A stretch of 64,000 bases of DNA from contig NZ_JADOUF010000001.1 in NCBI RefSeq assembly GCF_015751905.1, positions 496,001 through 560,000 on the forward strand. The letters run 5' to 3'. The notes under the pieces were generated by a model that saw only the letters and a program-made list of their open reading frames with translations, made no database searches and was not told where the DNA came from. Made by a program: the position numbers and the translations under genes. Below are positions 1 to 64,000 of the stretch, piece after piece (positions within the stretch are counted from its first letter, which is position 1; each line of letters opens with the position of its first letter). The DNA comes from Longispora fulva (GTDB lineage: Bacteria > Actinomycetota > Actinomycetes > Mycobacteriales > Micromonosporaceae).

Positions 1-469
1 GTTCGGAGGTGAAATTGCATACCCGAGAGGCCCGTGTACGACACGGGCCTTTGGTTGGCGAACTAAGCTACGAAGCGGGCGCTATCGCGACGACTGCCGA
101 CGCTTCGGATGGCGGATCTTTGGTTGGCCTCATTTTCATCACCCCGTGAATGTGGCACCCCATGTGAGGTACGCGTCATCATGTGACAGCGTCCAGCTGT
201 CCGCAAGGCCCATTAGCCCTACAAAACTGGGCAACACAGTCTCAGTCGCAGTGACATGCGTCACAACAAATCGTGGGTGGACTCGATACGGGGAAGTGAA
301 GTCCGTAGTTCCAGAGTCGGCGTTGAAACTGCCAGGGTCTGAATTTCCGCGCGGTCGAGATGATGGCCGGCTGGTCAGGCCCGGCACCTTCTGGCAGTTC
401 TGGAGCGGCCGTCAGCTTGACTGGCTTCGGGGTGCCGCCTCGCCCCAGTGATCATCTAGGATCGCTGGC
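1..469. other. Left-edge stretch without a supported gene
   Basis: No reading frame here has convincing actinomycete codon bias, a ribosome site or recognisable protein motifs. Bases about 130-340 look visibly less GC-rich than the rest of the window, which would fit a remnant of transferred DNA. The only clear structure is a hairpin near the left edge. I see nothing else in it. Confidence 0.5.
28..50. terminator. Hairpin, probable terminator of an off-window gene
   Basis: A perfect 10-bp stem (AGGCCCGTGT pairing with ACACGGGCCT) with a 3-base loop is followed by TTGGTT. It looks like the end of a transcription unit lying to the left of the window. Confidence 0.6.
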
Positions 470-1207
470 ATGGCGACGCGGCTGGTGCAGATCAACATGA
501 AGGCTCGGGACGACTCGGCTCTGGGCGGCTTCTGGGCGGCGGCGCTCGGCTGGGGGATCTCCAGCGAGGGACCCGGCGTGACGAACCTCGAACCCGAGGG
601 TTTCGTCTACCCCGACCCCGTCGCCGTCTGCATCGACCTCATCGTCTCCCCGGAACCCAAGACGGTGAAGAACCGCGTGCACGTCGACCTCGCCACCACC
701 TCGGCCGCCCATCAGGCGGAGCTGGTCGCGCGCCTGACCGCTCTCGGGGCGACACCCGCCGATGTGGGACAGGGCGACGTCCCATGGACGGTGATGGCCG
801 ACCCGGAGGGCAACGAGTTCTGCGTCCTGGAGCCCCGGGCGATCTACCGGGACACCGGCCCTATCGCGGCGGTGGTGGTCGACTGCGTGGATCCGCGCGC
901 CATGGCCAGCTTCTGGGGTCAGGCCATGGACTGGACCGTGGGCGAGGTGACCGACCACGGCGCGACACTGCGCTCCGCCGCGGGAGTCGGCCCGTACCTG
1001 GAGTTCGTTCGCACGCCCGAGCCGAAGACCGTGTGGAACCGGGTCCACCTCGACGTCCGCCCGTACCCGGGTGATGACGTGGAGGTCGAGGCGGCGAGGC
1101 TGCGGGCTCTCGGTGCCACCGCCGTCGACCTGGGTGACAGTGCGGTCTCGTGGCGGGTCCTCGCCGACCCGGAGGGCAACGAGTTCTGCCTCCTCGCCCC
1201 TGGCTGA
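470..1207 (+). CDS. Tandem VOC (glyoxalase-like) domain protein
   Basis: A 245-residue cytosolic protein made of two consecutive vicinal-oxygen-chelate modules of about 115 residues each. Each ends in nearly the same motif (ADPEGNEFCVLEP, then ADPEGNEFCLLAP), typical of the glyoxalase-like subgroup whose substrates are mostly unknown. One chain with two modules can form the complete fold that single-domain relatives make by dimerising. The ATG at 470 is used; no strong ribosome site precedes it, so a leaderless start is possible. It converges on the ATP-grasp ligase gene with a gap of about 60 bases. A role in metabolite binding or self-protection for that cluster is possible but unproven. 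Confidence 0.85.
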   Translation: MATRLVQINMKARDDSALGGFWAAALGWGISSEGPGVTNLEPEGFVYPDPVAVCIDLIVSPEPKTVKNRVHVDLATTSAAHQAELVARLTALGATPADVGQGDVPWTVMADPEGNEFCVLEPRAIYRDTGPIAAVVVDCVDPRAMASFWGQAMDWTVGEVTDHGATLRSAAGVGPYLEFVRTPEPKTVWNRVHLDVRPYPGDDVEVEAARLRALGATAVDLGDSAVSWRVLADPEGNEFCLLAPG

Positions 1208-1268
1208 CCCAACCCCGTCACACCCACGCCCCGTGCGGCCCGGTCCTCGGACGCCGTCATCGGGTCGC

Positions 1269-2609
1269 TCAGAGCTCGTTCAGCACTCTGCCCAGCTGCT
1301 CCTCGCGCTGGGACGTCTCCTCCCAGCCGCGGCCGACCACCACATACTCGACAGTGCCCGTCTCCTCGGTGGTGTCGTTGTAGATGATCACGCCATGGTC
1401 CGATCCCGGCGTGAACAGCAGCCCCTGCTCCTTCAGGGCCTTCGTGAGGATGGCGGACCCGGGCGCGGGCACGGCGATCCGCGAGGCGAGGACGTGGTGG
1501 TCGAGGTAGTCCTGGCCCAGCAGCCGTCGTCCGATGGTGTCGATGCCGGTCGTGCCGCCGACCCGCCCGTTGAACTCGTTGAACAGCAGTTCGCCCGACG
1601 CGGTGACGATCGCGTCGATGTTCATCGGCCCGTGGTAGCCGAGTTGCTGGGCGGCGATGGCGACCTGCTGCATGTACGCGCCCAGATGCGCGTGCAGCCG
1701 GGGTGTGAGGTTCTGTGGCGGGTAGACGCTGCCCTTCCACGTCTCGGCCATGCGCAGGTCGCTGTAGCTCATCAGCGTCGGCGCACCGACCCGCGGCACG
1801 GACATGTCAGCGGACAGTTCGCGGACCGACTCGTGGTAGACCTCGATGACGTTGCGCGCGGGACTGGCGCCGGCCGGTAGGTCGGGCACCTCCGTGAGAC
1901 CGAACGGCCGCAGCGCCGACGTGACCGTCGCGCGATCTGTCGCCGTCAGGTGAACCACGTAGTGGGCGCCGGCCTCCTTGCCACCCTCGACCGTGGTCAG
2001 CAGGATGTTGCCGTCTCCGCCAGCGTTCACGTCCTGTTTGACGATGACGGCGCCGGTGCGGGCGAGCAGTTCGGACACGCCGTCGACGAGCTCAGGTCCG
2101 CGGTCCACCACGCGCCCCTCCGGGACGGGGATTCCGAAGGCCGTGGCCATCGACCGGAAGACCGACTTGGAGTTGACGAGTTCCGCGGTGCCCTGTGCGA
2201 AACGTACGGACTCCTCCGCGCCGATGCCGAGCAGGCGCTCCCAGCCGGCGATGTCCCGGTCGTGGATGTAGGACTCCAGACGCCACGGGTCCGCGGCACT
2301 GTCGCCGCCGGACATGAGGCCGCGCAGGACCTCGGCGAGCTCGGGTCGCGCGCCGGGATACCAGCCATCGCCGGGGTGGTCGCGCAGGGAGAGCACAGTG
2401 GGGGGTGACGCGAGGCCGAGCAGGTCGGCGACGTACGACAGCCACGCGTCACTGACCCTGCCGGGCAGGATCGCTATGTCGCCGTCGTTCATCGACCACA
2501 GCATCCGGTTGGCGAGGAAGCGGTAGGAGTCCTTCGCGTCGTCGGGGACGTCATCCGGCCGGGCCGCCATCACACGGCTGGTCGAATTGGCGAACATCAA
2601 CTTTGGCAA
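1269..2609 (-). CDS. ATP-grasp peptide ligase, PGM1-related
   Basis: A 446-residue enzyme of the PGM1 type, the family that in pheganomycin biosynthesis joins an unusual amino acid to a peptide using ATP. The N-terminus (PKLMFANSTSRVM, then LANRMLW) fits the pre-ATP-grasp domain. Residues about 150-400 hold the ATP-grasp fold, with the lysine-bearing VIVKQDVNAGGDGN segment and the metal-binding stretch FNEFNGRVGGTTG. The start is set at TTG 2609 because GAGAGGA lies 6 bases upstream; a longer frame begins at 2675 but lacks a ribosome site. It diverges from a 2OG dioxygenase gene across about 200 bases. Family assignment is fairly sure; the substrate is unknown. Confidence 0.8.
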   Translation of the reverse strand: MPKLMFANSTSRVMAARPDDVPDDAKDSYRFLANRMLWSMNDGDIAILPGRVSDAWLSYVADLLGLASPPTVLSLRDHPGDGWYPGARPELAEVLRGLMSGGDSAADPWRLESYIHDRDIAGWERLLGIGAEESVRFAQGTAELVNSKSVFRSMATAFGIPVPEGRVVDRGPELVDGVSELLARTGAVIVKQDVNAGGDGNILLTTVEGGKEAGAHYVVHLTATDRATVTSALRPFGLTEVPDLPAGASPARNVIEVYHESVRELSADMSVPRVGAPTLMSYSDLRMAETWKGSVYPPQNLTPRLHAHLGAYMQQVAIAAQQLGYHGPMNIDAIVTASGELLFNEFNGRVGGTTGIDTIGRRLLGQDYLDHHVLASRIAVPAPGSAILTKALKEQGLLFTPGSDHGVIIYNDTTEETGTVEYVVVGRGWEETSQREEQLGRVLNEL

Positions 2610-2806
2610 CGGTCGTCCTCTCGGTGTGGCGTGGTGTCCACCGTTCCGTGCCGTCCGGGAAATGTCTTCTCCCACCGTGCTCTCATCGCCGGGTACTGGC
2701 TCTCATGACGCTCCGTGATGGCATTTCTGAAGAAGCGACGGCCCGCGGCCGCTCCTACCATGATGTCCGACTTACAGATCGCTTACCGTCGGGTCATGTG
2801 TAGGGA
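2610..2806. promoter_or_regulatory. Divergent promoter region of the ligase cluster
   Basis: About 200 bases separate the divergently transcribed ligase and dioxygenase genes, so both promoters should lie here. No strong inverted repeat or consensus promoter stands out by eye. Confidence 0.4.
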
Positions 2807-3718
2807 GTGGTGAAGGCCGTGAAATACGAATCCGCCATGTCCACGGTCATGGATGTCAGGTCCGAGTACATCCGGACCCGATGGGCGTTCGTCGACGGGG
2901 CGAGCATGGTCTCGCTGCTGAGTTCGCTCGGCGCGACGGACGAGGACTTCGAGCGGCTGAAGCTGGTGAGCGACCAGTTGGAGTCGGACCCGACGCTGCC
3001 GTTCCGCAAGAGCAGGAACGGGCGGATCTGCCTGGACCCGCGGACGCGACGGGGATACCGGCTGGAGACGCAGCCCTTCGTTCTCTCCCGCGAGGAGGAC
3101 TTCGTCCGGCACGACTCGGAGACGTTGCGCGGATTCGACGAGGTGCAGGACGACCTGCAGCTGAACACGGCGCTGCAGGCGATGCTCGTCTTCAAGTTCC
3201 TGGTCATCCACGGTGTCGACATCGCGCGCCGGCCCCGGCTGGACTACGGACGCGCCGAGTGGATCTGCACCCTGTTCAACCTGCGGACCGTCACGACCGC
3301 CGGCCTGCTGGGCGAGCCCGCGCTGGAGGGCGTGCACTCCGACGGGGTGGACCACACGATGACCACGTTCTTGTCCGCACGGAACATGACCGCCGACAGC
3401 GCGGAGACCTTCCTGCACGACATGAGGGAGGTCAACGGCATTCGGTGGAACGAGACGGATCCCGCGTTGGTCAGGGGTCGGGTGGGGCACCGCGACTTCC
3501 TGGACACCCTGCTGGTCGTCGATCACGAGTACAAGCACAGTGTCTCGCCGGTCTACCAGATCGACGACACGGAGTCGGCGCTGCGGGACATGCTCATCTT
3601 CTTCACCAGGAAGCCGACGGAGAAGGGGCACGTCTCGTTCCGGTACGACTCGGTCGCCCCGCACCGGACGCTGCCCATGTCGTTCGGCATGCCCGCGGCC
3701 CTCGCACTCGTGAACTGA
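2807..3718 (+). CDS. 2OG-Fe(II) dioxygenase, amino-acid hydroxylase type
   Basis: A 303-residue protein resembling the 2OG-Fe dioxygenase family that includes free L-isoleucine and other amino-acid hydroxylases. The iron-binding H-x-D is seen as GVHSDGVDHTM (residues about 180-190), and the distal histidine as VVDHEYKHSVSPV (about 235-247), followed by a basic residue region for 2-oxoglutarate. The first GTG (2807) has no ideal ribosome site; GTG 2819, with GGGAG about 11 bases upstream, is an alternative. It heads a plus-strand run with the GFA, PLP-lyase and MFS genes at very short spacing. The context suggests it hydroxylates an amino-acid building block; the substrate is inferred only. 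Confidence 0.75.
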   Translation: MVKAVKYESAMSTVMDVRSEYIRTRWAFVDGASMVSLLSSLGATDEDFERLKLVSDQLESDPTLPFRKSRNGRICLDPRTRRGYRLETQPFVLSREEDFVRHDSETLRGFDEVQDDLQLNTALQAMLVFKFLVIHGVDIARRPRLDYGRAEWICTLFNLRTVTTAGLLGEPALEGVHSDGVDHTMTTFLSARNMTADSAETFLHDMREVNGIRWNETDPALVRGRVGHRDFLDTLLVVDHEYKHSVSPVYQIDDTESALRDMLIFFTRKPTEKGHVSFRYDSVAPHRTLPMSFGMPAALALVN

Positions 3719-3730
3719 TCGGAGCACACG

Positions 3731-4144
3731 ATGACGCACGAGGAGACCATCGAGCGCGTGTGGTACGACGGCAGCTGTCACTGCGGCGGGGTGGTGTTCT
3801 CCGCGGCGGCCAGCCGAAACCTGACCATCACACTGTGCAATTGCGGGATCTGTTACCGGCACGGTCATCAGGAACTGATGGTCCCGGAGGAGCGGTTCAA
3901 ACTGATTCAGGGCCAGCAGTTCCTCAAGCCGTACCGGTTCGGCAACTGCATCGCCGACCACACCTTCTGCTCGGTCTGCGGCGTGCTGCCGTTCTACCGT
4001 CCCCGGTCGCATCCCACCGGCTACTTCAGTGTCAACGCGCGATGCCTCGACCTCGCCGCCGCGGAGCACATCGAGTTCGTGGAATTCGACGGTCAGAACT
4101 GGGAAGCGAGCATGGCGGCCAAAAAACACGTGTTGACGGAGTAG
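3731..4144 (+). CDS. GFA/CENP-V family zinc protein
   Basis: A 137-residue protein with the zinc-binding cysteine pattern of the glutathione-dependent formaldehyde-activating family: CHCGG near residue 16, CNCGICYRHGH near 36, and FCSVCG near 79. Family members bind structural and catalytic zinc and act on small thiol adducts; many have no known substrate. The ATG follows GATCGGAGCACACG, a good ribosome site. It starts 12 bases after the dioxygenase gene and ends 12 bases before the PLP enzyme, so it is almost certainly co-transcribed. In this setting it might handle a thiol adduct or formaldehyde released by an oxygenase, which is speculation. Confidence 0.85.
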   Translation: MTHEETIERVWYDGSCHCGGVVFSAAASRNLTITLCNCGICYRHGHQELMVPEERFKLIQGQQFLKPYRFGNCIADHTFCSVCGVLPFYRPRSHPTGYFSVNARCLDLAAAEHIEFVEFDGQNWEASMAAKKHVLTE

Positions 4145-4156
4145 GTGACGTAGCCG

Positions 4157-5335
4157 GTGTGGAGAGGTTCCGATGCCGTCACGGTCGACGCGCTGCGCGA
4201 GCGCGGTGGGCTCAAGTGGGCCATGGCCGGCCCGGGGATGCTGGCCGCGTGTGTCGCCGAGATGGACTTCGGGACCGCTCCCGAGGTCACGCGGGCGTTG
4301 CACGACGCGGTGGACCGCGGTCAGGTCGGCTACCTGGCGCCTGAGCTGACGGCGCGACTGGCCGGGGCGTGCGCCGCCTGGCATCACGACAGGTACGGAT
4401 GGGACCTGTCGCCCGAGGACGTGCGGCCGTTGCCGGACGTCATCCGTGCCCTGCACGTGGCCATCGAGTGCTTCTCCCGACCCGACTCCGCCGTCATCGT
4501 GCCGGTGCCCGCGTACCCGCCCTTCCTGGCCGTTCCCGGGTTGCTCGGTCGGCGCGTCCTCCAGATCGAGATGGTCGAGTCCGGGGGCCGCTACGCCTAC
4601 GACCTGGACGCGCTGGACCGTGCCTTCGCGGCGGGCGGGGGGCTGCTCGTCCTCTGCAATCCCCACAACCCCGTCGGCGCGGTCATGGCGACCGGTGAAC
4701 TCCTGGCCGTCGCGGAGGTCGTCGAGCGGCACCGTGGTCGGGTGTTCAGCGACGAGGTCCACGCGCCCCTCGTCTATCGCGGGCACCGCCACGTCCCGTA
4801 CGCGACCACCTGCGACGCGGCGGCGGAGCACACGGTGACGGCCACGTCGACGTCGAAGGCGTGGAACGTGGCGGGGCTGAAGTGCGCCCAGCTGTTGACC
4901 AGCAACGACACCGATCGGAAACGGTGGAGTCACCTCGGCCGGCTGCACACCGACGGCACCGCCACCTTGGGCGTGCTGGCCGCCACGGCCGCGTACCAGT
5001 CGGGTGGGCCGTGGCTCGACACGGTGCTCGCCCGACTCGACCACAACCGTCATCTGCTGGCCGAACTGCTCGGCTCGCACCTGCCGACGGTCCGCTACAC
5101 CCCACCCGAGGGCACCTACCTGGGCTGGCTCGACCTGCGCGACCACCCGCCGATACCGGACCTCGCCGAACGCGCGCGGGTGACCGTGATGGACGGCGTC
5201 GAGTTCGGCCCGCCCGGCGCGGGATTCCTCAGACTCAACTTCGCCACGACCCCCGCGATCCTCGCCGAGATCGTGCGACGGCTGGCGCACGCCGCGTGCG
5301 GTTCGGTCGATGACATCTCGGAGTCAGTCCATTGA
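4157..5335 (+). CDS. PLP-dependent enzyme, MalY/PatB C-S lyase type
   Basis: A 392-residue fold-type I PLP enzyme. The PLP lysine is in TSTSKAWNVAGLKCA (about residue 238), with CNPHNPVG and SDEVHAPLVY upstream as the usual cofactor-contacting motifs of the MalY/PatB group (cystathionine beta-lyase-like and related aminotransferases). The length is normal. The GTG at 4157 fits the spacing to the preceding gene. It lies within a short-gap operon that includes a dioxygenase and a peptide ligase, so it could make or cleave a non-protein amino acid or a thiol conjugate. The family cannot be split into lyase and aminotransferase by eye. Confidence 0.85.
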   Translation: MWRGSDAVTVDALRERGGLKWAMAGPGMLAACVAEMDFGTAPEVTRALHDAVDRGQVGYLAPELTARLAGACAAWHHDRYGWDLSPEDVRPLPDVIRALHVAIECFSRPDSAVIVPVPAYPPFLAVPGLLGRRVLQIEMVESGGRYAYDLDALDRAFAAGGGLLVLCNPHNPVGAVMATGELLAVAEVVERHRGRVFSDEVHAPLVYRGHRHVPYATTCDAAAEHTVTATSTSKAWNVAGLKCAQLLTSNDTDRKRWSHLGRLHTDGTATLGVLAATAAYQSGGPWLDTVLARLDHNRHLLAELLGSHLPTVRYTPPEGTYLGWLDLRDHPPIPDLAERARVTVMDGVEFGPPGAGFLRLNFATTPAILAEIVRRLAHAACGSVDDISESVH

Positions 5336-5394
5336 AGGTCACCCTGGAGGGCCATGATGAGCGGCATACTGCCCGAGCCGGCGCGGATCGCGTC

Positions 5395-6657
5395 ATGACC
5401 GTGCACGCGCAGGAGCGCGAACAGCCGGCCGACGACCTGCTCCGCTCCCATCGCGGTTTCCGGCTGCTGTTCGCCTCGGACGCGATCAGCCGCACCGGCG
5501 GCCAGGTCACCCTCGTCGCGCTGCCGCTGATCGCGGTGCTCGTACTGCACGCCTCCGCCCAGCAGGTGGGATTCCTGGTGATGGCGAGCACGCTCGCCTT
5601 CCTCGTCGTCGCGCTGCCGGCCGGGATCTGGGTGGACCGGCTGCGGCAACGGCCGGTGATGGTGGCCGCCGACCTGATCCGCGCGCTGGCGCTCCTGTCG
5701 GTGCCGGTGACCGTGGCGTTCGGAGCGCTCAGCCTCGAGCAGCTGTACGTGGTCGCCCTGGTGACCGGTGTCGGCAATGTCTTCTTCGACGTGGCGCAGC
5801 AGAGCTACGTCACGTACCTGCTGGGAAAGGACCGCCTGCTGGCCGGCTTCAGCAAGCTGGAGGTGGCGGGGAACGGGAGTCTGCTGGTCGGCTCGCCCGC
5901 GGCGGGGGCCCTGGTCCAGTGGATCACGGCCGCGGGCGCGGTGGCGTTCAACGCGGCCTGCCACCTGGTCTCCGCCGGGATGCTAGGCAGGATCCGGCCG
6001 CGGGAACCGGAGGTCCGACGGACCGGTGCGCGGCCGCGGCTGCACCGTGAGCTCGTCACCGGGCTGCGGTACGTCGTCGGTCAGCCGATTCTGCGGCGGG
6101 TCGCGCTGCACGGCATGATCGCCCTGTTGTTCGAGTACGCGCTGCTCACCGTCCAGCCGTTGCTGCTGGTGAACACACTCGGCCTGGGAGCCGCGGCCTA
6201 CGGCGTGGTGACCGGGGCCATCGCGGTCGGCGGGGTCGTCGGGAGCGTGTTCGCCAATCGCGTCGTCTCCAGACTCGGGATAGCCCGCACGCTGTGGTTG
6301 CCGTTCGCCGTGACGTTCCCGCTGCTCCTGCTCATGCCGCTGGTGGGCGGTGGCTGGCTGGTGGCGCTGTATCCCCTCGGCTACGCGGCCTACATCGGCG
6401 GCAGCGCCATCCAGAACGTCGCGCAGATCACCTATCGCCAGGCCGTCTGCCCGCCCGAACTGCTCGGGCGGATGAACTCCGCCATGCGGTTCCTGATGTG
6501 GGGCATGATGCCTGTGGGCGGGTTGCTCGGCGGCTTTCTGATCCAGGTCGTCGGGGAACGCTTCGCCCTGTGGGTGTGCGCCGTCGGGATGCTGGCCAGC
6601 GCCCTGCCCATGCTCGGGGGATCGGTCTTCCGGCTGCCCCGGGACGCCGGCATCTAG
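5395..6657 (+). CDS. MFS exporter (EntS-like)
   Basis: A 420-residue membrane protein with about 12 hydrophobic segments and the cytoplasmic loop motif GIWVDRLRQRPVM between segments 2 and 3, as in major-facilitator drug and siderophore exporters of the EntS/transmembrane-secretion-effector type. The frame is open further upstream to 5332, but only ATT is available there; the ATG at 5395 gives the expected N-terminus (MTVHAQ then a short cytoplasmic stretch before segment 1). It is the last gene of the ligase-linked operon, and likely exports the product or protects against it. Confidence 0.85.
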   Translation: MTVHAQEREQPADDLLRSHRGFRLLFASDAISRTGGQVTLVALPLIAVLVLHASAQQVGFLVMASTLAFLVVALPAGIWVDRLRQRPVMVAADLIRALALLSVPVTVAFGALSLEQLYVVALVTGVGNVFFDVAQQSYVTYLLGKDRLLAGFSKLEVAGNGSLLVGSPAAGALVQWITAAGAVAFNAACHLVSAGMLGRIRPREPEVRRTGARPRLHRELVTGLRYVVGQPILRRVALHGMIALLFEYALLTVQPLLLVNTLGLGAAAYGVVTGAIAVGGVVGSVFANRVVSRLGIARTLWLPFAVTFPLLLLMPLVGGGWLVALYPLGYAAYIGGSAIQNVAQITYRQAVCPPELLGRMNSAMRFLMWGMMPVGGLLGGFLIQVVGERFALWVCAVGMLASALPMLGGSVFRLPRDAGI

Positions 6658-6840
6658 CGCCGCGATCCCGGCGGGGCAGATCAAAGACCATTTTTCGGGT
6701 ACGTGGGGTGCGCGGGCGGTTCCCGTCCCGTCCCGTTCGTCAGCTGGCCGACAGTTCACCGGAAAAGATCACCGCGCGCCTGTACCGTCCCGCTACGGCG
6801 TGCCGCGCGACGAGGCACCGGGATCGACGAGGAGCCGACC

Positions 6841-7500
6841 ATGGCGACCAGGAAGTGTGTGCTCGTCCTAGCCGCCGTCGGCGTGCTGGCGGTCGGCGGC
6901 TGCGCGTCGGGCAGTACCCCGCCGGTGGCCGCGCCGCAGGGTGCGTCGCCGTCGAGCACCGCGTCGGCGACCGCGGCGGCGACCGCGGCGAAGACCGCTC
7001 CGGCCCCGGCGCCGAAGACCGTCGCGCCGCCCACCGGGGTCGCGGTCAAGGGCTGCACCACCGACCAGGTCAACGTGATCGTGGGGGAGAGCTCCGGGGC
7101 GGCCGGCACGCTCGTGCAGGAGATGGACGTGCACAACACGTCCGCCGTCACGTGCACCCTCACCGGGCGCCCGTTCGTCTCCGTGTACGGCAAGGTGCCG
7201 CAGGGCGGCGGCACGGTGGAGGCGACGCTGGGCGGCGTGGCCGTCGGCCAGATCCCGTCGACGTTCGGCCAGTTGGGCGCGGCAGCGACGCCGCAGAACC
7301 TGACGCACGGGGACTACGCGGTGTTCTTCCTGAAGTGGAGCCAGGTGCCGGTCGGTTCGAAGCCGTGCGACAAGGCCGACGGCTACGCCTTCCGCACCCC
7401 GGCGGACGCGAGTGTCAGCCACCTGGTCGCCTTCGCGTTCACGGTCTGCGGCGGCGAGGTCCAGGTCTCGAACTTCATGTCGAAGTCGTCCGGCTTCTAG
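6841..7500 (+). CDS. Lipoprotein with DUF4232 domain
   Basis: A 219-residue predicted lipoprotein. The N-terminus MATRKCVLVLAAVGVLAVGGC ends in a lipobox with the modified cysteine at residue 21. A low-complexity Ala/Thr/Pro linker (residues about 25-65) precedes a DUF4232-like domain whose hallmarks are the early GCTTDQV segment and paired cysteines. Such proteins are common on actinomycete membranes and have no established function. The start ATG follows GAGGAG at good spacing. It stands alone, ends in a hairpin, and appears to be its own transcription unit. Confidence 0.85.
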   Translation: MATRKCVLVLAAVGVLAVGGCASGSTPPVAAPQGASPSSTASATAAATAAKTAPAPAPKTVAPPTGVAVKGCTTDQVNVIVGESSGAAGTLVQEMDVHNTSAVTCTLTGRPFVSVYGKVPQGGGTVEATLGGVAVGQIPSTFGQLGAAATPQNLTHGDYAVFFLKWSQVPVGSKPCDKADGYAFRTPADASVSHLVAFAFTVCGGEVQVSNFMSKSSGF

Positions 7501-7505
7501 CGCAG

Positions 7506-7522
7506 AGGCCCCTTCAGGGCCT
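7506..7522 (+). terminator. Hairpin after the DUF4232 lipoprotein gene
   Basis: AGGCCC and GGGCCT form a 6-bp stem around CTTCA a few bases after the stop codon. It is short and lacks a strong T-run, so it may be a weak terminator. Confidence 0.45.
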
Positions 7523-7609
7523 TCCATCGACGCATCCACAACCTTGAGCGGACTTTGAGCGGTGCCCGCGACGCTGTGCGCAACTCGCACTCGTTCGCTC
7601 GGAGGCATC

Positions 7610-8632
7610 GTGACCGTCTGGATCGCCGACATCTCCAACTGGCAAGGGGACATCAACGCCGCCGGCATCGTCGCCGAGGGCTACGCCGCCGTGGTCTGCA
7701 AGGCCACCGAGGGCGGCGACTACACCGACCCGTGGTTTGACACGTACATCCCCGAGATCATCGGTGCCGGGGGCATTCCCGGCGCGTACCACTATCTGCG
7801 GGCCGGTGACGGCGGCGCGCAGGCCCGGCGGTTCCTCGACCGGATCCGCGCCCACGGCGGACCCGACGGCTGGCTCGTCCAACTCGACTGCGAGGCGGAC
7901 GGCGGACCGCCGGAGATGGCCGCGTTCATGGCCGAGTGGAACGCCGCGACCGGCGACCACCCGGTGCTGATCTACTCCGGAGCCTGGTGGTGGGACGACC
8001 ACACCGGCGGGTTCGACGGCTCCGCGCTCACGCCGTACCTGTGGCATTCCCACTATGTCGACGGCTCCGGATACGGCTCGCGGCTCTACGAGTCGGTGCC
8101 CGGTGACTGGTGGACGCCCGGCTACGGCGGATGGGACACGGCGACCATTCTCCAGTTCTCGAGCCACGGCCGGGTCGCCGGACAGGACATCGACGTGTCC
8201 GCCTACCGCGGCAGCCTCGACGACCTGCGCGTGCTCACCCGTGCCGGCACGCCGACCCCGATCCCGCCCGATCCCGACGCTGGAGGTTCCGTGTCCGACC
8301 TGTCCTACGCCCCGTTCGGCAAGCCCGCCGTGGTCGGCGACCGTGCCGCCGGTGTCATGCTCGCCGATCTGTGGGGAGCCGTGGCACTGGAGTCCAGCCC
8401 GTACCAGGCGAACACTCCGTTCCCCCTGGTCGCGCGGCTCCAACGCATCGAGGCGACGGTCAACGCCCTCGCCGCCGACATCGCGGCCATCCGGGCCGCG
8501 CAGGCGACCGGCGACGTCGACGTGAACGCCCTCGCCGCGGCACTCGCCCCGCACCTGCCCGCCGCGCCGACCGCCGCGGAGGTGGCCACCGCCGTGCGGC
8601 ACGACGCGGCCGCGCACCTCGCCCGCGACTGA
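7610..8632 (+). CDS. GH25 lysozyme with phage-endolysin-like tail
   Basis: A 340-residue glycoside hydrolase family 25 muramidase, cutting the MurNAc-GlcNAc bond. The catalytic region spans residues 1-210: DISNWQGD at the first strand and LVQLDCEADGG with the D-x-E pair. The C-terminal 90 residues hold a short helical segment and an ALAAALAPHLP/PTAAEVATAV repeat like those at the ends of actinophage endolysins. No signal peptide is seen, also phage-like. GTG 7610 is chosen for the GGAGG five bases upstream. It is followed within 35 bases by three co-directional genes of unknown family, so it may be part of a domesticated phage or particle cassette. Confidence 0.85.
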   Translation: MTVWIADISNWQGDINAAGIVAEGYAAVVCKATEGGDYTDPWFDTYIPEIIGAGGIPGAYHYLRAGDGGAQARRFLDRIRAHGGPDGWLVQLDCEADGGPPEMAAFMAEWNAATGDHPVLIYSGAWWWDDHTGGFDGSALTPYLWHSHYVDGSGYGSRLYESVPGDWWTPGYGGWDTATILQFSSHGRVAGQDIDVSAYRGSLDDLRVLTRAGTPTPIPPDPDAGGSVSDLSYAPFGKPAVVGDRAAGVMLADLWGAVALESSPYQANTPFPLVARLQRIEATVNALAADIAAIRAAQATGDVDVNALAAALAPHLPAAPTAAEVATAVRHDAAAHLARD

Positions 8633-8664
8633 GCCGGTCCGCCACTCCTGGAAAGGGAAATCCC

Positions 8665-11421
8665 ATGTCACTTGTCATCACCTTCACCGGACGGACCCCG
8701 CTGGCCGCCAGCGGGCCGAACGCCCGGTACCACGTGTGGACCTACGCCGTGCAGCCGACGTCGCCGTCGGACCTGCTCGGCAGCCAGCGCATCGCGTTGG
8801 CCCTGCCGGCCGACGTGGACGTCAAGGATCCGCGCCTGTTCCCCGACGTGCCGGCGCTCGCCGGCGCGTTCCTGGAACCCGACGCGAACATCAGCCGCCA
8901 GTACGTGGGCCGGGCCGTCAACGGACTCGGCCCGCAGACGATCACCTTCGTCGCGCCGGCCGACCAGACCGACCGGGAGTTGTTCCTGGTGGGCAGGGGT
9001 AGCGGAAGGCCGTGGACGGTGATGCCGTTCGCGAAGAGTCCAACGGGCGAGGTGAACAATGTCCAGCTGATGCCGGCGCCCGCCTCGAGTCAGCGCGTCT
9101 TCACCGGCCGGCCGGTCGCCGAGTTCGCGGGCACCCTGCCGTACGCCAGTGAGATATTCGGCGTCTACCAGCCCCTCGCGGGCTGGATCGGCCGGCAGGG
9201 CGCGCAGCGGATCGCCGAGGGCGCGGGGCTGACCGCCGAGCAGTTCGGCGGGGTCGCCGCGCGGGAGTTGGAGCACCCGGCGTTCGCCGCGCTCGCCGAG
9301 CAGGGCCAGCTGGAGGGCATCCTGTCGCCGGTCGGCCTGGTGAACCTGTTCCGCGAGTACTTCTTCGAGTTCGACACATTCCTCGGCGCGCCCGCCGGAC
9401 ACCTGTGGATCAGCCCGGGCGGCACCGTCGAGGTCATCGAGACCACCTCGCGCCGGTCGCTGGTGGAGAAGTCCGCCGAGCAGTCCGAGCAGACCGTCCG
9501 CCGGGTCGAGGAGAGCCTGACGGAGCAGACCGACGTCGCCGACGCGGTGAAGGAGAGCAACGCCAACGACACCACGCTGGGCGCGAGCGCCAGTGCGGGC
9601 GCGAGCTTCGCCGGCATCTACCACGGCGACGCGAGCGCGACCTACAGCGCGCACAACGCCACCGGCAAGTCCTCGGAGCAGACGCACAAGCACACCCGGA
9701 CGCAGAGCTCCAAGGTCAGCAGTGAGATCACCCGGAACTTCAAGACGACCTTCAAGACCGTCACGGAGACGACGGACACGTCGAGCCGACGGTACGTCGT
9801 GCAGAACACCACCCAGAAGCTGCTCAACTACGAGCTGCGCCGCAAGATGCGCAAGGTCGGCGTCCAGGTCCAGCACCTGGGCACGCAGCTCAGCTGGCAG
9901 GTGTTCCTCGGGGCCGGCGGAGGCGGGGCGGCGACGGTGCCGGCGCCCGGCCGCAAGCTCGGCCTCGGCGAGCTGGTGCACGTCGTCCCCGCGCCCGACC
10001 TGACGTCGATCCGCAAGCCGGAGCCGCTCGCGCCGCTGAAGATCGAGCGCACCACCTACTCGGGCGTGTTCCCGATCCGGCAGCACCCGAGCAGCAAGAA
10101 CGCCCCGCACCTGGACAAGACGTGGATCCGCTTTCCCGACCAGGACCGGATGCACCGCGACGACGGCGAGGAGGACGAGTACATCCGCGCGGACTGCACG
10201 TTCCACGTCGTCCCGCCCGGCCCGGACTACGTGCTGCGCAACGACATGATCGTCGTCACCGCGCACACCCAGGGCGGCGGCGACGCGAACTTCATCGTGC
10301 ACGAGTTCACCGTGGTGAACGCCGCCGCCGGCGTCTTCAAGGTCCTGGTCGACGAGCTCAACTCCGGCGGCGGAGGCACGATCGCGCTGACGATCTCGCT
10401 GACGTGGGACCCGCCGGCGAAGAACCCCGGCCAGGAGGCGTTCGACGCGGCGATGGTCGAGTACCACCAGCAGGTCGCGCTCCTGCAACGCAAGACGTAC
10501 GCCGACGCGGTCCGCGACCGGCTGAGCCTGCTGAGCAAGGTCCGGGCGCGCCCCTCGGAGGAACTCCGCAAGGAGGAGCGCCAGGTGGTGTTCGCCGACC
10601 TGGTCACCAAGCTGCGCAACGTCTCCGATCCGCACCTGGGCTCGGAGCTGATCCGGCAGATGTTCGACATCGACCGGATGCTGTACTTCGTGAACCCCGA
10701 CTTCTGGCGGCCGGACAACGTCACCACGGTCGCGGGGAAGGACTCCCTCGGCCGGTATCCGGTGCCGGAGCACTCCTGGACGAACCTGTCCAAGGACCCG
10801 ATCGAGGGCGAGACGGTGGTCAGCTGGTACTCGCACACCAGCTCCGAGTACCCGCCGGACGCGGTCACCGTGCCGCAGCCGGCCCCGACGGACCCGCCGA
10901 CCCCGCCGGTCGAGCAGCCCCGGGAGTGGCGGGTGGACTACCTCATCACCGAGGACACCCTGCCGGCGCCGATGGGCAGTTCCCTCGGCTGGCTGATCCA
11001 GGCCGACGGCGACGAGCGGCGCAACGAGTTCCTCAACGCCGCCTGGGTGAAGGTCGTCCTGCCGATCCGGCCCGGCCACGAGGTCGAGGCCTTCCAGTGG
11101 CTGCGGGACGTCCACGTGGAGGGCGAGGCCGCCTTCGACAAGGACTACGCGTGGCAGCCGGGCGACCCGGAGGACTGGCGGGGCAAGAAGATCGGCTACG
11201 TGCTGGACAAGCTCGTCACCGAACTCCAGGCGACCAACTCCGACATCCGCAACACTCTCGCCACGGAGCGGGTGTTCGAGACCGGCTTCGACCCCCTGGA
11301 GGGCGGATTCCGCCCGGCCGAGCCGCACCAGATCTTCGACCAGTGGGTCGAGGTGCTGCCCACCGACCAGATCGTCGCGGTCGAGGTCACCTACGACCCC
11401 AAGACCGGCCAGCAGCTCTGA
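8665..11421 (+). CDS. Large protein of unknown family (918 aa)
   Basis: I do not recognise this 918-residue protein. No signal peptide or membrane segment is evident. Residues about 1-230 look globular. Residues about 260-390 form a charged heptad-like stretch (SLVEKSAEQSEQTVRR) followed by a Ser/Thr/Ala-rich alternating region, then RRYVVQNTTQK. Residues about 490-640 look beta-rich, then a helical segment with a charged stretch follows, and a Pro-rich linker near 740 precedes a last domain. The ATG follows GAAAGGGA. It sits between a phage-like lysozyme and two further unknown genes at short spacing. A structural or membrane-inserting role is possible; nothing is proven. Confidence 0.7.
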   Translation: MSLVITFTGRTPLAASGPNARYHVWTYAVQPTSPSDLLGSQRIALALPADVDVKDPRLFPDVPALAGAFLEPDANISRQYVGRAVNGLGPQTITFVAPADQTDRELFLVGRGSGRPWTVMPFAKSPTGEVNNVQLMPAPASSQRVFTGRPVAEFAGTLPYASEIFGVYQPLAGWIGRQGAQRIAEGAGLTAEQFGGVAARELEHPAFAALAEQGQLEGILSPVGLVNLFREYFFEFDTFLGAPAGHLWISPGGTVEVIETTSRRSLVEKSAEQSEQTVRRVEESLTEQTDVADAVKESNANDTTLGASASAGASFAGIYHGDASATYSAHNATGKSSEQTHKHTRTQSSKVSSEITRNFKTTFKTVTETTDTSSRRYVVQNTTQKLLNYELRRKMRKVGVQVQHLGTQLSWQVFLGAGGGGAATVPAPGRKLGLGELVHVVPAPDLTSIRKPEPLAPLKIERTTYSGVFPIRQHPSSKNAPHLDKTWIRFPDQDRMHRDDGEEDEYIRADCTFHVVPPGPDYVLRNDMIVVTAHTQGGGDANFIVHEFTVVNAAAGVFKVLVDELNSGGGGTIALTISLTWDPPAKNPGQEAFDAAMVEYHQQVALLQRKTYADAVRDRLSLLSKVRARPSEELRKEERQVVFADLVTKLRNVSDPHLGSELIRQMFDIDRMLYFVNPDFWRPDNVTTVAGKDSLGRYPVPEHSWTNLSKDPIEGETVVSWYSHTSSEYPPDAVTVPQPAPTDPPTPPVEQPREWRVDYLITEDTLPAPMGSSLGWLIQADGDERRNEFLNAAWVKVVLPIRPGHEVEAFQWLRDVHVEGEAAFDKDYAWQPGDPEDWRGKKIGYVLDKLVTELQATNSDIRNTLATERVFETGFDPLEGGFRPAEPHQIFDQWVEVLPTDQIVAVEVTYDPKTGQQL

Positions 11422-11430
11422 GGCGGGGAC

Positions 11431-12438
11431 ATGAGCCTCGCTGAGGGGAGCCCGATCCCCCTGCCCACCATCCCGCCGGTCACCGGGCCGGCGGTGCCCC
11501 GCCCCGCCGTACCCCCGAAGTCCTCGATCCGGATCTATCGGCTCGGCGACCCGGCGGCAGTGGTCGGGCAGACCGACGAGATCCGGGCCGCGCTGTTCCC
11601 CGGCACGCAGGACCGCCAGCTCCAGGTCCACCCGGCCAGCGGGGCCCTGTGGTTCGACACGGGACGGCGCTCCGGCGGCACGCGGCCGCTGCCGGGGCCG
11701 CAGGCCAGGGAACTGGCGCTGGGCTTCCTCGAGGGAGCCCGGCGCCGGATCGCCGGGTCCGCGAGACTGCGCGGCGCGGGGCTCGACCAGCTGCTGCCGG
11801 GGGACCTGCGGCTGGTCGACACCCTGTCGTTCGGCGCCTCCGCTCCCGGGAACGGCGCCCGGACGGTGTGCCGGTTCGCCCGCCTGCTGCGCCCTGGCAG
11901 CACCGAGGCCCCGGTGCCGGTGCTGGGCGAGAGCGTCGACGTCTGGGTCGACGCCGGCGGAACCGTCCAGGCCCTCGCCTCGACGTGTCGCGTCCTCACC
12001 GGAGACGAACCCGTCGCCCGGATCGTGCCGCCGAAGGACGACGACCCCGCCGCGGAAGTACCCGAGGAGGAGAAGATGAAGCTGATCTACGTCAGCGGCG
12101 ACGAGGACGCGGAGCGGGACACGACCTGTCCGTTCTGGATCCGCTACGACGACGACGAGGCGGAACTCGCCCCGGCGAGCGGCCATTCGATGCTGGTACG
12201 GATCCTGCCGACGACGGGGCAGGGTGCCATGGGGTTCACCGCCGACGTGTACGGCGGATCGGGGCGGTACGCCTACGCGTGGCGCGCCTGGTCCCCGTCG
12301 GCGCCCGGGGAGTTCCTCGACCTCGGGTCGGGCGGCACGGCGCGGATCGGCCCGGGCGTGTACGACGTCGCCCTGCGGGTCCGCGACACCGTCCACAGTG
12401 TGACCGAGAGGGCCGCGCTGCGGGTGATGTGCTCGTGA
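11431..12438 (+). CDS. Protein of unknown family (335 aa)
   Basis: A 335-residue protein I cannot place. The first 30 residues are Pro-rich (SPIPLPTIPPVTGPAVPRP) without a signal peptide. Residues about 30-200 look like a mixed alpha/beta domain. After the acidic linker VPEEEKMK, the last 110 residues resemble an Ig-like or PKD-like beta domain (GGSGRYAYAWRAW, then GVYDVALRVRDTVHSVTERAAL). It starts 9 bases after the 918-residue protein and overlaps the next gene by four bases (GTGA), so translation is coupled. It likely works with both neighbours. Confidence 0.7.
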   Translation: MSLAEGSPIPLPTIPPVTGPAVPRPAVPPKSSIRIYRLGDPAAVVGQTDEIRAALFPGTQDRQLQVHPASGALWFDTGRRSGGTRPLPGPQARELALGFLEGARRRIAGSARLRGAGLDQLLPGDLRLVDTLSFGASAPGNGARTVCRFARLLRPGSTEAPVPVLGESVDVWVDAGGTVQALASTCRVLTGDEPVARIVPPKDDDPAAEVPEEEKMKLIYVSGDEDAERDTTCPFWIRYDDDEAELAPASGHSMLVRILPTTGQGAMGFTADVYGGSGRYAYAWRAWSPSAPGEFLDLGSGGTARIGPGVYDVALRVRDTVHSVTERAALRVMCS

Positions 12439-13802
12439 GCACGTTCTACCAGGCGAGCGGCTGGGAGATGTCCCACGACCTCGGGCCCGGCGGGATCGTG
12501 CTGCGGAACGTGACCCACCAGGGCTACGGGCTCGCCGACGACATCCGACTGACAAGGGTGTGGGTCGGGGCACCACCCCCCGACGACAGGACAGCTCCGC
12601 GGACCAGCCCGGCCAGGGTCCGGTCCTTCGTCCCCGGCAGCGCGGAACTGCCCGCGCAGCTTCCCGCCTTCCCCCTCAAGCCCGGGGCGTATCCGCCGGG
12701 GGGATTCGGGATCTACCCGACCGTCGGTGGCCTCGCGGCGGAGTTCGAGGCGGACACCGCGATCCCGAATCTGCGCAACGACCGGATGCGCCTCCGACAG
12801 ACGTTCCTGTTCGGCCCGCTCTCGAAGGACCCGCCGCACGAGCCCGGCGCTGTGCTGCGGGCCGCCCGCCTATTCCCGTTGCTGACCTTCACGGTGACCC
12901 CCGGGCCGGAGCCGTTGCCGGGACCGTCCTACTTCCGGGCCGACTTCCGCTTCGGGCTCGACCTCAGCCCGGGGCCGGCGCTCAGCCGGGGGGCCGACCC
13001 CAGCCAGCGGCGCGACCTCGCGGGGGTGTTCCGCGACCACGAGGACACACCGAGCCCCCTCCAGGACACCAGTACGTCCGTGCCGAGGCTCGCCGGGCTC
13101 GCGGACGTCTTCGCCGGGGCGGAGAAACCTCTGCACCACGAGTTCCTCGGGCCCGGTCTCCGGCTCAGGCGGTCGGCCAAACCCGCGCCCCGGACCTGGG
13201 ACAACTACCACCACTTCCCGAAAGCCGAGGACGGGTCGCTGCCGTCGACCCCCGGCGCGTTCCACTGCCTGCACCTGCACTGGCGCTGGGGCGCGGTCTC
13301 GGCGACGTCGTCGCGGGTCCCGCCGCTGGTGGGCGGCGACCAGTTCAAGGGCCTCGGCTGGACGCCGCAGGTCGGGGGCCCGCTCATCGACCCGACCATC
13401 CCTGGGCAGGACCTGACCCTCGCGGTGACCACCGACTCGGGCCCGGGCACTCCGTGGGCGGCGGAACTCAACCCCAGCGAGTGGCAGTTCGCGGACCTGT
13501 TCACCAACCGGCGCGCCGAGCCGCTGCCGGTGAAGGACGGCGCGAAGTTGACCCTGTGGGTGTCGATCGAGGTCGAACGCCCGCCGGGGAAGGAGAACGT
13601 CGCCTGGGGCGGCACGCTGTTCGAACACGGCATGTACTTCGCGCACGATTTCGAGCCGACCGTCCTGCGCAACCGCAATCCGGACGTTGGCCTGCAGCCG
13701 GGGGCAATGGCCGCGGTCGGCGGGCTGCGGGGCCCGCTGGTCAAGGAGTCCGTCTCGCCCGACGCGAAGCCGATGCCGTGGTGGCGGTACCCGCCGCCGT
13801 AG
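12435..13802 (+). CDS. Protein of unknown family, His-rich motifs (455 aa)
   Basis: A 455-residue protein with no signal peptide and no family I recognise. It starts at GTG 12435, overlapping the stop of the preceding gene. Two histidine-rich segments stand out: FHCLHLHWRWGAV near residue 280 and FEHGMYFAHDFEPT near 400. Spaced histidines with flanking aromatic residues would suit a metal site, but no known metalloenzyme signature is complete. Many Pro/Gly-rich loops suggest a beta-rich fold. It ends the co-directional set begun by the lysozyme and converges on the diguanylate cyclase gene. Confidence 0.65.
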   Translation: MSTFYQASGWEMSHDLGPGGIVLRNVTHQGYGLADDIRLTRVWVGAPPPDDRTAPRTSPARVRSFVPGSAELPAQLPAFPLKPGAYPPGGFGIYPTVGGLAAEFEADTAIPNLRNDRMRLRQTFLFGPLSKDPPHEPGAVLRAARLFPLLTFTVTPGPEPLPGPSYFRADFRFGLDLSPGPALSRGADPSQRRDLAGVFRDHEDTPSPLQDTSTSVPRLAGLADVFAGAEKPLHHEFLGPGLRLRRSAKPAPRTWDNYHHFPKAEDGSLPSTPGAFHCLHLHWRWGAVSATSSRVPPLVGGDQFKGLGWTPQVGGPLIDPTIPGQDLTLAVTTDSGPGTPWAAELNPSEWQFADLFTNRRAEPLPVKDGAKLTLWVSIEVERPPGKENVAWGGTLFEHGMYFAHDFEPTVLRNRNPDVGLQPGAMAAVGGLRGPLVKESVSPDAKPMPWWRYPPP

Positions 13803-13824
13803 CGGGGTGGCGTGTCGACCGGAT

Positions 13825-15312
13825 TCAGCGGGAGCTGGCCTTCGAGGCCAGCATCCGCCGGTCCGCCTCGGCGAACGCCTCGATCAGGCTGTCACCCGGC
13901 TCCAGCTCGGCCCAGCCGACGCTGACCGACACGGTCGCCGTGCCGACCAGGGCCGACCAGTCCTCCGCGGCGATGTCGGCGCGCACCCGCCGGCTCAGCC
14001 GCTCCGCCTCGGCGAGGACCGCGCCCGGCATCACCAGGACGAACTCGTCGCCGCCGACCCGGGCGAGCAGGTCGTCTCGGCGGACCGAGCGGCTCATGAC
14101 GGCGGCCACGCGTTGGAGCACCTCGTCGCCCACGAGGTGACCGTGCTCGGCGTTGAGGGAGTGCAGACGGTCGAGGTCGATCACCCCGATCATGGTGTGC
14201 CGGCGGATCGGTTCGGTCGCGGCGTACCGCTGGAAGTGCCGGCGGTTGGGCAGCCCGGTCAGGGTGTCGGTGTGCGCCTCGTCGGCGTACCGCGCGGCGG
14301 TGCGGTGCAGTTCCTCGTGGTCGAGGCGCACCGCGACCGAGTCCAGGAACAGCTTTCGGGCCCGGTCGAACGTGACCGAGGTGGCCGCGAACGAGGCCTG
14401 CACCGCCAGGTACGCCTCCTGGTAGCGCCCCGCCGCCGCGAGCGCCAGGGACCGCAGCCGCTCCGGTTCACCCACTCCGACGAGTTCCACCTGCACGTCG
14501 AGCCGGTCGAGCAGGTCGAGGGCCCGGTCCGGCTCGCCGAGCGTGATCGCCCGGCACACCTCGCCGAGCGCGACCATGGCCTCGTTCTCCGGGGCGTCCG
14601 CCTCGACCATGGTCGGCGGCGGGGGCGGCGGTCGCCGGACGGGGTCCGGGTCGGTGGCGGCGAGCCTGACCCTGGCGTACCACACCGCGGTGCGCAGAAT
14701 CGGCCGCAGCGCCTCGGGTCCGTGGGTGGCGATCAGCTCGTCGGCCTCGTCGACGATCGAGGTCATGATCGCGGTGGCCTGGTCGCTCTGGCCGCAGTGG
14801 TCGAGGTACAGCGCCTGGCGCAGCTCGATGTCCTGCCGCCGGAAGTAGGGGGTGAACCGTCCGATCCGCTCGGCGATCACCAGCGACTCGTGCAGCAGGG
14901 CGACGGCGTGCTCGTAGAAGCCCATGAGCGAGTTCATGTAGCCCAGGTCGCCGTAGGCGTCGACCGCCTCCATGCTGTCGGCCGCCCCGTCGCGCAGCGC
15001 CCGGTCGCCGAGCACGATGTGGGTGGCGCACCGGTCCAGCGAACCCTCCAGGAACGCCCGGCCGGCGGCCAGCGCGTGGAACTCGGCCAGGAACGCCGGA
15101 TCGTGGCCGCGCACCGCGGCGTACGCGGCGTCCAGCGCGGCCGGGATCTCGGTCAACCGGCCGAGGTTGAACAGGGCGGCGATCTTCTGCAACGTGGCGT
15201 ACGCGGCCACGTACGGCGGCCCGTCGGCCAGCTCGTCGGCCTTGGCCACGGCGTCACTGTGCCGACCGTCCGCGATCATGGACCGGAGGAGTTCCGTCGT
15301 GACCTCCGCCAT
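13825..15312 (-). CDS. Diguanylate cyclase with TPR-like sensor region
   Basis: A 495-residue soluble GGDEF protein that would make cyclic di-GMP from two GTP. The C-terminal domain starts with DTLTGLPNRR, has an intact GGDEF at residues 420-424, and carries an RxxD inhibitory site (R411-D414) five residues upstream, so product feedback is expected. Residues 1-320 are helical repeat-like (tetratricopeptide type) instead of the usual membrane sensor. A run of seven prolines near residue 230 breaks the helical region. Neighbours give no clear input signal. Confidence 0.9.
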   Translation of the reverse strand: MAEVTTELLRSMIADGRHSDAVAKADELADGPPYVAAYATLQKIAALFNLGRLTEIPAALDAAYAAVRGHDPAFLAEFHALAAGRAFLEGSLDRCATHIVLGDRALRDGAADSMEAVDAYGDLGYMNSLMGFYEHAVALLHESLVIAERIGRFTPYFRRQDIELRQALYLDHCGQSDQATAIMTSIVDEADELIATHGPEALRPILRTAVWYARVRLAATDPDPVRRPPPPPPTMVEADAPENEAMVALGEVCRAITLGEPDRALDLLDRLDVQVELVGVGEPERLRSLALAAAGRYQEAYLAVQASFAATSVTFDRARKLFLDSVAVRLDHEELHRTAARYADEAHTDTLTGLPNRRHFQRYAATEPIRRHTMIGVIDLDRLHSLNAEHGHLVGDEVLQRVAAVMSRSVRRDDLLARVGGDEFVLVMPGAVLAEAERLSRRVRADIAAEDWSALVGTATVSVSVGWAELEPGDSLIEAFAEADRRMLASKASSR

Positions 15313-15382
15313 TCCTCCAGTAGACGTCAGCGGGACCGGGCGCGGTGGGGAATCCGCGATCTGGCGGGCGCCCGGTACGTGG

Positions 15383-15874
15383 TCAGGCGACCGGCTGTGA
15401 GCGCCGCCGTGCGGCGCGGATCAGCCGGACCCACGGCGACCACCGGGCCGGGCGAACCGCGACGCCCTCGCAGTGTCGCTGGGCGTTGTCGAACAGGTCC
15501 GCGACCAGTGCCTCATGCAGCCACCGCACGGCGAAGGGCCAACTGAGGATCACCTTTCCCCTGGTACGGGCCCGGATCTCGTGTGTCAGGGTGCAGGTGT
15601 CCGGCCCGTCGGCGGTGAGCCGGAACTCGTGCCAGCCGTCGATGCCCAGGCCGTGGTCGAAGGTGTACCGGGCGCGCCGCCCCGGCTCCCATTCGGTGAC
15701 CGTGTAGCGGATCGAGGAGTGACCGCCACGGGCGCCGACCCCGGGCGGCCGGTCGAACCGCTGCGGCGGCCAGCTCGACGGCCACAGCTGGTCGTCCGGC
15801 CCGCCCAGTCCGGCGAGGAGGTCGGCGACAGTGGTGGGCGGGGCCTTGATCGTCCGGCTCTGGATATTGCGCAT
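15383..15874 (-). CDS. SRPBCC-fold protein
   Basis: A 163-residue protein with a START/SRPBCC-like pattern: an N-terminal strand (RTIKAPPTTVADLLA), a central beta-sheet region (RYTVTEWEPGRRARYTF), and a C-terminal helix. These domains bind small hydrophobic ligands. ATG 15874 is preferred because GGAGG lies five bases upstream; an ATG at 15886 overlaps the operator. It is divergent from a TetR gene, with two matching inverted repeats between them, so the TetR protein very likely controls it. Confidence 0.75.
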   Translation of the reverse strand: MRNIQSRTIKAPPTTVADLLAGLGGPDDQLWPSSWPPQRFDRPPGVGARGGHSSIRYTVTEWEPGRRARYTFDHGLGIDGWHEFRLTADGPDTCTLTHEIRARTRGKVILSWPFAVRWLHEALVADLFDNAQRHCEGVAVRPARWSPWVRLIRAARRRSQPVA

Positions 15875-15882
15875 GCGATCCT

Positions 15883-15900
15883 CCATACGGCGGCGTATGG
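15883..15900. promoter_or_regulatory. TetR operator copy 1
   Basis: A perfect inverted repeat, CCATACG-GCGG-CGTATGG, between the divergent SRPBCC and TetR genes. The arms and the 4-base spacer recur in the second copy 23 bp away. Confidence 0.7.
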
Positions 15901-15905
15901 CCAGA

Positions 15906-15923
15906 CCGTACGCTACCGTATGG
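15906..15923. promoter_or_regulatory. TetR operator copy 2
   Basis: CCGTACG-CTAC-CGTATGG, the same 7-4-7 layout as copy 1 with one base change in the left arm. It covers the first possible ATG (15920) of the TetR gene, so a bound repressor would block its own expression. Confidence 0.7.
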
Positions 15924-16495
15924 TCATGGTTCAAGAGCGCAGGAGACTCACCGCCGACGACTGGGCGGACGCGGCGCTCGCAGTCCTGGCCGAGCACGGT
16001 CTGGCCGCCGTGGCCGTCGAGCCACTCGCGCACCGGCTGCGGGCCACCAAGGGCAGCTTCTACTGGCATTTCCCCAACCGCCCGGCGTTGGTCGCGGCGG
16101 CGCTGGCCCGCTGGGAGCACCGGTACACCGAATCCGTGATCGAGGGTCTTCGCGCCGAACCCGACCCGGCGGCCCGGCTCCGCGCCCTGTTCCGCAGCGC
16201 GACCCCGGTCGCGGAATACCACAGGGTGGAGGTCAACGTCCTGGCGGCGGCCACCGACCCGCAGGTCGCACCCGTCCTGGCCCGGGTGGCCGCCCGCCGG
16301 CTGGGGTACCTGGTGCACCTGTTCGCCGAACTCGGCTTCACCCCCGCCCGGGCGCACCAGCGGGGGCTGCTCGCCTACGCCACCTACGTCGGCCACGCGG
16401 AGCTGTCGACCCGGCTGCCGCGCACGTTCCCCGGCGACGCGGCCGACGTCGAAAGCTACATCGACGAGGTGCTCGCGGTCCTGCTGCGTCCGTGA
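15920..16495 (+). CDS. TetR-family regulator
   Basis: A 191-residue TetR-type repressor. The N-terminal helix-turn-helix is seen as LAHRLRATKGSFYWHFPNRPAL (residues about 35-55); the rest is the helical ligand domain. It starts at ATG 15920 or ATG 15926 (189 residues). Neither has a ribosome site, and the operator covers this point, so leaderless translation is likely. It faces the SRPBCC gene across two copies of an 18-bp inverted repeat, the normal layout for autoregulation and control of the divergent gene. Confidence 0.9.
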   Translation: MVMVQERRRLTADDWADAALAVLAEHGLAAVAVEPLAHRLRATKGSFYWHFPNRPALVAAALARWEHRYTESVIEGLRAEPDPAARLRALFRSATPVAEYHRVEVNVLAAATDPQVAPVLARVAARRLGYLVHLFAELGFTPARAHQRGLLAYATYVGHAELSTRLPRTFPGDAADVESYIDEVLAVLLRP

Positions 16496-16652
16496 CGTCG
16501 AAGGTCCCCAACTGGGATGCGCGCCGCGCTCCGATCCGCGTAGACTCCCAGCCCGGGGCGGCTCCTGGGTGTGCTTCCTTCTCTCCTTTTTGGTAAAGAT
16601 CTAGTGCACCCGATCTCCGCCCCACCTTCTTTTTTCCGGTACGGGGGCGATC

Positions 16653-19187
16653 ATGCTGGGCACGCGACAGGGCACCGATCCGCTCGCCGGGGTGCTGCTG
16701 CGCCGGTTCGGGCTCCTCGCGCCCGGCCTGTTGCCGGGGGTCGCGAAGGTCAAGCCGAAGAAGCAGCAGGTCAGCGTGTCCGACGGCCTGGTGGCGCTCG
16801 AGGCCGACGTGCTCGCCCGGGGCTTCCTGCTCAGCGCCGATCTGCGGACCCACCTCGCCTCGCTGCCCGCCGACCGGCTCGCCGGCCTGGGCCTTGCCCT
16901 GCTGTCCGAACTGGACACCATCGTCGGCGGGCACGTGCCGCACGTGCCGCTGTTCCGGTCCTTCCCGAAGGAGATCCCGGAGCACACCTTCGGCCTGTAC
17001 GTCGACCGGGTGTTCGCCCTGTTGGCCCAGGAGCCGGCCCAGCCGTGCGTGCTGTGCGGCACGACCGACGTGGTGTCCCCGGTCGCGCCGTGCGCGCACC
17101 TGGTCTGCGGCCGCTGCTTCGACCTGGACGTCTACGCGGGCTGCCCCATCTGCCACGGCCGGATCGACCCGTGCGGGGTGCTGCCCGAGCCGGTCGGGCC
17201 GCGTGCGGTCGGCCCGCTGCCGCGCCGGGCCCGGGTGCTGTACCGCTGCGAGGGGCTGGACCGCACCGTGTACCAGGCCGTCGCGACCCTGCTGGCCCGG
17301 CGCACCCCGCTGTCGGGCGCCGAACGCGCCGACCTCCAGGTGCTGCTCGACCGGATCGGGCCCGGTCTGACCGAGTGGCTGCCCGCGTCGATTCCGGTCC
17401 GGGAGACCCGGGCGCTCGTCCTGGCCCGGCTGACCGCCGAGCCGGGTTTCGCGGAGCTGGTGCGGCGGCACACCGACACGGCCACCGACCTGCTGCGCCT
17501 GCTGTGGGTGTGGCACGGCGGCGACCCCGGCCTGACCACCCCGCCGCCGCGCCGCCGGTCCGTGCCCCGCGCGCTCCGGCGGGCCGTCCTCGCCCGGCTC
17601 GACGCGCTGCCGGTCTCGGCCCTGGTCGAGGACCTGCACCGGCACCGGGGCGGCTGGCTGCGGATCGCCGAGAACCTGCACCCGTTCGAACACCTCCGGC
17701 GGTACCCGGTGGCGGCCGTCGCGTTCGCCGCGCTCCGCGGCTCCGAGGTCACCCCGGAGCTGGCGGCCACGGCCGGCCGTTACCCCGACACGTTCCAGAT
17801 CACCGACGGCCGGCTGCGCACCCGCCGCCCCGCCAGGCTGGTCGAGGACGCGCTGCGCGCCGGCCGGTCGGCCGAGGCGCTGGCCGCCGTGCGCGGCCGT
17901 CCCGGTGAGCTGTTCCGCCGGCTGGTCGCCCTGGCCGCCCGCGGCGACGCGCCGAACGACCTGGTCGAGGCCGCGATCGACACCGCCCCGGCCGTCTCGC
18001 CCGGGGTGCTCGTCGCCGCGCTCGGGGCGCTGCGGGCGGCGACGTGGCCGGCCGGCACCCGACTGTATTTCCCGAAGGGCGGCACCGCGCGACTGTGGAC
18101 GGAGCCCGACCACCGGCCCCGGCTGCCCGCCGACCTCGGCGGCGACCTCGAACAGGTCGTCGTCGCCGAGCTGCTGGACCGCGCGGCCCGGCTGTCCCGG
18201 GTGCCCGTGGCCGTCCTGGACGCCGGGCTGGCCGACCTGCCGGCGCCGTTCGCGGAGCGTACCGCCGCCGCGAGCCTGGTCGCGCTGCCGCGCGGCAGCA
18301 GCCAGCCGCTCCCCGACGCCCGGACGCTGCGCCTGTTCCTGCACTGGACCGAGCCCGCCGGCACCCGCGTCGACCTGGACCTGTCGGTGGCGATGTACGA
18401 CGCCGACGGTGGGTTCCAGGGTTGGTGCGACTACACCCGGCTGCGGCTCGGCGGCCGGGCGGCGGTGCACTCCGGCGACCTCACCTCGGCGCCGGCCCCG
18501 CTGGGCGCGAGCGAGTTCGTCGACCTGGACCTGCCCATGCTCCGCAAGCGCGGCGTCCGGTACGTCACGATGATCGTGTTCAGCTACAACGACGTGCCGT
18601 TCGAGGCGATGACCGACGCGTTCGCCGGGCTGATGGCCGAGCCCGACTCCGCCACGTTCGACCCGCGCGCCGTGGAGCACCGCTTCGACCTGACCGGCAA
18701 CGCGAAGGTCGCCACCCCGCTGATCCTGGACCTGGGCGCCGAGACGATCCGCTGGGTCGACGCCACCCTCGGCGCGCGCGGCTCCGGCCACTCGATCGCC
18801 GGCTACTCCCGCAGCCTGGGCCTGCTGACCGCCGCCGTGGACCGGTACTTCGCCGCCGGCCGCCGGGTCAGCATGTGGGAGCTGGCCTGCCTGCACGCCG
18901 CCGCCCGCGCGGACCGGATCGTGGTCCGCCACCCCGACGACCGGCGGACCGGGTATGTCCGGGGCGCGGCCGAGCCGGTGGTGGTGTTCCTCGACCGGGT
19001 CCGGCTGCTCGGCCCCGCCGACGAGCCGGGGGATCCGGCGGAGGCGGGCTTCGCGGCCCTGGTGCGCGGCGATGTTGGGCTGGCGGCGGGAGCCGAGTGC
19101 TACGCGGTGTACCCGGGGGATCTCGACCCGGCCCGGGTCACCGTCCTGACCGGGGCCGACCTGCTGGCCGCCCTGGCCCCGCAGTAG
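16653..19187 (+). CDS. RING-finger and TerD-like domain protein (MXAN_6230/SCO0854-type)
   Basis: An 844-residue cytosolic protein. Residues 132-167 form a complete C3HC4 RING pattern (Cys132, 135, 147, His149, Cys152, 155, 164, 167), which binds two zinc ions in eukaryotic ubiquitin ligases. The middle is helical. Residues about 555-790 resemble the TerD tellurite-resistance/stress domain (LRLFLHWTEPAGTRVDLDLS, then FSYNDVPFEAMTDAFAGLM). This combination matches the named MXAN_6230/SCO0854 family of unknown function. The ATG has no ideal ribosome site. It stands alone. The bacterial RING might ligate, bind or scaffold proteins; no ubiquitin-like partner is visible nearby. Confidence 0.85.
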   Translation: MLGTRQGTDPLAGVLLRRFGLLAPGLLPGVAKVKPKKQQVSVSDGLVALEADVLARGFLLSADLRTHLASLPADRLAGLGLALLSELDTIVGGHVPHVPLFRSFPKEIPEHTFGLYVDRVFALLAQEPAQPCVLCGTTDVVSPVAPCAHLVCGRCFDLDVYAGCPICHGRIDPCGVLPEPVGPRAVGPLPRRARVLYRCEGLDRTVYQAVATLLARRTPLSGAERADLQVLLDRIGPGLTEWLPASIPVRETRALVLARLTAEPGFAELVRRHTDTATDLLRLLWVWHGGDPGLTTPPPRRRSVPRALRRAVLARLDALPVSALVEDLHRHRGGWLRIAENLHPFEHLRRYPVAAVAFAALRGSEVTPELAATAGRYPDTFQITDGRLRTRRPARLVEDALRAGRSAEALAAVRGRPGELFRRLVALAARGDAPNDLVEAAIDTAPAVSPGVLVAALGALRAATWPAGTRLYFPKGGTARLWTEPDHRPRLPADLGGDLEQVVVAELLDRAARLSRVPVAVLDAGLADLPAPFAERTAAASLVALPRGSSQPLPDARTLRLFLHWTEPAGTRVDLDLSVAMYDADGGFQGWCDYTRLRLGGRAAVHSGDLTSAPAPLGASEFVDLDLPMLRKRGVRYVTMIVFSYNDVPFEAMTDAFAGLMAEPDSATFDPRAVEHRFDLTGNAKVATPLILDLGAETIRWVDATLGARGSGHSIAGYSRSLGLLTAAVDRYFAAGRRVSMWELACLHAAARADRIVVRHPDDRRTGYVRGAAEPVVVFLDRVRLLGPADEPGDPAEAGFAALVRGDVGLAAGAECYAVYPGDLDPARVTVLTGADLLAALAPQ

Positions 19188-19439
19188 CCGGCGGTCCCGG
19201 CCACCGCCAGGGACCCTGCGGCGTGGCCGGGTGAGGGCCGGTGGTTCCGCGCGCTCGGCGCGGCGTCGGCCCTGGCGATCGCCGCCGGGATCTTCCCCGC
19301 CGCCCACCTGGTGAACTTCGCCGGGTACATCGGGTGGAGCGGGTGGATGCTCCTCCTCGCCTCGCGGCTGTCCCGCCCGACCACGGCCCTCGGCGCCGGC
19401 CGGAAAATGTCGGTGGTGCCGGTTACGGTGGGGCCATGA
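19188..19439 (+). pseudogene. Possible membrane-protein remnant
   Basis: Directly after the stop of the RING gene, the same frame stays open for 83 codons with a hydrophobic pattern (WFRALGAASALAIAAGIF, then WSGWMLLLASRLSR) like the end of an integral membrane protein of the DUF4386/DUF998 kind. No start codon or ribosome site precedes it. It ends in an ATGA overlap with the next gene. It reads as the 3' end of a deleted gene, but chance hydrophobic translation cannot be excluded. Confidence 0.4.
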
Positions 19440-19996
19440 CCGAGGACGACCGCCCGTGGGAGCCGCCGCTCGCCGGCACCGAGACCGAACACCTGACCGG
19501 CGCGCTCGACCGGTTGCGCGCGACATTCCGGTGGAAGACCGACGACCTTGACGCGACCGGCCTGCGCACCAGTCTCGGCGTCTCCACCCTGACGCTCGGC
19601 GGGCTGCTCAAGCACCTCGCCGCGCAGGAGGACTACCTCTTCACCGTCAAGTTGAGCGGTGCGCCGATCGGCGCACCGTGGGACGCGTTCGGCTGGGACG
19701 GGTCCGACGACTGGGAGTTCACCTCGGCGGCCGAGGACGAGCCGGCGGTGCTGTACGGGCTGTGGGACGACGCCGTCGAGCGGTCCCGCGCCCGGCTCGG
19801 CGCGGCCCTGGCCGACGGCGGGCTCGACCAGCTCGTGCATGCCGGCGGGGGCAGGGCCAGCCTGCGTCGACTGGTGTGCGACCTGATCGAGGAGTATGGC
19901 CGGCACACTGGGCACGCGGACCTGATCCGCGAGGCGGTGGACGGCAGGACGGGTGAGGACCCGCCGGCCGGCTGGAGGCCGTCGACCGGCCGGTGA
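19436..19996 (+). CDS. DinB/DUF664 family protein
   Basis: A 186-residue four-helix DinB-type protein. Helix motifs include LLKHLAAQEDYLF (residues about 60-72) and the metal-site segment YGRHTGHADLIREAVDG near the C-terminus, standard for the DUF664 branch. Members often use bacillithiol or mycothiol as a cofactor in thiol transfer, but most are uncharacterised. ATG 19436 follows GTGGGG. A second DinB protein follows 42 bases later on the same strand; the two share the helix order and the HAGH/HTGH motif, so they are probably an old duplication. Confidence 0.85.
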   Translation: MTEDDRPWEPPLAGTETEHLTGALDRLRATFRWKTDDLDATGLRTSLGVSTLTLGGLLKHLAAQEDYLFTVKLSGAPIGAPWDAFGWDGSDDWEFTSAAEDEPAVLYGLWDDAVERSRARLGAALADGGLDQLVHAGGGRASLRRLVCDLIEEYGRHTGHADLIREAVDGRTGEDPPAGWRPSTGR

Positions 19997-20038
19997 CGGG
20001 GTTGAGCGCAGCCGTCCACGGTGGCAGGCTCGGACCCC

Positions 20039-20629
20039 ATGATGGATGCCTTCGCGAAGGAGTATCTGCACGGCGACCTGCGGGGGATACGCGAGGCGCT
20101 GGTGTGGAAGCTCGACGGGCTCGGCGAGTACGACGTCCGCCGGCCATTGACCCGGACGGGCACGAACCTGCTCGGCCTGGTCAAACACCTGTCGCTGACC
20201 GAGTCCCGGTATTTCGGCGAGGTCTTCGGCCGGCCGTTCCCCGCGCCGCTGCCCCGGTGGGACGATCCCGCCGCGCGCGGCGTCGACATGTGGGCGACCG
20301 AATGGGAGACGCGCGAGGAGATCGTCGACCGCTACCGTCGGGTGTGGGAGCACTCCGACGCGACCATCGACGCGTTGACGATCGACGCTCCGGGCTTCGT
20401 GCCGTGGTGGCCCCGCCCGGACGTGAAACTGTTCAACATCCTGGTCCACGTCCTGGCCGAGACCAGTCGGCACGCCGGTCACGCCGACATCCTCCGTGAA
20501 CAGCTCGACGGCTCGACCGGGACGGCGGCGCACCGGGCGGCGAACGACGACGAGGCGCACTGGGAGGCCCGTCGCGCCGAGGTCGAGCGGGCGGCCCGGG
20601 CTGCGGCCACCGGGTCGGAGCCCGGCTAG
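20039..20629 (+). CDS. DinB/DUF664 family protein, second copy
   Basis: A 196-residue DinB-like protein. KHLSLTESRYFGEVFG (about residue 45) and ETSRHAGHADILREQLDG (about 145) match the conserved histidine helices of DUF664. Two consecutive ATGs open it (20039, 20042); no strong ribosome site. It follows the first DinB gene closely and probably shares its transcript. A charged Ala/Arg-rich tail (residues 165-196) is absent from the first copy. Function unknown; thiol-dependent transferase activity is the family guess. Confidence 0.85.
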   Translation: MMDAFAKEYLHGDLRGIREALVWKLDGLGEYDVRRPLTRTGTNLLGLVKHLSLTESRYFGEVFGRPFPAPLPRWDDPAARGVDMWATEWETREEIVDRYRRVWEHSDATIDALTIDAPGFVPWWPRPDVKLFNILVHVLAETSRHAGHADILREQLDGSTGTAAHRAANDDEAHWEARRAEVERAARAAATGSEPG

Positions 20630-20712
20630 GGACGTCTTTCGCCCAGCGTGTCGCGGAATGGTCCAGAGGCGGGTGTCGCGCCAGAGGTACTGCCGTCGTT
20701 CGGGATGGTCGT

Positions 20713-21968
20713 ATGATCATGTCCGTGAAGGCTGACAGCGGCCGGAGGTATCGGGCGTATCCCACCGATGAGCAGGCCGCTCGTCTGACGTCGTGGGGGC
20801 ACACCTGTCGGTGGCTGTACAACGTGGCTCTGGAGCAGCGCCGGTTCGCGTGGGCGCAGCGTCGGGTGTCGTTCGGCACGACCCGCCAGTGCGCGGAACT
20901 GACGGCGGCGCGTCGGGAGTTGGACTGGGTCGCTGACCTGCCCGCCCAGGCCGGGCAGCAGGTGTTGCGGCACCTGGACCAGTCCTATCGCAACTGGTGG
21001 AATCCGGCCCATCCCGCCGGGGCTCCTGTCCGCAAGCGGCGAGGTTCGCGCCTGGCGGTGCCTTTGCCGGGGCAGGCCGTGACCGTGCGGCGGCTCAACC
21101 GTCGTTGGGGACAGGTCACCGTGCCCAAGCTGGGGGCGGTGAAGTTCCGCTGGACCCGCCCGCTCGGCGGGACGGTCCGCAACCTGGTGTTGTCGTCCGA
21201 CGGCCGGGACTGGCATGTGGCCTTCGGCGTCGCCACCGGCCAGCCAGACACCCCCACCCACCCTCACTCGGGTCGGGTGGTCGGCCTGGACCGAGGGGTG
21301 ATCGTGGCGGTCGCCACGTCCGATGGTGACCTGCATGACCGGGCCAGCCTCACCCCGGGCGAGGCACGGCGCATGACGGCCCTCGCGCGGCGGGCGGGGC
21401 GGCAGGAACACCACCGGCGTGAGAGCAAGGCGAAACGTCGGGGCGGGCCAGGTCCGTGCGCGCCCAGATGAACAAGCTGTGGGCGAAGGTCCGTGACAGG
21501 CGAACTGATTTCGCCCACCAGGTCGCCCACCGGCTCGCCGATACGTACGGCCAGGTCGTGATCGAAGACCTGCGCATCATCAACATGACCGCCTCAGCGG
21601 CCGGCACCATCGACGCCCCGGGCCGGCGGGTACGGCAGAAAGCGGGCCTGAACCGGGCCATCCTCGACAAGGGCTGGCACGGTCTGGAACTCGCCCTGAA
21701 CAACCAGGCCCGCAAGACCGGCATGACCGTCATCAAAGTCAACCCGGCGTACACGTCACAGCAGTGCTCGACCTGCAAGCACACTGATCGCGACAACCGC
21801 GAAAGCCAAGCGGTGTTCCGGTGCGTGGCCTGCGGACACACCTGCAACGCCGACGTGAATGCCGCCCGCAACATCCGAGACCGAGCACACCTAACCGCCG
21901 GACAGGCCGGGATCGGGCGCATCAGCCACCACACACCGGTGCCGCGCCAACCACCAGACCGGGCCTAA
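20713..21968 (+). pseudogene. tnpB: Lone TnpB (IS605 OrfB-type) with frameshift
   Basis: An RNA-guided-nuclease-type TnpB split by one frame change. The first part (20713-21471) holds the N-terminal REC-like region and the first RuvC aspartate (GLDRGVIVAVAT). The second (open from 21423, ending 21968) holds the glutamate (VVIEDLRI), a CSTC/CVAC zinc ribbon, and the last aspartate (ADVNAARN). A single-base loss between 21423 and 21456 joins them; joined length would be about 418 residues, normal for TnpB. All catalytic residues survive, so the break looks recent, or it reflects frameshifting or sequencing error. No TnpA is present. Confidence 0.85.
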
Positions 21969-22012
21969 ACGCCCGGCAGAACCGCCCCCCACCAGCGGGC
22001 GAGGATGTCAAG
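21959..22012 (+). ncRNA. Probable right end and omega-RNA 3' part of the TnpB element
   Basis: CCGGGC-CTAAAC-GCCCGG forms a hairpin across the tnpB stop codon. A second short stem (GCCC with GGGC) follows, then GAGGATGTCA, which resembles right-end termini of actinomycete TnpB elements. In TnpB systems the guide-bearing RNA scaffold overlaps the gene's 3' end and stops here, with the guide read from the flank. Boundary and RNA are inferred. Confidence 0.45.
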
Positions 22013-22050
22013 ATACCGCCTACACAGTGTTCGCGAAGGAGGACAGCGAC

Positions 22051-22734
22051 GTGCCCGACAGCATCTGGCTGCGGCCCGAGCGTGCGGTACGCGGGCCGGT
22101 GCCGGAACACAGCCGCGAGGAGATCGCCGGGATCGGCATCGGCATCGCCGACGCGCGCGGTCTGCCCGCTGTCACCATGCGGGCTGTCGCCGGCGCGCTC
22201 GGCTCCGGCCCGGCCTCGCTGTACCGGTACGTCGTCTCCCGCGACGAGCTGCTCGAACTCATGGTCAACGAGGTGCACGGCGAGCTGGACTACTCGCGGC
22301 TCGGTTCCGGCGACTGGCTCGCCGACCTGCTGGTGCTCGCGCACGAGAGCCGCGCCGGGTACCTGCGCCACCCGTGGATGATCGAGCTGGCCGCGAGCCG
22401 GATGGCGGTGGGTCCGCACGCCATGGACTATCTCGAACACGCCCTGGCCGCGATGTCGACCCTGAAGGTGGACGCCGTCACCCAGTTGGAGACGGTCGGG
22501 CTGCTCGGCGGGTTGGTGCTCATGTTGACCCGCGCGGAGTTGGGCGACCAGCAGTCGCCGGAGGTCCAGCACGCCCGGGCGGCCTATGTGGGCGCGGTCG
22601 CCGCCGAGGGGCGGCATCCGCACCTCGCGGCGGTGGTCGTCGCTGCGGCGTCCGGACCGGTCGCGCCGGCCGAGCCGCTCTTCGACCGGGTGATCACCCG
22701 CATGTTGACGGGGTTGCTCCGCGCGGAGGGCTAG
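22051..22734 (+). CDS. TetR-family regulator
   Basis: A 227-residue TetR protein. The helix-turn-helix is at residues about 45-70 (AVAGALGSGPASLYRYVVSRDELL), and the C-terminal ligand domain is helical with LVLAHESRAGYLRHPWMIEL typical of the TetR_C-type subgroup near antibiotic exporters. GTG 22051 has AAGGAGG eight bases upstream. It starts just after the TnpB element's right end and lies upstream of an ABC exporter, with an inverted repeat between them that could be its operator. Confidence 0.88.
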   Translation: MPDSIWLRPERAVRGPVPEHSREEIAGIGIGIADARGLPAVTMRAVAGALGSGPASLYRYVVSRDELLELMVNEVHGELDYSRLGSGDWLADLLVLAHESRAGYLRHPWMIELAASRMAVGPHAMDYLEHALAAMSTLKVDAVTQLETVGLLGGLVLMLTRAELGDQQSPEVQHARAAYVGAVAAEGRHPHLAAVVVAAASGPVAPAEPLFDRVITRMLTGLLRAEG

Positions 22735-23150
22735 GGTCGCGGTCATCGGCCTCGCGGTCACCGCCCGCCTGGTCAGCGGCAGTCCTGGAACGGCGGCGCG
22801 ACACCGTTCGCCGCAGCCGGCGAGCATCCCGACGGGCGTTCGTGGGGCGCGATCCACGGACCTGACTCGCCGCAGACGTCGACGGCGAGCGATAACTCCT
22901 TTGCGGACGGTGCGCGATCTGACGTAACCTCGCTACTGCGAACGTTGATCGCAGCAAACGGGGGTTCTTCGACGAGCGAACCGGGGCGATCATCCGCGAG
23001 AACGGGAGACGTGGACACACGACCGGCCGATTCCGGCCGGGGTGCTGTCCGCCCTCGGGGATGCGTCCCTCGCCGGAGGGCCGCGGCGCCGTTCGCAGCT
23101 CTCGCACCCGGCCGCAGCGGCCGGTGCGTACGGAGGGAGGAGAGTCAGCG
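22735..23150. other. Upstream region of the ABC exporter
   Basis: About 415 bases without a gene. It should hold the promoter of the ABC operon. The one notable element is a 19-bp inverted repeat at 22936-22954. No coding frame or remnant is convincing. Confidence 0.5.
22936..22954. promoter_or_regulatory. Inverted repeat, possible TetR operator
   Basis: CTGCGA and TCGCAG are exact inverted arms around a 7-base spacer, about 200 bases upstream of the ABC genes. The TetR regulator encoded just upstream is the likely binder, by position only. Confidence 0.4.
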
Positions 23151-23912
23151 ATGACTTCAGTGGTTAGGTCGGTCGCGGCGCGTGCGTCCGATGTGTGGAA
23201 GGTGTACGGGCAGGGCGAGGCGCAGGTGATCGCGTTGCGGGGCATCAACGTGGAGCTGGCGCAGGGGCAGTTCACGGCGATCATGGGTCCGTCGGGGTCG
23301 GGTAAGTCGACGTTGATGCACTGTCTGGCGGGTTTGGACACGGTGACCCGTGGTGATCTGTTCGTGGGTGACACCCAGGTCAACAAGCTGTCGGACAGTG
23401 GGTTGACGAAGTTGCGCCGGGACAAGATCGGTTTCATCTTCCAGCAGTTCAACCTGCTGCCCACCCTGACGGCGGAGGAGAACATTCTGCTGCCGTTGTC
23501 GATCGCCGGCCGTAAACCCGATCAGGTCTGGTACGACACGGTCATCAAGACCGTCGGGCTCGAGGACCGCCTCAAGCACAAGCCCACCGAACTGTCGGGC
23601 GGTCAGCAGCAGCGCGTGGCGTGCGCCCGCGCCCTCGTCTCCCGCCCCGATGTGATCTTCGCCGACGAGCCGACCGGTAACCTCGACTCACGCTCGGGTG
23701 CTGAGGTCCTCAACTTCCTGCGCAACTCCGTGCGCGACTTCGGCCAGACCATCGTCATGGTCACCCACGACCCCACCGCCGCCTCCTACGCCGACCGGGT
23801 CATCTTCCTCGCCGACGGCCAGATCGTCGACGAACTCCTCGAACCCACCGTCGACCAGGTCCACGACAAACTCAAGAGCCTGGACCCCCACGCCCACAGC
23901 GGTGACGTCTGA
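23151..23912 (+). CDS. ABC exporter ATPase, MacB/LolD type
   Basis: A 253-residue ATP-binding subunit. Walker A is GPSGSGKST (residues 46-54), Q-loop [10 protein letters not shown], signature LSGGQQQR, Walker [13 protein letters not shown] and the switch histidine VTHD, the pattern of the MacB/LolD subgroup that pairs with FtsX-fold permeases and acts by mechanotransmission, not by moving substrate through the membrane core. The ATG is 9 bases after GGAGGAGAG, a strong ribosome site. The stop overlaps the start of the permease gene by one base. Confidence 0.93.
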
Positions 23913-26434
23913 TGCTCAAAGCAACCCTGAAAAGCCTCCTGTCCCGCAAACTCCGACTCGTCCTGTCAGCACTCGCCGTCGTCCTCGGCGTCATGTTCGT
24001 CTCCGGCTCCTTCGTGCTGGGCTCGACGCTCAACAAGTCCTTCGACAGCCTGTACGCCTCCGTCTACGAGGGACTCGACGTCTCCGTCACGGGCAGGTCC
24101 ACCATCGCCAACGGCCCGACGGCGCCGATCCCCGCGGCGGTGCTGGACAAGGTGTCCACCGTGCCGGGAGTCCGCAGGGCCACCGGCACCGTGTTCGCCA
24201 ACGGCGCGCGCCTCATCGGCAGGAACGGCAAGGTCGTCACCGGCGGAGGACAGGCCTTCGGGACCAACTGGACCGGCGAGAACGACATCGTGAAGCTGCG
24301 GTCGGGCAGGGCCCCGTCCTCGGACACCGAGATCGTGATCAACCGGGCGCTGGCCGAGGCTTCCGGGTACCAGATCGGCGACCAGGTCGGGGTGCTGACC
24401 CTGGAGCCGAAGAAGCAGTTCACCATCGTCGGGATCTTCGGCTACTCCGGAGACCGCAGCTCGATCGCCGGTGAGTTCACGATCGCGTTCACGACCCCGG
24501 TGGCCCAGCGGCTGATGCTCGGCGACACCGGTCTGTTCACCTCGATCGACGTCACGGCCGCACCCGGCACCTCGGACGGGAAGCTGCGCGACTCGGTGCG
24601 CTCGGCGCTCGGCGACACGTTCGTCGTCCGGACCAGCGAGGAGATCAGCAGGGCGCAGGCCGACGCGGTCAAGGGCGTGTTCGACTTCCTCCGCAACGTC
24701 CTGATCGGCTTCGCGGCCGTGGCGCTGCTCGTCGGCGTATTTCTGATCATCAACACGTTCTCGATCATCGTCGCGCAGCGGACCAGGGAGCTCGCCCTGA
24801 TGCGGGCTCTGGGCGCGAGTGGCGGCCAGGTCATCGGTTCGGTGATCATGGAGGCCGTCCTCATCGGGTTGATCGCCTCGGTCCTCGGTCTCGGGGCCGG
24901 GATCGGCGTGGGCGCCGGGCTCGTCGGGGCCATCGGCAGCGTCATCCCGACCAGCGGCCTCGTAGTTCCGGCGGCGGCGGTGATCGCCGCGTTCTCGATC
25001 GGCATCCTCGTCACGGTCCTGGCGGCGCTGTTCCCGGCGCTGCGGGCCGCCCGGATCCCCCCGATCGCCGCGATGCGGGACGCGGCGAACACCACCAGGT
25101 CCCTGCGGACGCTCACGATCGTGGGCGGCGTGGTCACGACGCTCGGCGTGGCCGGCCTGTGGGTGGCGCTCGCCGGCGACGCCGGTGACAACACCCTGGC
25201 CATGGTGCTCGGTGGCGTCCTGTTCTCCTTCGTCGGGATCGCGCTGCTCACCCCGTCGATCAGCCGGCCGGTCGTGTCGCTGCTGGGCCGGATCCTGTCG
25301 TGGTCGACGCCGGGTGAGCTCGGCCGGCGCAACTCGGCCCGCAACCCGCGCCGGACCGCCATCACGGCCGCCGCGCTGATGATCGGCATCGCGCTGGTGA
25401 TCGGGGTCAGCGTCGTGGCCACGTCCATGCGGGCCAGCATCACCAGGACGATCGACGACGGCCTGCGGGCCGAGTTGGTCATCTCCGGCGAACAACTCGG
25501 CACCGCGCCGCCGACCTTCGACCCGTCCGTGCTGGACAAGATCAAGGACATCTCGGGGGTACGCGCCGTCGCCGGCATCTACATCGATGGCGCGAAGATC
25601 AACGACAGGGACGGTGGTTACGCGTACGCCACCAGTGACGTGCGGGCACTGGCCGACATCCTCGGACTGCGGGCCACGTCCGGTTCCGTGGACGTGGTGT
25701 CCGGTACCCAGGCGATCCTCGACGAGGAGACCGCGCGCCACTACGGCCTCGCCGTGGGGGACACGGTCCGGATCCGGTGCTCGCGTGGGGAGGCGGTCAC
25801 CTACACCCTCGTCGGGGTGTACCGGAAGACCGGGGTCATGGACGGGTTCATCCTCCCGCAGGCGGCGGCGAGGAACTTCCTCACCCCCACCCCGGTCCGG
25901 GCCTACATCAGGCTCGGCGACGGGGCGCCGGTGTCGCGGGTCAAGGACCAGATCGACACGTACCTGGCCGACAGCCCCGAGGTCACCGTCGTCGACCGCA
26001 GCTCCTACGAGCGGCAGCAGACATCGTTCGTGGACATCCTGCTCGCGATGATCCAGATCCTGCTCGCGTTGGCGATCATCATCGCGGTGCTGGGCGTGAT
26101 CAACACCCTGGCGCTGTCGATGATCGAACGCACCCGCGAACTCGGCCTGCTGCGCGCCGTCGGCATGAGCCGTCGCCAGATCATCGGGATGGTCACGGTC
26201 GAGTCGGTGGTGATCTCGGTGTTCGGCGCCCTGCTGGGCATCGGCGTCGGCGTCGGCCTCGGGGCGGCGATCGTCCGGGCGCTCAAGGACGATGGGCTGG
26301 CGGTCCTGGTCCTGCCGTGGACCCAGATGTTCGTGTACCTGAGCCTGGCCGTCGTCGTCGGCGTCCTCGCCGCCGCCCTGCCGGCCATCAGGGCGGCCCG
26401 CACGGACGTACTGACCGCGATCAGCTACGAGTAG
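23912..26434 (+). CDS. ABC exporter permease, two FtsX domains
   Basis: An 840-residue membrane protein with an N-terminal segment (residues about 15-35), an extracytoplasmic MacB-like region, three helices about 260-390, a middle pair about 400-450, another helix at about 490, a second extracytoplasmic region, and three C-terminal helices about 710-830. RTRELALMRALG and RTRELGLLRAVGM are the two FtsX motifs. Long actinomycete permeases of this kind carry both halves of the exporter in one chain. ATG overlaps the ATPase stop (TGATG). A strong terminator follows. Substrate unknown; export of lipids, peptides or antibiotics is usual. Confidence 0.92.
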   Translation: MLKATLKSLLSRKLRLVLSALAVVLGVMFVSGSFVLGSTLNKSFDSLYASVYEGLDVSVTGRSTIANGPTAPIPAAVLDKVSTVPGVRRATGTVFANGARLIGRNGKVVTGGGQAFGTNWTGENDIVKLRSGRAPSSDTEIVINRALAEASGYQIGDQVGVLTLEPKKQFTIVGIFGYSGDRSSIAGEFTIAFTTPVAQRLMLGDTGLFTSIDVTAAPGTSDGKLRDSVRSALGDTFVVRTSEEISRAQADAVKGVFDFLRNVLIGFAAVALLVGVFLIINTFSIIVAQRTRELALMRALGASGGQVIGSVIMEAVLIGLIASVLGLGAGIGVGAGLVGAIGSVIPTSGLVVPAAAVIAAFSIGILVTVLAALFPALRAARIPPIAAMRDAANTTRSLRTLTIVGGVVTTLGVAGLWVALAGDAGDNTLAMVLGGVLFSFVGIALLTPSISRPVVSLLGRILSWSTPGELGRRNSARNPRRTAITAAALMIGIALVIGVSVVATSMRASITRTIDDGLRAELVISGEQLGTAPPTFDPSVLDKIKDISGVRAVAGIYIDGAKINDRDGGYAYATSDVRALADILGLRATSGSVDVVSGTQAILDEETARHYGLAVGDTVRIRCSRGEAVTYTLVGVYRKTGVMDGFILPQAAARNFLTPTPVRAYIRLGDGAPVSRVKDQIDTYLADSPEVTVVDRSSYERQQTSFVDILLAMIQILLALAIIIAVLGVINTLALSMIERTRELGLLRAVGMSRRQIIGMVTVESVVISVFGALLGIGVGVGLGAAIVRALKDDGLAVLVLPWTQMFVYLSLAVVVGVLAAALPAIRAARTDVLTAISYE

Positions 26435-26444
26435 GTACGCGGAC

Positions 26445-26478
26445 GGCGCGGTCCTGTCGTATGGGACAGGACCGCGCC
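26445..26478 (+). terminator. Strong terminator of the ABC operon
   Basis: A perfect 14-bp GC-rich stem (GGCGCGGTCCTGTC with GACAGGACCGCGCC) and a 6-base loop begin 10 bases after the permease stop. Confidence 0.8.
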
Positions 26479-26552
26479 GGCCGCGCGAAACGCCTGAGCG
26501 TCGTCGTCGGCCAGCGCCGGGCGGAGGCGAGGGGTTGCGAGGGACCGTTATC

Positions 26553-28268
26553 GTGCCCGCCATGCATGCCGCCATCGCCGAGATCATCGACGTGGCACGG
26601 CGGACCGCCGCGCTGGAGGCCGACGACGAGCTGGACCCGCCGGGCGGCCCCGCCGGCGAGGAGGCCGTCGCGCGTGCCGTGCGGCGCTTCGGGGACAAGC
26701 TGTCCCCGGCCTACCTCGACTTCCTCCGCCAGCACGACGGATGGTCGGACTGCCCGTGGGGGATGCGCCTGTTCAGCGTCGACGAGCTGTGCGGCGAGGT
26801 GGGCGAGTGGGCCAAGGGGATGCTCGAGGACCTCGACGACGACGGGGAGATGCCCGCGGAGTTGACCGACGCGGTCGTCATCGGCAAGTGCGACAACACC
26901 GCGCAGACGCTCCTGCTGGTCGGCTCCGGCGAGGTCGTCGACTTCCTGTACGAGGAGGACTGCCGCTACCCCGACCTGAACGGGTACCTGGCGGACGTAC
27001 TGGAGATGGTCCGCGACGTGCTCCGGGCCACCGAACGGGAGCAGCGCTCCGCCGCCGAGCAGACCGACCCCGGGTGGCGGGCCGAGGCGGAGAGCACGCT
27101 GCTGGCCGAGTTGCGCGCGGAGCTCGCAGACGCGCCGTCCGAGGGGCGGCCGGCCGGTCCACCGGTGCCCGCCTCGCCGGGTGGCGAGCGGCCCGCGCCG
27201 GTCACGCCGGCGGAGCTGGTCCACCGCGACGGCGACGGCACCGAGCTGGCGTACGTGCGGCTCAATCTCGTGCTGTACCTCGGTGCGTATCCGTCCCGCG
27301 AGGAGCTGGTCGGCGCGTTCCGCGCCTTCCGGCGGCACTTCCCGGTCGACGGCGACCTGATCTGGGGTCTGCCGGCCAGGTTCTACGTGAAGCAGAACCG
27401 CGCGGCCGACCCCGACTCGGAGGAGTGGGCCGACGCGGTCCGCGCCGACGGCTCCGGCATGTACGGGATCCGCCTGGCGATCGGCGACCACGTGCTGAAT
27501 CTGTGCGGCGTCCCCGACAACGACGACGGGGAACCGCGGGCCGCGTTCTGCGAGGTCATGCTGCCGGTCGACGCTGATCCGCGGCGGCTCGTGGCACTGG
27601 CGGCCGAGCTGGCCGAGCTGTTGCCGGTGCGCTCCGGCCACGGCGGGTTCAGCGCGTACGCGTCCTCCTCGGCGCAACGGTCCGCGTACCGGGAGATCTT
27701 CCGGTGGTGCCGGCGCTTCCTCGGCCTGGACGTGGGCCACCTCGACGGATGGCTGGTGTCGGCGCGGCGGTGGGTGCTCGGCGCGGGCTGGCTGACCGTC
27801 CTCGGTCCGACGTTCGCGACGGTGCTGGCGGAACGCGGGGGCGCGCCGACCTTCGCGGATCCCACCATCGAGGTCCGCGACCTGCGGGGCGGTGGGGTAC
27901 TGATCCGGGCCGGCGCCGCACCGACCCTCGGCGACGTCGCCCGGGCCCGGTTCCCGCACGCGCAGGCGGAGGTCGACCACTACCTCGAACCGCTCAAGCT
28001 GACCCGCTGGACCCACACCGCCCTGCTCATGATGGGTGACAGCGCCTGGCAGGTCGGCGGCGACGAACTGCCCGGCGGGTTCTACGACCACCGGATGACC
28101 GGCGCCTGGCTGCGTCGCCTGCTGGATCCGGCAGCGTTCCTCGGGCCCTCCGTGCTGGACCGCGGCGCGGCCTTGCGCCACCGTACGGAACGACCCGCGC
28201 TTCACCGCGTTGATGACCTCGGCCTAGCCGGGCCGGCGAGCGCGGCAAGCGCCGCCAGTCACGTCTGA
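26553..28268 (+). CDS. SUKH (SMI1/KNR4) plus DUF3396 fusion, immunity-type
   Basis: A 571-residue cytosolic protein joining two domains found as immunity proteins against polymorphic or type VI toxins. Residues about 40-155 have the SUKH pattern (FGDKLSPAYLDFLRQHDGW, then LFSVDELCGEV). A linker of about 60 residues follows, then from about 215 a DUF3396-like domain (YGIRLAIGDHVLNLCGV, then GHGGFSAYASSS, then PGGFYDHRMTGAWLR). GTG 26553 has GAGGGA eight bases upstream; TTG 26535 and ATG 26562 are alternatives. No toxin gene is adjacent, so it may be an orphan immunity protein or have another role. Confidence 0.75.
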   Translation: MPAMHAAIAEIIDVARRTAALEADDELDPPGGPAGEEAVARAVRRFGDKLSPAYLDFLRQHDGWSDCPWGMRLFSVDELCGEVGEWAKGMLEDLDDDGEMPAELTDAVVIGKCDNTAQTLLLVGSGEVVDFLYEEDCRYPDLNGYLADVLEMVRDVLRATEREQRSAAEQTDPGWRAEAESTLLAELRAELADAPSEGRPAGPPVPASPGGERPAPVTPAELVHRDGDGTELAYVRLNLVLYLGAYPSREELVGAFRAFRRHFPVDGDLIWGLPARFYVKQNRAADPDSEEWADAVRADGSGMYGIRLAIGDHVLNLCGVPDNDDGEPRAAFCEVMLPVDADPRRLVALAAELAELLPVRSGHGGFSAYASSSAQRSAYREIFRWCRRFLGLDVGHLDGWLVSARRWVLGAGWLTVLGPTFATVLAERGGAPTFADPTIEVRDLRGGGVLIRAGAAPTLGDVARARFPHAQAEVDHYLEPLKLTRWTHTALLMMGDSAWQVGGDELPGGFYDHRMTGAWLRRLLDPAAFLGPSVLDRGAALRHRTERPALHRVDDLGLAGPASAASAASHV

Positions 28269-28390
28269 CGGACGGATGACAGACCGGCTGCCCGCGGTCG
28301 CGGCGGCGGCTGACGTGCGGATTGCGGATGCGAGCCGTCGGATGGTCTGGGACGATCGTGGCCTCGTTCGCGACGGAAATGGAGGTCAGG

Positions 28391-28753
28391 GTGTCTGGGC
28401 GTCTGTCGGTGACCACCTTGTGGCGCCCCACCGGGCCTGAGGAGCTGGCCCTGGTGCGCGAGTCCGGGTGGCGGGCCTGGCCGCCCCGGCTGCCGGACCA
28501 GCCGATCTTCTACCCGGTGCTGACCGAGGACTACGCGGTGCGTATCGCCAGGGAGTGGAATGTGCCGCACTCGGGCTCGGGGTACGTGACCAGATTCTTC
28601 GTGGACTCGGCATTTCTGGCGCGCTATCCGGTTCAGCTGGCCGGGGGCCGCGACATCCGTGAACTGTGGGTGCCGGCGGAGGATCTGCCGGAGTTCAACG
28701 CGCACATCATCGGCACGATCGAACTGGTGCACAGCTTCGAGCCGGTGCGATGA
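28391..28753 (+). CDS. Small conserved protein of the 'ADP-ribosylation/crystallin J1' annotation group
   Basis: A 120-residue protein. The motifs TTLWRPTGPEELALV, LPDQPIFYPVLTEDYA, and GGRDIRELWVPAEDL followed by EFNAHIIGTIE match a widespread short family usually labelled ADP-ribosylation/crystallin J1, although no ADP-ribosyl hydrolase fold is evident and the label is not backed by biochemistry. GTG 28391 is chosen for the GGAGG five bases upstream. It converges on the secreted-protein operon, with a strong hairpin between. Confidence 0.75.
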   Translation: MSGRLSVTTLWRPTGPEELALVRESGWRAWPPRLPDQPIFYPVLTEDYAVRIAREWNVPHSGSGYVTRFFVDSAFLARYPVQLAGGRDIRELWVPAEDLPEFNAHIIGTIELVHSFEPVR

Positions 28754-28802
28754 CGGCGCCTGAGATCGTGTGACCGTCCTCGCCGAAGTGGGTGAACGGT
28801 TG

Positions 28803-28831
28803 GCGCGCCCCGGGTGTCGGCCGGGGCGCGC
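28803..28831. terminator. Bidirectional terminator
   Basis: GCGCGCCCCGG and CCGGGGCGCGC form an 11-bp stem with a 7-base loop in the gap between convergent genes. Confidence 0.75.
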
Positions 28832-28857
28832 TGCGGATGTCCCGATGTTGCGGTCGG

Positions 28858-29676
28858 TCAGAAGTGGAGCATGTGCTGGAAGTCGTACCCGGCGTTGCTC
28901 ACGTGCAGGTGCGAGCGGGTGCCGTATCCCAGCGGGGTGTTCCAGTTGTACTCCTCGACATCGAACGAACCGTCGGAGTAGACGGCGTTCACGTAGGCCA
29001 CGTGGCCGAGGTTGTGGACGTCGTTGACCGCGATGGCGCCCACGGTCGGGGTGGTGTCGACCCGGACGCCGACCCGGACGGCGGCGTCGTCCCAGGTGCC
29101 GGCGTTGCCCCAGGTGACTCCGCCGTAGGAGTTACTGAAGCTGGGCACCCCGAGGCGGCTGGCGATGCGGTACGCGGCGAAGGCGGTGCAGTTGTTGGCC
29201 GCGAAGCCGCGGGTGCCGTGGTCGAAGTCGTCAGTCGGGGCCTGGTTCCCGCCACCCCCGCCGAGGAACTGGTGGGAGGCCTCGTTGTTCTTCAGCGTGG
29301 CGTTGAGGTTGGCCATCTGGCCCGGCGCGAAGTCCTGACTGGCGCCGCCGAAGCCACTGTTGTAGTAGACGCGGACGGTCTGTCCGGTGCGGTTCCACAC
29401 CGACGCCGCGTTGTTCTTGACGCAGACGCCCTGGCCGGAGCCGGCGCTCTTGAACTCGTAGCAGGACGGCTGGCTGGACCCGAGATCGCTGACGGAGCCG
29501 GTGAAGTCCGAGACCGAGCCGGCCTGGTTGCTGTTGTAGTAGTAGCAGAACTCTCCGCTGTCGCAGACTCCGTCGCGGGAGGCGGCGAGGGCGGGGCCGG
29601 CGGTGGTGGCCAGGAGTGGGACGGCCAGGGCCAGGGCGGCCGCGGCGACGGTGAGCATGGAGCGCACGCTCTTCAT
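28858..29676 (-). CDS. Secreted protein with peptidase-inhibitor I36 and CHAP domains
   Basis: A 272-residue secreted protein. Residues 1-32 are a Sec signal (LALAVPLLATTAGPALAAS). Residues about 33-130 have the I36 streptomyces metalloprotease-inhibitor pattern (CDSGEFCYYYNSNQAGSVSDF, with paired cysteines). Residues about 150-272 are a CHAP amidase-type domain: NCTAFAAYRIASRLG gives the catalytic cysteine, and GHVAYVNAV with EYNW gives the His and Asn/Glu. Such domains cut cell-wall peptides. It is the last gene of the minus-strand run; 36 bases separate it from the preceding gene. Confidence 0.85.
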   Translation of the reverse strand: MKSVRSMLTVAAAALALAVPLLATTAGPALAASRDGVCDSGEFCYYYNSNQAGSVSDFTGSVSDLGSSQPSCYEFKSAGSGQGVCVKNNAASVWNRTGQTVRVYYNSGFGGASQDFAPGQMANLNATLKNNEASHQFLGGGGGNQAPTDDFDHGTRGFAANNCTAFAAYRIASRLGVPSFSNSYGGVTWGNAGTWDDAAVRVGVRVDTTPTVGAIAVNDVHNLGHVAYVNAVYSDGSFDVEEYNWNTPLGYGTRSHLHVSNAGYDFQHMLHF

Positions 29677-29712
29677 GGTTTCCTCATTTCGTGTCGGTTC
29701 TGGATGTTGTGG

Positions 29713-30582
29713 TCAGTGGGAGCGCTGGTATTCCTCCCAGGTCTGGATGGGGATGCGGGGGCCGTCGTCGGCGGCGTGGTTGGCCAGGCCGTTGAGGCCG
29801 AGGTAGTAGTCACCGGTCTGGTTCTGGGCCTGGGTGGACAGGTCCGTGTCGCTGATGGCCGCGGCGTGGATGTGCCACGGCCAGTCGCCCTGGCTCGGGT
29901 TGCGGACCCAGGCGGCGAATCCGACCTGGCGCAGTGCCCGGGTGACGGCGGTGCGGGTGTCGGCGGACATGCCGTCGACGTTGATGTCCACCACGCCGCC
30001 GCCGTCGTGGGTGCCGGCGGACGTGGGGTCGCCGCCGGGGTTGTAGGACCCCTGGGACAGGGTGAGGTGGAAGCCGAGGAGACGCTCGGACTCGGTGAGC
30101 ATCGCCTGGGTGCGGGCGTCGATGGTGTACCCGTCGCGTTGCAGGTGGGCGCCGGGACCGATCAGGCGGGTGAGCGTGAACCGGCCCTGCCCGAGTGCCG
30201 TGAGCGAGGAGGGGCCGGGGAGCCCGTTGGCGGCCAGTCCGGAGTACCCAAGGGAGCGCTGGAAGGCGGCGTAGGCGGTGATGGTGGATGTGCCGAAGTA
30301 CCCGTCGACCCAGCGTGCGTCGAGGAGATTGCGGGCCTGCAGTGCCCGCTCGACGGCGAGGACCGAGTCCTTGGCCCCGGGGGTCAGCGTGCTGTCGGGG
30401 CGTCGGGGGTCGATCTGGGCGGCGAGAACGGTGGCTTCCATGTCCACCACCGGCAGTACGGTGACGGCCGACCGCGGGGTGGTCGCGTGGGCCGGGGTGG
30501 CGCCCATCGCCAGGCCGCCGGCGACGGCGACGGCCGCGAGTAGTCCGGTCACAGCGCGCCGGACGCTGATGGCGGGTGTCAT
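29713..30582 (-). CDS. Secreted peptidoglycan-binding, M15-like hydrolase
   Basis: A 289-residue secreted protein with a signal peptide (MTPAISVRR, hydrophobic core, ATPAHA). Residues about 60-145 form a peptidoglycan-binding domain type 1 (RWVDGYFGTSTITAYAAFQRSLGYSG). The C-terminal half has zinc-type residues of M15 peptidases: THDGGGVVDINVDG (His, Asp) and WPWHIHAAA. It would cleave wall peptides outside the cell. ATG 30582 overlaps the stop of the preceding gene (TGATG), so the two are translated in a coupled way. Confidence 0.8.
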   Translation of the reverse strand: MTPAISVRRAVTGLLAAVAVAGGLAMGATPAHATTPRSAVTVLPVVDMEATVLAAQIDPRRPDSTLTPGAKDSVLAVERALQARNLLDARWVDGYFGTSTITAYAAFQRSLGYSGLAANGLPGPSSLTALGQGRFTLTRLIGPGAHLQRDGYTIDARTQAMLTESERLLGFHLTLSQGSYNPGGDPTSAGTHDGGGVVDINVDGMSADTRTAVTRALRQVGFAAWVRNPSQGDWPWHIHAAAISDTDLSTQAQNQTGDYYLGLNGLANHAADDGPRIPIQTWEEYQRSH

Positions 30583-31046
30583 CAGCCGCACCGCTGGTCG
30601 GTGCGGCTGTCGCTGACGTAGTTGCCCCAGAAGAGGGCCGCATCGGCGTAGGTGCACTTGCCGCTGCCCGCGAAGCCGTACGACCAGAACTCGGCCTGCC
30701 GGGTGTCGTTGTAGATCCGGGTACCCTCGCTCGTCTCCACGCCGGGCGAATGGACCCAGCCCTCGCCCACCGAGACGGTCCAGGTACCGGAGTGGCTGTT
30801 GCGGAAGGACTGCCAGACGAAGGCGTACGCGAAGTTCTGGCGGCAGCTCGGCGACCAGTACTGCTTGATGGACATGGCCGACTGCCCGCGCTCGTCGGGC
30901 ACCACCGTGGTGGAGCCCACCTGGTAGGCGTCGGAGCACGAACCGATCTCCGAGGCGTGGGCCGGGGTGGCCGCGGCGATGATCGGGGTGGCGGCCAGGG
31001 CCAGTGCGGCCAGTCTGACCGCGACCCGGGGAAGTGAACGCTGCAT
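30582..31046 (-). CDS. Small secreted protein, DUF2690-like, copy A
   Basis: A 154-residue secreted protein. The signal ends near AATPAHASE. The mature part has four cysteines and the core SIKQYWSPSCRQNFAYAFVW, which matches SVKQYKGCGKNYAYLYVW in the next gene, so the two are paralogues. The pattern (Tyr/Trp-rich strand, Cys, Asn) faintly resembles the DUF2690 family of short secreted actinomycete proteins. Start ATG 31046 has GGAG five to six bases before it. Function unknown. Confidence 0.7.
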   Translation of the reverse strand: MQRSLPRVAVRLAALALAATPIIAAATPAHASEIGSCSDAYQVGSTTVVPDERGQSAMSIKQYWSPSCRQNFAYAFVWQSFRNSHSGTWTVSVGEGWVHSPGVETSEGTRIYNDTRQAEFWSYGFAGSGKCTYADAALFWGNYVSDSRTDQRCG

Positions 31047-31144
31047 GACTACTCCATCTGATGACATGCGAAGTGGGATTTCGTCGAAGGTCGTACCGGG
31101 TCCCGGCGGCCACGGTGATCGCCGTGGCCGCCCGGGTGCCATGC

Positions 31145-31591
31145 TCAGCAGCGGACGTCGGTCGTGACGGTGACGTCGCCGGCGACGGGCGAGCCGAAGT
31201 CCCCGCCGGAGCCGTTCCAGCCCAGGGCCTGGGTGCACTGCGACAGGGTGCTGGCCCCGAAGGACCAGACCTCCACGGGGTTGGGGCCGCCGCAGTTGAC
31301 GTCCTGGATGGTGTGTCCGCCGTCGGTGACGATGGACGCGCACGCGTCCCAGCTGCTGTGGTGGCTGCGGTAGCCGGCCCACACGTACAGGTAGGCGTAG
31401 TTCTTCCCGCAGCCCTTGTACTGCTTCACCGACGCCATCGTCTCCCCGCCGACGGTGAGGTAGGAGGTGCCGCCGATCTGCGTGACGCTGGAACAACCGG
31501 ACGGGGTGGAGGCGTTGGCGGTGCCGGCGGCACCGATGAGAATCGGCACGGCGAGGGCTGCGACCGTAGCGATCTTGGCGATTTTGGACAT
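31145..31591 (-). CDS. Small secreted protein, DUF2690-like, copy B
   Basis: A 148-residue secreted protein with signal MSKIAKIATVAALAVPILI and mature start after NASTPSG. It shares with copy A the early Cys-Ser-x-Val/Ala-x-Gln-Ile/Val-Gly motif and the VKQYKGCGKNYAYLYVW core, then diverges to a C-terminal GDVTVTTDVRC. Cysteines come in even number and may form disulphides. The ATG follows AAAGG. About 98 bases separate it from copy A. Role unknown; related proteins are often found with other secreted enzymes. Confidence 0.7.
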   Translation of the reverse strand: MSKIAKIATVAALAVPILIGAAGTANASTPSGCSSVTQIGGTSYLTVGGETMASVKQYKGCGKNYAYLYVWAGYRSHHSSWDACASIVTDGGHTIQDVNCGGPNPVEVWSFGASTLSQCTQALGWNGSGGDFGSPVAGDVTVTTDVRC

Positions 31592-31631
31592 GATGAAAAC
31601 CTTCGTCCTGGAAAGGGGAGCGGAGACGGGT

Positions 31632-32807
31632 TCAGCAGGTGGGCAGGGCGGGCAGGTCGGCCCCGGCGAGCACGTAGGTCACGTACGTCATGCTGTCGGC
31701 CTTGATCTCGCCGTCGGGGTAGGACACCGTGATCGCGCGGCCGTTGCCGAGCGCGGCGCCGTACTGGACGGACATCTGGGTGAACGACCGGCTGCGCAGG
31801 TCCGCGGCGTAGGTGGCGGTCGAACCGGTCCAGGTGACCAGGTCCCCGGCCACGTGGATCCCGTCGATGGCGTCGTCGCCGTCGACGGTCCGGACGGTGA
31901 CCGGTGCCGCCCAGCCGGCGCGCCACGCCGACAGGGTCCGGGAGTCGGCCGAGCTCCACACCCAGGTCGTGCCGTCGCTGGCGATCGACGCCGGCTTGCG
32001 GATCGCGGCGAGCGTGGCCGGCAGCGCGGCCGGGGCCCCGGTGGACACCGAGACGGCGGTGAGCTGGCCGGGCGCGTCGGCGCTGGTGGACTCGGGCCAC
32101 ACGGCCAGGTCGCCGACGAGGATGGGGCTGGCGAGGTGGCCGGTGTGCACGATCCGGTCGACGTCGCCGGCCAGGGTGTACAGGTGCACCTGGCGGCTCG
32201 CGTCCGGGGTCGCCTGGATCCAGGTCGCCGTGCCGTTGCGGACGGCCGGCCACAGGAGCGGCGCACCCGGGGCGGTGGCGTCGTCGTGGGCGATCATGTG
32301 CGGGGCGCCACCGGCGGCGGAGTCCCAGGCGAACAGGTCCCAGGCCCCGACCACGTCCTGCGACTTGTTCGCCGCGAAGACCAGCCACCGGCCGTCGAAG
32401 TCCATCTGGCCGAATCCGAGGTACGGGGCCTGCAGGGTGAACACCGTCTGCCGCCGCGTGCCATGCTCGCGGAGCCAGATGAGCTCGTTCATGTGGGCCG
32501 CCCCGTGGCCGGCCTCGGCGAACAGGGACGATCCGTCGGGGGCGACGGCGACCGGGAAGAGGTTCTCGCCCGGGGCGTGCCCGATGGTGCCGGAAGCGGT
32601 GGCCCGGGTCCAGGACTCGGGGGACTTCACGGCGCAGAAGTTCGTGGCGGTGGCCTTGGCCGGGCCCTGCGGGGCGGGGAAGGCGACTGGGTTCTGGGCG
32701 GCGGCTTGCGGGGCGGGCCGGGGCGCCGGCGAGCACCCGAGGGTACTCGCCAGCACACCACACACCGTCATCGCAAGGAGCCACCTACCAGTAGTACGGA
32801 CGTCCAC
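31632..32807 (-). CDS. Lipoprotein with beta-propeller fold
   Basis: A 391-residue lipoprotein. The signal ends in the lipobox LASTLGC (Cys at about residue 25). A Pro/Ala linker follows, then repeated blades of the TolB/WD40-like kind (GRWLVFAANKSQ, GDLAVWPESTSAD, GTTWVWSSADSRT, GDLVTWTGST), each with a Trp/Val strand. Such propellers bind proteins at the cell surface; no catalytic motif is visible. The start overlaps the stop of the upstream peptidase gene by 23 bases, supporting co-expression. Confidence 0.78.
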   Translation of the reverse strand: MDVRTTGRWLLAMTVCGVLASTLGCSPAPRPAPQAAAQNPVAFPAPQGPAKATATNFCAVKSPESWTRATASGTIGHAPGENLFPVAVAPDGSSLFAEAGHGAAHMNELIWLREHGTRRQTVFTLQAPYLGFGQMDFDGRWLVFAANKSQDVVGAWDLFAWDSAAGGAPHMIAHDDATAPGAPLLWPAVRNGTATWIQATPDASRQVHLYTLAGDVDRIVHTGHLASPILVGDLAVWPESTSADAPGQLTAVSVSTGAPAALPATLAAIRKPASIASDGTTWVWSSADSRTLSAWRAGWAAPVTVRTVDGDDAIDGIHVAGDLVTWTGSTATYAADLRSRSFTQMSVQYGAALGNGRAITVSYPDGEIKADSMTYVTYVLAGADLPALPTC

Positions 32808-33558
32808 TGATGATCCTCACCATGGTGTCCGAGCTGATGGTCGAGTACTTCGGAACGCTCCAGCCGTAGTCGGTGAAAGAGTCGGCGTAGTGCGTCGTGG
32901 CACCGTAGTCGAGGTAGCCGTCAATGGCGATGAAGTGGAACACATTGCTGTTCGACGGGTGCCCGACGAGGTGCGGTCCACCGGCGACCTCGTAGGCCAC
33001 GGCGACGAGTCCGTACCCGGCGTTGATGTCACTCTGCAGCCGCGACTGGTAACTCGCGACATAGTTCGAGTAGGGCGAGCTGACCTGAACCTCGTCGTAC
33101 TTGAATCCGCCGGAGTAGGCGTTGAGCGCCGGCCCCATTTCGCCGCCATTGGTGCCGCTGCCGCCCGGAGCGCCGGTGTGCAGGACGCCGGCCGCCCAAC
33201 CCTGGTCCTTGTAGATGCCATGCTCGGCGAGCGTCTCCACCAGGGACGCCGGGCCGCAGTAGTTGTTGTACCACTGCCGCTGCTGGCTTTCGGTGAGCAG
33301 GTGGTAGCCCGGACCGCCGATCGTCGAGGCGTGGATGTGGGAGTTCATCCAGGCCTGCTTCTCGGGCGACACCGCGTCGGGGGCGGTGACGACCTTGTGG
33401 GCCTCGTAGCCGTCGGTGCCGGGCCGGTCGGCCGAGGCCTTGGCCTGGGCCAATGCCCGGTCGCCGAGGGCGGTGGGGCCGGCGGCGCTGGCCGGACCCG
33501 AGGCCATCAGCCCCGCTACCGCCGCTGCCGCCGTGATGGCGAGAATTCGCTTGTACAC
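32785..33558 (-). CDS. Secreted C39-like cysteine peptidase
   Basis: A 257-residue secreted protein. The signal is KRILAITAAAAVAGLMASG followed by PASA. The papain-like C39 core shows NNYCGPASLVETLAEHG (nucleophile Cys in a CGPAS motif) and FHFIAIDGYLDYG (His and Asp). C39 peptidases usually cleave double-glycine leaders of peptides, though secreted actinomycete members may act on other targets. GTG 33558 has AAAGGAGT at proper spacing. With a short exported peptide encoded four genes upstream in the same direction, leader or pro-peptide processing is an appealing idea, but not shown. Confidence 0.8.
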   Translation of the reverse strand: MYKRILAITAAAAVAGLMASGPASAAGPTALGDRALAQAKASADRPGTDGYEAHKVVTAPDAVSPEKQAWMNSHIHASTIGGPGYHLLTESQQRQWYNNYCGPASLVETLAEHGIYKDQGWAAGVLHTGAPGGSGTNGGEMGPALNAYSGGFKYDEVQVSSPYSNYVASYQSRLQSDINAGYGLVAVAYEVAGGPHLVGHPSNSNVFHFIAIDGYLDYGATTHYADSFTDYGWSVPKYSTISSDTMVRIISGRPYYW

Positions 33559-33639
33559 GATGACTCCTTTTGAATTGGGGGGCGGGTTTTCCGCCCCCCA
33601 GAACAATCGCAGTATTCGTGTGTGGCGAATAGACGGACC

Positions 33640-33933
33640 TTAGGGCGTAGAACAATGGTGCGTACCGCACTGGCAGTGCAGAACACTGAATGCGACTATT
33701 CCCACCTGCAGTCTCGACTCGACTCCCAGGCGGATCATCACCGCGGAGACGTGCTGTTTCACCGTGCGGTCGGCGAGCCCGATCTCGCGGGCGATGTGGG
33801 CGTTACTCAGGCCGCGGCCGATGCAGTCGAAGATGACGGCCTGTTGCCGGGTCAGCGAGTCGGCCCTGGCGCGCGCGTGCGCGAGCCAGACCGGATCGTG
33901 GTGGACGGGACGGAACTCGGCGAGCGTCTGCAT
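33640..33933 (-). CDS. Small LuxR-type helix-turn-helix protein
   Basis: A 97-residue protein that is mainly a LuxR C-terminal DNA-binding domain: LTRQQAVIFDCIGRGLSNAHIAREIGLADRTVKQHVSAVM. There is no receiver or sensor domain, so activity would be set by amount or partner. The tail CQCGTHHCSTP is Cys/His-rich and could bind metal. ATG 33933 follows AGAGG. It starts 28 bases after the 90-residue gene and sits within the peptide/secreted-protein run. Confidence 0.8.
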   Translation of the reverse strand: MQTLAEFRPVHHDPVWLAHARARADSLTRQQAVIFDCIGRGLSNAHIAREIGLADRTVKQHVSAVMIRLGVESRLQVGIVAFSVLHCQCGTHHCSTP

Positions 33934-33961
33934 GTTCGTTGCCTCTCTCGCGCCAAAGGGA

Positions 33962-34234
33962 TCAGCCGGCCAGCAGCCAACGCGACAGCTCCGGGCTGTG
34001 TTCGAGAGCGCGGGCGCACAGGGCCCGCGCGGTGTCGAGGCCGGCGGACCGGCTCTCGGCGAGCACGAAGACGGCCACGTCGATGTGGCCGGGGTCGATC
34101 CGGACCCGGAAGTGCTCGATACGGTCCTCCGGCCGGCACCGCGCCCAGAGCTGCTCGGTCACGGCGGTCGGGTCGGGCTGGGCGTCCGTGGGGCCGGCCA
34201 GAGCCAACGTGATCAGGTGCAAGGCGGTGTCCAT
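33962..34234 (-). CDS. Small protein of unknown family (90 aa)
   Basis: A 90-residue protein I do not recognise. It has an alpha/beta pattern: an N-terminal helix (TAVTEQLWARC), a strand (RVRIDPGHIDVAVFVLA), and a C-terminal helix (ARALCARALEHSPELSRWLL). No signal or membrane segment is evident. It begins 8 bases after the exported-peptide gene and precedes the LuxR-HTH gene by 28 bases, so it is in the same operon. It could be a cytosolic partner of the peptide or of the regulator. Confidence 0.65.
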   Translation of the reverse strand: MDTALHLITLALAGPTDAQPDPTAVTEQLWARCRPEDRIEHFRVRIDPGHIDVAVFVLAESRSAGLDTARALCARALEHSPELSRWLLAG

Positions 34235-34242
34235 GGTGGGGT

Positions 34243-34386
34243 TCAGCCCTTCTGGTTCGGGTCGGTGACGCCCCAGCCGAAGCCGTCGGCGACGAGGGTT
34301 CCGTGCGTGCCGGTCGGTGCGGTGGCGACCGCGACGGTCCCGACGAGGAGGATGAGGGCTACGAACAGGAGCAGGATTTTGATCAT
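34243..34386 (-). CDS. Exported 47-residue peptide, candidate signal
   Basis: A 47-residue peptide starting MIKILLLFVALILLVGTVAVA. The hydrophobic core after a single lysine is a Sec-type signal or membrane anchor; a cut near ATA would release PTGTHGTLVADGFGWG and a short charged tail. ATG 34386 is preceded by GGAG at 7-base spacing. It is the first gene of the minus-strand run and faces the TrmB/LuxR regulator gene. A short exported peptide beside a dedicated regulator is the layout of Gram-positive peptide signalling; a role as a pheromone is inferred. Confidence 0.55.
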   Translation of the reverse strand: MIKILLLFVALILLVGTVAVATAPTGTHGTLVADGFGWGVTDPNQKG

Positions 34387-34486
34387 GGACAGTCTCCACC
34401 CGTGAACGAGGTACCTGGCTTTCCGGAACGCTTCCGGTGCCTCCGAGTCTGCGCCGGGTCCGGGCGCACCGGCAGGGCCGCGGGCT

Positions 34487-34516
34487 GTCCCCAAAGGGCC
34501 TGGTCCCAAAGGGGAC
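34487..34516. promoter_or_regulatory. Tandem inverted-repeat pair between peptide and regulator genes
   Basis: GTCCCCAAAGGGCC (34487-34500) and GTCCCAAAGGGGAC (34503-34516) are near-copies at a 16-base period; the second is a perfect 5-bp inverted repeat with a 4-base spacer. They lie in the divergent promoter region and look like operators. Confidence 0.45.
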
Positions 34517-34532
34517 ACGGGCCGTCAGGCGG

Positions 34533-34551
34533 CGTAAGGCAAACGTAAGGC
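34533..34551 (+). promoter_or_regulatory. Direct repeat upstream of the regulator gene
   Basis: CGTAAGGC occurs twice, 11 bases apart (34533-34540, 34544-34551), one helical turn. A CACAAT -10-like element starts 8 bases later at 34560. The layout resembles direct-repeat activator sites placed just upstream of a -10. Confidence 0.45.
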
Positions 34552-34586
34552 GGGTGGTCCACAATGCGGTCTGGGGGTGGCTGATC

Positions 34587-35561
34587 ATGTTGGAGATACT
34601 GGGGCTCTCTGACCCGACGGCGCGGGTGTACCAGGCCATGCTGTCGCACCCAGGCCGCGGAGTGGCGGTCCTCGCCGAGGTCGCCGAGCTGACCGAGGCC
34701 CAGGTCCGCGCGGCACTCAACGAACTCGCCGACCTGGAACTCCTGCGACCGCAGCTCGACGGCACCCAGCGCCCGGTCAGCCCGGAGATCGGTCTGACAG
34801 CCCTGCTGGCAGCGGCCGAGAGCGAGGTGGCCGACAAGCAGCGCCAGATCGAGGCCACCCGGGCGGCGATCGCCGCGATCGCCACCGAGCACGAGGCGCA
34901 CCGCGCCCAGAGTTCCGACAGCGCGATCCGGCTAGAAGGGCTGGTCGCCGTCCGGGCCAGGCTGGAGGAACTGTCCGTCCTCGCCCGGGAGGAGTGCCTG
35001 TCGCTCAATCCCGGCGGCGCGCACCGTCCCGACGCCCGGAGCGCCTCGGCGCCCCTCAACCAACAGGCCCTCGAACGCGGGGTCCGGATCCAGACGGTCT
35101 GCCGGGACAGCTTCCGCAACGACCTCGCCACCCTGGCCTACGCGCGCTGGCTGACCAACCTGGGCGGCCAGATGCGCACCGTACCCACGGTGCCGATGCC
35201 CCTGATCATCATCGACCGCCGGATCGCGGTGCTCCCCATCGACCCCGTGGACCCGACGATCGGCGCCCTGGAGGTGACCAGCCCCGGGATCCTGGCGGCC
35301 TCATGCGCCCTGTTCGACCATCTGTGGAGCACCGGCACGCCCTTCGCGACCGCGGTCACCACCGACGAACAGGGCCTGACTCCACAGGAACGCACCCTGC
35401 TGGAACTCGCCGACGCCGGCCACACCGACGAGAGCGCCGCCCGCAAGCTGGGGGTGTCGGCGCGGACGGTCAAGCGGGCGATGGCCGAACTGATGGAGCG
35501 GCTGCGCGCCACCAGCCGGTTCCAGGCCGGGGCCAACGCCGCCCGGCGGGGCTGGATCTGA
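34587..35561 (+). CDS. TrmB-type/LuxR-HTH transcriptional regulator
   Basis: A 324-residue regulator. Residues 1-65 form a TrmB-like winged helix (LGLSDPTARVYQAMLSHP, then VRAALNELADLELL). Residues about 70-110 are a coiled coil. The middle (about 110-255) resembles the TrmB effector domain, with a hydrophobic strand IIIDRRIAVLPID. Residues about 265-320 are a LuxR-type DNA-binding domain (LTPQERTLLELADAGHTDESAARKLG). ATG 34587 follows GGGGGTGG. It faces the exported-peptide operon across the repeats, which makes it the natural receptor-regulator of that set; the ligand is unknown. Confidence 0.8.
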   Translation: MLEILGLSDPTARVYQAMLSHPGRGVAVLAEVAELTEAQVRAALNELADLELLRPQLDGTQRPVSPEIGLTALLAAAESEVADKQRQIEATRAAIAAIATEHEAHRAQSSDSAIRLEGLVAVRARLEELSVLAREECLSLNPGGAHRPDARSASAPLNQQALERGVRIQTVCRDSFRNDLATLAYARWLTNLGGQMRTVPTVPMPLIIIDRRIAVLPIDPVDPTIGALEVTSPGILAASCALFDHLWSTGTPFATAVTTDEQGLTPQERTLLELADAGHTDESAARKLGVSARTVKRAMAELMERLRATSRFQAGANAARRGWI

Positions 35562-35610
35562 CGCACAGGAGCCGCACTCCGTTTCCACCGTCCGTTGGAC
35601 CCGCAGGCCC

Positions 35611-35630
35611 GGGCCTTGTGGCCCTGTCGG
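35611..35630 (+). promoter_or_regulatory. DosR-like box, site 1
   Basis: GGGCCTTGTGGCCCTGTCGG lies 54 bases before the start of the decayed CBS-BON gene. The second universal-stress gene has a related motif at exactly the same distance (15 of 20 bases identical). Confidence 0.5.
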
Positions 35631-35684
35631 CGTGGTCGTATCCGGTTCTAGCGTCGGAAGGGGAAGCCGACGAAGGAGGCCGCC

Positions 35685-35899
35685 ATGCGCGTACGTGACG
35701 TGATGACCCGACCTGTGCGCACCGTGCGGATGCGGCACCGCCTCGACGAGTACGGCGACGGCACCCGACGGCGACCGTCACCGACGGGGCGGTCACGGTC
35801 GACGGCACGTTCCTCGACGACGCCAAACGGCACGTGGTGGACATCCTCGCCCGGACCGTCCCTGGCATCCGGCGCGCGACCACCGCCACTTCCCACTAG
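35685..35899 (+). pseudogene. Decayed CBS-BON domain gene
   Basis: The frame opens with MRVRDVMTRPVRTVRMRH, the standard start of CBS-domain stress proteins, but the CBS pair is missing. Shortly after, another frame reads TVTDGAVTVDGTFLDDAKR and PGIRRATTATSH, the end of a BON domain, up to a TAG at 35897-35899. An internal deletion with frame loss joined the two ends. Intact relatives are about 220 residues long and part of hypoxia-type regulons. It lies 15 bases before the first universal stress gene and shares its promoter. Confidence 0.7.
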
Positions 35900-35914
35900 C
35901 TTCGGAGACCAGTC

Positions 35915-36817
35915 ATGACGGACACCTCCCGGCGCGTCGTCGCCGGTATCGACGGCTCGCCCGACAGCTTCGCCGCGCTCGACCTCGCGGCCGAGGAGGC
36001 CCGGGCGCGCGGCGTGCCCCTGCACCTCGTGTGCGCGTACGTGTCTCCGCTGCTCTACATCCCCTACTCGCCGCCGGTGATCCCCGGCGCCGACGAACCG
36101 GCCCGGAAGATGGTCCACGACACGGCCGAACGGATCCGCCTGGAAAATCCCGGGCTGACGGTCGTGGAGAACGTCGTGCAGGGCGGCGGAGCGGCCATCC
36201 TGGTCGACGAGTCCCACACCGCCGACCTCGTCGTGGTGGGCTGCCGGGGGAGGGGCGGCTTCACGGGCCTGCTCGCCGGTTCGGTGAGCGCCCAGCTCGC
36301 CGCGCACGCCTCCTGCCCGGTGATCGTGGTCCGACCCGCGCATCCGGCGGTACGTCCGGAGGGCGGGCACGTCGTCGTCGGGGTGGACGCCAGTCCGGAG
36401 TGCGGCCCAGCCGTGGAGTTCGCCTTCATCGAGGCTGCGCGGCGCCGGGTCCCGCTCACCGCCGCCCACGTGTGGTCACACCTGCCGGTCACCGCGATGA
36501 CGGCCGACGCGCCGATCTCCTACAGCTACGCCCAGGCGCACGAGGACGCCGAGCGTGTGATCGCTGAGTCGGTGGCCGGCTGGGCCGAGAAGTACCCGGA
36601 CGTGGAGGTGCTCGCCTCGCCGATCCTGGCTGAGGACGCGGGAGCGGAACTCGTCGCGGTGTCCGAACACGCCGGCCTCCTCGTGGTCGGGTCGCGCGGG
36701 CGCGGCGAGCTGGCCGGGATGGTCCTGGGGTCTGTCGGCTACACCCTGGTACATCACGCGCTCTGCCCGGTCGCCATTGTGCGGCGCCGACCGGCGAGAA
36801 ACCAGACCAGGGGTTGA
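35915..36817 (+). CDS. Universal stress protein, two UspA domains
   Basis: A 300-residue tandem UspA protein. Each half starts with a strand (VVAGIDGSPDS; VVVGVDASPEC) and ends with the ATP-binding pattern G-x2-G-x9-G-S: GCRGRGGFTGLLAGSVS and GSRGRGELAGMVLGSVG. Tandem proteins of this kind are induced under hypoxia and nitric oxide in mycobacteria through DosR. The ATG has GGAG upstream. It follows the decayed CBS-BON gene and is probably transcribed from that promoter, which carries a DosR-like box. Confidence 0.93.
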   Translation: MTDTSRRVVAGIDGSPDSFAALDLAAEEARARGVPLHLVCAYVSPLLYIPYSPPVIPGADEPARKMVHDTAERIRLENPGLTVVENVVQGGGAAILVDESHTADLVVVGCRGRGGFTGLLAGSVSAQLAAHASCPVIVVRPAHPAVRPEGGHVVVGVDASPECGPAVEFAFIEAARRRVPLTAAHVWSHLPVTAMTADAPISYSYAQAHEDAERVIAESVAGWAEKYPDVEVLASPILAEDAGAELVAVSEHAGLLVVGSRGRGELAGMVLGSVGYTLVHHALCPVAIVRRRPARNQTRG

Positions 36818-37077
36818 CACCCCCACTCCGCGACCGTGGTGCGCATCGCCGGAGCGCTGGCCACCGCCCAGGCGTCGTGGCGGGGTAACGTCAGCCGGAC
36901 GTCCTACCGCGGCGGTGACCGGTGACAGAAGGCAGCGGATAGACCCGCTGTTCCTGTCGCTTGCGGGCCGCGGATGCTCGACTCCGTAACGGGCGAGAAC
37001 GCCGAACACCCTGAGGCACGGTCGCCGGTTCGGGCATATTCGGTGGTGACCGTGTCCGATCCGCGAAAGGCGCATCC

Positions 37078-37482
37078 GTGGCCAAGTTCGACCCCTCCGC
37101 CCAGCACCATCCGAGTGTCGTCGCGCACTGGGAGAACCGCGGTGCCAGCCTGCAACTGCGGGTCGCCGACGCGATCACCGCGTTCGCCGGCTCGATGACC
37201 TTCGTGTACATCCACGCTGCTGCCTTCGCCATCTGGATGATCTTCGGAGAATCCAGCCCGTGGCCCACGCTGACGCTTATCGTCTCCCTGGAGGCGATCT
37301 TCCTGTCCACGTTCGTCATGATCGGCCAGAACCGCCAGGCCCATTTCCAGCAGGTGAAGGCCGACCACGACTTCGTCGCCCAGGAACTCGAACTCCAGAC
37401 CAACACCGAACTCACCCGGCAGATCCACGTCCTGACGGCCGAACTGCACCGCCGGCTGTTGGCCGATCCGCAGCAGGGGTGA
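37078..37482 (+). CDS. DUF1003 membrane protein
   Basis: A 134-residue protein with two membrane helices (about residues 34-55 and 65-85) and a long C-terminal amphipathic region (HFQQVKADHDFVAQELELQ) predicted to stay in the cytoplasm. The pattern VADAITAFAGSMTFVYIHAA followed by FLSTFVMIGQNRQ identifies DUF1003, a family of unknown function. GTG 37078 is used, with AAAGG upstream. It lies inside the stress island, and ends at a long hairpin shared with the convergent gene. Confidence 0.88.
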   Translation: MAKFDPSAQHHPSVVAHWENRGASLQLRVADAITAFAGSMTFVYIHAAAFAIWMIFGESSPWPTLTLIVSLEAIFLSTFVMIGQNRQAHFQQVKADHDFVAQELELQTNTELTRQIHVLTAELHRRLLADPQQG

Positions 37483-37593
37483 GCATCGTTTCCGATCGAC
37501 ACGTGATCATGAGTCCGCTGCCCCGCGGGTTGCTGACCGGAGGTTCATGGCTCAGGTCAGTGGCGAACCCCGTCGTGTCTGAGCTGTTCCCGA

Positions 37594-37643
37594 CGGCACG
37601 GCGGCCCGGCCACGCGGTGACGCGTGGCCGGACCGCCGTGCCG
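37594..37643. terminator. Long bidirectional terminator hairpin
   Basis: A 23-bp stem with one mismatch and a GTGA loop (arms 37594-37616 and 37621-37643) lies between two convergent genes. It should stop transcription from both sides. Confidence 0.8.
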
Positions 37644-37650
37644 AAGGGCA

Positions 37651-38076
37651 TCAGCCGTTGAGGTACTCCACGCCTTCGATGATCTCGTACATGATGTCGG
37701 GGCAGTTCGAACCCTCGGTCATTGTCACGGTCTTGGACGGGTTGCCGGTGTAGTTGACGGTCACCTGGTAGGTGAACCGGTCGCAGCACGGGTTGGCCGG
37801 CGCGTAGGAGGCGTTTAGTGCCAGGTACTCCGGGCTGGATGCCCGGGCCAGGATCGGTGCGCTGTTCGGGGTGGACCTGTCCACGCTGTAGGTCTCGTTC
37901 ACCCCGGCGATGCCCCCGGTCTGCACGACGCTGATCCGGTACGCGCGGTGGTTCGACGGCCGGCTGGAGGACGCCGAGGCCGGTCCTGCGGCGACCGCGG
38001 TGGCGGTGACGCCGACGAGCAGCAGGGCGGTCAGTGCGGTGATCCGGTGTGCGATCGAGGACTTCGTGGTGGGCAT
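37651..38076 (-). CDS. Secreted emfourin-like protease inhibitor candidate
   Basis: A 141-residue secreted protein. Residues 1-35 are a signal (ALTALLLVGVTATAVAAG, PASAS). The mature part resembles emfourin, the inhibitor of protealysin-type M4 metalloproteases: ISVVQTGGIAGVNETYSVD at its start, then RFTYQVTVNY and KTVTMTEGS strands. Emfourin itself is usually cytosolic, so a secreted form would fit secreted targets; two M4 proteases are encoded in this window. Two adjacent Cys (NPCCDRF) and a third (SNCPD) are additional. The ATG follows AAGGA. The family assignment is by motif only. Confidence 0.6.
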   Translation of the reverse strand: MPTTKSSIAHRITALTALLLVGVTATAVAAGPASASSSRPSNHRAYRISVVQTGGIAGVNETYSVDRSTPNSAPILARASSPEYLALNASYAPANPCCDRFTYQVTVNYTGNPSKTVTMTEGSNCPDIMYEIIEGVEYLNG

Positions 38077-38402
38077 GGTGTTCCTTCCGTCGGGCGGCGC
38101 CTGTGGATCGTTGTCCGTTTGGCCTTCTTGTCTAGCTGCGGACGTTTATGTCGACATTCAGTAGACCGGTTCGGCACCCTGGCACTCAGGGCCAGACAGC
38201 CCGTCCACACGGGACCATCGACCTGTGGCGACCCGGGCCGTACGGCAGAATCACCCGGCTGCGCCGATGGGACGTGCAGGCACATTCAGGCAGGCGGGGG
38301 GGGAGTCATGGGGGCGCGACGAACCCGAAGTGCCGAACGGCCCCGCCGGACCGGGTCGTGGCCTGGGACCGTTGTGCGGACGGCCTATGGTGTCCACGAC
38401 GC

Positions 38403-38435
38403 CCTTACCCCTCATCCGATGGACGAGGGGTAAGG
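38403..38435 (+). terminator. Orphan hairpin
   Basis: CCTTACCCCTC and GAGGGGTAAGG pair perfectly around an 11-base loop. No intact gene ends before it, so it is either a leftover terminator or a structured RNA. Confidence 0.5.
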
Positions 38436-38788
38436 ATGGCCGCGCCGCGCCGCGGTCGCCGAGTGCGGTCTGGATGGTGACGCGGAGGGCGTGTGTGAGT
38501 GCCCGCCGGCGGGATCGGGACGGGCCTCCCGCCGGGATCTCCCATCGTCACGATGGTGGGTGTCGGGGTCAGACGACCTCCGTGTCCCTTCTCCTCAGCG
38601 GTGGCCGCCCGGGTTCTCCGTCGGCGGGCACAACTCCAGAGTCACCGTCGGCCGCCCTCGGGGACAGGGCCGAAAGACCCCGTTGCCTCGGGCGGAGCGG
38701 ACCCTCGTCGACAGGTCACTGGGCACTGCCCGTGCAGGTGTCCGGGGTGCAGGCTGGAGGCGGAAACGAGACGAACGGAGTACCCGCC

Positions 38789-38956
38789 ATGAACTCGACG
38801 CACGGTCTTCGGCCTTCGTGGCGGCGCAGCCCGGCTCCGGCCGGGTCCCCGACGCCTCGATCCGTCCGCTGGTGGCGGCACCCGCTGACGCCCGCCGCAC
38901 GAGAACCCGATCTCCAGACCCGGGAACTCGTGCCGGTGCCGGTGCGCAGGAGCTGA
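38789..38956 (+). pseudogene. Possible DUF2252 N-terminal remnant
   Basis: A 55-residue frame from an ATG after CGGAG. Its end, AAREPDLQTRELVPV, resembles the first part of DUF2252 proteins, where the next residues are normally an Arg-Tyr-Gly-Arg-Met motif; here the reading diverges and stops at once. If real, the rest of the gene has been deleted. Weak evidence, short match. Confidence 0.25.
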
Positions 38957-39104
38957 ACACCACGGAGGGTTGGGGTGGGTGCGGTTGAGGGGCCGCGCCC
39001 ACCCGGGTCCCCGGCGCCCGGCTCGCCGAATCGGGCATTCGAGACACGCCTCGGCGCGGATCCGTCCCGTTGGGTGTGCCGGTCGCGACGCTCCAGCGGC
39101 CTAG

Positions 39105-40823
<1,719 letters not shown>

Positions 40824-40827
40824 GACG

Positions 40828-41469
40828 TCAGCTCTTCTCCGTTCCGAGGAGTTTGCTGGCCAGGACAGCGGCCTGGGTGCGGCGTTCCAGGCCGAGCTTC
40901 GCCAGTACCGACGAGACGTAGTTCTTCACGGTCTTCTCGGCCAGGAACATGCTCGTCGCGATCTCGCGGTTGGTCTTGCCCTCGGCCATGTGGACCAGTA
41001 CCTTGCGTTCCTGTTCGGTGAGGTCGGCCAGGGCGTCGGGAGCCTGGGTGCCGCGCCGGATGCGGTCGAGGACCCTGGCTGTCACCGCGGGGTCGAGGAG
41101 GGACTGGCCGGCGGCGACCCTGCGGACGGCGTCGACGAGGTCGGTGCCCCGGATCTGTTTGAGCAGGTAGCCTGCCGCTCCGGCCATGATGGCGGCGAAC
41201 AGGGCCTCGTCGTCCTCGTAGGAGGTGAGGATCAGGGCCTGGACGCTCGGGTCCACCGACCGGACGGTGCGGCACACCTCGATGCCGCTGCCGTCGGGCA
41301 GCCGGGCGTCGAGAACGGCGACCTGGGGCTTGAGGGCAGGAATGCGGCTGGCGGCCTCGACGGCCGAGCCGGACTCCCCGACGATCTCGATGTCGCCGGA
41401 GTCCTCGAGCAGGTCGCGCAGGCCGCGGCGGACCACCTCGTGGTCGTCGAGGAGGAAAACTCTGATCAT
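40828..41469 (-). CDS. DosR/DevR-like NarL-family response regulator
   Basis: A 213-residue regulator. The receiver has the acidic pair (LLDDHEVVRRGL), phospho-acceptor Asp54 (AVLDARLPDGSG), LTSYEDDEAL and the lysine in GYLLKQ. The C-terminal LuxR helix-turn-helix reads LTEQERKVLVHMAEGKTNREIATSMFLAEKTVKNYVS. It closely resembles DosR, including Asp at position 54. The gene is convergent with the two-GAF kinase. A DosR-like box lies about 30 bases upstream of its ATG, pointing to autoregulation. Confidence 0.92.
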   Translation of the reverse strand: MIRVFLLDDHEVVRRGLRDLLEDSGDIEIVGESGSAVEAASRIPALKPQVAVLDARLPDGSGIEVCRTVRSVDPSVQALILTSYEDDEALFAAIMAGAAGYLLKQIRGTDLVDAVRRVAAGQSLLDPAVTARVLDRIRRGTQAPDALADLTEQERKVLVHMAEGKTNREIATSMFLAEKTVKNYVSSVLAKLGLERRTQAAVLASKLLGTEKS

Positions 41470-41498
41470 GTGTCCGTTGTACAGGACGAGCGCGGCCG

Positions 41499-41518
41499 GG
41501 GACCGTGCCGAAGGTCCC
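41499..41518 (-). promoter_or_regulatory. DosR-like box, site 2
   Basis: Read toward the response regulator: GGGACCTTCGGCACGGTCCC. It shares CCTTCGGCAC and the flanking GTC with the site before the second universal stress gene, and has GGGACC/GGTCCC ends as an inverted repeat. Confidence 0.55.
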
Positions 41519-41537
41519 GAACCGGACAGGCCACAGG

Positions 41538-42755
41538 TCACAGGAACGAGAAGAACAGCAGGGCGAGCACGCAGAACGACAGCGCGACGATCATGGCGAA
41601 CTGGGCGGTGGCCATCCGCCGCCCGGTGGCGAAGGGGCCCATCAGGTCCCGGTCGCGGCCCAGCCGGTACAGGTAGATCAGCAGGGGCGGGAGGGCCACG
41701 GCGTTGAGGATCTGGGTACCGACCAGGATCGGCACCAGCGGCGCGCCGGGGATCAGCACGAGTGCGGCGCCGAGGACGGTGACGGTGAGGGTGGTGCCGT
41801 AGAACAGCGGGTCGGCGCGCGGGGTGTCGTTGAGGGCTGCGGGGCGGCCGAAGACGTCGGTGACGGAGTAGCCGGTGGACAGGGGCAGGATCGCGGCGGC
41901 GAGCATGGCCGAGCCGATCAGGCCGATGGCGAAAACGGTGCCGGCCAGGTCCCCGGCCAGGGGGCGCAGGGCGGCGGCCGCGTCGGCGGCGTCGGTGATG
42001 GTGTGGCCCTGCTTGTGCAGGGTCGCGGCGCAGGCGACGACGACGAACAGCCCGATGACGCCGGTGAGGACGGAGCCGGTGACCAGGTCGTAGCGGGAGG
42101 CGCGCAGGTCGTGCGGTGTGAGGTGTTTGTCGAGGACGTAGGACTGCACGAAGCTCAGCCCCCACGGGGCGAGGGTGGTGCCGATGGTGGCCACGGTGAT
42201 GTACACGGCGTCGCGGGTGAGGGGCATGGTGGGGACGACGAGACCGGTGGCGGCGGCTCCCCAGTCCGGGCCGGCCAGGAACCCGGCGACGATGTAGGAG
42301 ACGAACACGGCGCTCAGGGCCAGCAGGACCCGTTCGACGATCCGGAAGCTGCCACGGCGCACCAGCACGATGATGATCAGGGCCGTGAGGGGCACGGCGA
42401 TCTGCCGGCGCACGCCGAACAGTTCCCAGCCGGCGGCGATGCCGGCGAACTCGGCGACCGTGGTGCCCACGTTGGCGACCACGAGCGCGGCGAGGGCGCC
42501 GACCCCGGCGCGGACGCCGTACTGCTGGCGGATCAGGCCGGCCATGCCCTGGCCGGTGACGACCCCGAGCCGGGCGGCCAGGTTGTGGAACATGATCAGG
42601 GCAACGGTGGAGGCAAGGAGTACCCAGAGCAGGCGGTAGCCGTGGTCTGCGCCGAGTACCGAATAGGTGGTGATGCCGGCGGGGTCGTCGTCGGACAGCC
42701 CGGCGAGCAGGCCGGGACCGGCCACGGCAAACACCGCCCAGAGGCGTTTTCTCAC
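41538..42755 (-). CDS. NRAMP-related divalent-metal transporter
   Basis: A 405-residue membrane protein with about 11 helices in the NRAMP order. The first-helix metal motif, canonically DPGN, reads DDDPAGITTYS, and the sixth-helix motif, canonically MPH, reads TLAPWGLSF, so the methionine and histidine that select transition metals are absent. That fits the NRAMP-related group thought to move magnesium or manganese. GTG 42755 overlaps the stop of the upstream gene (GTGA). It ends the DoxX-MgtE-N operon. Confidence 0.85.
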   Translation of the reverse strand: MRKRLWAVFAVAGPGLLAGLSDDDPAGITTYSVLGADHGYRLLWVLLASTVALIMFHNLAARLGVVTGQGMAGLIRQQYGVRAGVGALAALVVANVGTTVAEFAGIAAGWELFGVRRQIAVPLTALIIIVLVRRGSFRIVERVLLALSAVFVSYIVAGFLAGPDWGAAATGLVVPTMPLTRDAVYITVATIGTTLAPWGLSFVQSYVLDKHLTPHDLRASRYDLVTGSVLTGVIGLFVVVACAATLHKQGHTITDAADAAAALRPLAGDLAGTVFAIGLIGSAMLAAAILPLSTGYSVTDVFGRPAALNDTPRADPLFYGTTLTVTVLGAALVLIPGAPLVPILVGTQILNAVALPPLLIYLYRLGRDRDLMGPFATGRRMATAQFAMIVALSFCVLALLFFSFL

Positions 42756-43381
42756 AGCAGCAGGTTCCGCAGGCGGGTGAGGGCTGCGGCGCGGCTCGGG
42801 TGCAGGTGGCCCAGGACGGCTTCGGCGTGTGCCGGTGGCAGGTGGTCGAGCACCATGGCGGCGTGGTGGGTGGCCAGCCCCGATGTCAGGGTGGCCAGCT
42901 GGGGCGCGGTGAGCTGGTGCAGGGCTGCCGGGTTGGCGGCCAGGTGGTGGGCGAGCCCGGCCCCGGTCGCGGGGTGCAGGTCCGGCCATTCGATGACGGT
43001 CGTGGGCAGGTGGTCGGCGACCCGCCGCAGTCCGAGCCGCCGCCACACCGAGGCCGCGCCCACCTCGACCCCCACGAGAAGCAGGTCCCCGTCCTCCTCG
43101 AAGAGGACGTCGCCGACCCGGACGAGCCGGTTGCCGGCGATGTCGAAGACCTGCCCGTCGAGCAGGTCGCGGACCAGCCGGAGCTCGCCGGGCACCGGCT
43201 CGGGGGCGGGGGAGCGCAGGTCGGGCCAGCGGACCCAGTCCGACACCCGGGTCCGGTGGCCCAGTCCGGCGGCCCGGACCGCCAGCTGGTCGGCCCCGAG
43301 GGGCGCGACCAGATCGGTGATCCGGGACCGGGTGGCGGGAACCGGACGTCCGAGCAGTTCGCTGAGTCGGACGATGCCCAT
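42752..43381 (-). CDS. PRC-barrel-like plus MgtE-N-like protein
   Basis: A 209-residue soluble protein. Residues about 65-115 look like a PRC-barrel (GQVFDIAGNRLVRVGDVLF). Residues about 130-205 match the helical MgtE N-domain repeat (LTSGLATHHAAMVLDHLPPAHAEAVLGHLHPSRAA), the Mg2+-sensing part of the MgtE channel, here without a channel. The ATG is two bases after the DoxX-type gene stop and its own stop overlaps the transporter start. It likely gates or senses metal for the NRAMP-related transporter. Confidence 0.78.
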   Translation of the reverse strand: MGIVRLSELLGRPVPATRSRITDLVAPLGADQLAVRAAGLGHRTRVSDWVRWPDLRSPAPEPVPGELRLVRDLLDGQVFDIAGNRLVRVGDVLFEEDGDLLLVGVEVGAASVWRRLGLRRVADHLPTTVIEWPDLHPATGAGLAHHLAANPAALHQLTAPQLATLTSGLATHHAAMVLDHLPPAHAEAVLGHLHPSRAAALTRLRNLLL

Positions 43382-43383
43382 TA

Positions 43384-43929
43384 TCAGCGCAGCCAGGGCA
43401 GCCGGTGGACCAGCGGCAGCTTCGCCCACCAGGTTCCCAGCCCGAGGGTGTTCCCGGCGCTGGTGAGGGCAAGGGCGACGAGCAGGCCGGCGTAGATGAG
43501 GTGGTCGTCCATGAACGGATTCGTGGCCGGAGGCAGGACTGCGGTCCACATCATGACCAGGAGCGCTGACCCGCTGATCGCGGCGATCCGCATCCCGATC
43601 CCGAGCATCAGCGCGACGCCGACCCCGGCGAGGGCGGCCATGAACATGGTGTCCGCCCAGGCGGTACCGGCGATGGAGTGGTAGAAGTCGGCGAACGGGC
43701 CCTTCGCGGAGTTCTTCAGGAACCCCAGCGTCGGGTGCCCGCCGTTGACCCAGGCGCCCTTCGACGGGGTGGCGTAGCCCAGTCCGAACAGCTTGTCGAC
43801 GAACGCCCACAGGAACACCCAGCCCAGGGCCAGGCGGAGTCCGGCGAACACCCAGCGGGTCGCGGCGGCCCGGCCGACCGTCGCCGTGGCGGGCAGCGTA
43901 TGGGCGTTGCGGTGCGTGATGGTGGTCAT
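43384..43929 (-). CDS. DoxX/DoxD-like membrane protein
   Basis: A 181-residue protein with four membrane helices. The start RLALGWVFLWAFVDKLFGLG is the first DoxX-type helix, followed by a soluble loop (WVNGGHPTLGFLKNSAKGPF) and three more helices ending before a basic tail (LVHRLPWLR). This variant, with the loop between helices 1 and 2, resembles the DoxD subunit of thiosulphate:quinone oxidoreductase and is common in stress operons. It is the first gene of the three-gene minus-strand operon; a DosR-like box lies 58 bases upstream. Confidence 0.85.
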   Translation of the reverse strand: MTTITHRNAHTLPATATVGRAAATRWVFAGLRLALGWVFLWAFVDKLFGLGYATPSKGAWVNGGHPTLGFLKNSAKGPFADFYHSIAGTAWADTMFMAALAGVGVALMLGIGMRIAAISGSALLVMMWTAVLPPATNPFMDDHLIYAGLLVALALTSAGNTLGLGTWWAKLPLVHRLPWLR

Positions 43930-43986
43930 CGTCAGGTCCTCTCACGGTGTAGTGACCCCCACAGACTCCGCCTGTCCTGGTGCCCC

Positions 43987-44006
43987 GGGCAGTGCCGGGC
44001 GTCCCG
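43987..44006 (-). promoter_or_regulatory. DosR-like box, site 3
   Basis: Read toward the DoxX operon: CGGGACGCCCGGCACTGCCC. Compared with site 2 it keeps CGGGAC, three variable bases, CGGCAC and GnCC. It is the weaker of the two boxes in this divergent region. Confidence 0.4.
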
Positions 44007-44036
44007 ACAATGACGGTCCCAGTGCCCTACGTGACC

Positions 44037-44056
44037 AGGCCCTTCGGCACTGTCGG
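44037..44056 (+). promoter_or_regulatory. DosR-like box, site 4
   Basis: AGGCCCTTCGGCACTGTCGG lies 54 bases upstream of the second universal stress gene, the same distance as site 1 to the decayed CBS-BON gene. Confidence 0.55.
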
Positions 44057-44110
44057 GCGGCCGGCGACAGCGCGAAGGTGGAGGCAAGGCACACACCCAC
44101 GGAGGTCGCC

Positions 44111-45004
44111 ATGTCCACCCAACCCGTCGTCACCGATCACGTCGTCGTCGGCGTGGACGGCTCCGACCTGGCTCTGGCCGCCGTGGACTGGGCGGCCGAC
44201 GCCGCCACCCTGCGCGGCCGGCCGCTGCGGATCGTGCACGCCTCGATCTGGCCCCAGATGCGGTTCCCCGACACCCCGGTCCTGGCCTCGCGGATCCTCC
44301 AGGGGCTCCGGGTCCAGGGCGAGGAGTACGTCGCCACCGCGACCACCCGTGCCCAGGCCCGCCAGCCGGGTCTGGCGGTCGAGTCGGAGGTCATCGAGGG
44401 CGCGCCCGCGCCGGTGCTGATCCGGGAGAGCCGGACGGCGGACATGATCGTCCTCGGGCACCGGGGCCTGGGCGGCTTCACCGGCCTACTCGTCGGGTCC
44501 GTGGGTGTGCAGCTCGCCGCGCACGCCGGCTGTCCGGTCATCGTTGTTCGCCCGCACACCCTGCCGCCGGGTCCCGCCGCCGGCACCGTCGTCGTCGGCG
44601 TCGACGGCTCCGAGGAGTCCGACGCCGCCATCGAGTTCGCGTTCACCGAGGCCTCGCTCAACGAAGTGGGCCTGACCGCCGTGCACGCCTGGCGCTGGCC
44701 GCAGTCCACCGAGCCCGGGGACATGCTGCCCCTGGTCTACGACGCCGACGTCCTCGCCGCCGAGGAACTGCGGATGTTCGCCGAGTCGCTGGCCGGCTGG
44801 CAGGAACGCTTCCCCGACGTCAAGGTCCACCACGACCAGGTGCGGACCCGGGCCGGCAAGGCCCTCATCGAGGCATCACCCGGCGCGCACCTGCTCGTCG
44901 TCGGCTCCCGCGGCAGGGGCGGCTTCACCGGCTTGCTGCTGGGCTCCGTCAGCCAGGCCGCGCTGCACCACGCGGACTGCCCCGTCGCGGTCGTCCGGTC
45001 ATAA
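44111..45004 (+). CDS. Universal stress protein, two UspA domains, second copy
   Basis: A 297-residue tandem UspA protein, paralogue of the one at 35.9 kb. The halves open with VVVGVDGSDLALAAVDWA and VVVGVDGSEESDAAIEFA and carry GHRGLGGFTGLLVGSVG and GSRGRGGFTGLLLGSVS for ATP binding. GGAGG five bases before the ATG is an ideal ribosome site. It is the first of a plus-strand set with two nitroreductases, starting 12 bases later. Likely induced with the regulon through the upstream box. Confidence 0.95.
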   Translation: MSTQPVVTDHVVVGVDGSDLALAAVDWAADAATLRGRPLRIVHASIWPQMRFPDTPVLASRILQGLRVQGEEYVATATTRAQARQPGLAVESEVIEGAPAPVLIRESRTADMIVLGHRGLGGFTGLLVGSVGVQLAAHAGCPVIVVRPHTLPPGPAAGTVVVGVDGSEESDAAIEFAFTEASLNEVGLTAVHAWRWPQSTEPGDMLPLVYDADVLAAEELRMFAESLAGWQERFPDVKVHHDQVRTRAGKALIEASPGAHLLVVGSRGRGGFTGLLLGSVSQAALHHADCPVAVVRS

Positions 45005-45016
45005 GGAGAGAACACC

Positions 45017-46018
45017 ATGTCCGTGTACTTCACCGACACCGACCCGGCGATGCGCGCCCGCGCGAGCTCCGGCCCGCTCGGCCAGGCCGCCATGGCCGCG
45101 CTGCGCGCCCCGTCCGTGTTCAACACCCAGCCCTGGCGTTGGGACCTGCACGACGGGGTCGCCGACCTGCGCGCGGACGTCGGCCGTCGGCTGCCGGTGC
45201 TCGACCCCGACAGTCGGCTGCTCGTGGTCAGCTGCGGGACAGCACTCAACCACGCCGTAGTCAGCCTGACCGCCGCCGGCCACGCCGTGAGCGTGCACCG
45301 GCTGCCCGACCCCGACGACCCGACCCTCCTGGCCCGGCTGGTCCTCGCCGGTCGGCGTCCACCGGAGCCGATGGACCTGCGTCTCATGCAGGCCACCGCG
45401 GTCCGGCGCACCGACCGCCGGCCCTTCAGCGACATCCCGGTGCCCGAGGAGTCGGTGGAGGCGCTGCGCGTCGCGGCGGAACGGTACGGCGCGCACCTGC
45501 AATTCCTTCGCGAGGACCAGGTCGTCGAGCTGACCGTCGCGGCGTCGCACGCCGCCGACGCGGAGGTCACAGATCCCCGGTACCGGGCCGAGCTGTCCGC
45601 CTGGACCCACCGCCCGCCCGGCAGCGCCGACGGCGTCCCCGCCACCGGTGCGGTGGGGACGGTCCCGCGCCGGGTGCCGGTGCGCGACTTCGCCCTGGAG
45701 GGCGGCGCGGCGCTGGCCCCTGGCGGGGACTCCGACGCGGGCACCCGTTACGCGATCCTGTTCACCGACGCAGACACCCCGACGGACTGGTTGGTGGCGG
45801 GCGAGGCCATGTCAGCGGTCCTGCTCACCGCCGTGTACTGCGGGCTGGCGTCGTCGCCGATGAGTGACGTCACCGAGGTACCCGCGGTGCGCCAGGCTCT
45901 GCGGCAGCTGCTGTCGGGGCTCGGCTGGCCCGTGCTGGCGCTGCGGTTCGGGATCGCCCACCGACCCGGTGCCGTGCCGCACACCCCCCGCCGGGGTCCT
46001 GAGGAGGAGCCGTCATGA
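45017..46018 (+). CDS. Acg-family nitroreductase-like protein
   Basis: A 333-residue protein of the Acg group: degenerate double nitroreductase fold, named from a DosR-regulated mycobacterial gene. The FMN-type motif RAPSVFNTQPWRWDL is at residues about 30-45, and RRTDRRPFSDIPVP marks the second half. Acg proteins bind FMN weakly and are thought to store or sequester flavin, not reduce substrates. GGAG precedes the ATG. It overlaps the next gene (ATGA), a paralogue, and follows the universal stress gene. Confidence 0.9.
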   Translation: MSVYFTDTDPAMRARASSGPLGQAAMAALRAPSVFNTQPWRWDLHDGVADLRADVGRRLPVLDPDSRLLVVSCGTALNHAVVSLTAAGHAVSVHRLPDPDDPTLLARLVLAGRRPPEPMDLRLMQATAVRRTDRRPFSDIPVPEESVEALRVAAERYGAHLQFLREDQVVELTVAASHAADAEVTDPRYRAELSAWTHRPPGSADGVPATGAVGTVPRRVPVRDFALEGGAALAPGGDSDAGTRYAILFTDADTPTDWLVAGEAMSAVLLTAVYCGLASSPMSDVTEVPAVRQALRQLLSGLGWPVLALRFGIAHRPGAVPHTPRRGPEEEPS

Positions 46019-46974
46019 GTGTCCTGACAGAGGAGGTCTTCACCGAGGCGGTCACCGCAGCGACCTTGGCGCCGTCGATGCACAACACCCAGCCGTGGCC
46101 GTTCCGCCGCGAGGGCGACGCGATCGAGGTGTATGCCGACACCGACCGTGCCCTGCCCGTGGCAGACCCGCACCACAGGGCCGTCCGGATCGCCTGCGGG
46201 GCGGCGCTACTCAACCTGCGCCTCGCCCTGGCGGTCCGCGGCCACCAGGCGACGGTGCGCCTGCTGCCGATCGCCGGCCACTCGGACATGGTCGCGCGCC
46301 TCACCCCGGCCGAGCCGCGCCCGGCGACCCCGCTGGAGATCGAACTGCACGGCGCGATCCCGCACCGGCACAGCAACCGCGACCCGTTCCTGGACAGCCC
46401 CGTCCCCGTCGAACACCGCCACAGCCTCGCCCGGGCCGCGGAGGCCGAACGGTGCTGGCTCCAGTTCACCGACGACCCGGCCGTCCTGGCACGGATCGCG
46501 ACGATCGTGCGCGCCGCCAACCGGAGGATCACCGACAACCCCGCCTACCGCGAAGAGCTCGCCGCCTGGACCAGCCACGACGACGCCCGCCGCGACGGCG
46601 TGCCCGTTGCGGCGGGCGGCCCGGCACCGCAGGCACACGAACTCCTGCCCCGCCGCGACTATGGCGGCCCGGAACGCACCGGCGTCCGCGACTACGAACC
46701 CGAGCCGCTGCTCGCGATCCTCGGCGCGCACGGCGACCTGCCCAGCGACCAGCTCCGCGCCGGCCAGGCACTGCAACGCGTCCTGCTCACCGCCACCGAA
46801 CTCGGCCTGTCCGCGCAGATGATGTCCCAACCCGTCGACGACCCCGAGGCCCGCGACGAACTGTGGCAGGAACTCCCATGGAACGGCAGCCCCCAGATGC
46901 TGCTCCGCCTCGGCTACGGCCTGCCAGCCGTCACCAGCCCCCGTCGCCCGGCCAGCGACGTCATCCTGTCCTGA
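46015..46974 (+). CDS. Acg-family nitroreductase-like protein, second copy
   Basis: A 319-residue paralogue of the preceding gene. LAPSMHNTQPWPFRR near residue 15 and PHRHSNRDPFLDSPVP near 118 match the first copy; the C-terminal half has LRAGQALQRVLLTATELGLSAQMMSQP. Start ATG overlaps the upstream stop by four bases after GAGGAG, so it is translated in tandem. Two consecutive Acg proteins suggest a hetero-dimer or a dose effect. Confidence 0.9.
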   Translation: MSVLTEEVFTEAVTAATLAPSMHNTQPWPFRREGDAIEVYADTDRALPVADPHHRAVRIACGAALLNLRLALAVRGHQATVRLLPIAGHSDMVARLTPAEPRPATPLEIELHGAIPHRHSNRDPFLDSPVPVEHRHSLARAAEAERCWLQFTDDPAVLARIATIVRAANRRITDNPAYREELAAWTSHDDARRDGVPVAAGGPAPQAHELLPRRDYGGPERTGVRDYEPEPLLAILGAHGDLPSDQLRAGQALQRVLLTATELGLSAQMMSQPVDDPEARDELWQELPWNGSPQMLLRLGYGLPAVTSPRRPASDVILS

Positions 46975-47003
46975 AGCGGGCGGCCGTCCGCACCCCTCGG
47001 GGT

Positions 47004-47023
47004 CCGACATGGGCCGAAGGACC
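47004..47023 (-). promoter_or_regulatory. DosR-like box, site 5
   Basis: On the minus strand it reads GGTCCTTCGGCCCATGTCGG, sharing CCTTCGGC and TGTCGG with site 4 (one base longer in the spacer). It lies about 100 bases before the decayed universal stress gene. Confidence 0.45.
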
Positions 47024-47109
47024 CGGGCCGAGCCGGGACGCACGCCTCTGACCCGGCCCCGGCCGATCCGCGAGCCTCAACACATCGGCGATCCACACTC
47101 GGAGGAAAC

Positions 47110-47218
47110 AAGGAGCCACACCGACGCGCCAGCCGTCCTCGTCGGGGTCGACGGTTCGCAGATCAGCGACGACGCCTCGACCTCGTCTGCTGAGCCCGCC
47201 CGCCCCGGACATAGATGA
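47110..47218 (+). pseudogene. Truncated universal stress gene
   Basis: After AAGGAG the frame reads TDAPAVLVGVDGSQISDDAS, the typical first strand of a UspA domain, then loses the family pattern and stops at 47218. No further UspA sequence follows; the LysR gene comes next. With a DosR-like box upstream, this is the leftover of a third regulon member. Confidence 0.55.
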
Positions 47219-47304
47219 CAACCGGTGTCGCTGCACCAACCGTGTGGGCCGCTCGGGCGACGTTCGGGAGTGGTCTGCCGGGCTGTGGGGTAACGTCTCG
47301 CCGT

Positions 47305-48291
47305 ATGCGGCTGGGCTTTCACCACCTCGAGGTCCTGGTCACCGTCGCCGACGCCGGCAGCATCCGCAAGGCGGCCCAGGTGCTCCAGGTCGCCCAGCCG
47401 GCCGTGACGACGCAGTTGCACCGGATCGAGACGACGCTCGGGGTGCGGTTGTTCGACCGCAATCGCGACGGGGTCACCCCGACAGAACTCGGCCGGTACG
47501 CCGTCACCCGGGCCCGGGAGCTCCTGGCCGGTATCGAGGAGCTGGCGACCACGTTGAGCAGCCTGGCCAGGGAGGAACTGCCGAACCTGGCCCTGCGGGT
47601 GGGCGGGGTCGCGGGCCCGTTCGTTCTGGATCTGGTCAACGTGCTGCACGAGCTGATCCCGGGTCGCGAGACCGCCACGGTGATGGAACCGATGGTCGGC
47701 ACCCTGTTGGACCAGGTCGCCTCCGGGGACCTCGACCTGGTGGTCGTGCACGAGTTCCCCGGCTTCGAGGTGCGCGCGCCCGAACACGTCGACCTGGTCA
47801 CGATCATCGCCGCCGAGCCGGTGTTCGCCATGGTCGCCGACAGCCATCCGGCCGCGGTCAAGCCGGCCATCGGCCTCGCGGACCTGGCCGGCGACGACTG
47901 GGTGATGATGACGCCCGACGATACGGGCCTGTACGCGCGGCTGCGGATCATCTGCGAGGCCGCCGGGTTCACGCCGCGCTTCCGGCACGCGGCCAACGAC
48001 TCCTCGGCGGCCGTGGCCATCGTCGCCGACGCCCAGGCGGTCAGCGGCATGTACGCCACCGGCCGCCAACTGCCCGGCATCATGGTGCGGCCCCTCGCCG
48101 GGACCCCGCACACCCGGCGGATCATGCTCGCCTGGCGGCAGGACTCCGAGATCGCCGATCTCGGCGGCGACATCGTCCAGCGGCTCATGGAACGCTACTT
48201 CCAGCTCGCCGACGACCGGCCGCACTATGCTGCGTGGCTGGCCGAGCACGGCCGCGAGGCGATTCTCAAACCGCCTCCGGGGCCACGCTGA
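47305..48291 (+). CDS. LysR-family regulator
   Basis: A 328-residue LysR-type regulator. The winged helix-turn-helix is at residues 1-60 (LEVLVTVADAGSIRKAAQVLQ, VAQPAVTTQLHRIE). The C-terminal substrate-binding domain spans about 90-300. ATG 47305 gives the standard N-terminus (MRLGFHHLEVLV). Target and effector are unknown; the nearest divergent or downstream genes do not form a clear partner. It marks the right border of the stress island. Confidence 0.9.
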   Translation: MRLGFHHLEVLVTVADAGSIRKAAQVLQVAQPAVTTQLHRIETTLGVRLFDRNRDGVTPTELGRYAVTRARELLAGIEELATTLSSLAREELPNLALRVGGVAGPFVLDLVNVLHELIPGRETATVMEPMVGTLLDQVASGDLDLVVVHEFPGFEVRAPEHVDLVTIIAAEPVFAMVADSHPAAVKPAIGLADLAGDDWVMMTPDDTGLYARLRIICEAAGFTPRFRHAANDSSAAVAIVADAQAVSGMYATGRQLPGIMVRPLAGTPHTRRIMLAWRQDSEIADLGGDIVQRLMERYFQLADDRPHYAAWLAEHGREAILKPPPGPR

Positions 48292-48437
48292 CGGTGACGA
48301 CCGGCGTCGGTGGCCGGCCGTGGCGGTGCGACCATGATCCGGGCCGGGGATGCCATGGTCGCGGTGACCGTGGCACCCCTGAGCCATGCGTCCGAGGGTC
48401 CAGCGCTGTCCTCGACGGAGACCGTCGTGGCCTGTTC

Positions 48438-49103
48438 CTAGGTGACGAAGAAGGTGGGCTTCCAGGTGCCGGTGTGGCCCTGGGTGTCGGTGATGGTGAG
48501 GATCGGGTGGTAGGTGCCGGCCCTGGTCAGCGTGCCGCTGAGGTAGCCCAGGAACGGGGTGGCGGTGATCGGGTGGTAGGTCAGGCTGGGCGGCAGGCCC
48601 TTCCAGGCGTACGTGTAGGTGCCCGTGCCGCCGGAGAAGTCGATGTCCATCTCCTGGCAGACGTCACCGACGCCGAAGTCGAACGGGTCCGGTGGCGAGG
48701 AGATGCGCACCGGCTGGTCGGTCAGGGCGGTGACGGTGAACCCGACGGTCGCCGTGGCCCCGGCGCTGTCGGTGACGGTCACGTCGACGTGGTGGACGCC
48801 GGCCGAGGTGATGTAGCCCTTGAAGCCGGTGCCGCTCTTGGTCAGTCCCGCCGGTAGCCCCGTGTAGGCGACCTGGTAGGGCTTCTGACCGCCCCGGATC
48901 GCCGGTGCGCCGTACTGCCAGGTGTCGATGGCGTCCAGGACATCGGACGGCTTCGTCACCGACAGTGCGACAGCCTGGGCGTCGGTCGTGGTGTCCGCGG
49001 CTGTCAGGGTCGTGGCGTGGGCGGCGGGAGTGAATCCGACGACGGCCAGCGCCGCGCTCGCTACGGTGAGGCCGAGCCGGATCATCCTTCGTGGTGTTCG
49101 CAC
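48438..49103 (-). CDS. Secreted protein with two Ig-like repeats
   Basis: A 221-residue secreted protein. GTG 49103 is placed by GGAGG four bases upstream; the signal runs to about AAHATT. The mature part has two putative-Ig repeats with the hallmark GLPAGLT and GLPPSLT, each followed by GYITSAGVHHVDVTVTD or GTLTRAGTYHPILTITD. The same repeat type ends the second M4 protease of this window. One Cys (VCQEM) is unpaired. It diverges from the first M4 protease gene and may bind surfaces or the protease. Confidence 0.75.
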   Translation of the reverse strand: MRTPRRMIRLGLTVASAALAVVGFTPAAHATTLTAADTTTDAQAVALSVTKPSDVLDAIDTWQYGAPAIRGGQKPYQVAYTGLPAGLTKSGTGFKGYITSAGVHHVDVTVTDSAGATATVGFTVTALTDQPVRISSPPDPFDFGVGDVCQEMDIDFSGGTGTYTYAWKGLPPSLTYHPITATPFLGYLSGTLTRAGTYHPILTITDTQGHTGTWKPTFFVT

Positions 49104-49319
49104 AGTTCCTCCTGAGGGCTGGAAGCTTCTCCAGGAGGAGGATGGCGGGGCGGCATCGAACCACGCCAATACCAAAGGGTGATAACACAAGGTAGGGCGC
49201 TGCCGCGCCGACGCCACGCGAACGCGAATGTTATCGGCGATTGACAGCTGCCGTGATGGACAGTGCCGGATCCACACTCGACAGTGTTTCTGGTTTCCCG
49301 CCCCTTGAAGGAGTGTCTT

Positions 49320-50879
49320 GTGAGACCCACTCGTCTTGCCCCGGTCGTCGCCGGTGCTGCGCTCGCCCTGGTGTTCACCGGCCCGGCCACGGCCTCGGCG
49401 CCGGCCGAGTCGTCCGCCCGTGGTGCCGAGGCTCTCGTGGTCACCGACTCGGTCACGGACCCCGACGGCAGTCGGCACGTGCACTACGACCGCACGTACG
49501 CCGGCCTGCCGGTGCTCGGCGGCGATCTGATCGTGCACTACGCCCCGGACGGCACCGTCCGCGGCACCGACCGGCTCGGCCCAGTGGAGGTCCGGCTGTC
49601 GTCCGTCACCCCGACGGTCGCCGCTCGTGACGCCGCCGGCCTCGCGGCCCCGGGTCTCGTCGCGGGCACCGCGACGCCCCGGCTCGTCGTCTGGGCGACC
49701 GGCGACGCCCAGGCCCTGGCATGGGAGACCACGATCTCCGGCGTGGACTCCGACGGCACGCCCAGCGAGGCGCACGTCATCTCCGACGCTCGCTCCGGCG
49801 GCCAGCTCGACCGGTGGGAAGCGGTGACCACATTCGCACCCCGCGGCACCACCGCCACCGGCTCGGATGCCGCGCGGTCGGCGACCATCGGGGACGCGGG
49901 CACCGGTACCGGGTACTACGACGGCCCGGTCGCGCTCACCACCACCAAGAGTGGCGCTTCCTACCAGTTGAAGGACCCGTCGCGGGGCAACCAGTCGACG
50001 GTCGACATGAACAACGCCACCACCGGCGCCGGCACCCTGTTCACCGACCCGGACAACAAGTGGGGCGACGGCACGGTGGCCAACCGGCAGTCCACCGGCG
50101 TGGACGTCCAGTACGGCGCGGCCATGACCTGGGACTTCTACAAGACCACCTACGGCCGCAACGGGATCAAGGACAACGGCAAGGGCGCGATGTCCAAGGC
50201 CCACTACGGCAGGAACTACGTCAACGCGTTCTGGAACGACGGCTGCTTCTGCATGACGTACGGCGACGGCGCCCAGAACAAGCATCCGCTCACCGCGCTC
50301 GACGTGGCCGGCCACGAGATGAGCCACGGGGTCACGTCGGCGACAGCGAAGCTGCGCTACAGCGGTGAGTCGGGCGGGCTCAACGAGGCGAACAGCGACA
50401 TCTTCGGCACCATGGTCGAGTTCTACGCCAAGAACTCCAAGGACGTCGGCGACTACCTGATCGGCGAGAAGGTCGACATCTTCGGCACCGGCAAGCCGTT
50501 GCGCTACATGGACGACCCGAAGAAGGACGGGCAGTCGCTGTCGTGCTGGAAGGTCGGCGCCGGCAACTCCGACGTGCACTACTCCTCCGGTATCGGCAAC
50601 CACTTCTTCTACCTGCTGTCCGAGGGCAGCGGCGCCAAGACGATCAACGGCGTGTCCTACAACTCGCCCACCTGCGACGGCTCGAAGGTCACCGGGATCG
50701 GCCGCGACGCCGCCGCGAAGATCTGGTACACGGCACTGACGAAGTACATGACCGCCACCACCACGTACAAGGACGCGCGTGCCGCCACCCTCAAGGCGGC
50801 CACCGACCTGTACGGGGCGACCAGCGCCCAGTACAAGGCCGTCGACGCCAGCTGGAAGGGCGTCGCCGTCACCGCGTGA
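49320..50879 (+). CDS. Secreted M4 (thermolysin-like) metalloprotease
   Basis: A 519-residue protease. The signal (LAPVVAGAALALVFTGPA) is followed by a propeptide with FTP-type motifs (VHYDRTYAGLPVLGGDLIVHY). The catalytic domain carries HEMSH (VAGHEMSHGVTS), the third zinc ligand in GLNEANSDIFG, and the transition-state histidine in DVHYSSGIGNHFFYLL. It should cleave extracellular proteins after autoprocessing. GTG 49320 has AAGGAG upstream. No C-terminal extension. An emfourin-like secreted inhibitor candidate is encoded at 37.7 kb. Confidence 0.94.
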   Translation: MRPTRLAPVVAGAALALVFTGPATASAPAESSARGAEALVVTDSVTDPDGSRHVHYDRTYAGLPVLGGDLIVHYAPDGTVRGTDRLGPVEVRLSSVTPTVAARDAAGLAAPGLVAGTATPRLVVWATGDAQALAWETTISGVDSDGTPSEAHVISDARSGGQLDRWEAVTTFAPRGTTATGSDAARSATIGDAGTGTGYYDGPVALTTTKSGASYQLKDPSRGNQSTVDMNNATTGAGTLFTDPDNKWGDGTVANRQSTGVDVQYGAAMTWDFYKTTYGRNGIKDNGKGAMSKAHYGRNYVNAFWNDGCFCMTYGDGAQNKHPLTALDVAGHEMSHGVTSATAKLRYSGESGGLNEANSDIFGTMVEFYAKNSKDVGDYLIGEKVDIFGTGKPLRYMDDPKKDGQSLSCWKVGAGNSDVHYSSGIGNHFFYLLSEGSGAKTINGVSYNSPTCDGSKVTGIGRDAAAKIWYTALTKYMTATTTYKDARAATLKAATDLYGATSAQYKAVDASWKGVAVTA

Positions 50880-50896
50880 CACCGCTTCATCCGGCT

Positions 50897-50920
50897 GGCC
50901 GGGGAGGAGATTCCCTGGCC
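50897..50920. terminator. Hairpin between the M4 protease and response regulator
   Basis: GGCCGGGGA and TCCCTGGCC pair with one mismatch in the gap between convergent genes. It can act on both strands. Confidence 0.55.
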
Positions 50921-50954
50921 GGCCGGCCCATGAGCGCTCACGCGGACGCGGCTG

Positions 50955-51617
50955 CTACGCCCGGATGAGTCCGCTCTGGTACGCGATCACGACCAGCTGG
51001 GCGCGGTCGCGGGCCCCGAGTTTGGTCATGGCGCGGTTGACGTGGGTCTTGGCGGTCAGCGGCGAGAGGTGCAGGCGTTCGGCGATCTCGTCGTTGGACA
51101 GGCCGGTGGCGACGAGGAGCAGGATCTCGCGTTCGCGGTCGGTGAGGGCGTGCAACTGCGGGGGGACCGCCGCCTGTGTGGGTTCCGGCTGGGCGAGGAA
51201 CCGGGTGATCAGGCTCCGGGTTGCCTTCGGCGACAGGAGGGCGTCGCCGCGGGCGACCACGCGGATCGCGTCGAGGAGTTCGGCGGGTTCCACGCCCTTG
51301 CTGAGGAAGCCGCTGGCACCGGCCCGCAGCGCGCGCAGGACGTACTCGTCGATCTCGAAGGTGGTGAGAATGAGGACGCGGACCCCGGCGAGATCGTCGT
51401 CCGCGGTGATCGCGGTGGTGGCCTCCAGCCCGTCGAGGTCGGGCATGCGGATGTCCATGAGCACCACGTCCGCACGGGCACTGCGGGCCAGCGCGACGGC
51501 TTCCCGTCCGGTGGCGGCCTCGCCGACGATCTCCAGGTCCGGTGCGGAGTCGATGAGGACCCGGAATCCGGCCCGGATCAGGGCCTGGTCATCGGCGATG
51601 AGTACCCGGATCGTCAT
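50955..51617 (-). CDS. NarL-family response regulator
   Basis: A 220-residue regulator. The receiver starts IRVLIADDQALIRAGF with phospho-acceptor aspartate in VVLMDIRMPDLDG and the switch lysine in GASGFLSKG. The LuxR helix-turn-helix is LTDREREILLLVATGLSNDEIAERLHLSPLTAKTHV. The ATG overlaps the kinase stop (ATGA), so the kinase is translated first. The neighbouring ABC exporter is the probable target, a common actinomycete pairing. Confidence 0.93.
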   Translation of the reverse strand: MTIRVLIADDQALIRAGFRVLIDSAPDLEIVGEAATGREAVALARSARADVVLMDIRMPDLDGLEATTAITADDDLAGVRVLILTTFEIDEYVLRALRAGASGFLSKGVEPAELLDAIRVVARGDALLSPKATRSLITRFLAQPEPTQAAVPPQLHALTDREREILLLVATGLSNDEIAERLHLSPLTAKTHVNRAMTKLGARDRAQLVVIAYQSGLIRA

Positions 51618-52801
51618 GCGTCGTCTCCTGGCAGTGGGAGCCGGGCCCGCAGCACGAACTCTCCGTTCACCGCGTGGTCCGCGCGCAGGGTGCCGTTGAC
51701 CGTGAGGGCGCGCTCGCGCATGCCGACCAGGCCGTGTCCGGTGCCGTTGTGCCCGGGCGTCGGGCGGGCGGGCACGAAGTTGTGGACCTCGACGACCAGC
51801 GCGGCGGTCGTGTACTCCACGGACAGCCGCGCGCCCCGACCGTCCCCGTGTTTGTGGGCGTTGGTCAGCGCCTCCTGGATGATGCGGTAGGCGGCCAGGT
51901 CCACTGTCGGGGGTAGCGGTCGGGCCTGACCAGCCTGCTGGTAGGAGACGCGCAGGCCCGCGGTGGCCAGCGTGCCGAGGAGGTCGGCGAGCCGGCCGAG
52001 GCCGGGGGCCGGTTCGGTGGGGGCGTCGGGGTCGCCGGGCTGGCGCAGTACCCCGAGCAGGGTGCTGAGTTCTTCCAGGACGCTGCGGGCGGCCTGGCGG
52101 ATGTGGCCCAGCGCCTCCTCGGCCTGTCGCGGCTCCGCGCGCAGGACGTGCGCGGCGACACCGGCCTGCACGCTGATCATGGCGATGTTGTGCGCGACCA
52201 CGTCGTGCAGCTCGCGGGCGATGCGGAGCCGCTCGTCCGTGACCTGGCGGCTGGCCTCCTGTTCGCGGTTCTCCTCTGCGCGCCGGGCGCGCTCCTCGAC
52301 GGCGGCGAGATAGGCGCGGCGGGTGCGGGTGGCGTCCCCTACGGCGGTGGCCATCCCGGTCCACGCGAGGATCGCCACATTCTCCGGATCCAGCCAGCCG
52401 TGCCCAGCCCAGCGCACGCTGGCCGCGTACAGCAGCAGCCCGGCCGCGCCGCCGGCGAGCCACGCGGTGAACCGGGAGGTCACCGACGCGACGGTGTACA
52501 CGGCGATCACGACGGCGGCCTGCAGGATGTTGCGTGCGCCGTCGAGCGCCGTGAAGGTCACCGCCGCGACGGTCGTCAGTGCCAGCACGGCCAGCGGCCA
52601 GCGGCGGCGGCAGACCAGCAGTCCGCATGCGAGGGCGATCGTGACGTACGTGGCCGGGGTACGCGGATTGCGGTCCGAACCGGCGGTGACGGCCAGCAGG
52701 GCGGTGCCGGCGAAGATCGTGGCGACGACGGCGTCGAACACGCGCGGGTGTCCGGCGACCGTGCGCCAGGGGCGCCACAGCAGATCGGCGGATCCACCCA
52801 T
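51614..52801 (-). CDS. Membrane sensor histidine kinase, HisKA_3 type
   Basis: A 395-residue kinase with about four to five N-terminal membrane helices (residues about 20-150), a short coiled linker, the HisKA_3 box RIARELHDVVAHNIAMISVQ with the phospho-acceptor His, and an HATPase with EALTNAHKH and GHGLVGMRERA. ATG 52801 is chosen; an ATG at 52834 is also open, neither with a strong ribosome site. Kinases of this kind lack a sizeable outside domain and sense the membrane, often antibiotic stress. Confidence 0.9.
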   Translation of the reverse strand: MGGSADLLWRPWRTVAGHPRVFDAVVATIFAGTALLAVTAGSDRNPRTPATYVTIALACGLLVCRRRWPLAVLALTTVAAVTFTALDGARNILQAAVVIAVYTVASVTSRFTAWLAGGAAGLLLYAASVRWAGHGWLDPENVAILAWTGMATAVGDATRTRRAYLAAVEERARRAEENREQEASRQVTDERLRIARELHDVVAHNIAMISVQAGVAAHVLRAEPRQAEEALGHIRQAARSVLEELSTLLGVLRQPGDPDAPTEPAPGLGRLADLLGTLATAGLRVSYQQAGQARPLPPTVDLAAYRIIQEALTNAHKHGDGRGARLSVEYTTAALVVEVHNFVPARPTPGHNGTGHGLVGMRERALTVNGTLRADHAVNGEFVLRARLPLPGDDA

Positions 52802-52943
52802 ACCTGTCACGCTACGCGATCCTTGAATAACCATGCGTCGTCTGGTTGTGGTAGTCCTCCCTGCTCGCCTTCCACGGCCGTGGTATGCGGGGAGACCACG
52901 CCTGGACGACGACAGGGACCAGGCGAAAGGCCAGGCTGGAGGC

Positions 52944-53882
52944 ATGATCGAAGTCAACGAACTGACCAAGCGGTACGGAAACAAGACGGCCGTCGACAGC
53001 CTGACGTTCTCGGTGAAACCGGGCATCGTCACCGGCTTTCTCGGCCCCAACGGTGCCGGCAAGTCGACCACGATGCGGATGATCCTCGGCCTGGACCGGC
53101 CCACCTCAGGCACGGTCACGGTCGACGGCCGCCCGTACGCCGAGCACGTCGCCCCGCTGCACGAGGTCGGCGCGCTCCTGGAGGCCAGATCAGTTCATAC
53201 CGGACGTTCGGCCTATTACCACCTCGCCGCGATGGCCGCGACCTGTGGCCTGCCCCGCGCCCGGGTCGAGGAGGTCATCGACCTCGTCGGGCTGCACGAG
53301 GTCGCCCGCAAACGGGCCGGCGGCTTCTCCCTCGGCATGGGCCAGCGCCTGGGCATCGCCTCGGCCCTGTTGGCCGACCCGAAGATGCTGATCCTGGACG
53401 AGCCCGTCAACGGCCTGGACCCCGAGGGCATCCTGTGGATCCGCAACCTGTTGCAGAACCTGGCGGCCCAGGGCCGCACCGTCTTCGTCTCCTCGCACCT
53501 GATGAGCGAGATGGCACTGACCGCCGAGCACCTCATCGTCATCGGCAAGGGGAAGCTGATCGCCGACCTGCCCATGGCCGAGTTCATCCGGCGGGCGTCC
53601 AACAACTCCGTGCTGGTGCGCTCCCCGCAGGTGGAGAGACTGCACGACCTGCTGACTGGCCCGGACGTCACCGTGACGGGCCTGGAGCGCGGGCTGTTCG
53701 AGGTCACGGGGCTGACCGTCGAGCAGATCGGTGACCGGGCCGCCGCGAGTGGAATCACCCTGCACGAGCTGACGGTGCGGGAGCCGTCGCTCGAGGAGGC
53801 GTTCATGGAACTCACCCGCGACGCCGTCGAGTACCACGCCACCGCGGGCCGCGCGCTCGCCGCCGCCGGGAGGGCAGCATGA
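52944..53882 (+). CDS. ABC transporter ATPase, DrrA-like
   Basis: A 312-residue ATPase. Walker A GPNGAGKST (residues about 34-42), signature FSLGMGQR, Walker B MLILDEPVNGLD and SSHLMSEM are all intact; the signature has LGMGQ in place of LSGGQ, as in the drug/antibiotic subgroup. The C-terminal extension to 312 residues is also usual there. ATG 52944 follows GGAGG. Its stop overlaps the permease start. It diverges from the two-component genes. Confidence 0.92.
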   Translation: MIEVNELTKRYGNKTAVDSLTFSVKPGIVTGFLGPNGAGKSTTMRMILGLDRPTSGTVTVDGRPYAEHVAPLHEVGALLEARSVHTGRSAYYHLAAMAATCGLPRARVEEVIDLVGLHEVARKRAGGFSLGMGQRLGIASALLADPKMLILDEPVNGLDPEGILWIRNLLQNLAAQGRTVFVSSHLMSEMALTAEHLIVIGKGKLIADLPMAEFIRRASNNSVLVRSPQVERLHDLLTGPDVTVTGLERGLFEVTGLTVEQIGDRAAASGITLHELTVREPSLEEAFMELTRDAVEYHATAGRALAAAGRAA

Positions 53883-54664
53883 TGGCCACCACCACGATGC
53901 ACCTACGCGTCACCCAGACCCGGGTGATCCGCTCGGAATGGATCAAGTTCTGGTCCCTGCGGTCCACGATCGTCACCATCGCCGCAGCCCTGGCCGTCGT
54001 GGTCGGCATCGGCCTGCTGGCCGCGCAGATCACCAGCACCGGCGCGGCCGGCGACACCCCGGCGGACCCGACTGACGTGAGCCTCGCCGGTGTCGGTATC
54101 GGCGTGCTCATCCTCGGCACGCTCGGGGTCCTGTTCACGGCCACCGAGTACTCCACCGGGATGATCCGGTCGACGCTGGCCGCCGTGCCGAAGCGGTTGC
54201 CGGTGCTGTGGGGCAAGGCAGCGGTGTTCGCCGCCGTCGTGTTCCCGCTGACGCTGGCCGCCGCGCTCATCGCGTTCCTCGGCGGACAGGCGCTCCTCGG
54301 CGACCATGGCGCGTCCCTGACCGACCCGGGCGTGGCGCGCGCCGTCCTCGGCTCAGCCGGATACCTCACCGGCGCGGGGCTGTTCGGGCTGGCGCTCGGC
54401 TCGCTCCTGCGCAGCACGGCCGCAGCGGTCAGCACGCTGTTCGGTGTGCTGTTCCTGCTGCCGGGCATCTCCTTCCTCCTGCTGCCCGACAGCTGGCAGA
54501 ACAACGTCGGCCCCTACCTGCCGTCCTCCGCGGGCAGCGCGTTCACCGCGGTCCGACAGTCGGCCGACCTGCTCACTCCCTGGGCCGGACTCGCGGTGTT
54601 CGCCGGCTACCTCGTCGTCCTCGGCGGCGCGGCGGCCTGGCGGCTCCGGCGTCACGACGCCTGA
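53879..54664 (+). CDS. ABC transporter permease, ABC-2 type
   Basis: A 261-residue membrane protein with six hydrophobic segments. A short cytoplasmic start (RVIRSEWIKFWSLRSTIV) leads to segment 1, and FTATEYSTGMIRSTLAAVPKR is the typical ABC-2 motif between segments 2 and 3. Two ATGs (53879, 53882) overlap the end of the ATPase gene. It completes a two-gene exporter beside a two-component system, an arrangement often linked to antibiotic or lipid stress. Confidence 0.9.
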   Translation: MMATTTMHLRVTQTRVIRSEWIKFWSLRSTIVTIAAALAVVVGIGLLAAQITSTGAAGDTPADPTDVSLAGVGIGVLILGTLGVLFTATEYSTGMIRSTLAAVPKRLPVLWGKAAVFAAVVFPLTLAAALIAFLGGQALLGDHGASLTDPGVARAVLGSAGYLTGAGLFGLALGSLLRSTAAAVSTLFGVLFLLPGISFLLLPDSWQNNVGPYLPSSAGSAFTAVRQSADLLTPWAGLAVFAGYLVVLGGAAAWRLRRHDA

Positions 54665-54850
54665 CCCAGTCATGCCCGGGACCACCGTTCCGGGCATGAG
54701 CGCGGAACCGAACGTGGCGCTGCCGGTCGTCGGTCCGAGGGCACCCGACGCCCCGGACAAGAGCGGGACGGTGTCCCTGGCGAAAATGAGGTGGACAGTC
54801 CGGATTCCGCCCGCATACGGTGCGGACCGGTTGACCACGAGGGAGTTTCG

Positions 54851-55642
54851 ATGTCCACAGTCCTGTCGGCGGACGGTACCCGGATCGCCTACGACCGGTA
54901 CGGTCAGGGCCCAGCGGTCGTGCTGGTCGGCGGCGCGTTCCAGGTCCGGGGCAACCCGAGCCTGACCGGCCTCGCGGAGTGGCTGGCCGACCGGTTCACG
55001 GTGTACAGCTACGACCGGCGCGGCCGTGGGGACAGCACCGACACCGCGCCGTACGCGGTCGAGCGGGAGATCGAGGACCTCGGCGCGCTGATCGCGGCCG
55101 CCGGAGGCTCGGCAGCGGTGTTCGGCGTCTCCTCCGGCGCGGCCCTGGCCCTACGCGCAGCCCGGGTCCTGGCGGTGACCAGGCTCGCGGTGTACGAGCC
55201 GCCGTTCGTCGTCGACGACAGCCGCCCCCCGGTGCCCGAGGACTACCTGGCCACCGTGGACCGGCTGATCGCCGGGGACCGCAGGGCCGAGGCGATCGGG
55301 TACTTCACGACGGCGGCCGTCGGACTGCCGGCCGAGATGACGGTCGGCATGGATCAGTCGCCGTACTGGCCGGTGATGCTGTCGGTGGCGCACACCATCG
55401 GCTACGACGGCCGGGTGATGGGGGAGAGCATGTCCGGCCGGCCGCTGCGGGCCGAGTGGGGCGAGGTGCCGGTGCCGACGCTGGTCCTGGCGGGGGCGCA
55501 GACCTTCGGCTGGTTGCTCACCGGGGTGGCCCAGCTGGCCTCGATGGTGCCGGACGCCCGGCATGTGGTGCTCGACGGGCAGACCCACGAGGTGCGGCCG
55601 GAGGTGGTCGGGCCACTGCTCGCGGAGTTCCTGGCCGGGTAG
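54851..55642 (+). CDS. Alpha/beta hydrolase
   Basis: A 263-residue alpha/beta-hydrolase. The oxyanion strand is VVLVGGAFQ, DRRGRGDST follows, and the nucleophile elbow reads FGVSSGAAL (G-x-S-x-G with Ser about residue 97). The C-terminal histidine is in DGQTHEV. ATG 54851 follows GAGGGAG. Substrate unknown; the close spacing to the ABC exporter is not tight enough to prove an operon. Confidence 0.9.
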   Translation: MSTVLSADGTRIAYDRYGQGPAVVLVGGAFQVRGNPSLTGLAEWLADRFTVYSYDRRGRGDSTDTAPYAVEREIEDLGALIAAAGGSAAVFGVSSGAALALRAARVLAVTRLAVYEPPFVVDDSRPPVPEDYLATVDRLIAGDRRAEAIGYFTTAAVGLPAEMTVGMDQSPYWPVMLSVAHTIGYDGRVMGESMSGRPLRAEWGEVPVPTLVLAGAQTFGWLLTGVAQLASMVPDARHVVLDGQTHEVRPEVVGPLLAEFLAG

Positions 55643-55647
55643 GGGGT

Positions 55648-58449
55648 TCAGGTCGTGGCCCCGGTGCCGAACTCGCGCCGGGACCTGACCCCGAGCTTGC
55701 GCATCGCCTTGGCCACGTGTTCCTCGACCGTCCGTTCGGACAGGAACAGGGTCGCGGCGATCTCCCGGTTGGAGTGCCCGAGCCCGGCCAACCGGACCAC
55801 GTCGCGTTCCCGGGGGGACAGCTCGGTGCCGTAGCCGCGCCGGCCTCGGCGGGGGGACACCCGCAGGCCGTGGGCGCGGAGTGCCGCCCGGGCCCGGGCC
55901 GCGTCCCAGGCGGCGCCGAGCCGGTCGTACGTCGCGATCGCCTCGCCCAGCGGCCCGGCCCCGTCCCGCCCGGCGGCCAGCAGGCAACGGCCGGCCGCCT
56001 CGGTGGCCTGTGCGGCGTCGTACGGGCGGGGCAGTTCCGCGTACGCCGCGGCGGCCCGCCGGTACCCGTCGGCTGCTTCTGCCTGTGCGCCCGTGGCCTC
56101 GGCCAGTCGGGCCGCGCAGTCCAGGACCGCCGCCGCGGCCAACGGCGCGTGGAGTCCGTCGACCCCGGCGGTGAAGGCCGCCGACCAGTCCCGGGCCTCG
56201 GCCGGGTCGTGGCGGGCCAGCGCCGCGACGGCCGTCGGCAGCAGGTCGGCGCCCCAGGGCCAGCACCCGACCGCGCCGACCGCGGCCACCTCCCTCCGGG
56301 CCGTGGACACCGCCTCGTCGAGGTCACCCCGGCTGACCAGGAGCCGGATCAGGCCGGGGGCGGCCTCGGTGCGGTACTCCAGGGTCGTGTCGGCCGGATC
56401 GGTCGCCAGGACCTGGCGTAGTCGGATCTCCGCCGAGGCGAGGTCGGCCGTGGCCAGGTCGTGCAGGCCGCCGATCGTGGCCAGCCCCGGGGCGACCCGC
56501 GACGGGCCGTCCTCGCGCAGCTCGCCGATCCGGGTCTCCAGGTCCGTCCAGTGCCCGGTAGCCCAGTCCAGGCGCAGGGCCGCCGTCCGGTACGTGATCC
56601 GGCCCAGCCGCTCCGGGAACGACGCGGGGTCACCGACGAACGCGAGGATGTCGGCGGCCCGACGGTACCGGCCACTGTCGACCGCGGTGATGGCAAGGTT
56701 GCCCCAGCCCCGGGCGACCTGCAGCCGCTCCTGCGGGGTGTCGGCCCCGGTGGGCAGGGCCGCGATCAGCCGTTCGGCGTCGGGGGAGTGCAGGCTGTCG
56801 AGGGTGTAGGCCTGGTTCATCCGCACCGCCAGCCGCACGGCCGGATCGGGCACCCGGGGCAGGAGCGCGACGGCCCGGTCGAGCCAGCCGAGGTGCTCGG
56901 ACAGCGCGACGTCGCGCCGGCCCATGGGCATGGCGAGCGCGGCCATCGCCCGGGCGGCCAGCGCCGGCTGGTCGGCGAGTTCGTCGACCGCGCGGACGAA
57001 CGCGGCGTAGGAGGCCAGGTCCTGCCCGGCCGAGCGCAGTACCAGCGCCAGGTCGAGGCGGATCTCTCCGCGGGCCTCGTCCGGCAGCAGGGGATCTGCG
57101 AGCACCCGGGGCAGCAGCCGCATGCTCTCCTCCGGCGGCAGCCCGTACATGGCGGCCTTGCCGAGTTTTCTGGCCAGGCGGGCGAAGTTGTCGGCGGGCA
57201 GGTCCAGGGTGTCGAGCGCCGCCCGCAGGAGTGCGGCGCCGGCCGCGTCGTCGCCCCGCGCGGTGGCGGAGTCGGCGGCGAGTTCGGCGTGCCGGACGGA
57301 CTCGAGGTACTGCCCGCAGCGGCGGTGGTGCTCGGCGAGCCGGGCGTGCGGCGGGTCGGCCACAGTGGCCAGCACCGCGGCGGCGCGGGCGTGCAGGGCG
57401 CGCAGGCGCAGGTCACCGAGGTGGTTGTAGACGGCGTGTTGGGCCAGCGCGTGCCGGAATCCGTACCCGCCGCCGGGCAGCGACCACAGCAGTCCGGCGC
57501 TGACCGCCCCGGTGACCGCTGCGGGGTCCGATCCGCCGGCCACGGCGAGCAGCAGGTCGGCCGGGGCGGGGGTGCCGAGGACGGCGGCGGCGTGCGTGAC
57601 GGCGGCGGCGTCCGGGCCGGCCAGGGCCAGCCGGGCCCGGATCGGGTCGCGGATGCCGGCCGGGACCACCCGGGGGTCGAGCCGGCCCGGGGTTTCCAGC
57701 CCCTCGAACAGGCTGAGAACCTCCTCGACGGCGAACGGTATCCCGGAGGTGCAGTCGTGCAGGTCCCGGGCGAACTCGGCGGGGACCGGTGCGCCGAGAA
57801 GGTCGGCGGCCAGCGCCGCGACCTCGGCCGGGTCGAGGGGTTCCAGCGCGAGGTGCGTGCACCGCGTCCGGTCGGCCATCCCGGCCGGCAGGGCGGCCAC
57901 GGACAGCTCGGCGGGTCCCTCGTCCGGCCGGTACGTGCACACGAGGGTCACTCCGGCCACCGGCGTGCGGGTCAGGTACCGCAACAGGTCGTAGCTGTGC
58001 GCGTCGACCCAGTGCAGATCCTCCAGTACCAGGACGACCGGGGCCAGTGCGCCGAGCACTTCGGCCACGGCGCGCATGACCCGGTGCCGGTCGGTGGCCG
58101 GGTCCCCGGAGGGCGGCAGGGCCGGCGGCAGGATGCCGGACAGCTCGGGCAGGAGCGGGTGCAGCGCGCCGGCCACGGGGCTGAGCCGGGTTGGGTCCAG
58201 CGGGGCCCGCATCGTGCCGAGCGCCTCGATCACGGGTCCGAACAGGAACGGTTCGCCGACCGGATGACAGTGTCCGGTCAGCACGCGGCGGCCGGCCAGC
58301 GCGGTCGAGCCGAGGAGTTCGGCGAGCAGCCGGGTCTTGCCGATGCCGGCCGCGCCGCCGATCAGGACGAGGCCACCTGGGCCGGTGACCGCCGCGGAGA
58401 CCGACCGCAGCTGCGGCTGCCGGCCGATCATCGATCGTGCGACCCGCAT
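55648..58449 (-). CDS. Large ATP-binding LuxR-family (LAL) regulator
   Basis: A 933-residue regulator of the LAL type. An AAA-like ATPase fills residues about 1-320 with Walker A GGAAGIGKTR (31-40) and Walker B VVLVLEDLHWVD. A long TPR-like helical region (about 350-840) binds the inducer in this class, and a LuxR helix-turn-helix ends the chain (LSPRERDVVRLAGLGHSNREIAATLFLSERTVEEHVA). The ATG has GGAGGG upstream. It is convergent with the hydrolase gene and follows the XRE-TPR gene by 38 bases, so the two may be co-transcribed. Confidence 0.92.
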   Translation of the reverse strand: MRVARSMIGRQPQLRSVSAAVTGPGGLVLIGGAAGIGKTRLLAELLGSTALAGRRVLTGHCHPVGEPFLFGPVIEALGTMRAPLDPTRLSPVAGALHPLLPELSGILPPALPPSGDPATDRHRVMRAVAEVLGALAPVVLVLEDLHWVDAHSYDLLRYLTRTPVAGVTLVCTYRPDEGPAELSVAALPAGMADRTRCTHLALEPLDPAEVAALAADLLGAPVPAEFARDLHDCTSGIPFAVEEVLSLFEGLETPGRLDPRVVPAGIRDPIRARLALAGPDAAAVTHAAAVLGTPAPADLLLAVAGGSDPAAVTGAVSAGLLWSLPGGGYGFRHALAQHAVYNHLGDLRLRALHARAAAVLATVADPPHARLAEHHRRCGQYLESVRHAELAADSATARGDDAAGAALLRAALDTLDLPADNFARLARKLGKAAMYGLPPEESMRLLPRVLADPLLPDEARGEIRLDLALVLRSAGQDLASYAAFVRAVDELADQPALAARAMAALAMPMGRRDVALSEHLGWLDRAVALLPRVPDPAVRLAVRMNQAYTLDSLHSPDAERLIAALPTGADTPQERLQVARGWGNLAITAVDSGRYRRAADILAFVGDPASFPERLGRITYRTAALRLDWATGHWTDLETRIGELREDGPSRVAPGLATIGGLHDLATADLASAEIRLRQVLATDPADTTLEYRTEAAPGLIRLLVSRGDLDEAVSTARREVAAVGAVGCWPWGADLLPTAVAALARHDPAEARDWSAAFTAGVDGLHAPLAAAAVLDCAARLAEATGAQAEAADGYRRAAAAYAELPRPYDAAQATEAAGRCLLAAGRDGAGPLGEAIATYDRLGAAWDAARARAALRAHGLRVSPRRGRRGYGTELSPRERDVVRLAGLGHSNREIAATLFLSERTVEEHVAKAMRKLGVRSRREFGTGATT

Positions 58450-58487
58450 CCCACCCTCCCCGCCATCGATTCTTCCGGTACCGGCAC

Positions 58488-59807
58488 TCAGGTCGCCGTC
58501 TCCAGCGCGAGCAGCCCGTCGCGGTACGCGGCGCTGGCGTCGGCGTGCCGTCCCCGCGCGGTGAGCACGTCGCCGAGCAGCCGGGCGGTGACCGCGATCT
58601 CGGCGCGCAGCGTGGCCGGAACGCTCAACCGCAGCGCCCGGCGGAGACTGGCCTCGGCGGCGGGCAGGTCGCCGAGGTCGAGGTGCAGCTGGCCCAGGTA
58701 CCTGTGCGCCTCGGCCCGCAGCGGCACCTCCTGGCCCCGGTCGAGCTGGTCGACGGCGTACCGCAGCAGCTCCATCGCCCCGGTGTGGTCGCCGGTGCGG
58801 CGCAGCACGTCACCGAGTTCGGCGGCGAGCATCGCCTCGTCGGTGCGGGCGTCGATCGCGTGCAGGATGTCGCGGCCGGTGCGCAGCTCGGTCACGGCGG
58901 CGTCGAGGTCGCCGCGCCGGGCGTGCGCGTACCCGAGCGCCCAGTGGCACAGCCCCAGTTCGCGGCGGAAGTCCAGCTGGTCGAGCAGGCTCTGGGCCTT
59001 GGCGAGCGAGGCCAGCGCGGCGTCGGTGTGCCCGTCGGCGATCAGCGAGCGGGCGACCTGGGTGTGCATGGTGGCCAGCATCCGGGGGTCGCTGGCCCGG
59101 GGCGCGAGTTCGAGGGCGGCCCGGGCGGCGGTGGCGGCGCGTTCCGGGCTGCCGAGGTCCATGTAGGCCAGCACCAGCCCGCCCCGCAGGTACAGCAGCG
59201 CGTCGGGGTCGGCCAGGCCGGTGGTCTCCAGTCCCCGGATGGTGGTCTCCAGCAGGTGCACCGCGTAGCTGGAGTCCCCGAGCGTGCGCGCGCAGGCCGC
59301 CCGCACCGCGATCATCGGCACCCGGGCCGGCAGCGGCTGGTCGGAGAGCAGGTCCTCGGCCCGGCCGGCGAGGACCGCGCACCCGCTGGGGTCCCCGTCG
59401 CGGAACGCGACCATGCCCTGCAGGAGGACGGCCTGGGCCAGGGGCTCGACGAGCTGGTGCCGGTCGGCCGTGGCCGCGATGTCGGCCAGCTCGGCCCCGG
59501 TCGCCGAGGTCGGGCCGGCGGAGAGGGCGTGGCGGACCTCGGCGAGCCGCAGTCGTAGCCCGCTGACCAGGTGCGGCGGGTGGCCGAGGCCCAGCTCGGC
59601 CTCGGTGACGCCGAGCCGGTCGGCGAAGTGCCGCAGGGCCCGTTCGGACGGCCGGCGGCGGCCGGACTCGACGGCGGACACGAACGCGTTGGTGAACTGC
59701 GGAGCGGCAAGCTGCTGCTGGGTGAGGCCCCGTTCCTGGCGCAGCCGCAGCAGCCGCTGGCCGACGGACGTGTCGATCGGCCCGGTGGGCTGCGGATCAG
59801 CGGTCAT
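58488..59807 (-). CDS. XRE-family regulator with TPR repeats
   Basis: A 439-residue regulator. An XRE helix-turn-helix covers residues about 15-75 (RLLRLRQERGLTQQQLA, FVSAVESGRRRPSERAL), followed by a long array of tetratricopeptide repeats to the C-terminus. Proteins of this layout bind peptides or other ligands with the repeats (RRNPP-like). ATG 59807 is taken; an ATG at 59843 is open but lacks support. It diverges from the second M4 protease across a repeat-bearing gap, so it probably controls that gene and itself. Confidence 0.88.
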   Translation of the reverse strand: MTADPQPTGPIDTSVGQRLLRLRQERGLTQQQLAAPQFTNAFVSAVESGRRRPSERALRHFADRLGVTEAELGLGHPPHLVSGLRLRLAEVRHALSAGPTSATGAELADIAATADRHQLVEPLAQAVLLQGMVAFRDGDPSGCAVLAGRAEDLLSDQPLPARVPMIAVRAACARTLGDSSYAVHLLETTIRGLETTGLADPDALLYLRGGLVLAYMDLGSPERAATAARAALELAPRASDPRMLATMHTQVARSLIADGHTDAALASLAKAQSLLDQLDFRRELGLCHWALGYAHARRGDLDAAVTELRTGRDILHAIDARTDEAMLAAELGDVLRRTGDHTGAMELLRYAVDQLDRGQEVPLRAEAHRYLGQLHLDLGDLPAAEASLRRALRLSVPATLRAEIAVTARLLGDVLTARGRHADASAAYRDGLLALETAT

Positions 59808-59882
59808 CGCCGGGGTCTCCCTCCTCGCGGGAATGCGCAGCATACCCGCTGCTCACCATGCTGCCAGCTTCCTGAAGAAGTT

Positions 59883-59917
59883 GTTAACACATCTATGCAC
59901 CTGAGTTAACCACGTGG
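59883..59917. promoter_or_regulatory. Operator-like repeats between XRE-TPR and M4 genes
   Basis: GTTAAC occurs at 59883-59888 and again at 59905-59910, exactly 22 bases apart (two helical turns), and CCACGTGG follows at 59910-59917. All are palindromes. The position suits binding by the divergent XRE regulator. Confidence 0.45.
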
Positions 59918-59988
59918 TTGATTGTCCGGGCCCGGTCGGCCCCCTCGGCGTTCGGCCGGTCCCTTCCCCTTAACCCAGTGAGGACCTC

Positions 59989-61965
59989 ATGCAACGCAGA
60001 CATCTGTTAGCGGCGGGCGCGGCGGTGGCCGTCGCCGTCGCCGGTTCGGTGACCATGGCCCTCACGGCCAGCGGCTCCCCGGGTACCGCGGCCGCGCAGC
60101 CCGCGACCAGCTCCGTCAGCTACGGCGTCCCCGACCAGGCCGCCGCCGTGGCCACCAGCGACCAGGTGGTCACCGGCCAGCCGGCGGTGGTGCACGCCTC
60201 GGCCGCCGACTCCTTCGCCCAGCGCGCGGCGGTGAGCACCCCGCAGGGGCTGCAGTACGTCACCTACGACCGGCGGTACAAGGGACTGCCGGTGGTCGGC
60301 GGGGACGTCACCGTGGTCACCGACGCGGCCGGCAAGCTGCGGTCCACCTCGGTCGCGCAGAACGCGACGATCGACGTGTCGACCACCCCGACCGTGACCG
60401 CGGAGCAGGCCAAGGCGACGTCCCTGGCCCAGCTCACCGGTGGGGCCAGGACGGTGGACCGACAGCGGCTGGTCGTGCTGGCATGGGACAGCCCCGTGCT
60501 TGCCTGGGAGACGGTGGTCGACGGCGTCGTGGCGAACGGTCCGGCCCGGCTGCACGTCTTCGTCGACGCGGGCACCGGTCGGATGGTCCGGTCGTACAAC
60601 GAGATCGTGGCCGGCGAGGGCACCAGCAAGTACAACGGTCCCAACCCGCTCCAGATCGACACCACCCACTCGGGCGGTTCCTACACCACGGTCGACCCGA
60701 ACCGGCCCGGCCTCAAGTGCACCGACTACGACACGAAGCAGCCCTTCTCCCGCTCCGAGGACAAATTCGGCAACGGTTCCGGCACTGACCGGGAGACCGG
60801 TTGCGTCGACGCGTTGTTCGCCGCCCAGCACGAGTGGGACATGCTGAAGAACTGGCTGGGGCGCAGCGGCATCGACGGCCAGGGCCATGGCTTCGAGGTC
60901 CGGGTGGGCCTCGGCGACGTCAACGCCTACTGGGTGCCCCAGGACAGTCACATCGAGATCGGCCACAACAAGGCCGGCAACTGGATCACGTCGATGGATG
61001 TCGTGGGCCACGAGTTCGGACACGGGCTCGACCAGTACACCGGCGGCGGCGCCGCCGGTGACGGTGAGCACGGGCTGGGCGAGGGCACGGGTGACATCTT
61101 CGGTGCGCTCACCGAGGCCTACGCGAACGAGCCCTCGCAGTACGACTCGCCCGACTACCTCGTCGGCGAGATGATCGACCTGGAGGGCAAGGGCCCGATC
61201 CGCAACATGGCCGAGCCGGAGAAGTCCAACTACTCCTCCTACAACTGCTACTCCTCGGCCATCCCGAACGCGGAGGTGCACGCCGCCGCCGGCCCGATGA
61301 ACCACTGGTTCTACCTGCTGGCCGAGGGCACCAACCCGGGCAACGGCAAGCCGACCAGCCCGACCTGCAACAACGGCGGCACCCTCACCGGCATCGGGAT
61401 CAAGGACGCGGGCCTGGTGTTCTACCACGCGATGCTGGCCAAGCCGTCCAACATGACCTACAAGAAGTACCGGACGCTGACCCTGCAGTCGGCCAAGGAC
61501 CTCGACAACACCTGCGGCTACTTCGCCAAGGTCAAGGCCGCCTGGGACGCCGTCAGCGTGCCGGCCCAGTCCGGTGACCCGACGTGCTCCGGCTCCACCC
61601 CGACCGCCTCGCCGTCGGCCAGCCCGCGGCCGTCCGGCACGCCGAGCACGTCGCCGTCCCCGTCCGCGTCGCCCTCGTCCTCGCCGACCGGCCAGCCGGG
61701 CACCGTGACCGTGACCAACCCCGGTGACCAGGCGGCGTTCACCGGGTGGTCGATCTGGCCGGTGCAGGTCAAGGCGACCTCCAGCAACGGCGGCACGCTG
61801 ACCTTCTCGGCGACCGGGTTGCCGCCGGGGCTGTCGATCAGCTCCACCGGCAACATCACCGGCACGCCGACCACGGGTGGCACGTACACGGTGAAGGTGA
61901 CCGCGACCAGTAGCGGCGGCGGCACCGGCAGCACGACCTTCTCCTGGCAGATCTACCAGTTCTGA
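59989..61965 (+). CDS. Secreted M4 metalloprotease with C-terminal Ig-like domain
   Basis: A 658-residue protease. The signal spans about residues 1-30; the propeptide has the FTP motif YVTYDRRYKGLPVVGGDVTV. The zinc site is HEFGH (VVGHEFGHGLDQYTGG), third ligand in EGTGDIFGALTEAY, and catalytic histidine in NAEVHAAAGPMNHWFYLLAEG. A Ser/Pro-rich linker (about 540-570) leads to an Ig-like domain with ATGLPPGLSISS and GTYTVKVTATSSGG. The ATG opens after the divergent XRE-TPR operator region, and two hairpins follow the stop. Confidence 0.94.
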   Translation: MQRRHLLAAGAAVAVAVAGSVTMALTASGSPGTAAAQPATSSVSYGVPDQAAAVATSDQVVTGQPAVVHASAADSFAQRAAVSTPQGLQYVTYDRRYKGLPVVGGDVTVVTDAAGKLRSTSVAQNATIDVSTTPTVTAEQAKATSLAQLTGGARTVDRQRLVVLAWDSPVLAWETVVDGVVANGPARLHVFVDAGTGRMVRSYNEIVAGEGTSKYNGPNPLQIDTTHSGGSYTTVDPNRPGLKCTDYDTKQPFSRSEDKFGNGSGTDRETGCVDALFAAQHEWDMLKNWLGRSGIDGQGHGFEVRVGLGDVNAYWVPQDSHIEIGHNKAGNWITSMDVVGHEFGHGLDQYTGGGAAGDGEHGLGEGTGDIFGALTEAYANEPSQYDSPDYLVGEMIDLEGKGPIRNMAEPEKSNYSSYNCYSSAIPNAEVHAAAGPMNHWFYLLAEGTNPGNGKPTSPTCNNGGTLTGIGIKDAGLVFYHAMLAKPSNMTYKKYRTLTLQSAKDLDNTCGYFAKVKAAWDAVSVPAQSGDPTCSGSTPTASPSASPRPSGTPSTSPSPSASPSSSPTGQPGTVTVTNPGDQAAFTGWSIWPVQVKATSSNGGTLTFSATGLPPGLSISSTGNITGTPTTGGTYTVKVTATSSGGGTGSTTFSWQIYQF

Positions 61966-61973
61966 CCAGGCCC

Positions 61974-62013
61974 GGTCCCGGGCGCCCGACGTGAGGGGAG
62001 GGCACCCGGGACC
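61974..62013 (+). terminator. Terminator 1 of the M4 gene
   Basis: GGTCCCGGGCGCCC and GGGCACCCGGGACC pair with one mismatch around a 12-base loop, a few bases after the stop. Confidence 0.7.
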
Positions 62014-62049
62014 GACCCCGTTGCTCTGCCCGGCGGCAACGGGTCCGGA

Positions 62050-62092
62050 GCCGGGCCCGGGGCGCGGTCGACAGCGGCGCCCCGGGCCCGGC
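62050..62092 (+). terminator. Terminator 2 of the M4 gene
   Basis: GCCGGGCCCGGGGCGC and GCGCCCCGGGCCCGGC are exact complements (16 bp) with an 11-base loop, followed by GTTTCCCC. Confidence 0.75.
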
Positions 62093-62237
62093 GTTTCCCC
62101 ACCCCCGTGAGAGGTCCCGGATGGTCCTGTTCCCACACCACCCGCGACTCGCGGTCTGGACGGGCGGCCCGGGACCCACGGCGTGAGAACCCGTACCAGC
62201 ACGGGTTGTTCGCGCCCCGCCCACCGCCGATGCTGTC

Positions 62238-62993
62238 GTGATTATGGCAACTATCCTTCTTGTCGGAAGTCAGTCCGCGCGGCGGGCGGCGGTGGCCGAC
62301 GCGCTCGGCGGCGCCGGGCACCAGGTGTGGCCGGCGCCGACAGCGTTGGCCGCCCTACGCCGGCTCGACGGCGGCCGGCCGGACGCGGTGATCGTCGAGT
62401 TCGAGCTGGCGGACCTGGACCCGGCGACAGCGGTGCGCACGATGCGCGCGGTGTCGGCGGCCCCGGTGCTGGTGCTGTCCGGCCCGCTCGCCGAGGACCA
62501 GGTGATCCGGCTGCTGGCCGCCGGCGCCGATCAGGTGCTGGCCCGCCCGTTCTCGGTGCGGCACTTCCTCGCCCGGCTGCAGGCGATCCTGCGCCGGCCG
62601 CCGCCGGTCGACGAGAACGACCCCGGCTCGACGATCGCGGTCGGACCGCTGGTGGTCGACCTCGTCGGGCGGTCGGCCACTCTGGACGCCACACCCCTGG
62701 TCCTCACGCGCAAGGAGTTCGACCTGCTGGCCTACCTCGCGGTCCGCACCGGGCAGACCGTGACCCGGCGCGAGCTGGCCGAGGCGGTGTGGCGGCACGA
62801 CGGGGAGAGTTGCGAGCGGACCGTGTACGTGCACCTGTCGTGGCTGCGCCGCAAACTCGGCGAGACCGCGGCCCGGCCGCGACTGCTGGTCACGGTGCAC
62901 CGGGTCGGCGTCAAACTGGTCGACCCCACCACCCGGATCCGGCTGTTCGACGAGGTCGCCCGGGACGTGGCGGCCAACCAACGGTGGAGCTAG
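62238..62993 (+). CDS. OmpR-type regulator with degenerate receiver
   Basis: A 251-residue regulator with a receiver-like half (residues about 5-120) and an OmpR winged-helix half (about 130-230, LTRKEFDLLAYLAVRTGQTV). The receiver lacks the key residues: the acidic pair is replaced by LLVGSQS, the phospho-acceptor Asp is Glu54 (AVIVEFELADLD), and the conserved lysine is Arg in LARPF. Phosphorylation is therefore unlikely; a Glu can mimic the active state. GTG 62238 or ATG 62244 starts it, without a clear ribosome site. No kinase is adjacent. Confidence 0.85.
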   Translation: MIMATILLVGSQSARRAAVADALGGAGHQVWPAPTALAALRRLDGGRPDAVIVEFELADLDPATAVRTMRAVSAAPVLVLSGPLAEDQVIRLLAAGADQVLARPFSVRHFLARLQAILRRPPPVDENDPGSTIAVGPLVVDLVGRSATLDATPLVLTRKEFDLLAYLAVRTGQTVTRRELAEAVWRHDGESCERTVYVHLSWLRRKLGETAARPRLLVTVHRVGVKLVDPTTRIRLFDEVARDVAANQRWS

Positions 62994-63067
62994 GCCGGGG
63001 GATCTCAGGGTGGCCCTCCGGGTACTCCCCGATAGTGGCCCCGATCGAGATCTTGCACGATGGGTAC

Positions 63068-63751
63068 ATGACGAGGTCGAGGGTGTTCGCGGTGGGAATG
63101 GTCGGACTGGCGCTGGTCGGCACGGCGGCGGGCTGTCGGATCCAGACCGGCGACCGGTCCCAGGTCGACTCCTCCTACGAGGTGACCGAGGCGGCCACCC
63201 GCCTGGAGGTCACCGGCAAGGCCGGCGCGATCAGGGTGACCACGGGGGACGGTCCGATCGTGGTCCGCGAGCACGTGACGTACCGGCAGGGCCAGCCGGC
63301 GACGAAGCACGACCTGTCCGGCGGGGTCCTGCGGCTGACCAACGACTGCCGGGACTCCTGCGAGGTGGACTACACGATCCGGGTGCCCGCGACGCTGGCC
63401 GCGAAGCTGGTCAACGACGAGGGCCTGATCTCCGTCGCCGGCCTCACCGGAGACCTCGAGGTCCGCACGGACGCCGGCCTGGTCGAGGGCACCGCGCTAG
63501 GCGGCAGGACGGTGAAGGTCACCGCCGACGCCGGCAAGGTGTCGCTCGGCTTCACGGGCGTGCCCGACGAGGTGACCGCGAAGAGCACCGCCGGCGAGGT
63601 GGAGATCGTGCTGCCGGCCGGGACCAGCTACCGGGTCAGGGCGTCGAACACCGTCGGCTCGAGCAAGGTGTCGGTACAGACCAGCGACGCGTCCACCCAC
63701 GTCATCACGGCGAGCACCGACATGGGCAGCCTGGAGGTCCGCAACGGGTAG
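63068..63751 (+). CDS. Lipoprotein with DUF4097-like beta-helix
   Basis: A 227-residue lipoprotein. The signal MTRSRVFAVGMVGLALVGT ends at the lipobox AAGC (Cys about residue 23). The mature part is a repeated beta-strand pattern (LEVTGKAGAIRVTTGD, DLEVRTDAGLVEGTA, VKVTADAGKVSLGF, VSVQTSDASTHVI) typical of the DUF4097/YvlB-type beta-solenoid found in putative surface adhesins. It follows the OmpR-type gene in the same direction, 75 bases later. Function unknown. Confidence 0.8.
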   Translation: MTRSRVFAVGMVGLALVGTAAGCRIQTGDRSQVDSSYEVTEAATRLEVTGKAGAIRVTTGDGPIVVREHVTYRQGQPATKHDLSGGVLRLTNDCRDSCEVDYTIRVPATLAAKLVNDEGLISVAGLTGDLEVRTDAGLVEGTALGGRTVKVTADAGKVSLGFTGVPDEVTAKSTAGEVEIVLPAGTSYRVRASNTVGSSKVSVQTSDASTHVITASTDMGSLEVRNG

Positions 63752-63823
63752 TGCCGGGGGCTTCCTCCGGACCTGACAGAACCGGGTGGTTCACGGCCGG
63801 TCGGGAGGTCGCCCCCGGCGGCG

Positions 63824-64000
63824 TCAGCCGGTGACGTCCGGCCGGGCCGTCCTGCGGGCGTGCAGCAGGGTGGCGTCCAGCGGCAGCGACCGGTGGCCGA
63901 CGAGGGACAGGCCCGCGTCGTCGAGCAGCCGGGCGTAGTGCGCCAGGGTGCGTTCGCGACCGCCCACGTTGCACATCATGTGCAGGTCCCACGCGGTGGC
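63824..64000 (-). CDS. C-terminal end of a methyltransferase (partial)
   Basis: The minus strand reads in from the right edge for 58 codons to a stop at 63824-63826, including DLHMMCNVGGRERTLAHYAR and LLDDAGLSLVGHRSLP. This is the end of an O-methyltransferase-type (PF00891) SAM-dependent methyltransferase: DLxMMxxxGGxERT is the usual motif before its last helix, and the final strand is seen in DATLLHARR. Only the last quarter at most lies in the window. Confidence 0.8.
   Translation of the reverse strand, partial: ATAWDLHMMCNVGGRERTLAHYARLLDDAGLSLVGHRSLPLDATLLHARRTARPDVTG

Follow-up and report, generated by a model that had tools for sequence, protein, structure and literature searches.

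A candidate peptide pheromone and its putative TrmB/LuxR-type receptor in Longispora fulva and related actinobacteria

Is the short, exported-looking peptide encoded beside a divergent regulator gene in Longispora fulva the signal which that regulator reads? The locus lies in a 64,000-nucleotide stretch of the genome (the window, to which the coordinates refer), and a preliminary description made from the letters had proposed a peptide-signalling pair. Actinobacterial signals are described in a published paper as typically being enzyme-made small molecules (PMC10075063). In the present study, the pair was followed through related genomes, and the evidence for and against a signalling role is weighed below.

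The peptide gene, the divergent regulator and the operators between them

The features of the locus are as follows.

34243..34386, minus strand: propeptide ORF of 47 aa with a hydrophobic Sec-type leader and the tail LVADGFGWGVTDPNQKG (from translation; W-core ORF in 59/76 regulator loci)
34270..34284, minus strand: core GFGWG, residues 35-39 of the 47-aa peptide, conserved among relatives, some of which have it in 2-6 copies
34394..34400, minus strand: ribosome-binding-like GGTGGAG 5' of the peptide ATG; ACGGGTGGAG-NN-TGTC is also found 5' of the peptides at loci L049/L002 and L019
33962..34234, minus strand: predicted ferredoxin-like protein of 90 aa, starting 8 nt after the peptide stop
33640..33933, minus strand: LuxR-type HTH protein of 97 aa, third ORF in the run (GerE, 46.6 bits)
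32785..33558, minus strand: candidate output, a predicted secreted C39-like protein (Peptidase_C39_2, 20.1 bits, below the cut-off of 24)
34486..34517, strand not applicable: tandem near-palindromic candidate operator TGTCCCCAAAGGGCC-T-GGTCCCAAAGGGGACA, situated some 100 bp upstream of the regulator start
34587..35561, plus strand: regulator and putative peptide receptor, 324 aa
34587..34778, plus strand: TrmB-type winged helix, residues 1-64 (Pfam TrmB, AlphaFold2)
34917..35354, plus strand: PLD-like/TrmB effector domain, residues 111-256, whose divergence tracks the peptide core
35364..35558, plus strand: LuxR-type HTH, residues 260-324 (GerE, AlphaFold2)

The peptide ORF is the first of three on the minus strand, followed by those of the 90-aa protein (hereafter the third gene of the module) and the 97-aa LuxR-type HTH protein. 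Its N-terminus is hydrophobic, as judged by hydropathy in place of a signal-peptide predictor, and with its ribosome site and GFGWG tail the frame agrees with the exported-looking, operon-opening peptide of the preliminary description. The peptide and regulator genes are divergent neighbours 200 bp apart, an adjacency that is kept in relatives. The peptide found no match in Pfam or NCBIfam, and as sole query it was too short, recovering only itself and one paralogue in two genomes of the genus; the regulator and the third gene served as search queries in its place.

The regulator matches Pfam TrmB (PF01978) over residues 2-54 with 26.6 bits (cut-off 25.6) and GerE (PF00196) over residues 263-314 with 35.3 bits (cut-off 23.5). 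Its AlphaFold2 model (pLDDT 90.7) has a winged helix at residues 1-63, a long helix (66-108), an effector domain at about 112-255 and an HTH (260-324), in keeping with the earlier reading of winged helix, coil, effector and LuxR-type HTH. The modelled effector domain is PLD-like, lies behind the coiled coil and matches the structures 5bpd and 2f5t. Pfam matches up to E 0.1 included neither a TPR nor an autoinducer (acyl-homoserine-lactone)-binding domain, and NCBIfam gave HTH-level matches only, all below their cut-offs.

Tandem operators had also been proposed between the two genes, and near-palindromes are indeed present there, GTCCCCAAAGGGCC at 34487-34500 and GTCCCAAAGGGGAC at 34503-34516, 16 bp apart, with a similar layout in relatives. 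With up to 3 mismatches allowed, the 8.68-Mb genome has no second copy of the 30-bp tandem pair. Single GTCCCN4GGGNC sites in the window are not above chance (3 matches vs 4.58 expected). All three of these matches fall on the two tandem-operator places. Many relatives carry a 31-bp double palindrome of the form TGGCACCAAGGTGCCTGGCACCTTGATGCCA or TGGCGTGA...TCACGCCA about 100-120 bp before the regulator; its first consensus, which was read by eye from the same sequences and then scored, is matched at 24 or more of the 31 places in 11 of 76 upstream regions and in none of 380 shuffles. As the window's own operator scores 17/31 against this consensus, within the range of the shuffles, its kinship to the others rests on layout and place. 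A k-mer scan of the upstream regions returned operator words mixed with ribosome-site and codon words and was replaced by the 31-bp layout.

A paralogous regulator in the same genome (C1:7411864, 66% identical) has the operator half TGGCACCAAGGTGC. The 8.68-Mb genome contains this half at four sites (control 0), each of them before a peptide-type operon, intact or decayed, or an FG-GAP operon. One site is the divergent promoter of the paralogue itself, and a second precedes the peptide of L019 (VADGAGWG), with a CHAP/FG-GAP gene downstream. The third lies before L155, with a decayed peptide ending in VADSYGLG and CHAP/FG-GAP, and the fourth before L156, where an MSRIVALF remnant is fused to a lipoprotein-like ORF, with FG-GAP.

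Conservation of the module and its neighbours

At E<=1e-70, the 354 family genomes searched contain the regulator at 76 places, spread over 58 of them. Peptides were called from short-ORF lists in wide flanks, from ORFs directly upstream of the third gene and, where the filter left nothing, by reading the frames, the final list being curated by hand. The preliminary description had made its proposal depend on the peptide frame being conserved where the regulator is, and such a frame was found close to 59 of the 76 regulators, as a short ORF whose W core is G-x-x-W-x or varies on it; flank lists and frame reading gave no W-core peptide at the other 17.

These 59 peptides carry 26 core types, one of them ending at GFGW and the others being GFGWG, GFGWT, GFGWS, GFGWA, GFGWD, GAGWG, GMTWG, GFSWG, GYSWG, GFEWA, GFEWS, GFEWH, GSEWG, GSEWA, GAEWG, GNEWG, GFDWS, GYYWD, GLIWP, GLIWE, SLIWD, TLVWD, DMTWE, DFTWQ and DLTWQ. 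The core is doubled in 13 (L037, L051, L053, L059, L064, L068, L073, L074, L086, L110, L112, L114 and L116). A hydrophobic 13-residue stretch (mean Kyte-Doolittle >=1.8) is present in 53 of the 59 propeptides, and six are without a clear one, three of these being leaderless (L049, 16 aa; L052, 21 aa; L098, 19 aa), so that export may not be necessary at every locus.

With the G-x-x-W pattern picked after these loci had been viewed (the reverse and out-of-family searches given below are the less biased checks), a hydrophobic G-x-x-W ORF (ATG start, 20-90 aa) occupies the divergent slot less than 500 nt from the regulator start in 32 of 76 loci, as against 4 of 76 in the divergent bin at 500-1000 nt and 17 of 2760 in all other strand/500-nt bins of these loci. 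Some of those 17 control-bin ORFs are listed peptides of other gene arrangements. When a Shine-Dalgarno filter was applied and GTG starts were admitted, the divergent 500-nt slot held 20 of 76, and the counts in the other bins ranged from 0 to 4. Codon changes were compared within 11 groups of close relatives: core codons, taken as the seven around each W, showed 71 synonymous and 43 nonsynonymous changes in 294 comparisons and the remaining peptide codons 256 synonymous and 669 nonsynonymous changes in 1465 comparisons, counts that are indicative since G and W had served in selecting the peptides and the pairs overlap. They point to the core as the conserved part of the peptide, the rest of the tail and the letters of the leader varying freely.

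The third gene is likewise a frequent companion of the regulator: the HMM derived from the 90-aa protein has a match no further than 4.5 kb away at 67 of the 76 regulators. A W-core peptide occurs at 58 of these 67 loci vs one of the nine without the third gene (L093), and in 49 loci, by manual count, the third gene directly follows the peptide. The AlphaFold2 model of the 90-aa protein (pLDDT 95.8) has the order beta-alpha-beta-beta-alpha-beta; Pfam gave no family up to E 1 and PDB structures no confident match (best Foldseek E 8e-3), so that ferredoxin-like denotes a fold class only. The protein possibly holds or delivers the peptide as a partner. A reverse search of 121 family genomes with the third-gene profile gave 26 hits, 21 of them with a regulator within 1.5 kb, and is a partial control, since regulator neighbours had gone into the profile and the hits are mostly loci already known. 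The other five comprise L171 and L185, each with a W-core peptide, L165 with a decayed peptide, and L170 and L175, modules already known in which the regulator is further off. The preliminary description mentions neither this third conserved gene nor the multiplied cores or the recurrent neighbours.

Neighbours were clustered from 602 ORFs kept by a GC3 filter within 4.5 kb of the 76 regulators, using clusters of at least 5 loci. Outside the clade with GF/GYSWGM cores, the most widespread neighbours within this distance are the third gene and a secreted FG-GAP-type group (28 loci in all, 33 proteins); in some relatives a secreted FG-GAP/CHAP/M23 protein lies downstream of the third gene. In the window, a hairpin separates the genes of the C39-like and 97-aa HTH proteins. 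Eight proteins of the FG-GAP group were scanned: six have FG-GAP repeats, to which five of them add a match to CHAP, M23 or tachylectin, and the remaining two matched nothing at 1e-6. Weak Pfam names such as TcdB_toxin_midN, BBSome and Dockerin were read as cross-matches of the FG-GAP repeats and discarded as functions. A BTAD (SARP-type) group and an AMP-binding/NRPS group occur in 9 loci each, the domain being confirmed on three proteins in either case, and smaller clusters of ABC_tran and MFS proteins in 6 loci each (one of each scanned). The GF/GYSWGM clade has, in 5 loci (L056, L058, L060, L066 and L071), a radical SAM C-methyltransferase of RiPP maturation, encoded some 2-4 kb away from the regulator on the opposite strand. 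Two of these enzymes were scanned and matched TIGR03975 with 560 and 566 bits, the cut-off being 282. A HalD-type halogenase and a methyltransferase lie on the other side (one each scanned, L060). Beyond those 5 loci no such enzyme was seen among the clusters of at least 5 loci within 4.5 kb. The neighbour clusters likewise contain no oligopeptide importer; the genome encodes 12 SBP_bac_5 (oligopeptide/nickel-type) binding proteins, none of them near the module.

In a set of 396 genomes of the phylum (the window's own included), the regulator was found in 21 at E<=1e-40. Among 28 fetched loci, 11 have by eye a Sec-like W-core ORF, two of them sharing one peptide; examples are ORFs with two copies of DPGWQ, two of DLPWT and five of DSGWT. 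Of 126 records with a match, six named Streptomyces plasmid loci were examined: five have the peptide and five the third gene, NBC_01643 having neither. The GYGW peptide of NBC_01351 is absent from the listed annotation. Precursors with repeated cores occur in NBC_00012 (DGFGW three times, WP_331734796.1), NBC_00998 (GIGWD three times, WP_266637118.1) and NBC_01708 (GAGWD six times, WP_329212364.1); NBC_01724 has a DVTWGG peptide. By these comparisons, the window pair is one copy of a large and diversified family of peptide-regulator modules in soil actinobacteria.

The smallness of the peptide and its lack of a Pfam or NCBIfam match would suit a spurious ORF with a chance motif next to a regulator that alone is real. 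We regard this as extremely improbable in view of the concentration of such frames in the divergent slot (32/76 vs 17/2760 elsewhere), the synonymous substitution in the core and the recovery of the same kind of motif in the phylum, Streptomyces plasmid and reverse searches.

Co-variation of core and effector domain, and rival readings

If the regulator reads the peptide, the part that does so may be visible in how the two have diverged. The regulator alignment comprises 75 of the 76 proteins (L037, left out here, is included in the tree and co-variation counts) and that of the third gene 62 of 67 (without L088.0, L091, L098, L101 and L117). On the regulator tree, the core labels require 28 changes (the minimum being 25 for 26 types) vs at least 39 in 200 shuffles, a test made on 56 labelled rows before three were added.

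Co-variation was computed as Spearman correlation over 59 rows, giving 1290 regulator pairs from different genera. Core similarity correlates with the identity of the effector domain (rho 0.61), and the value given the other domains (0.546) was matched in 0 of 300 permutations, although the pairs are non-independent and the permutations ignore phylogeny. The correlation with the coil (0.338) falls to -0.01 given the effector, those with the winged helix and the LuxR HTH are 0.127 and 0.141, and that with the third gene (0.165, 1208 pairs) becomes -0.018 given the effector. The effector domain may simply be the most informative stretch of the regulator; subsets of 64 effector columns gave rho 0.39-0.66. 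Of 281 columns tested for association with the core, 133 belong to the effector, and the top 25 comprise 17 from the effector, 4 from the coil, 3 from the LuxR HTH and 1 from the winged helix. The nearest regulator from another genus shares the four-residue core in 28 of 59 cases vs 15% of random inter-genus pairs, while paralogues within one genome are less similar in core (1.125 of 4, 16 pairs) than inter-genus pairs are (1.565). Because the core follows the effector domain, and neither the DNA-binding domains nor the equally linked third gene, we think that the effector domain probably reads the peptide, and this co-variation is the best evidence for it. Together with the recurrence of the same neighbourhood in other genomes, the agreement between core type and effector domain across genera lends comparative support to the peptide-signalling pair proposed beforehand.

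In our view, the locus probably codes for a peptide pheromone together with a cytosolic receptor that reads it through the TrmB-type effector domain. This reading builds on the conserved linkage, the conserved and multiplied cores, the operator layout, the domain architecture and the domain-specific co-variation. From genome comparison we infer that the peptide is translated, exported, trimmed, imported and bound without being modified, and likewise the sign of regulation and the part played by the ferredoxin-like protein. Counting against the reading are the 17 of 76 regulators at which no W-core peptide was found, the recovery of one at just 11 of the 28 loci fetched from the phylum, the six propeptides that lack a clear hydrophobic stretch and the absence of an oligopeptide importer from the neighbour clusters. 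Sec would export the propeptide, and trimming of its tail would leave a short peptide with the W core (around VADGFGWG), which would re-enter the cell through a general oligopeptide importer and bind the PLD-like (TrmB-type) effector domain of the divergent regulator. The winged helix and LuxR-type HTH of this regulator would hold it on the tandem operator, and peptide binding would switch the divergent promoters, raising (or releasing) the operon for the peptide and its ferredoxin-like partner, which in many relatives would also include secreted wall-acting proteins. Through the tandem operator the signal would feed back on itself, and the cores would differ between lineages, each being paired with an effector domain of its own.

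Other readings assign the peptide a different fate. It might be the product and not the signal, a secreted antimicrobial or a wall- or surface-acting peptide that the regulator controls while sensing something else; it looks exported, and many relatives place it in operons with secreted FG-GAP, CHAP and M23 proteins. An unrelated product, however, would not be expected to have a core that follows the effector but neither the DNA-binding domains nor the linked third gene. The freely variable rest of the tail and the cores repeated 2-6 times with spacers, which resemble processed units, also speak against it, so that we rate this reading as rather unlikely. Alternatively, the precursor or its core might act within the producing cell, with no export or re-import and with the leader as a membrane anchor or timing device. 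The short leaderless versions that keep the core and the lack of a linked importer agree with such self-sensing, but 53 of 59 propeptides keep the hydrophobic stretch although the leader letters change freely, the genome has the 12 SBP_bac_5 proteins, and the leaderless copies may be decayed, the same genome having a leadered copy with the same core (L019); this too we find unlikely.

A third possibility is a RiPP precursor whose tail is the core peptide modified by enzymes, the regulator being the regulator of the pathway or a sensor of the modified product. Short precursors with a conserved and sometimes multiplied C-terminal core would fit, as would the TIGR03975 enzyme, halogenase and methyltransferase beside the GF/GYSWGM modules and the location of some modules near SARP-type regulators and AMP-binding/NRPS genes. 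The radical SAM cluster in 5 loci raises the probability of this reading a little and lowers that of the pheromone a little, and some peptides of this clade may be modified. Yet the enzyme is clustered in just 5 of 76 loci, and even there it may serve another product controlled by the module: L071 has the enzyme and no W-core peptide was found, and L054 has the peptide with the enzyme not in the cluster. Elsewhere the commonest neighbours are the third gene and the secreted FG-GAP-type group, and the leader looks Sec-type, all of which makes a RiPP origin for the family very unlikely in our judgement.

Known systems and the meaning of the module

A close parallel to the proposed pheromone and receptor is the RRNPP group, for which PMC10075063 gives a propeptide of 10-100 aa, secretion by Sec (or PptAB), a receptor of 250-500 aa with TPRs and adjacent genes. 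In size and adjacency the window pair corresponds (47 aa, 324 aa, adjacent genes), and with Rap, Rgg, NprR, PlcR and PrgX, as that paper presents them, it shares the small propeptide adjoining a cytosolic receptor of 250-500 aa and the diversification of such pairs (PMC10075063). In contrast to the TPR receptors of this account, the window receptor combines a TrmB winged helix, a coil, a PLD-like effector and a LuxR HTH, and the G-x-x-W-x core, the third conserved gene and the actinobacterial hosts are further differences. Membership of the receptor in RRNPP was rejected on the lack of a TPR match in Pfam up to E 0.1 and the PLD-like predicted fold.

The TrmB winged helix and the PLD-like effector behind a coiled coil are shared with the TrmB family (archaeal TrmB, TrmBL2), from which the window regulator differs in its extra C-terminal LuxR HTH, its coupled propeptide gene and a proposed ligand that is a peptide and not a sugar. 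With actinobacterial LuxR-type regulators and solos it has the GerE HTH in common, but it carries a PLD-like effector and matched no acyl-homoserine-lactone domain. Yeast alpha-factor is secreted from a multi-copy pheromone precursor with several short cores and spacers; the cores here are likewise multiplied, in one to six copies, but in bacteria and with a receptor predicted to be cytosolic. The gamma-butyrolactone receptors of Streptomyces are TetR-type proteins with small-molecule ligands, which form autoregulated pairs controlling development and antibiotics. An autoregulated signal-receptor pair is what we propose here as well, with a different receptor type and ligand.

Peptide signalling through a cytosolic receptor is thus known as such, while this receptor class appears not to have been described for peptides in the literature searched: among the best-ranked matches in open-licence PMC papers we found no description of this peptide-regulator pair, though a subscription paper or preprint could exist. 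We see about even chances that the modules form an undescribed actinobacterial peptide language, with a large set of polymorphic Trp-core pheromones and matching PLD-fold effectors of LuxR-HTH regulators, a dedicated ferredoxin-like partner and precursors holding one to six copies of the core. Orphan and decayed copies would then be cheaters or eavesdroppers, and the outputs would range from FG-GAP wall enzymes to antibiotic regulators.

Streptomyces and its relatives make many antibiotics, and cues that switch on silent clusters are sought. If the proposed reading is true, a genetically encoded peptide code, readable from genomes and open to probing with cheap synthetic peptides, would offer a means of influencing secreted wall enzymes and, where the module lies near them, SARP regulators, NRPS or RiPP genes. 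Peptide reception would then extend to the TrmB/PLD fold, which is unrelated to the TPR receptors known from Bacillota, in a module family that sits in the actinobacteria, a group best known for small-molecule rather than peptide signals.

Paralogues of the regulator and propeptide relatives in the same genome

At G000:C1:2508741-2508929 (locus L011), a 320-aa open frame resembles the regulator in its C-terminal 63 residues alone, at 83% identity, which exceeds the 66% of the best full-length regulator paralogue. The LuxR HTH domain has likely been exchanged at this locus. A distant regulator paralogue in the same genome lies beside a divergent Sec-like short ORF (L012 1292-1432, -), the tail of which is Trp-rich and unlike that of the window peptide (...DDDWWKWCAGCIPSTSN).

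The W core has been lost or cut in three relatives (MSRIVALF...) of the propeptide at L019, the own-genome locus with VADGAGWG:

L155 3665-3829, -, with VADSYGLG
L156 7137-7694, +, fused to a lipoprotein-like ORF
L165 1773-1907, -, with VADGYGAEP

Possibly, these represent decayed or cheater peptides.

Other features of the window

Window 33577-33599, a terminator or attenuator by our reading: the strong inverted repeat GGGGGGCGGGTTTTCCGCCCCCC, which separates the C39-like gene from the gene for the 97-aa LuxR-type protein
Window 28858-29676, -, gene for a protein with both a peptidase inhibitor I36 domain and a CHAP domain, predicted to be secreted

Genes adjoining related modules

At six loci (L054, L056, L058, L060, L066, L071) a common gene directly follows the third gene, which encodes the predicted ferredoxin-like protein. 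It groups by clustering with the TrmB-LuxR regulator L069:6691-7680, had no Pfam match in the three cases scanned (L054, L056, L071), and is possibly a stand-alone effector-like domain.

An apparent RiPP-type cluster adjoins the GYSWGM module, with RiPP maturation radical SAM C-methyltransferases at:

L060 8140-9969, accompanied by a HalD-type halogenase and a methyltransferase
L071 7844-9673
L056, L058 and L066, ORFs assigned by clustering

SARP-type (BTAD) regulators adjoin the GFGWD-type and some other modules (L110, L112, L114, L116 and others), and some of these are also neighboured by AMP-binding/NRPS genes, an arrangement hinting that such modules control secondary metabolism.
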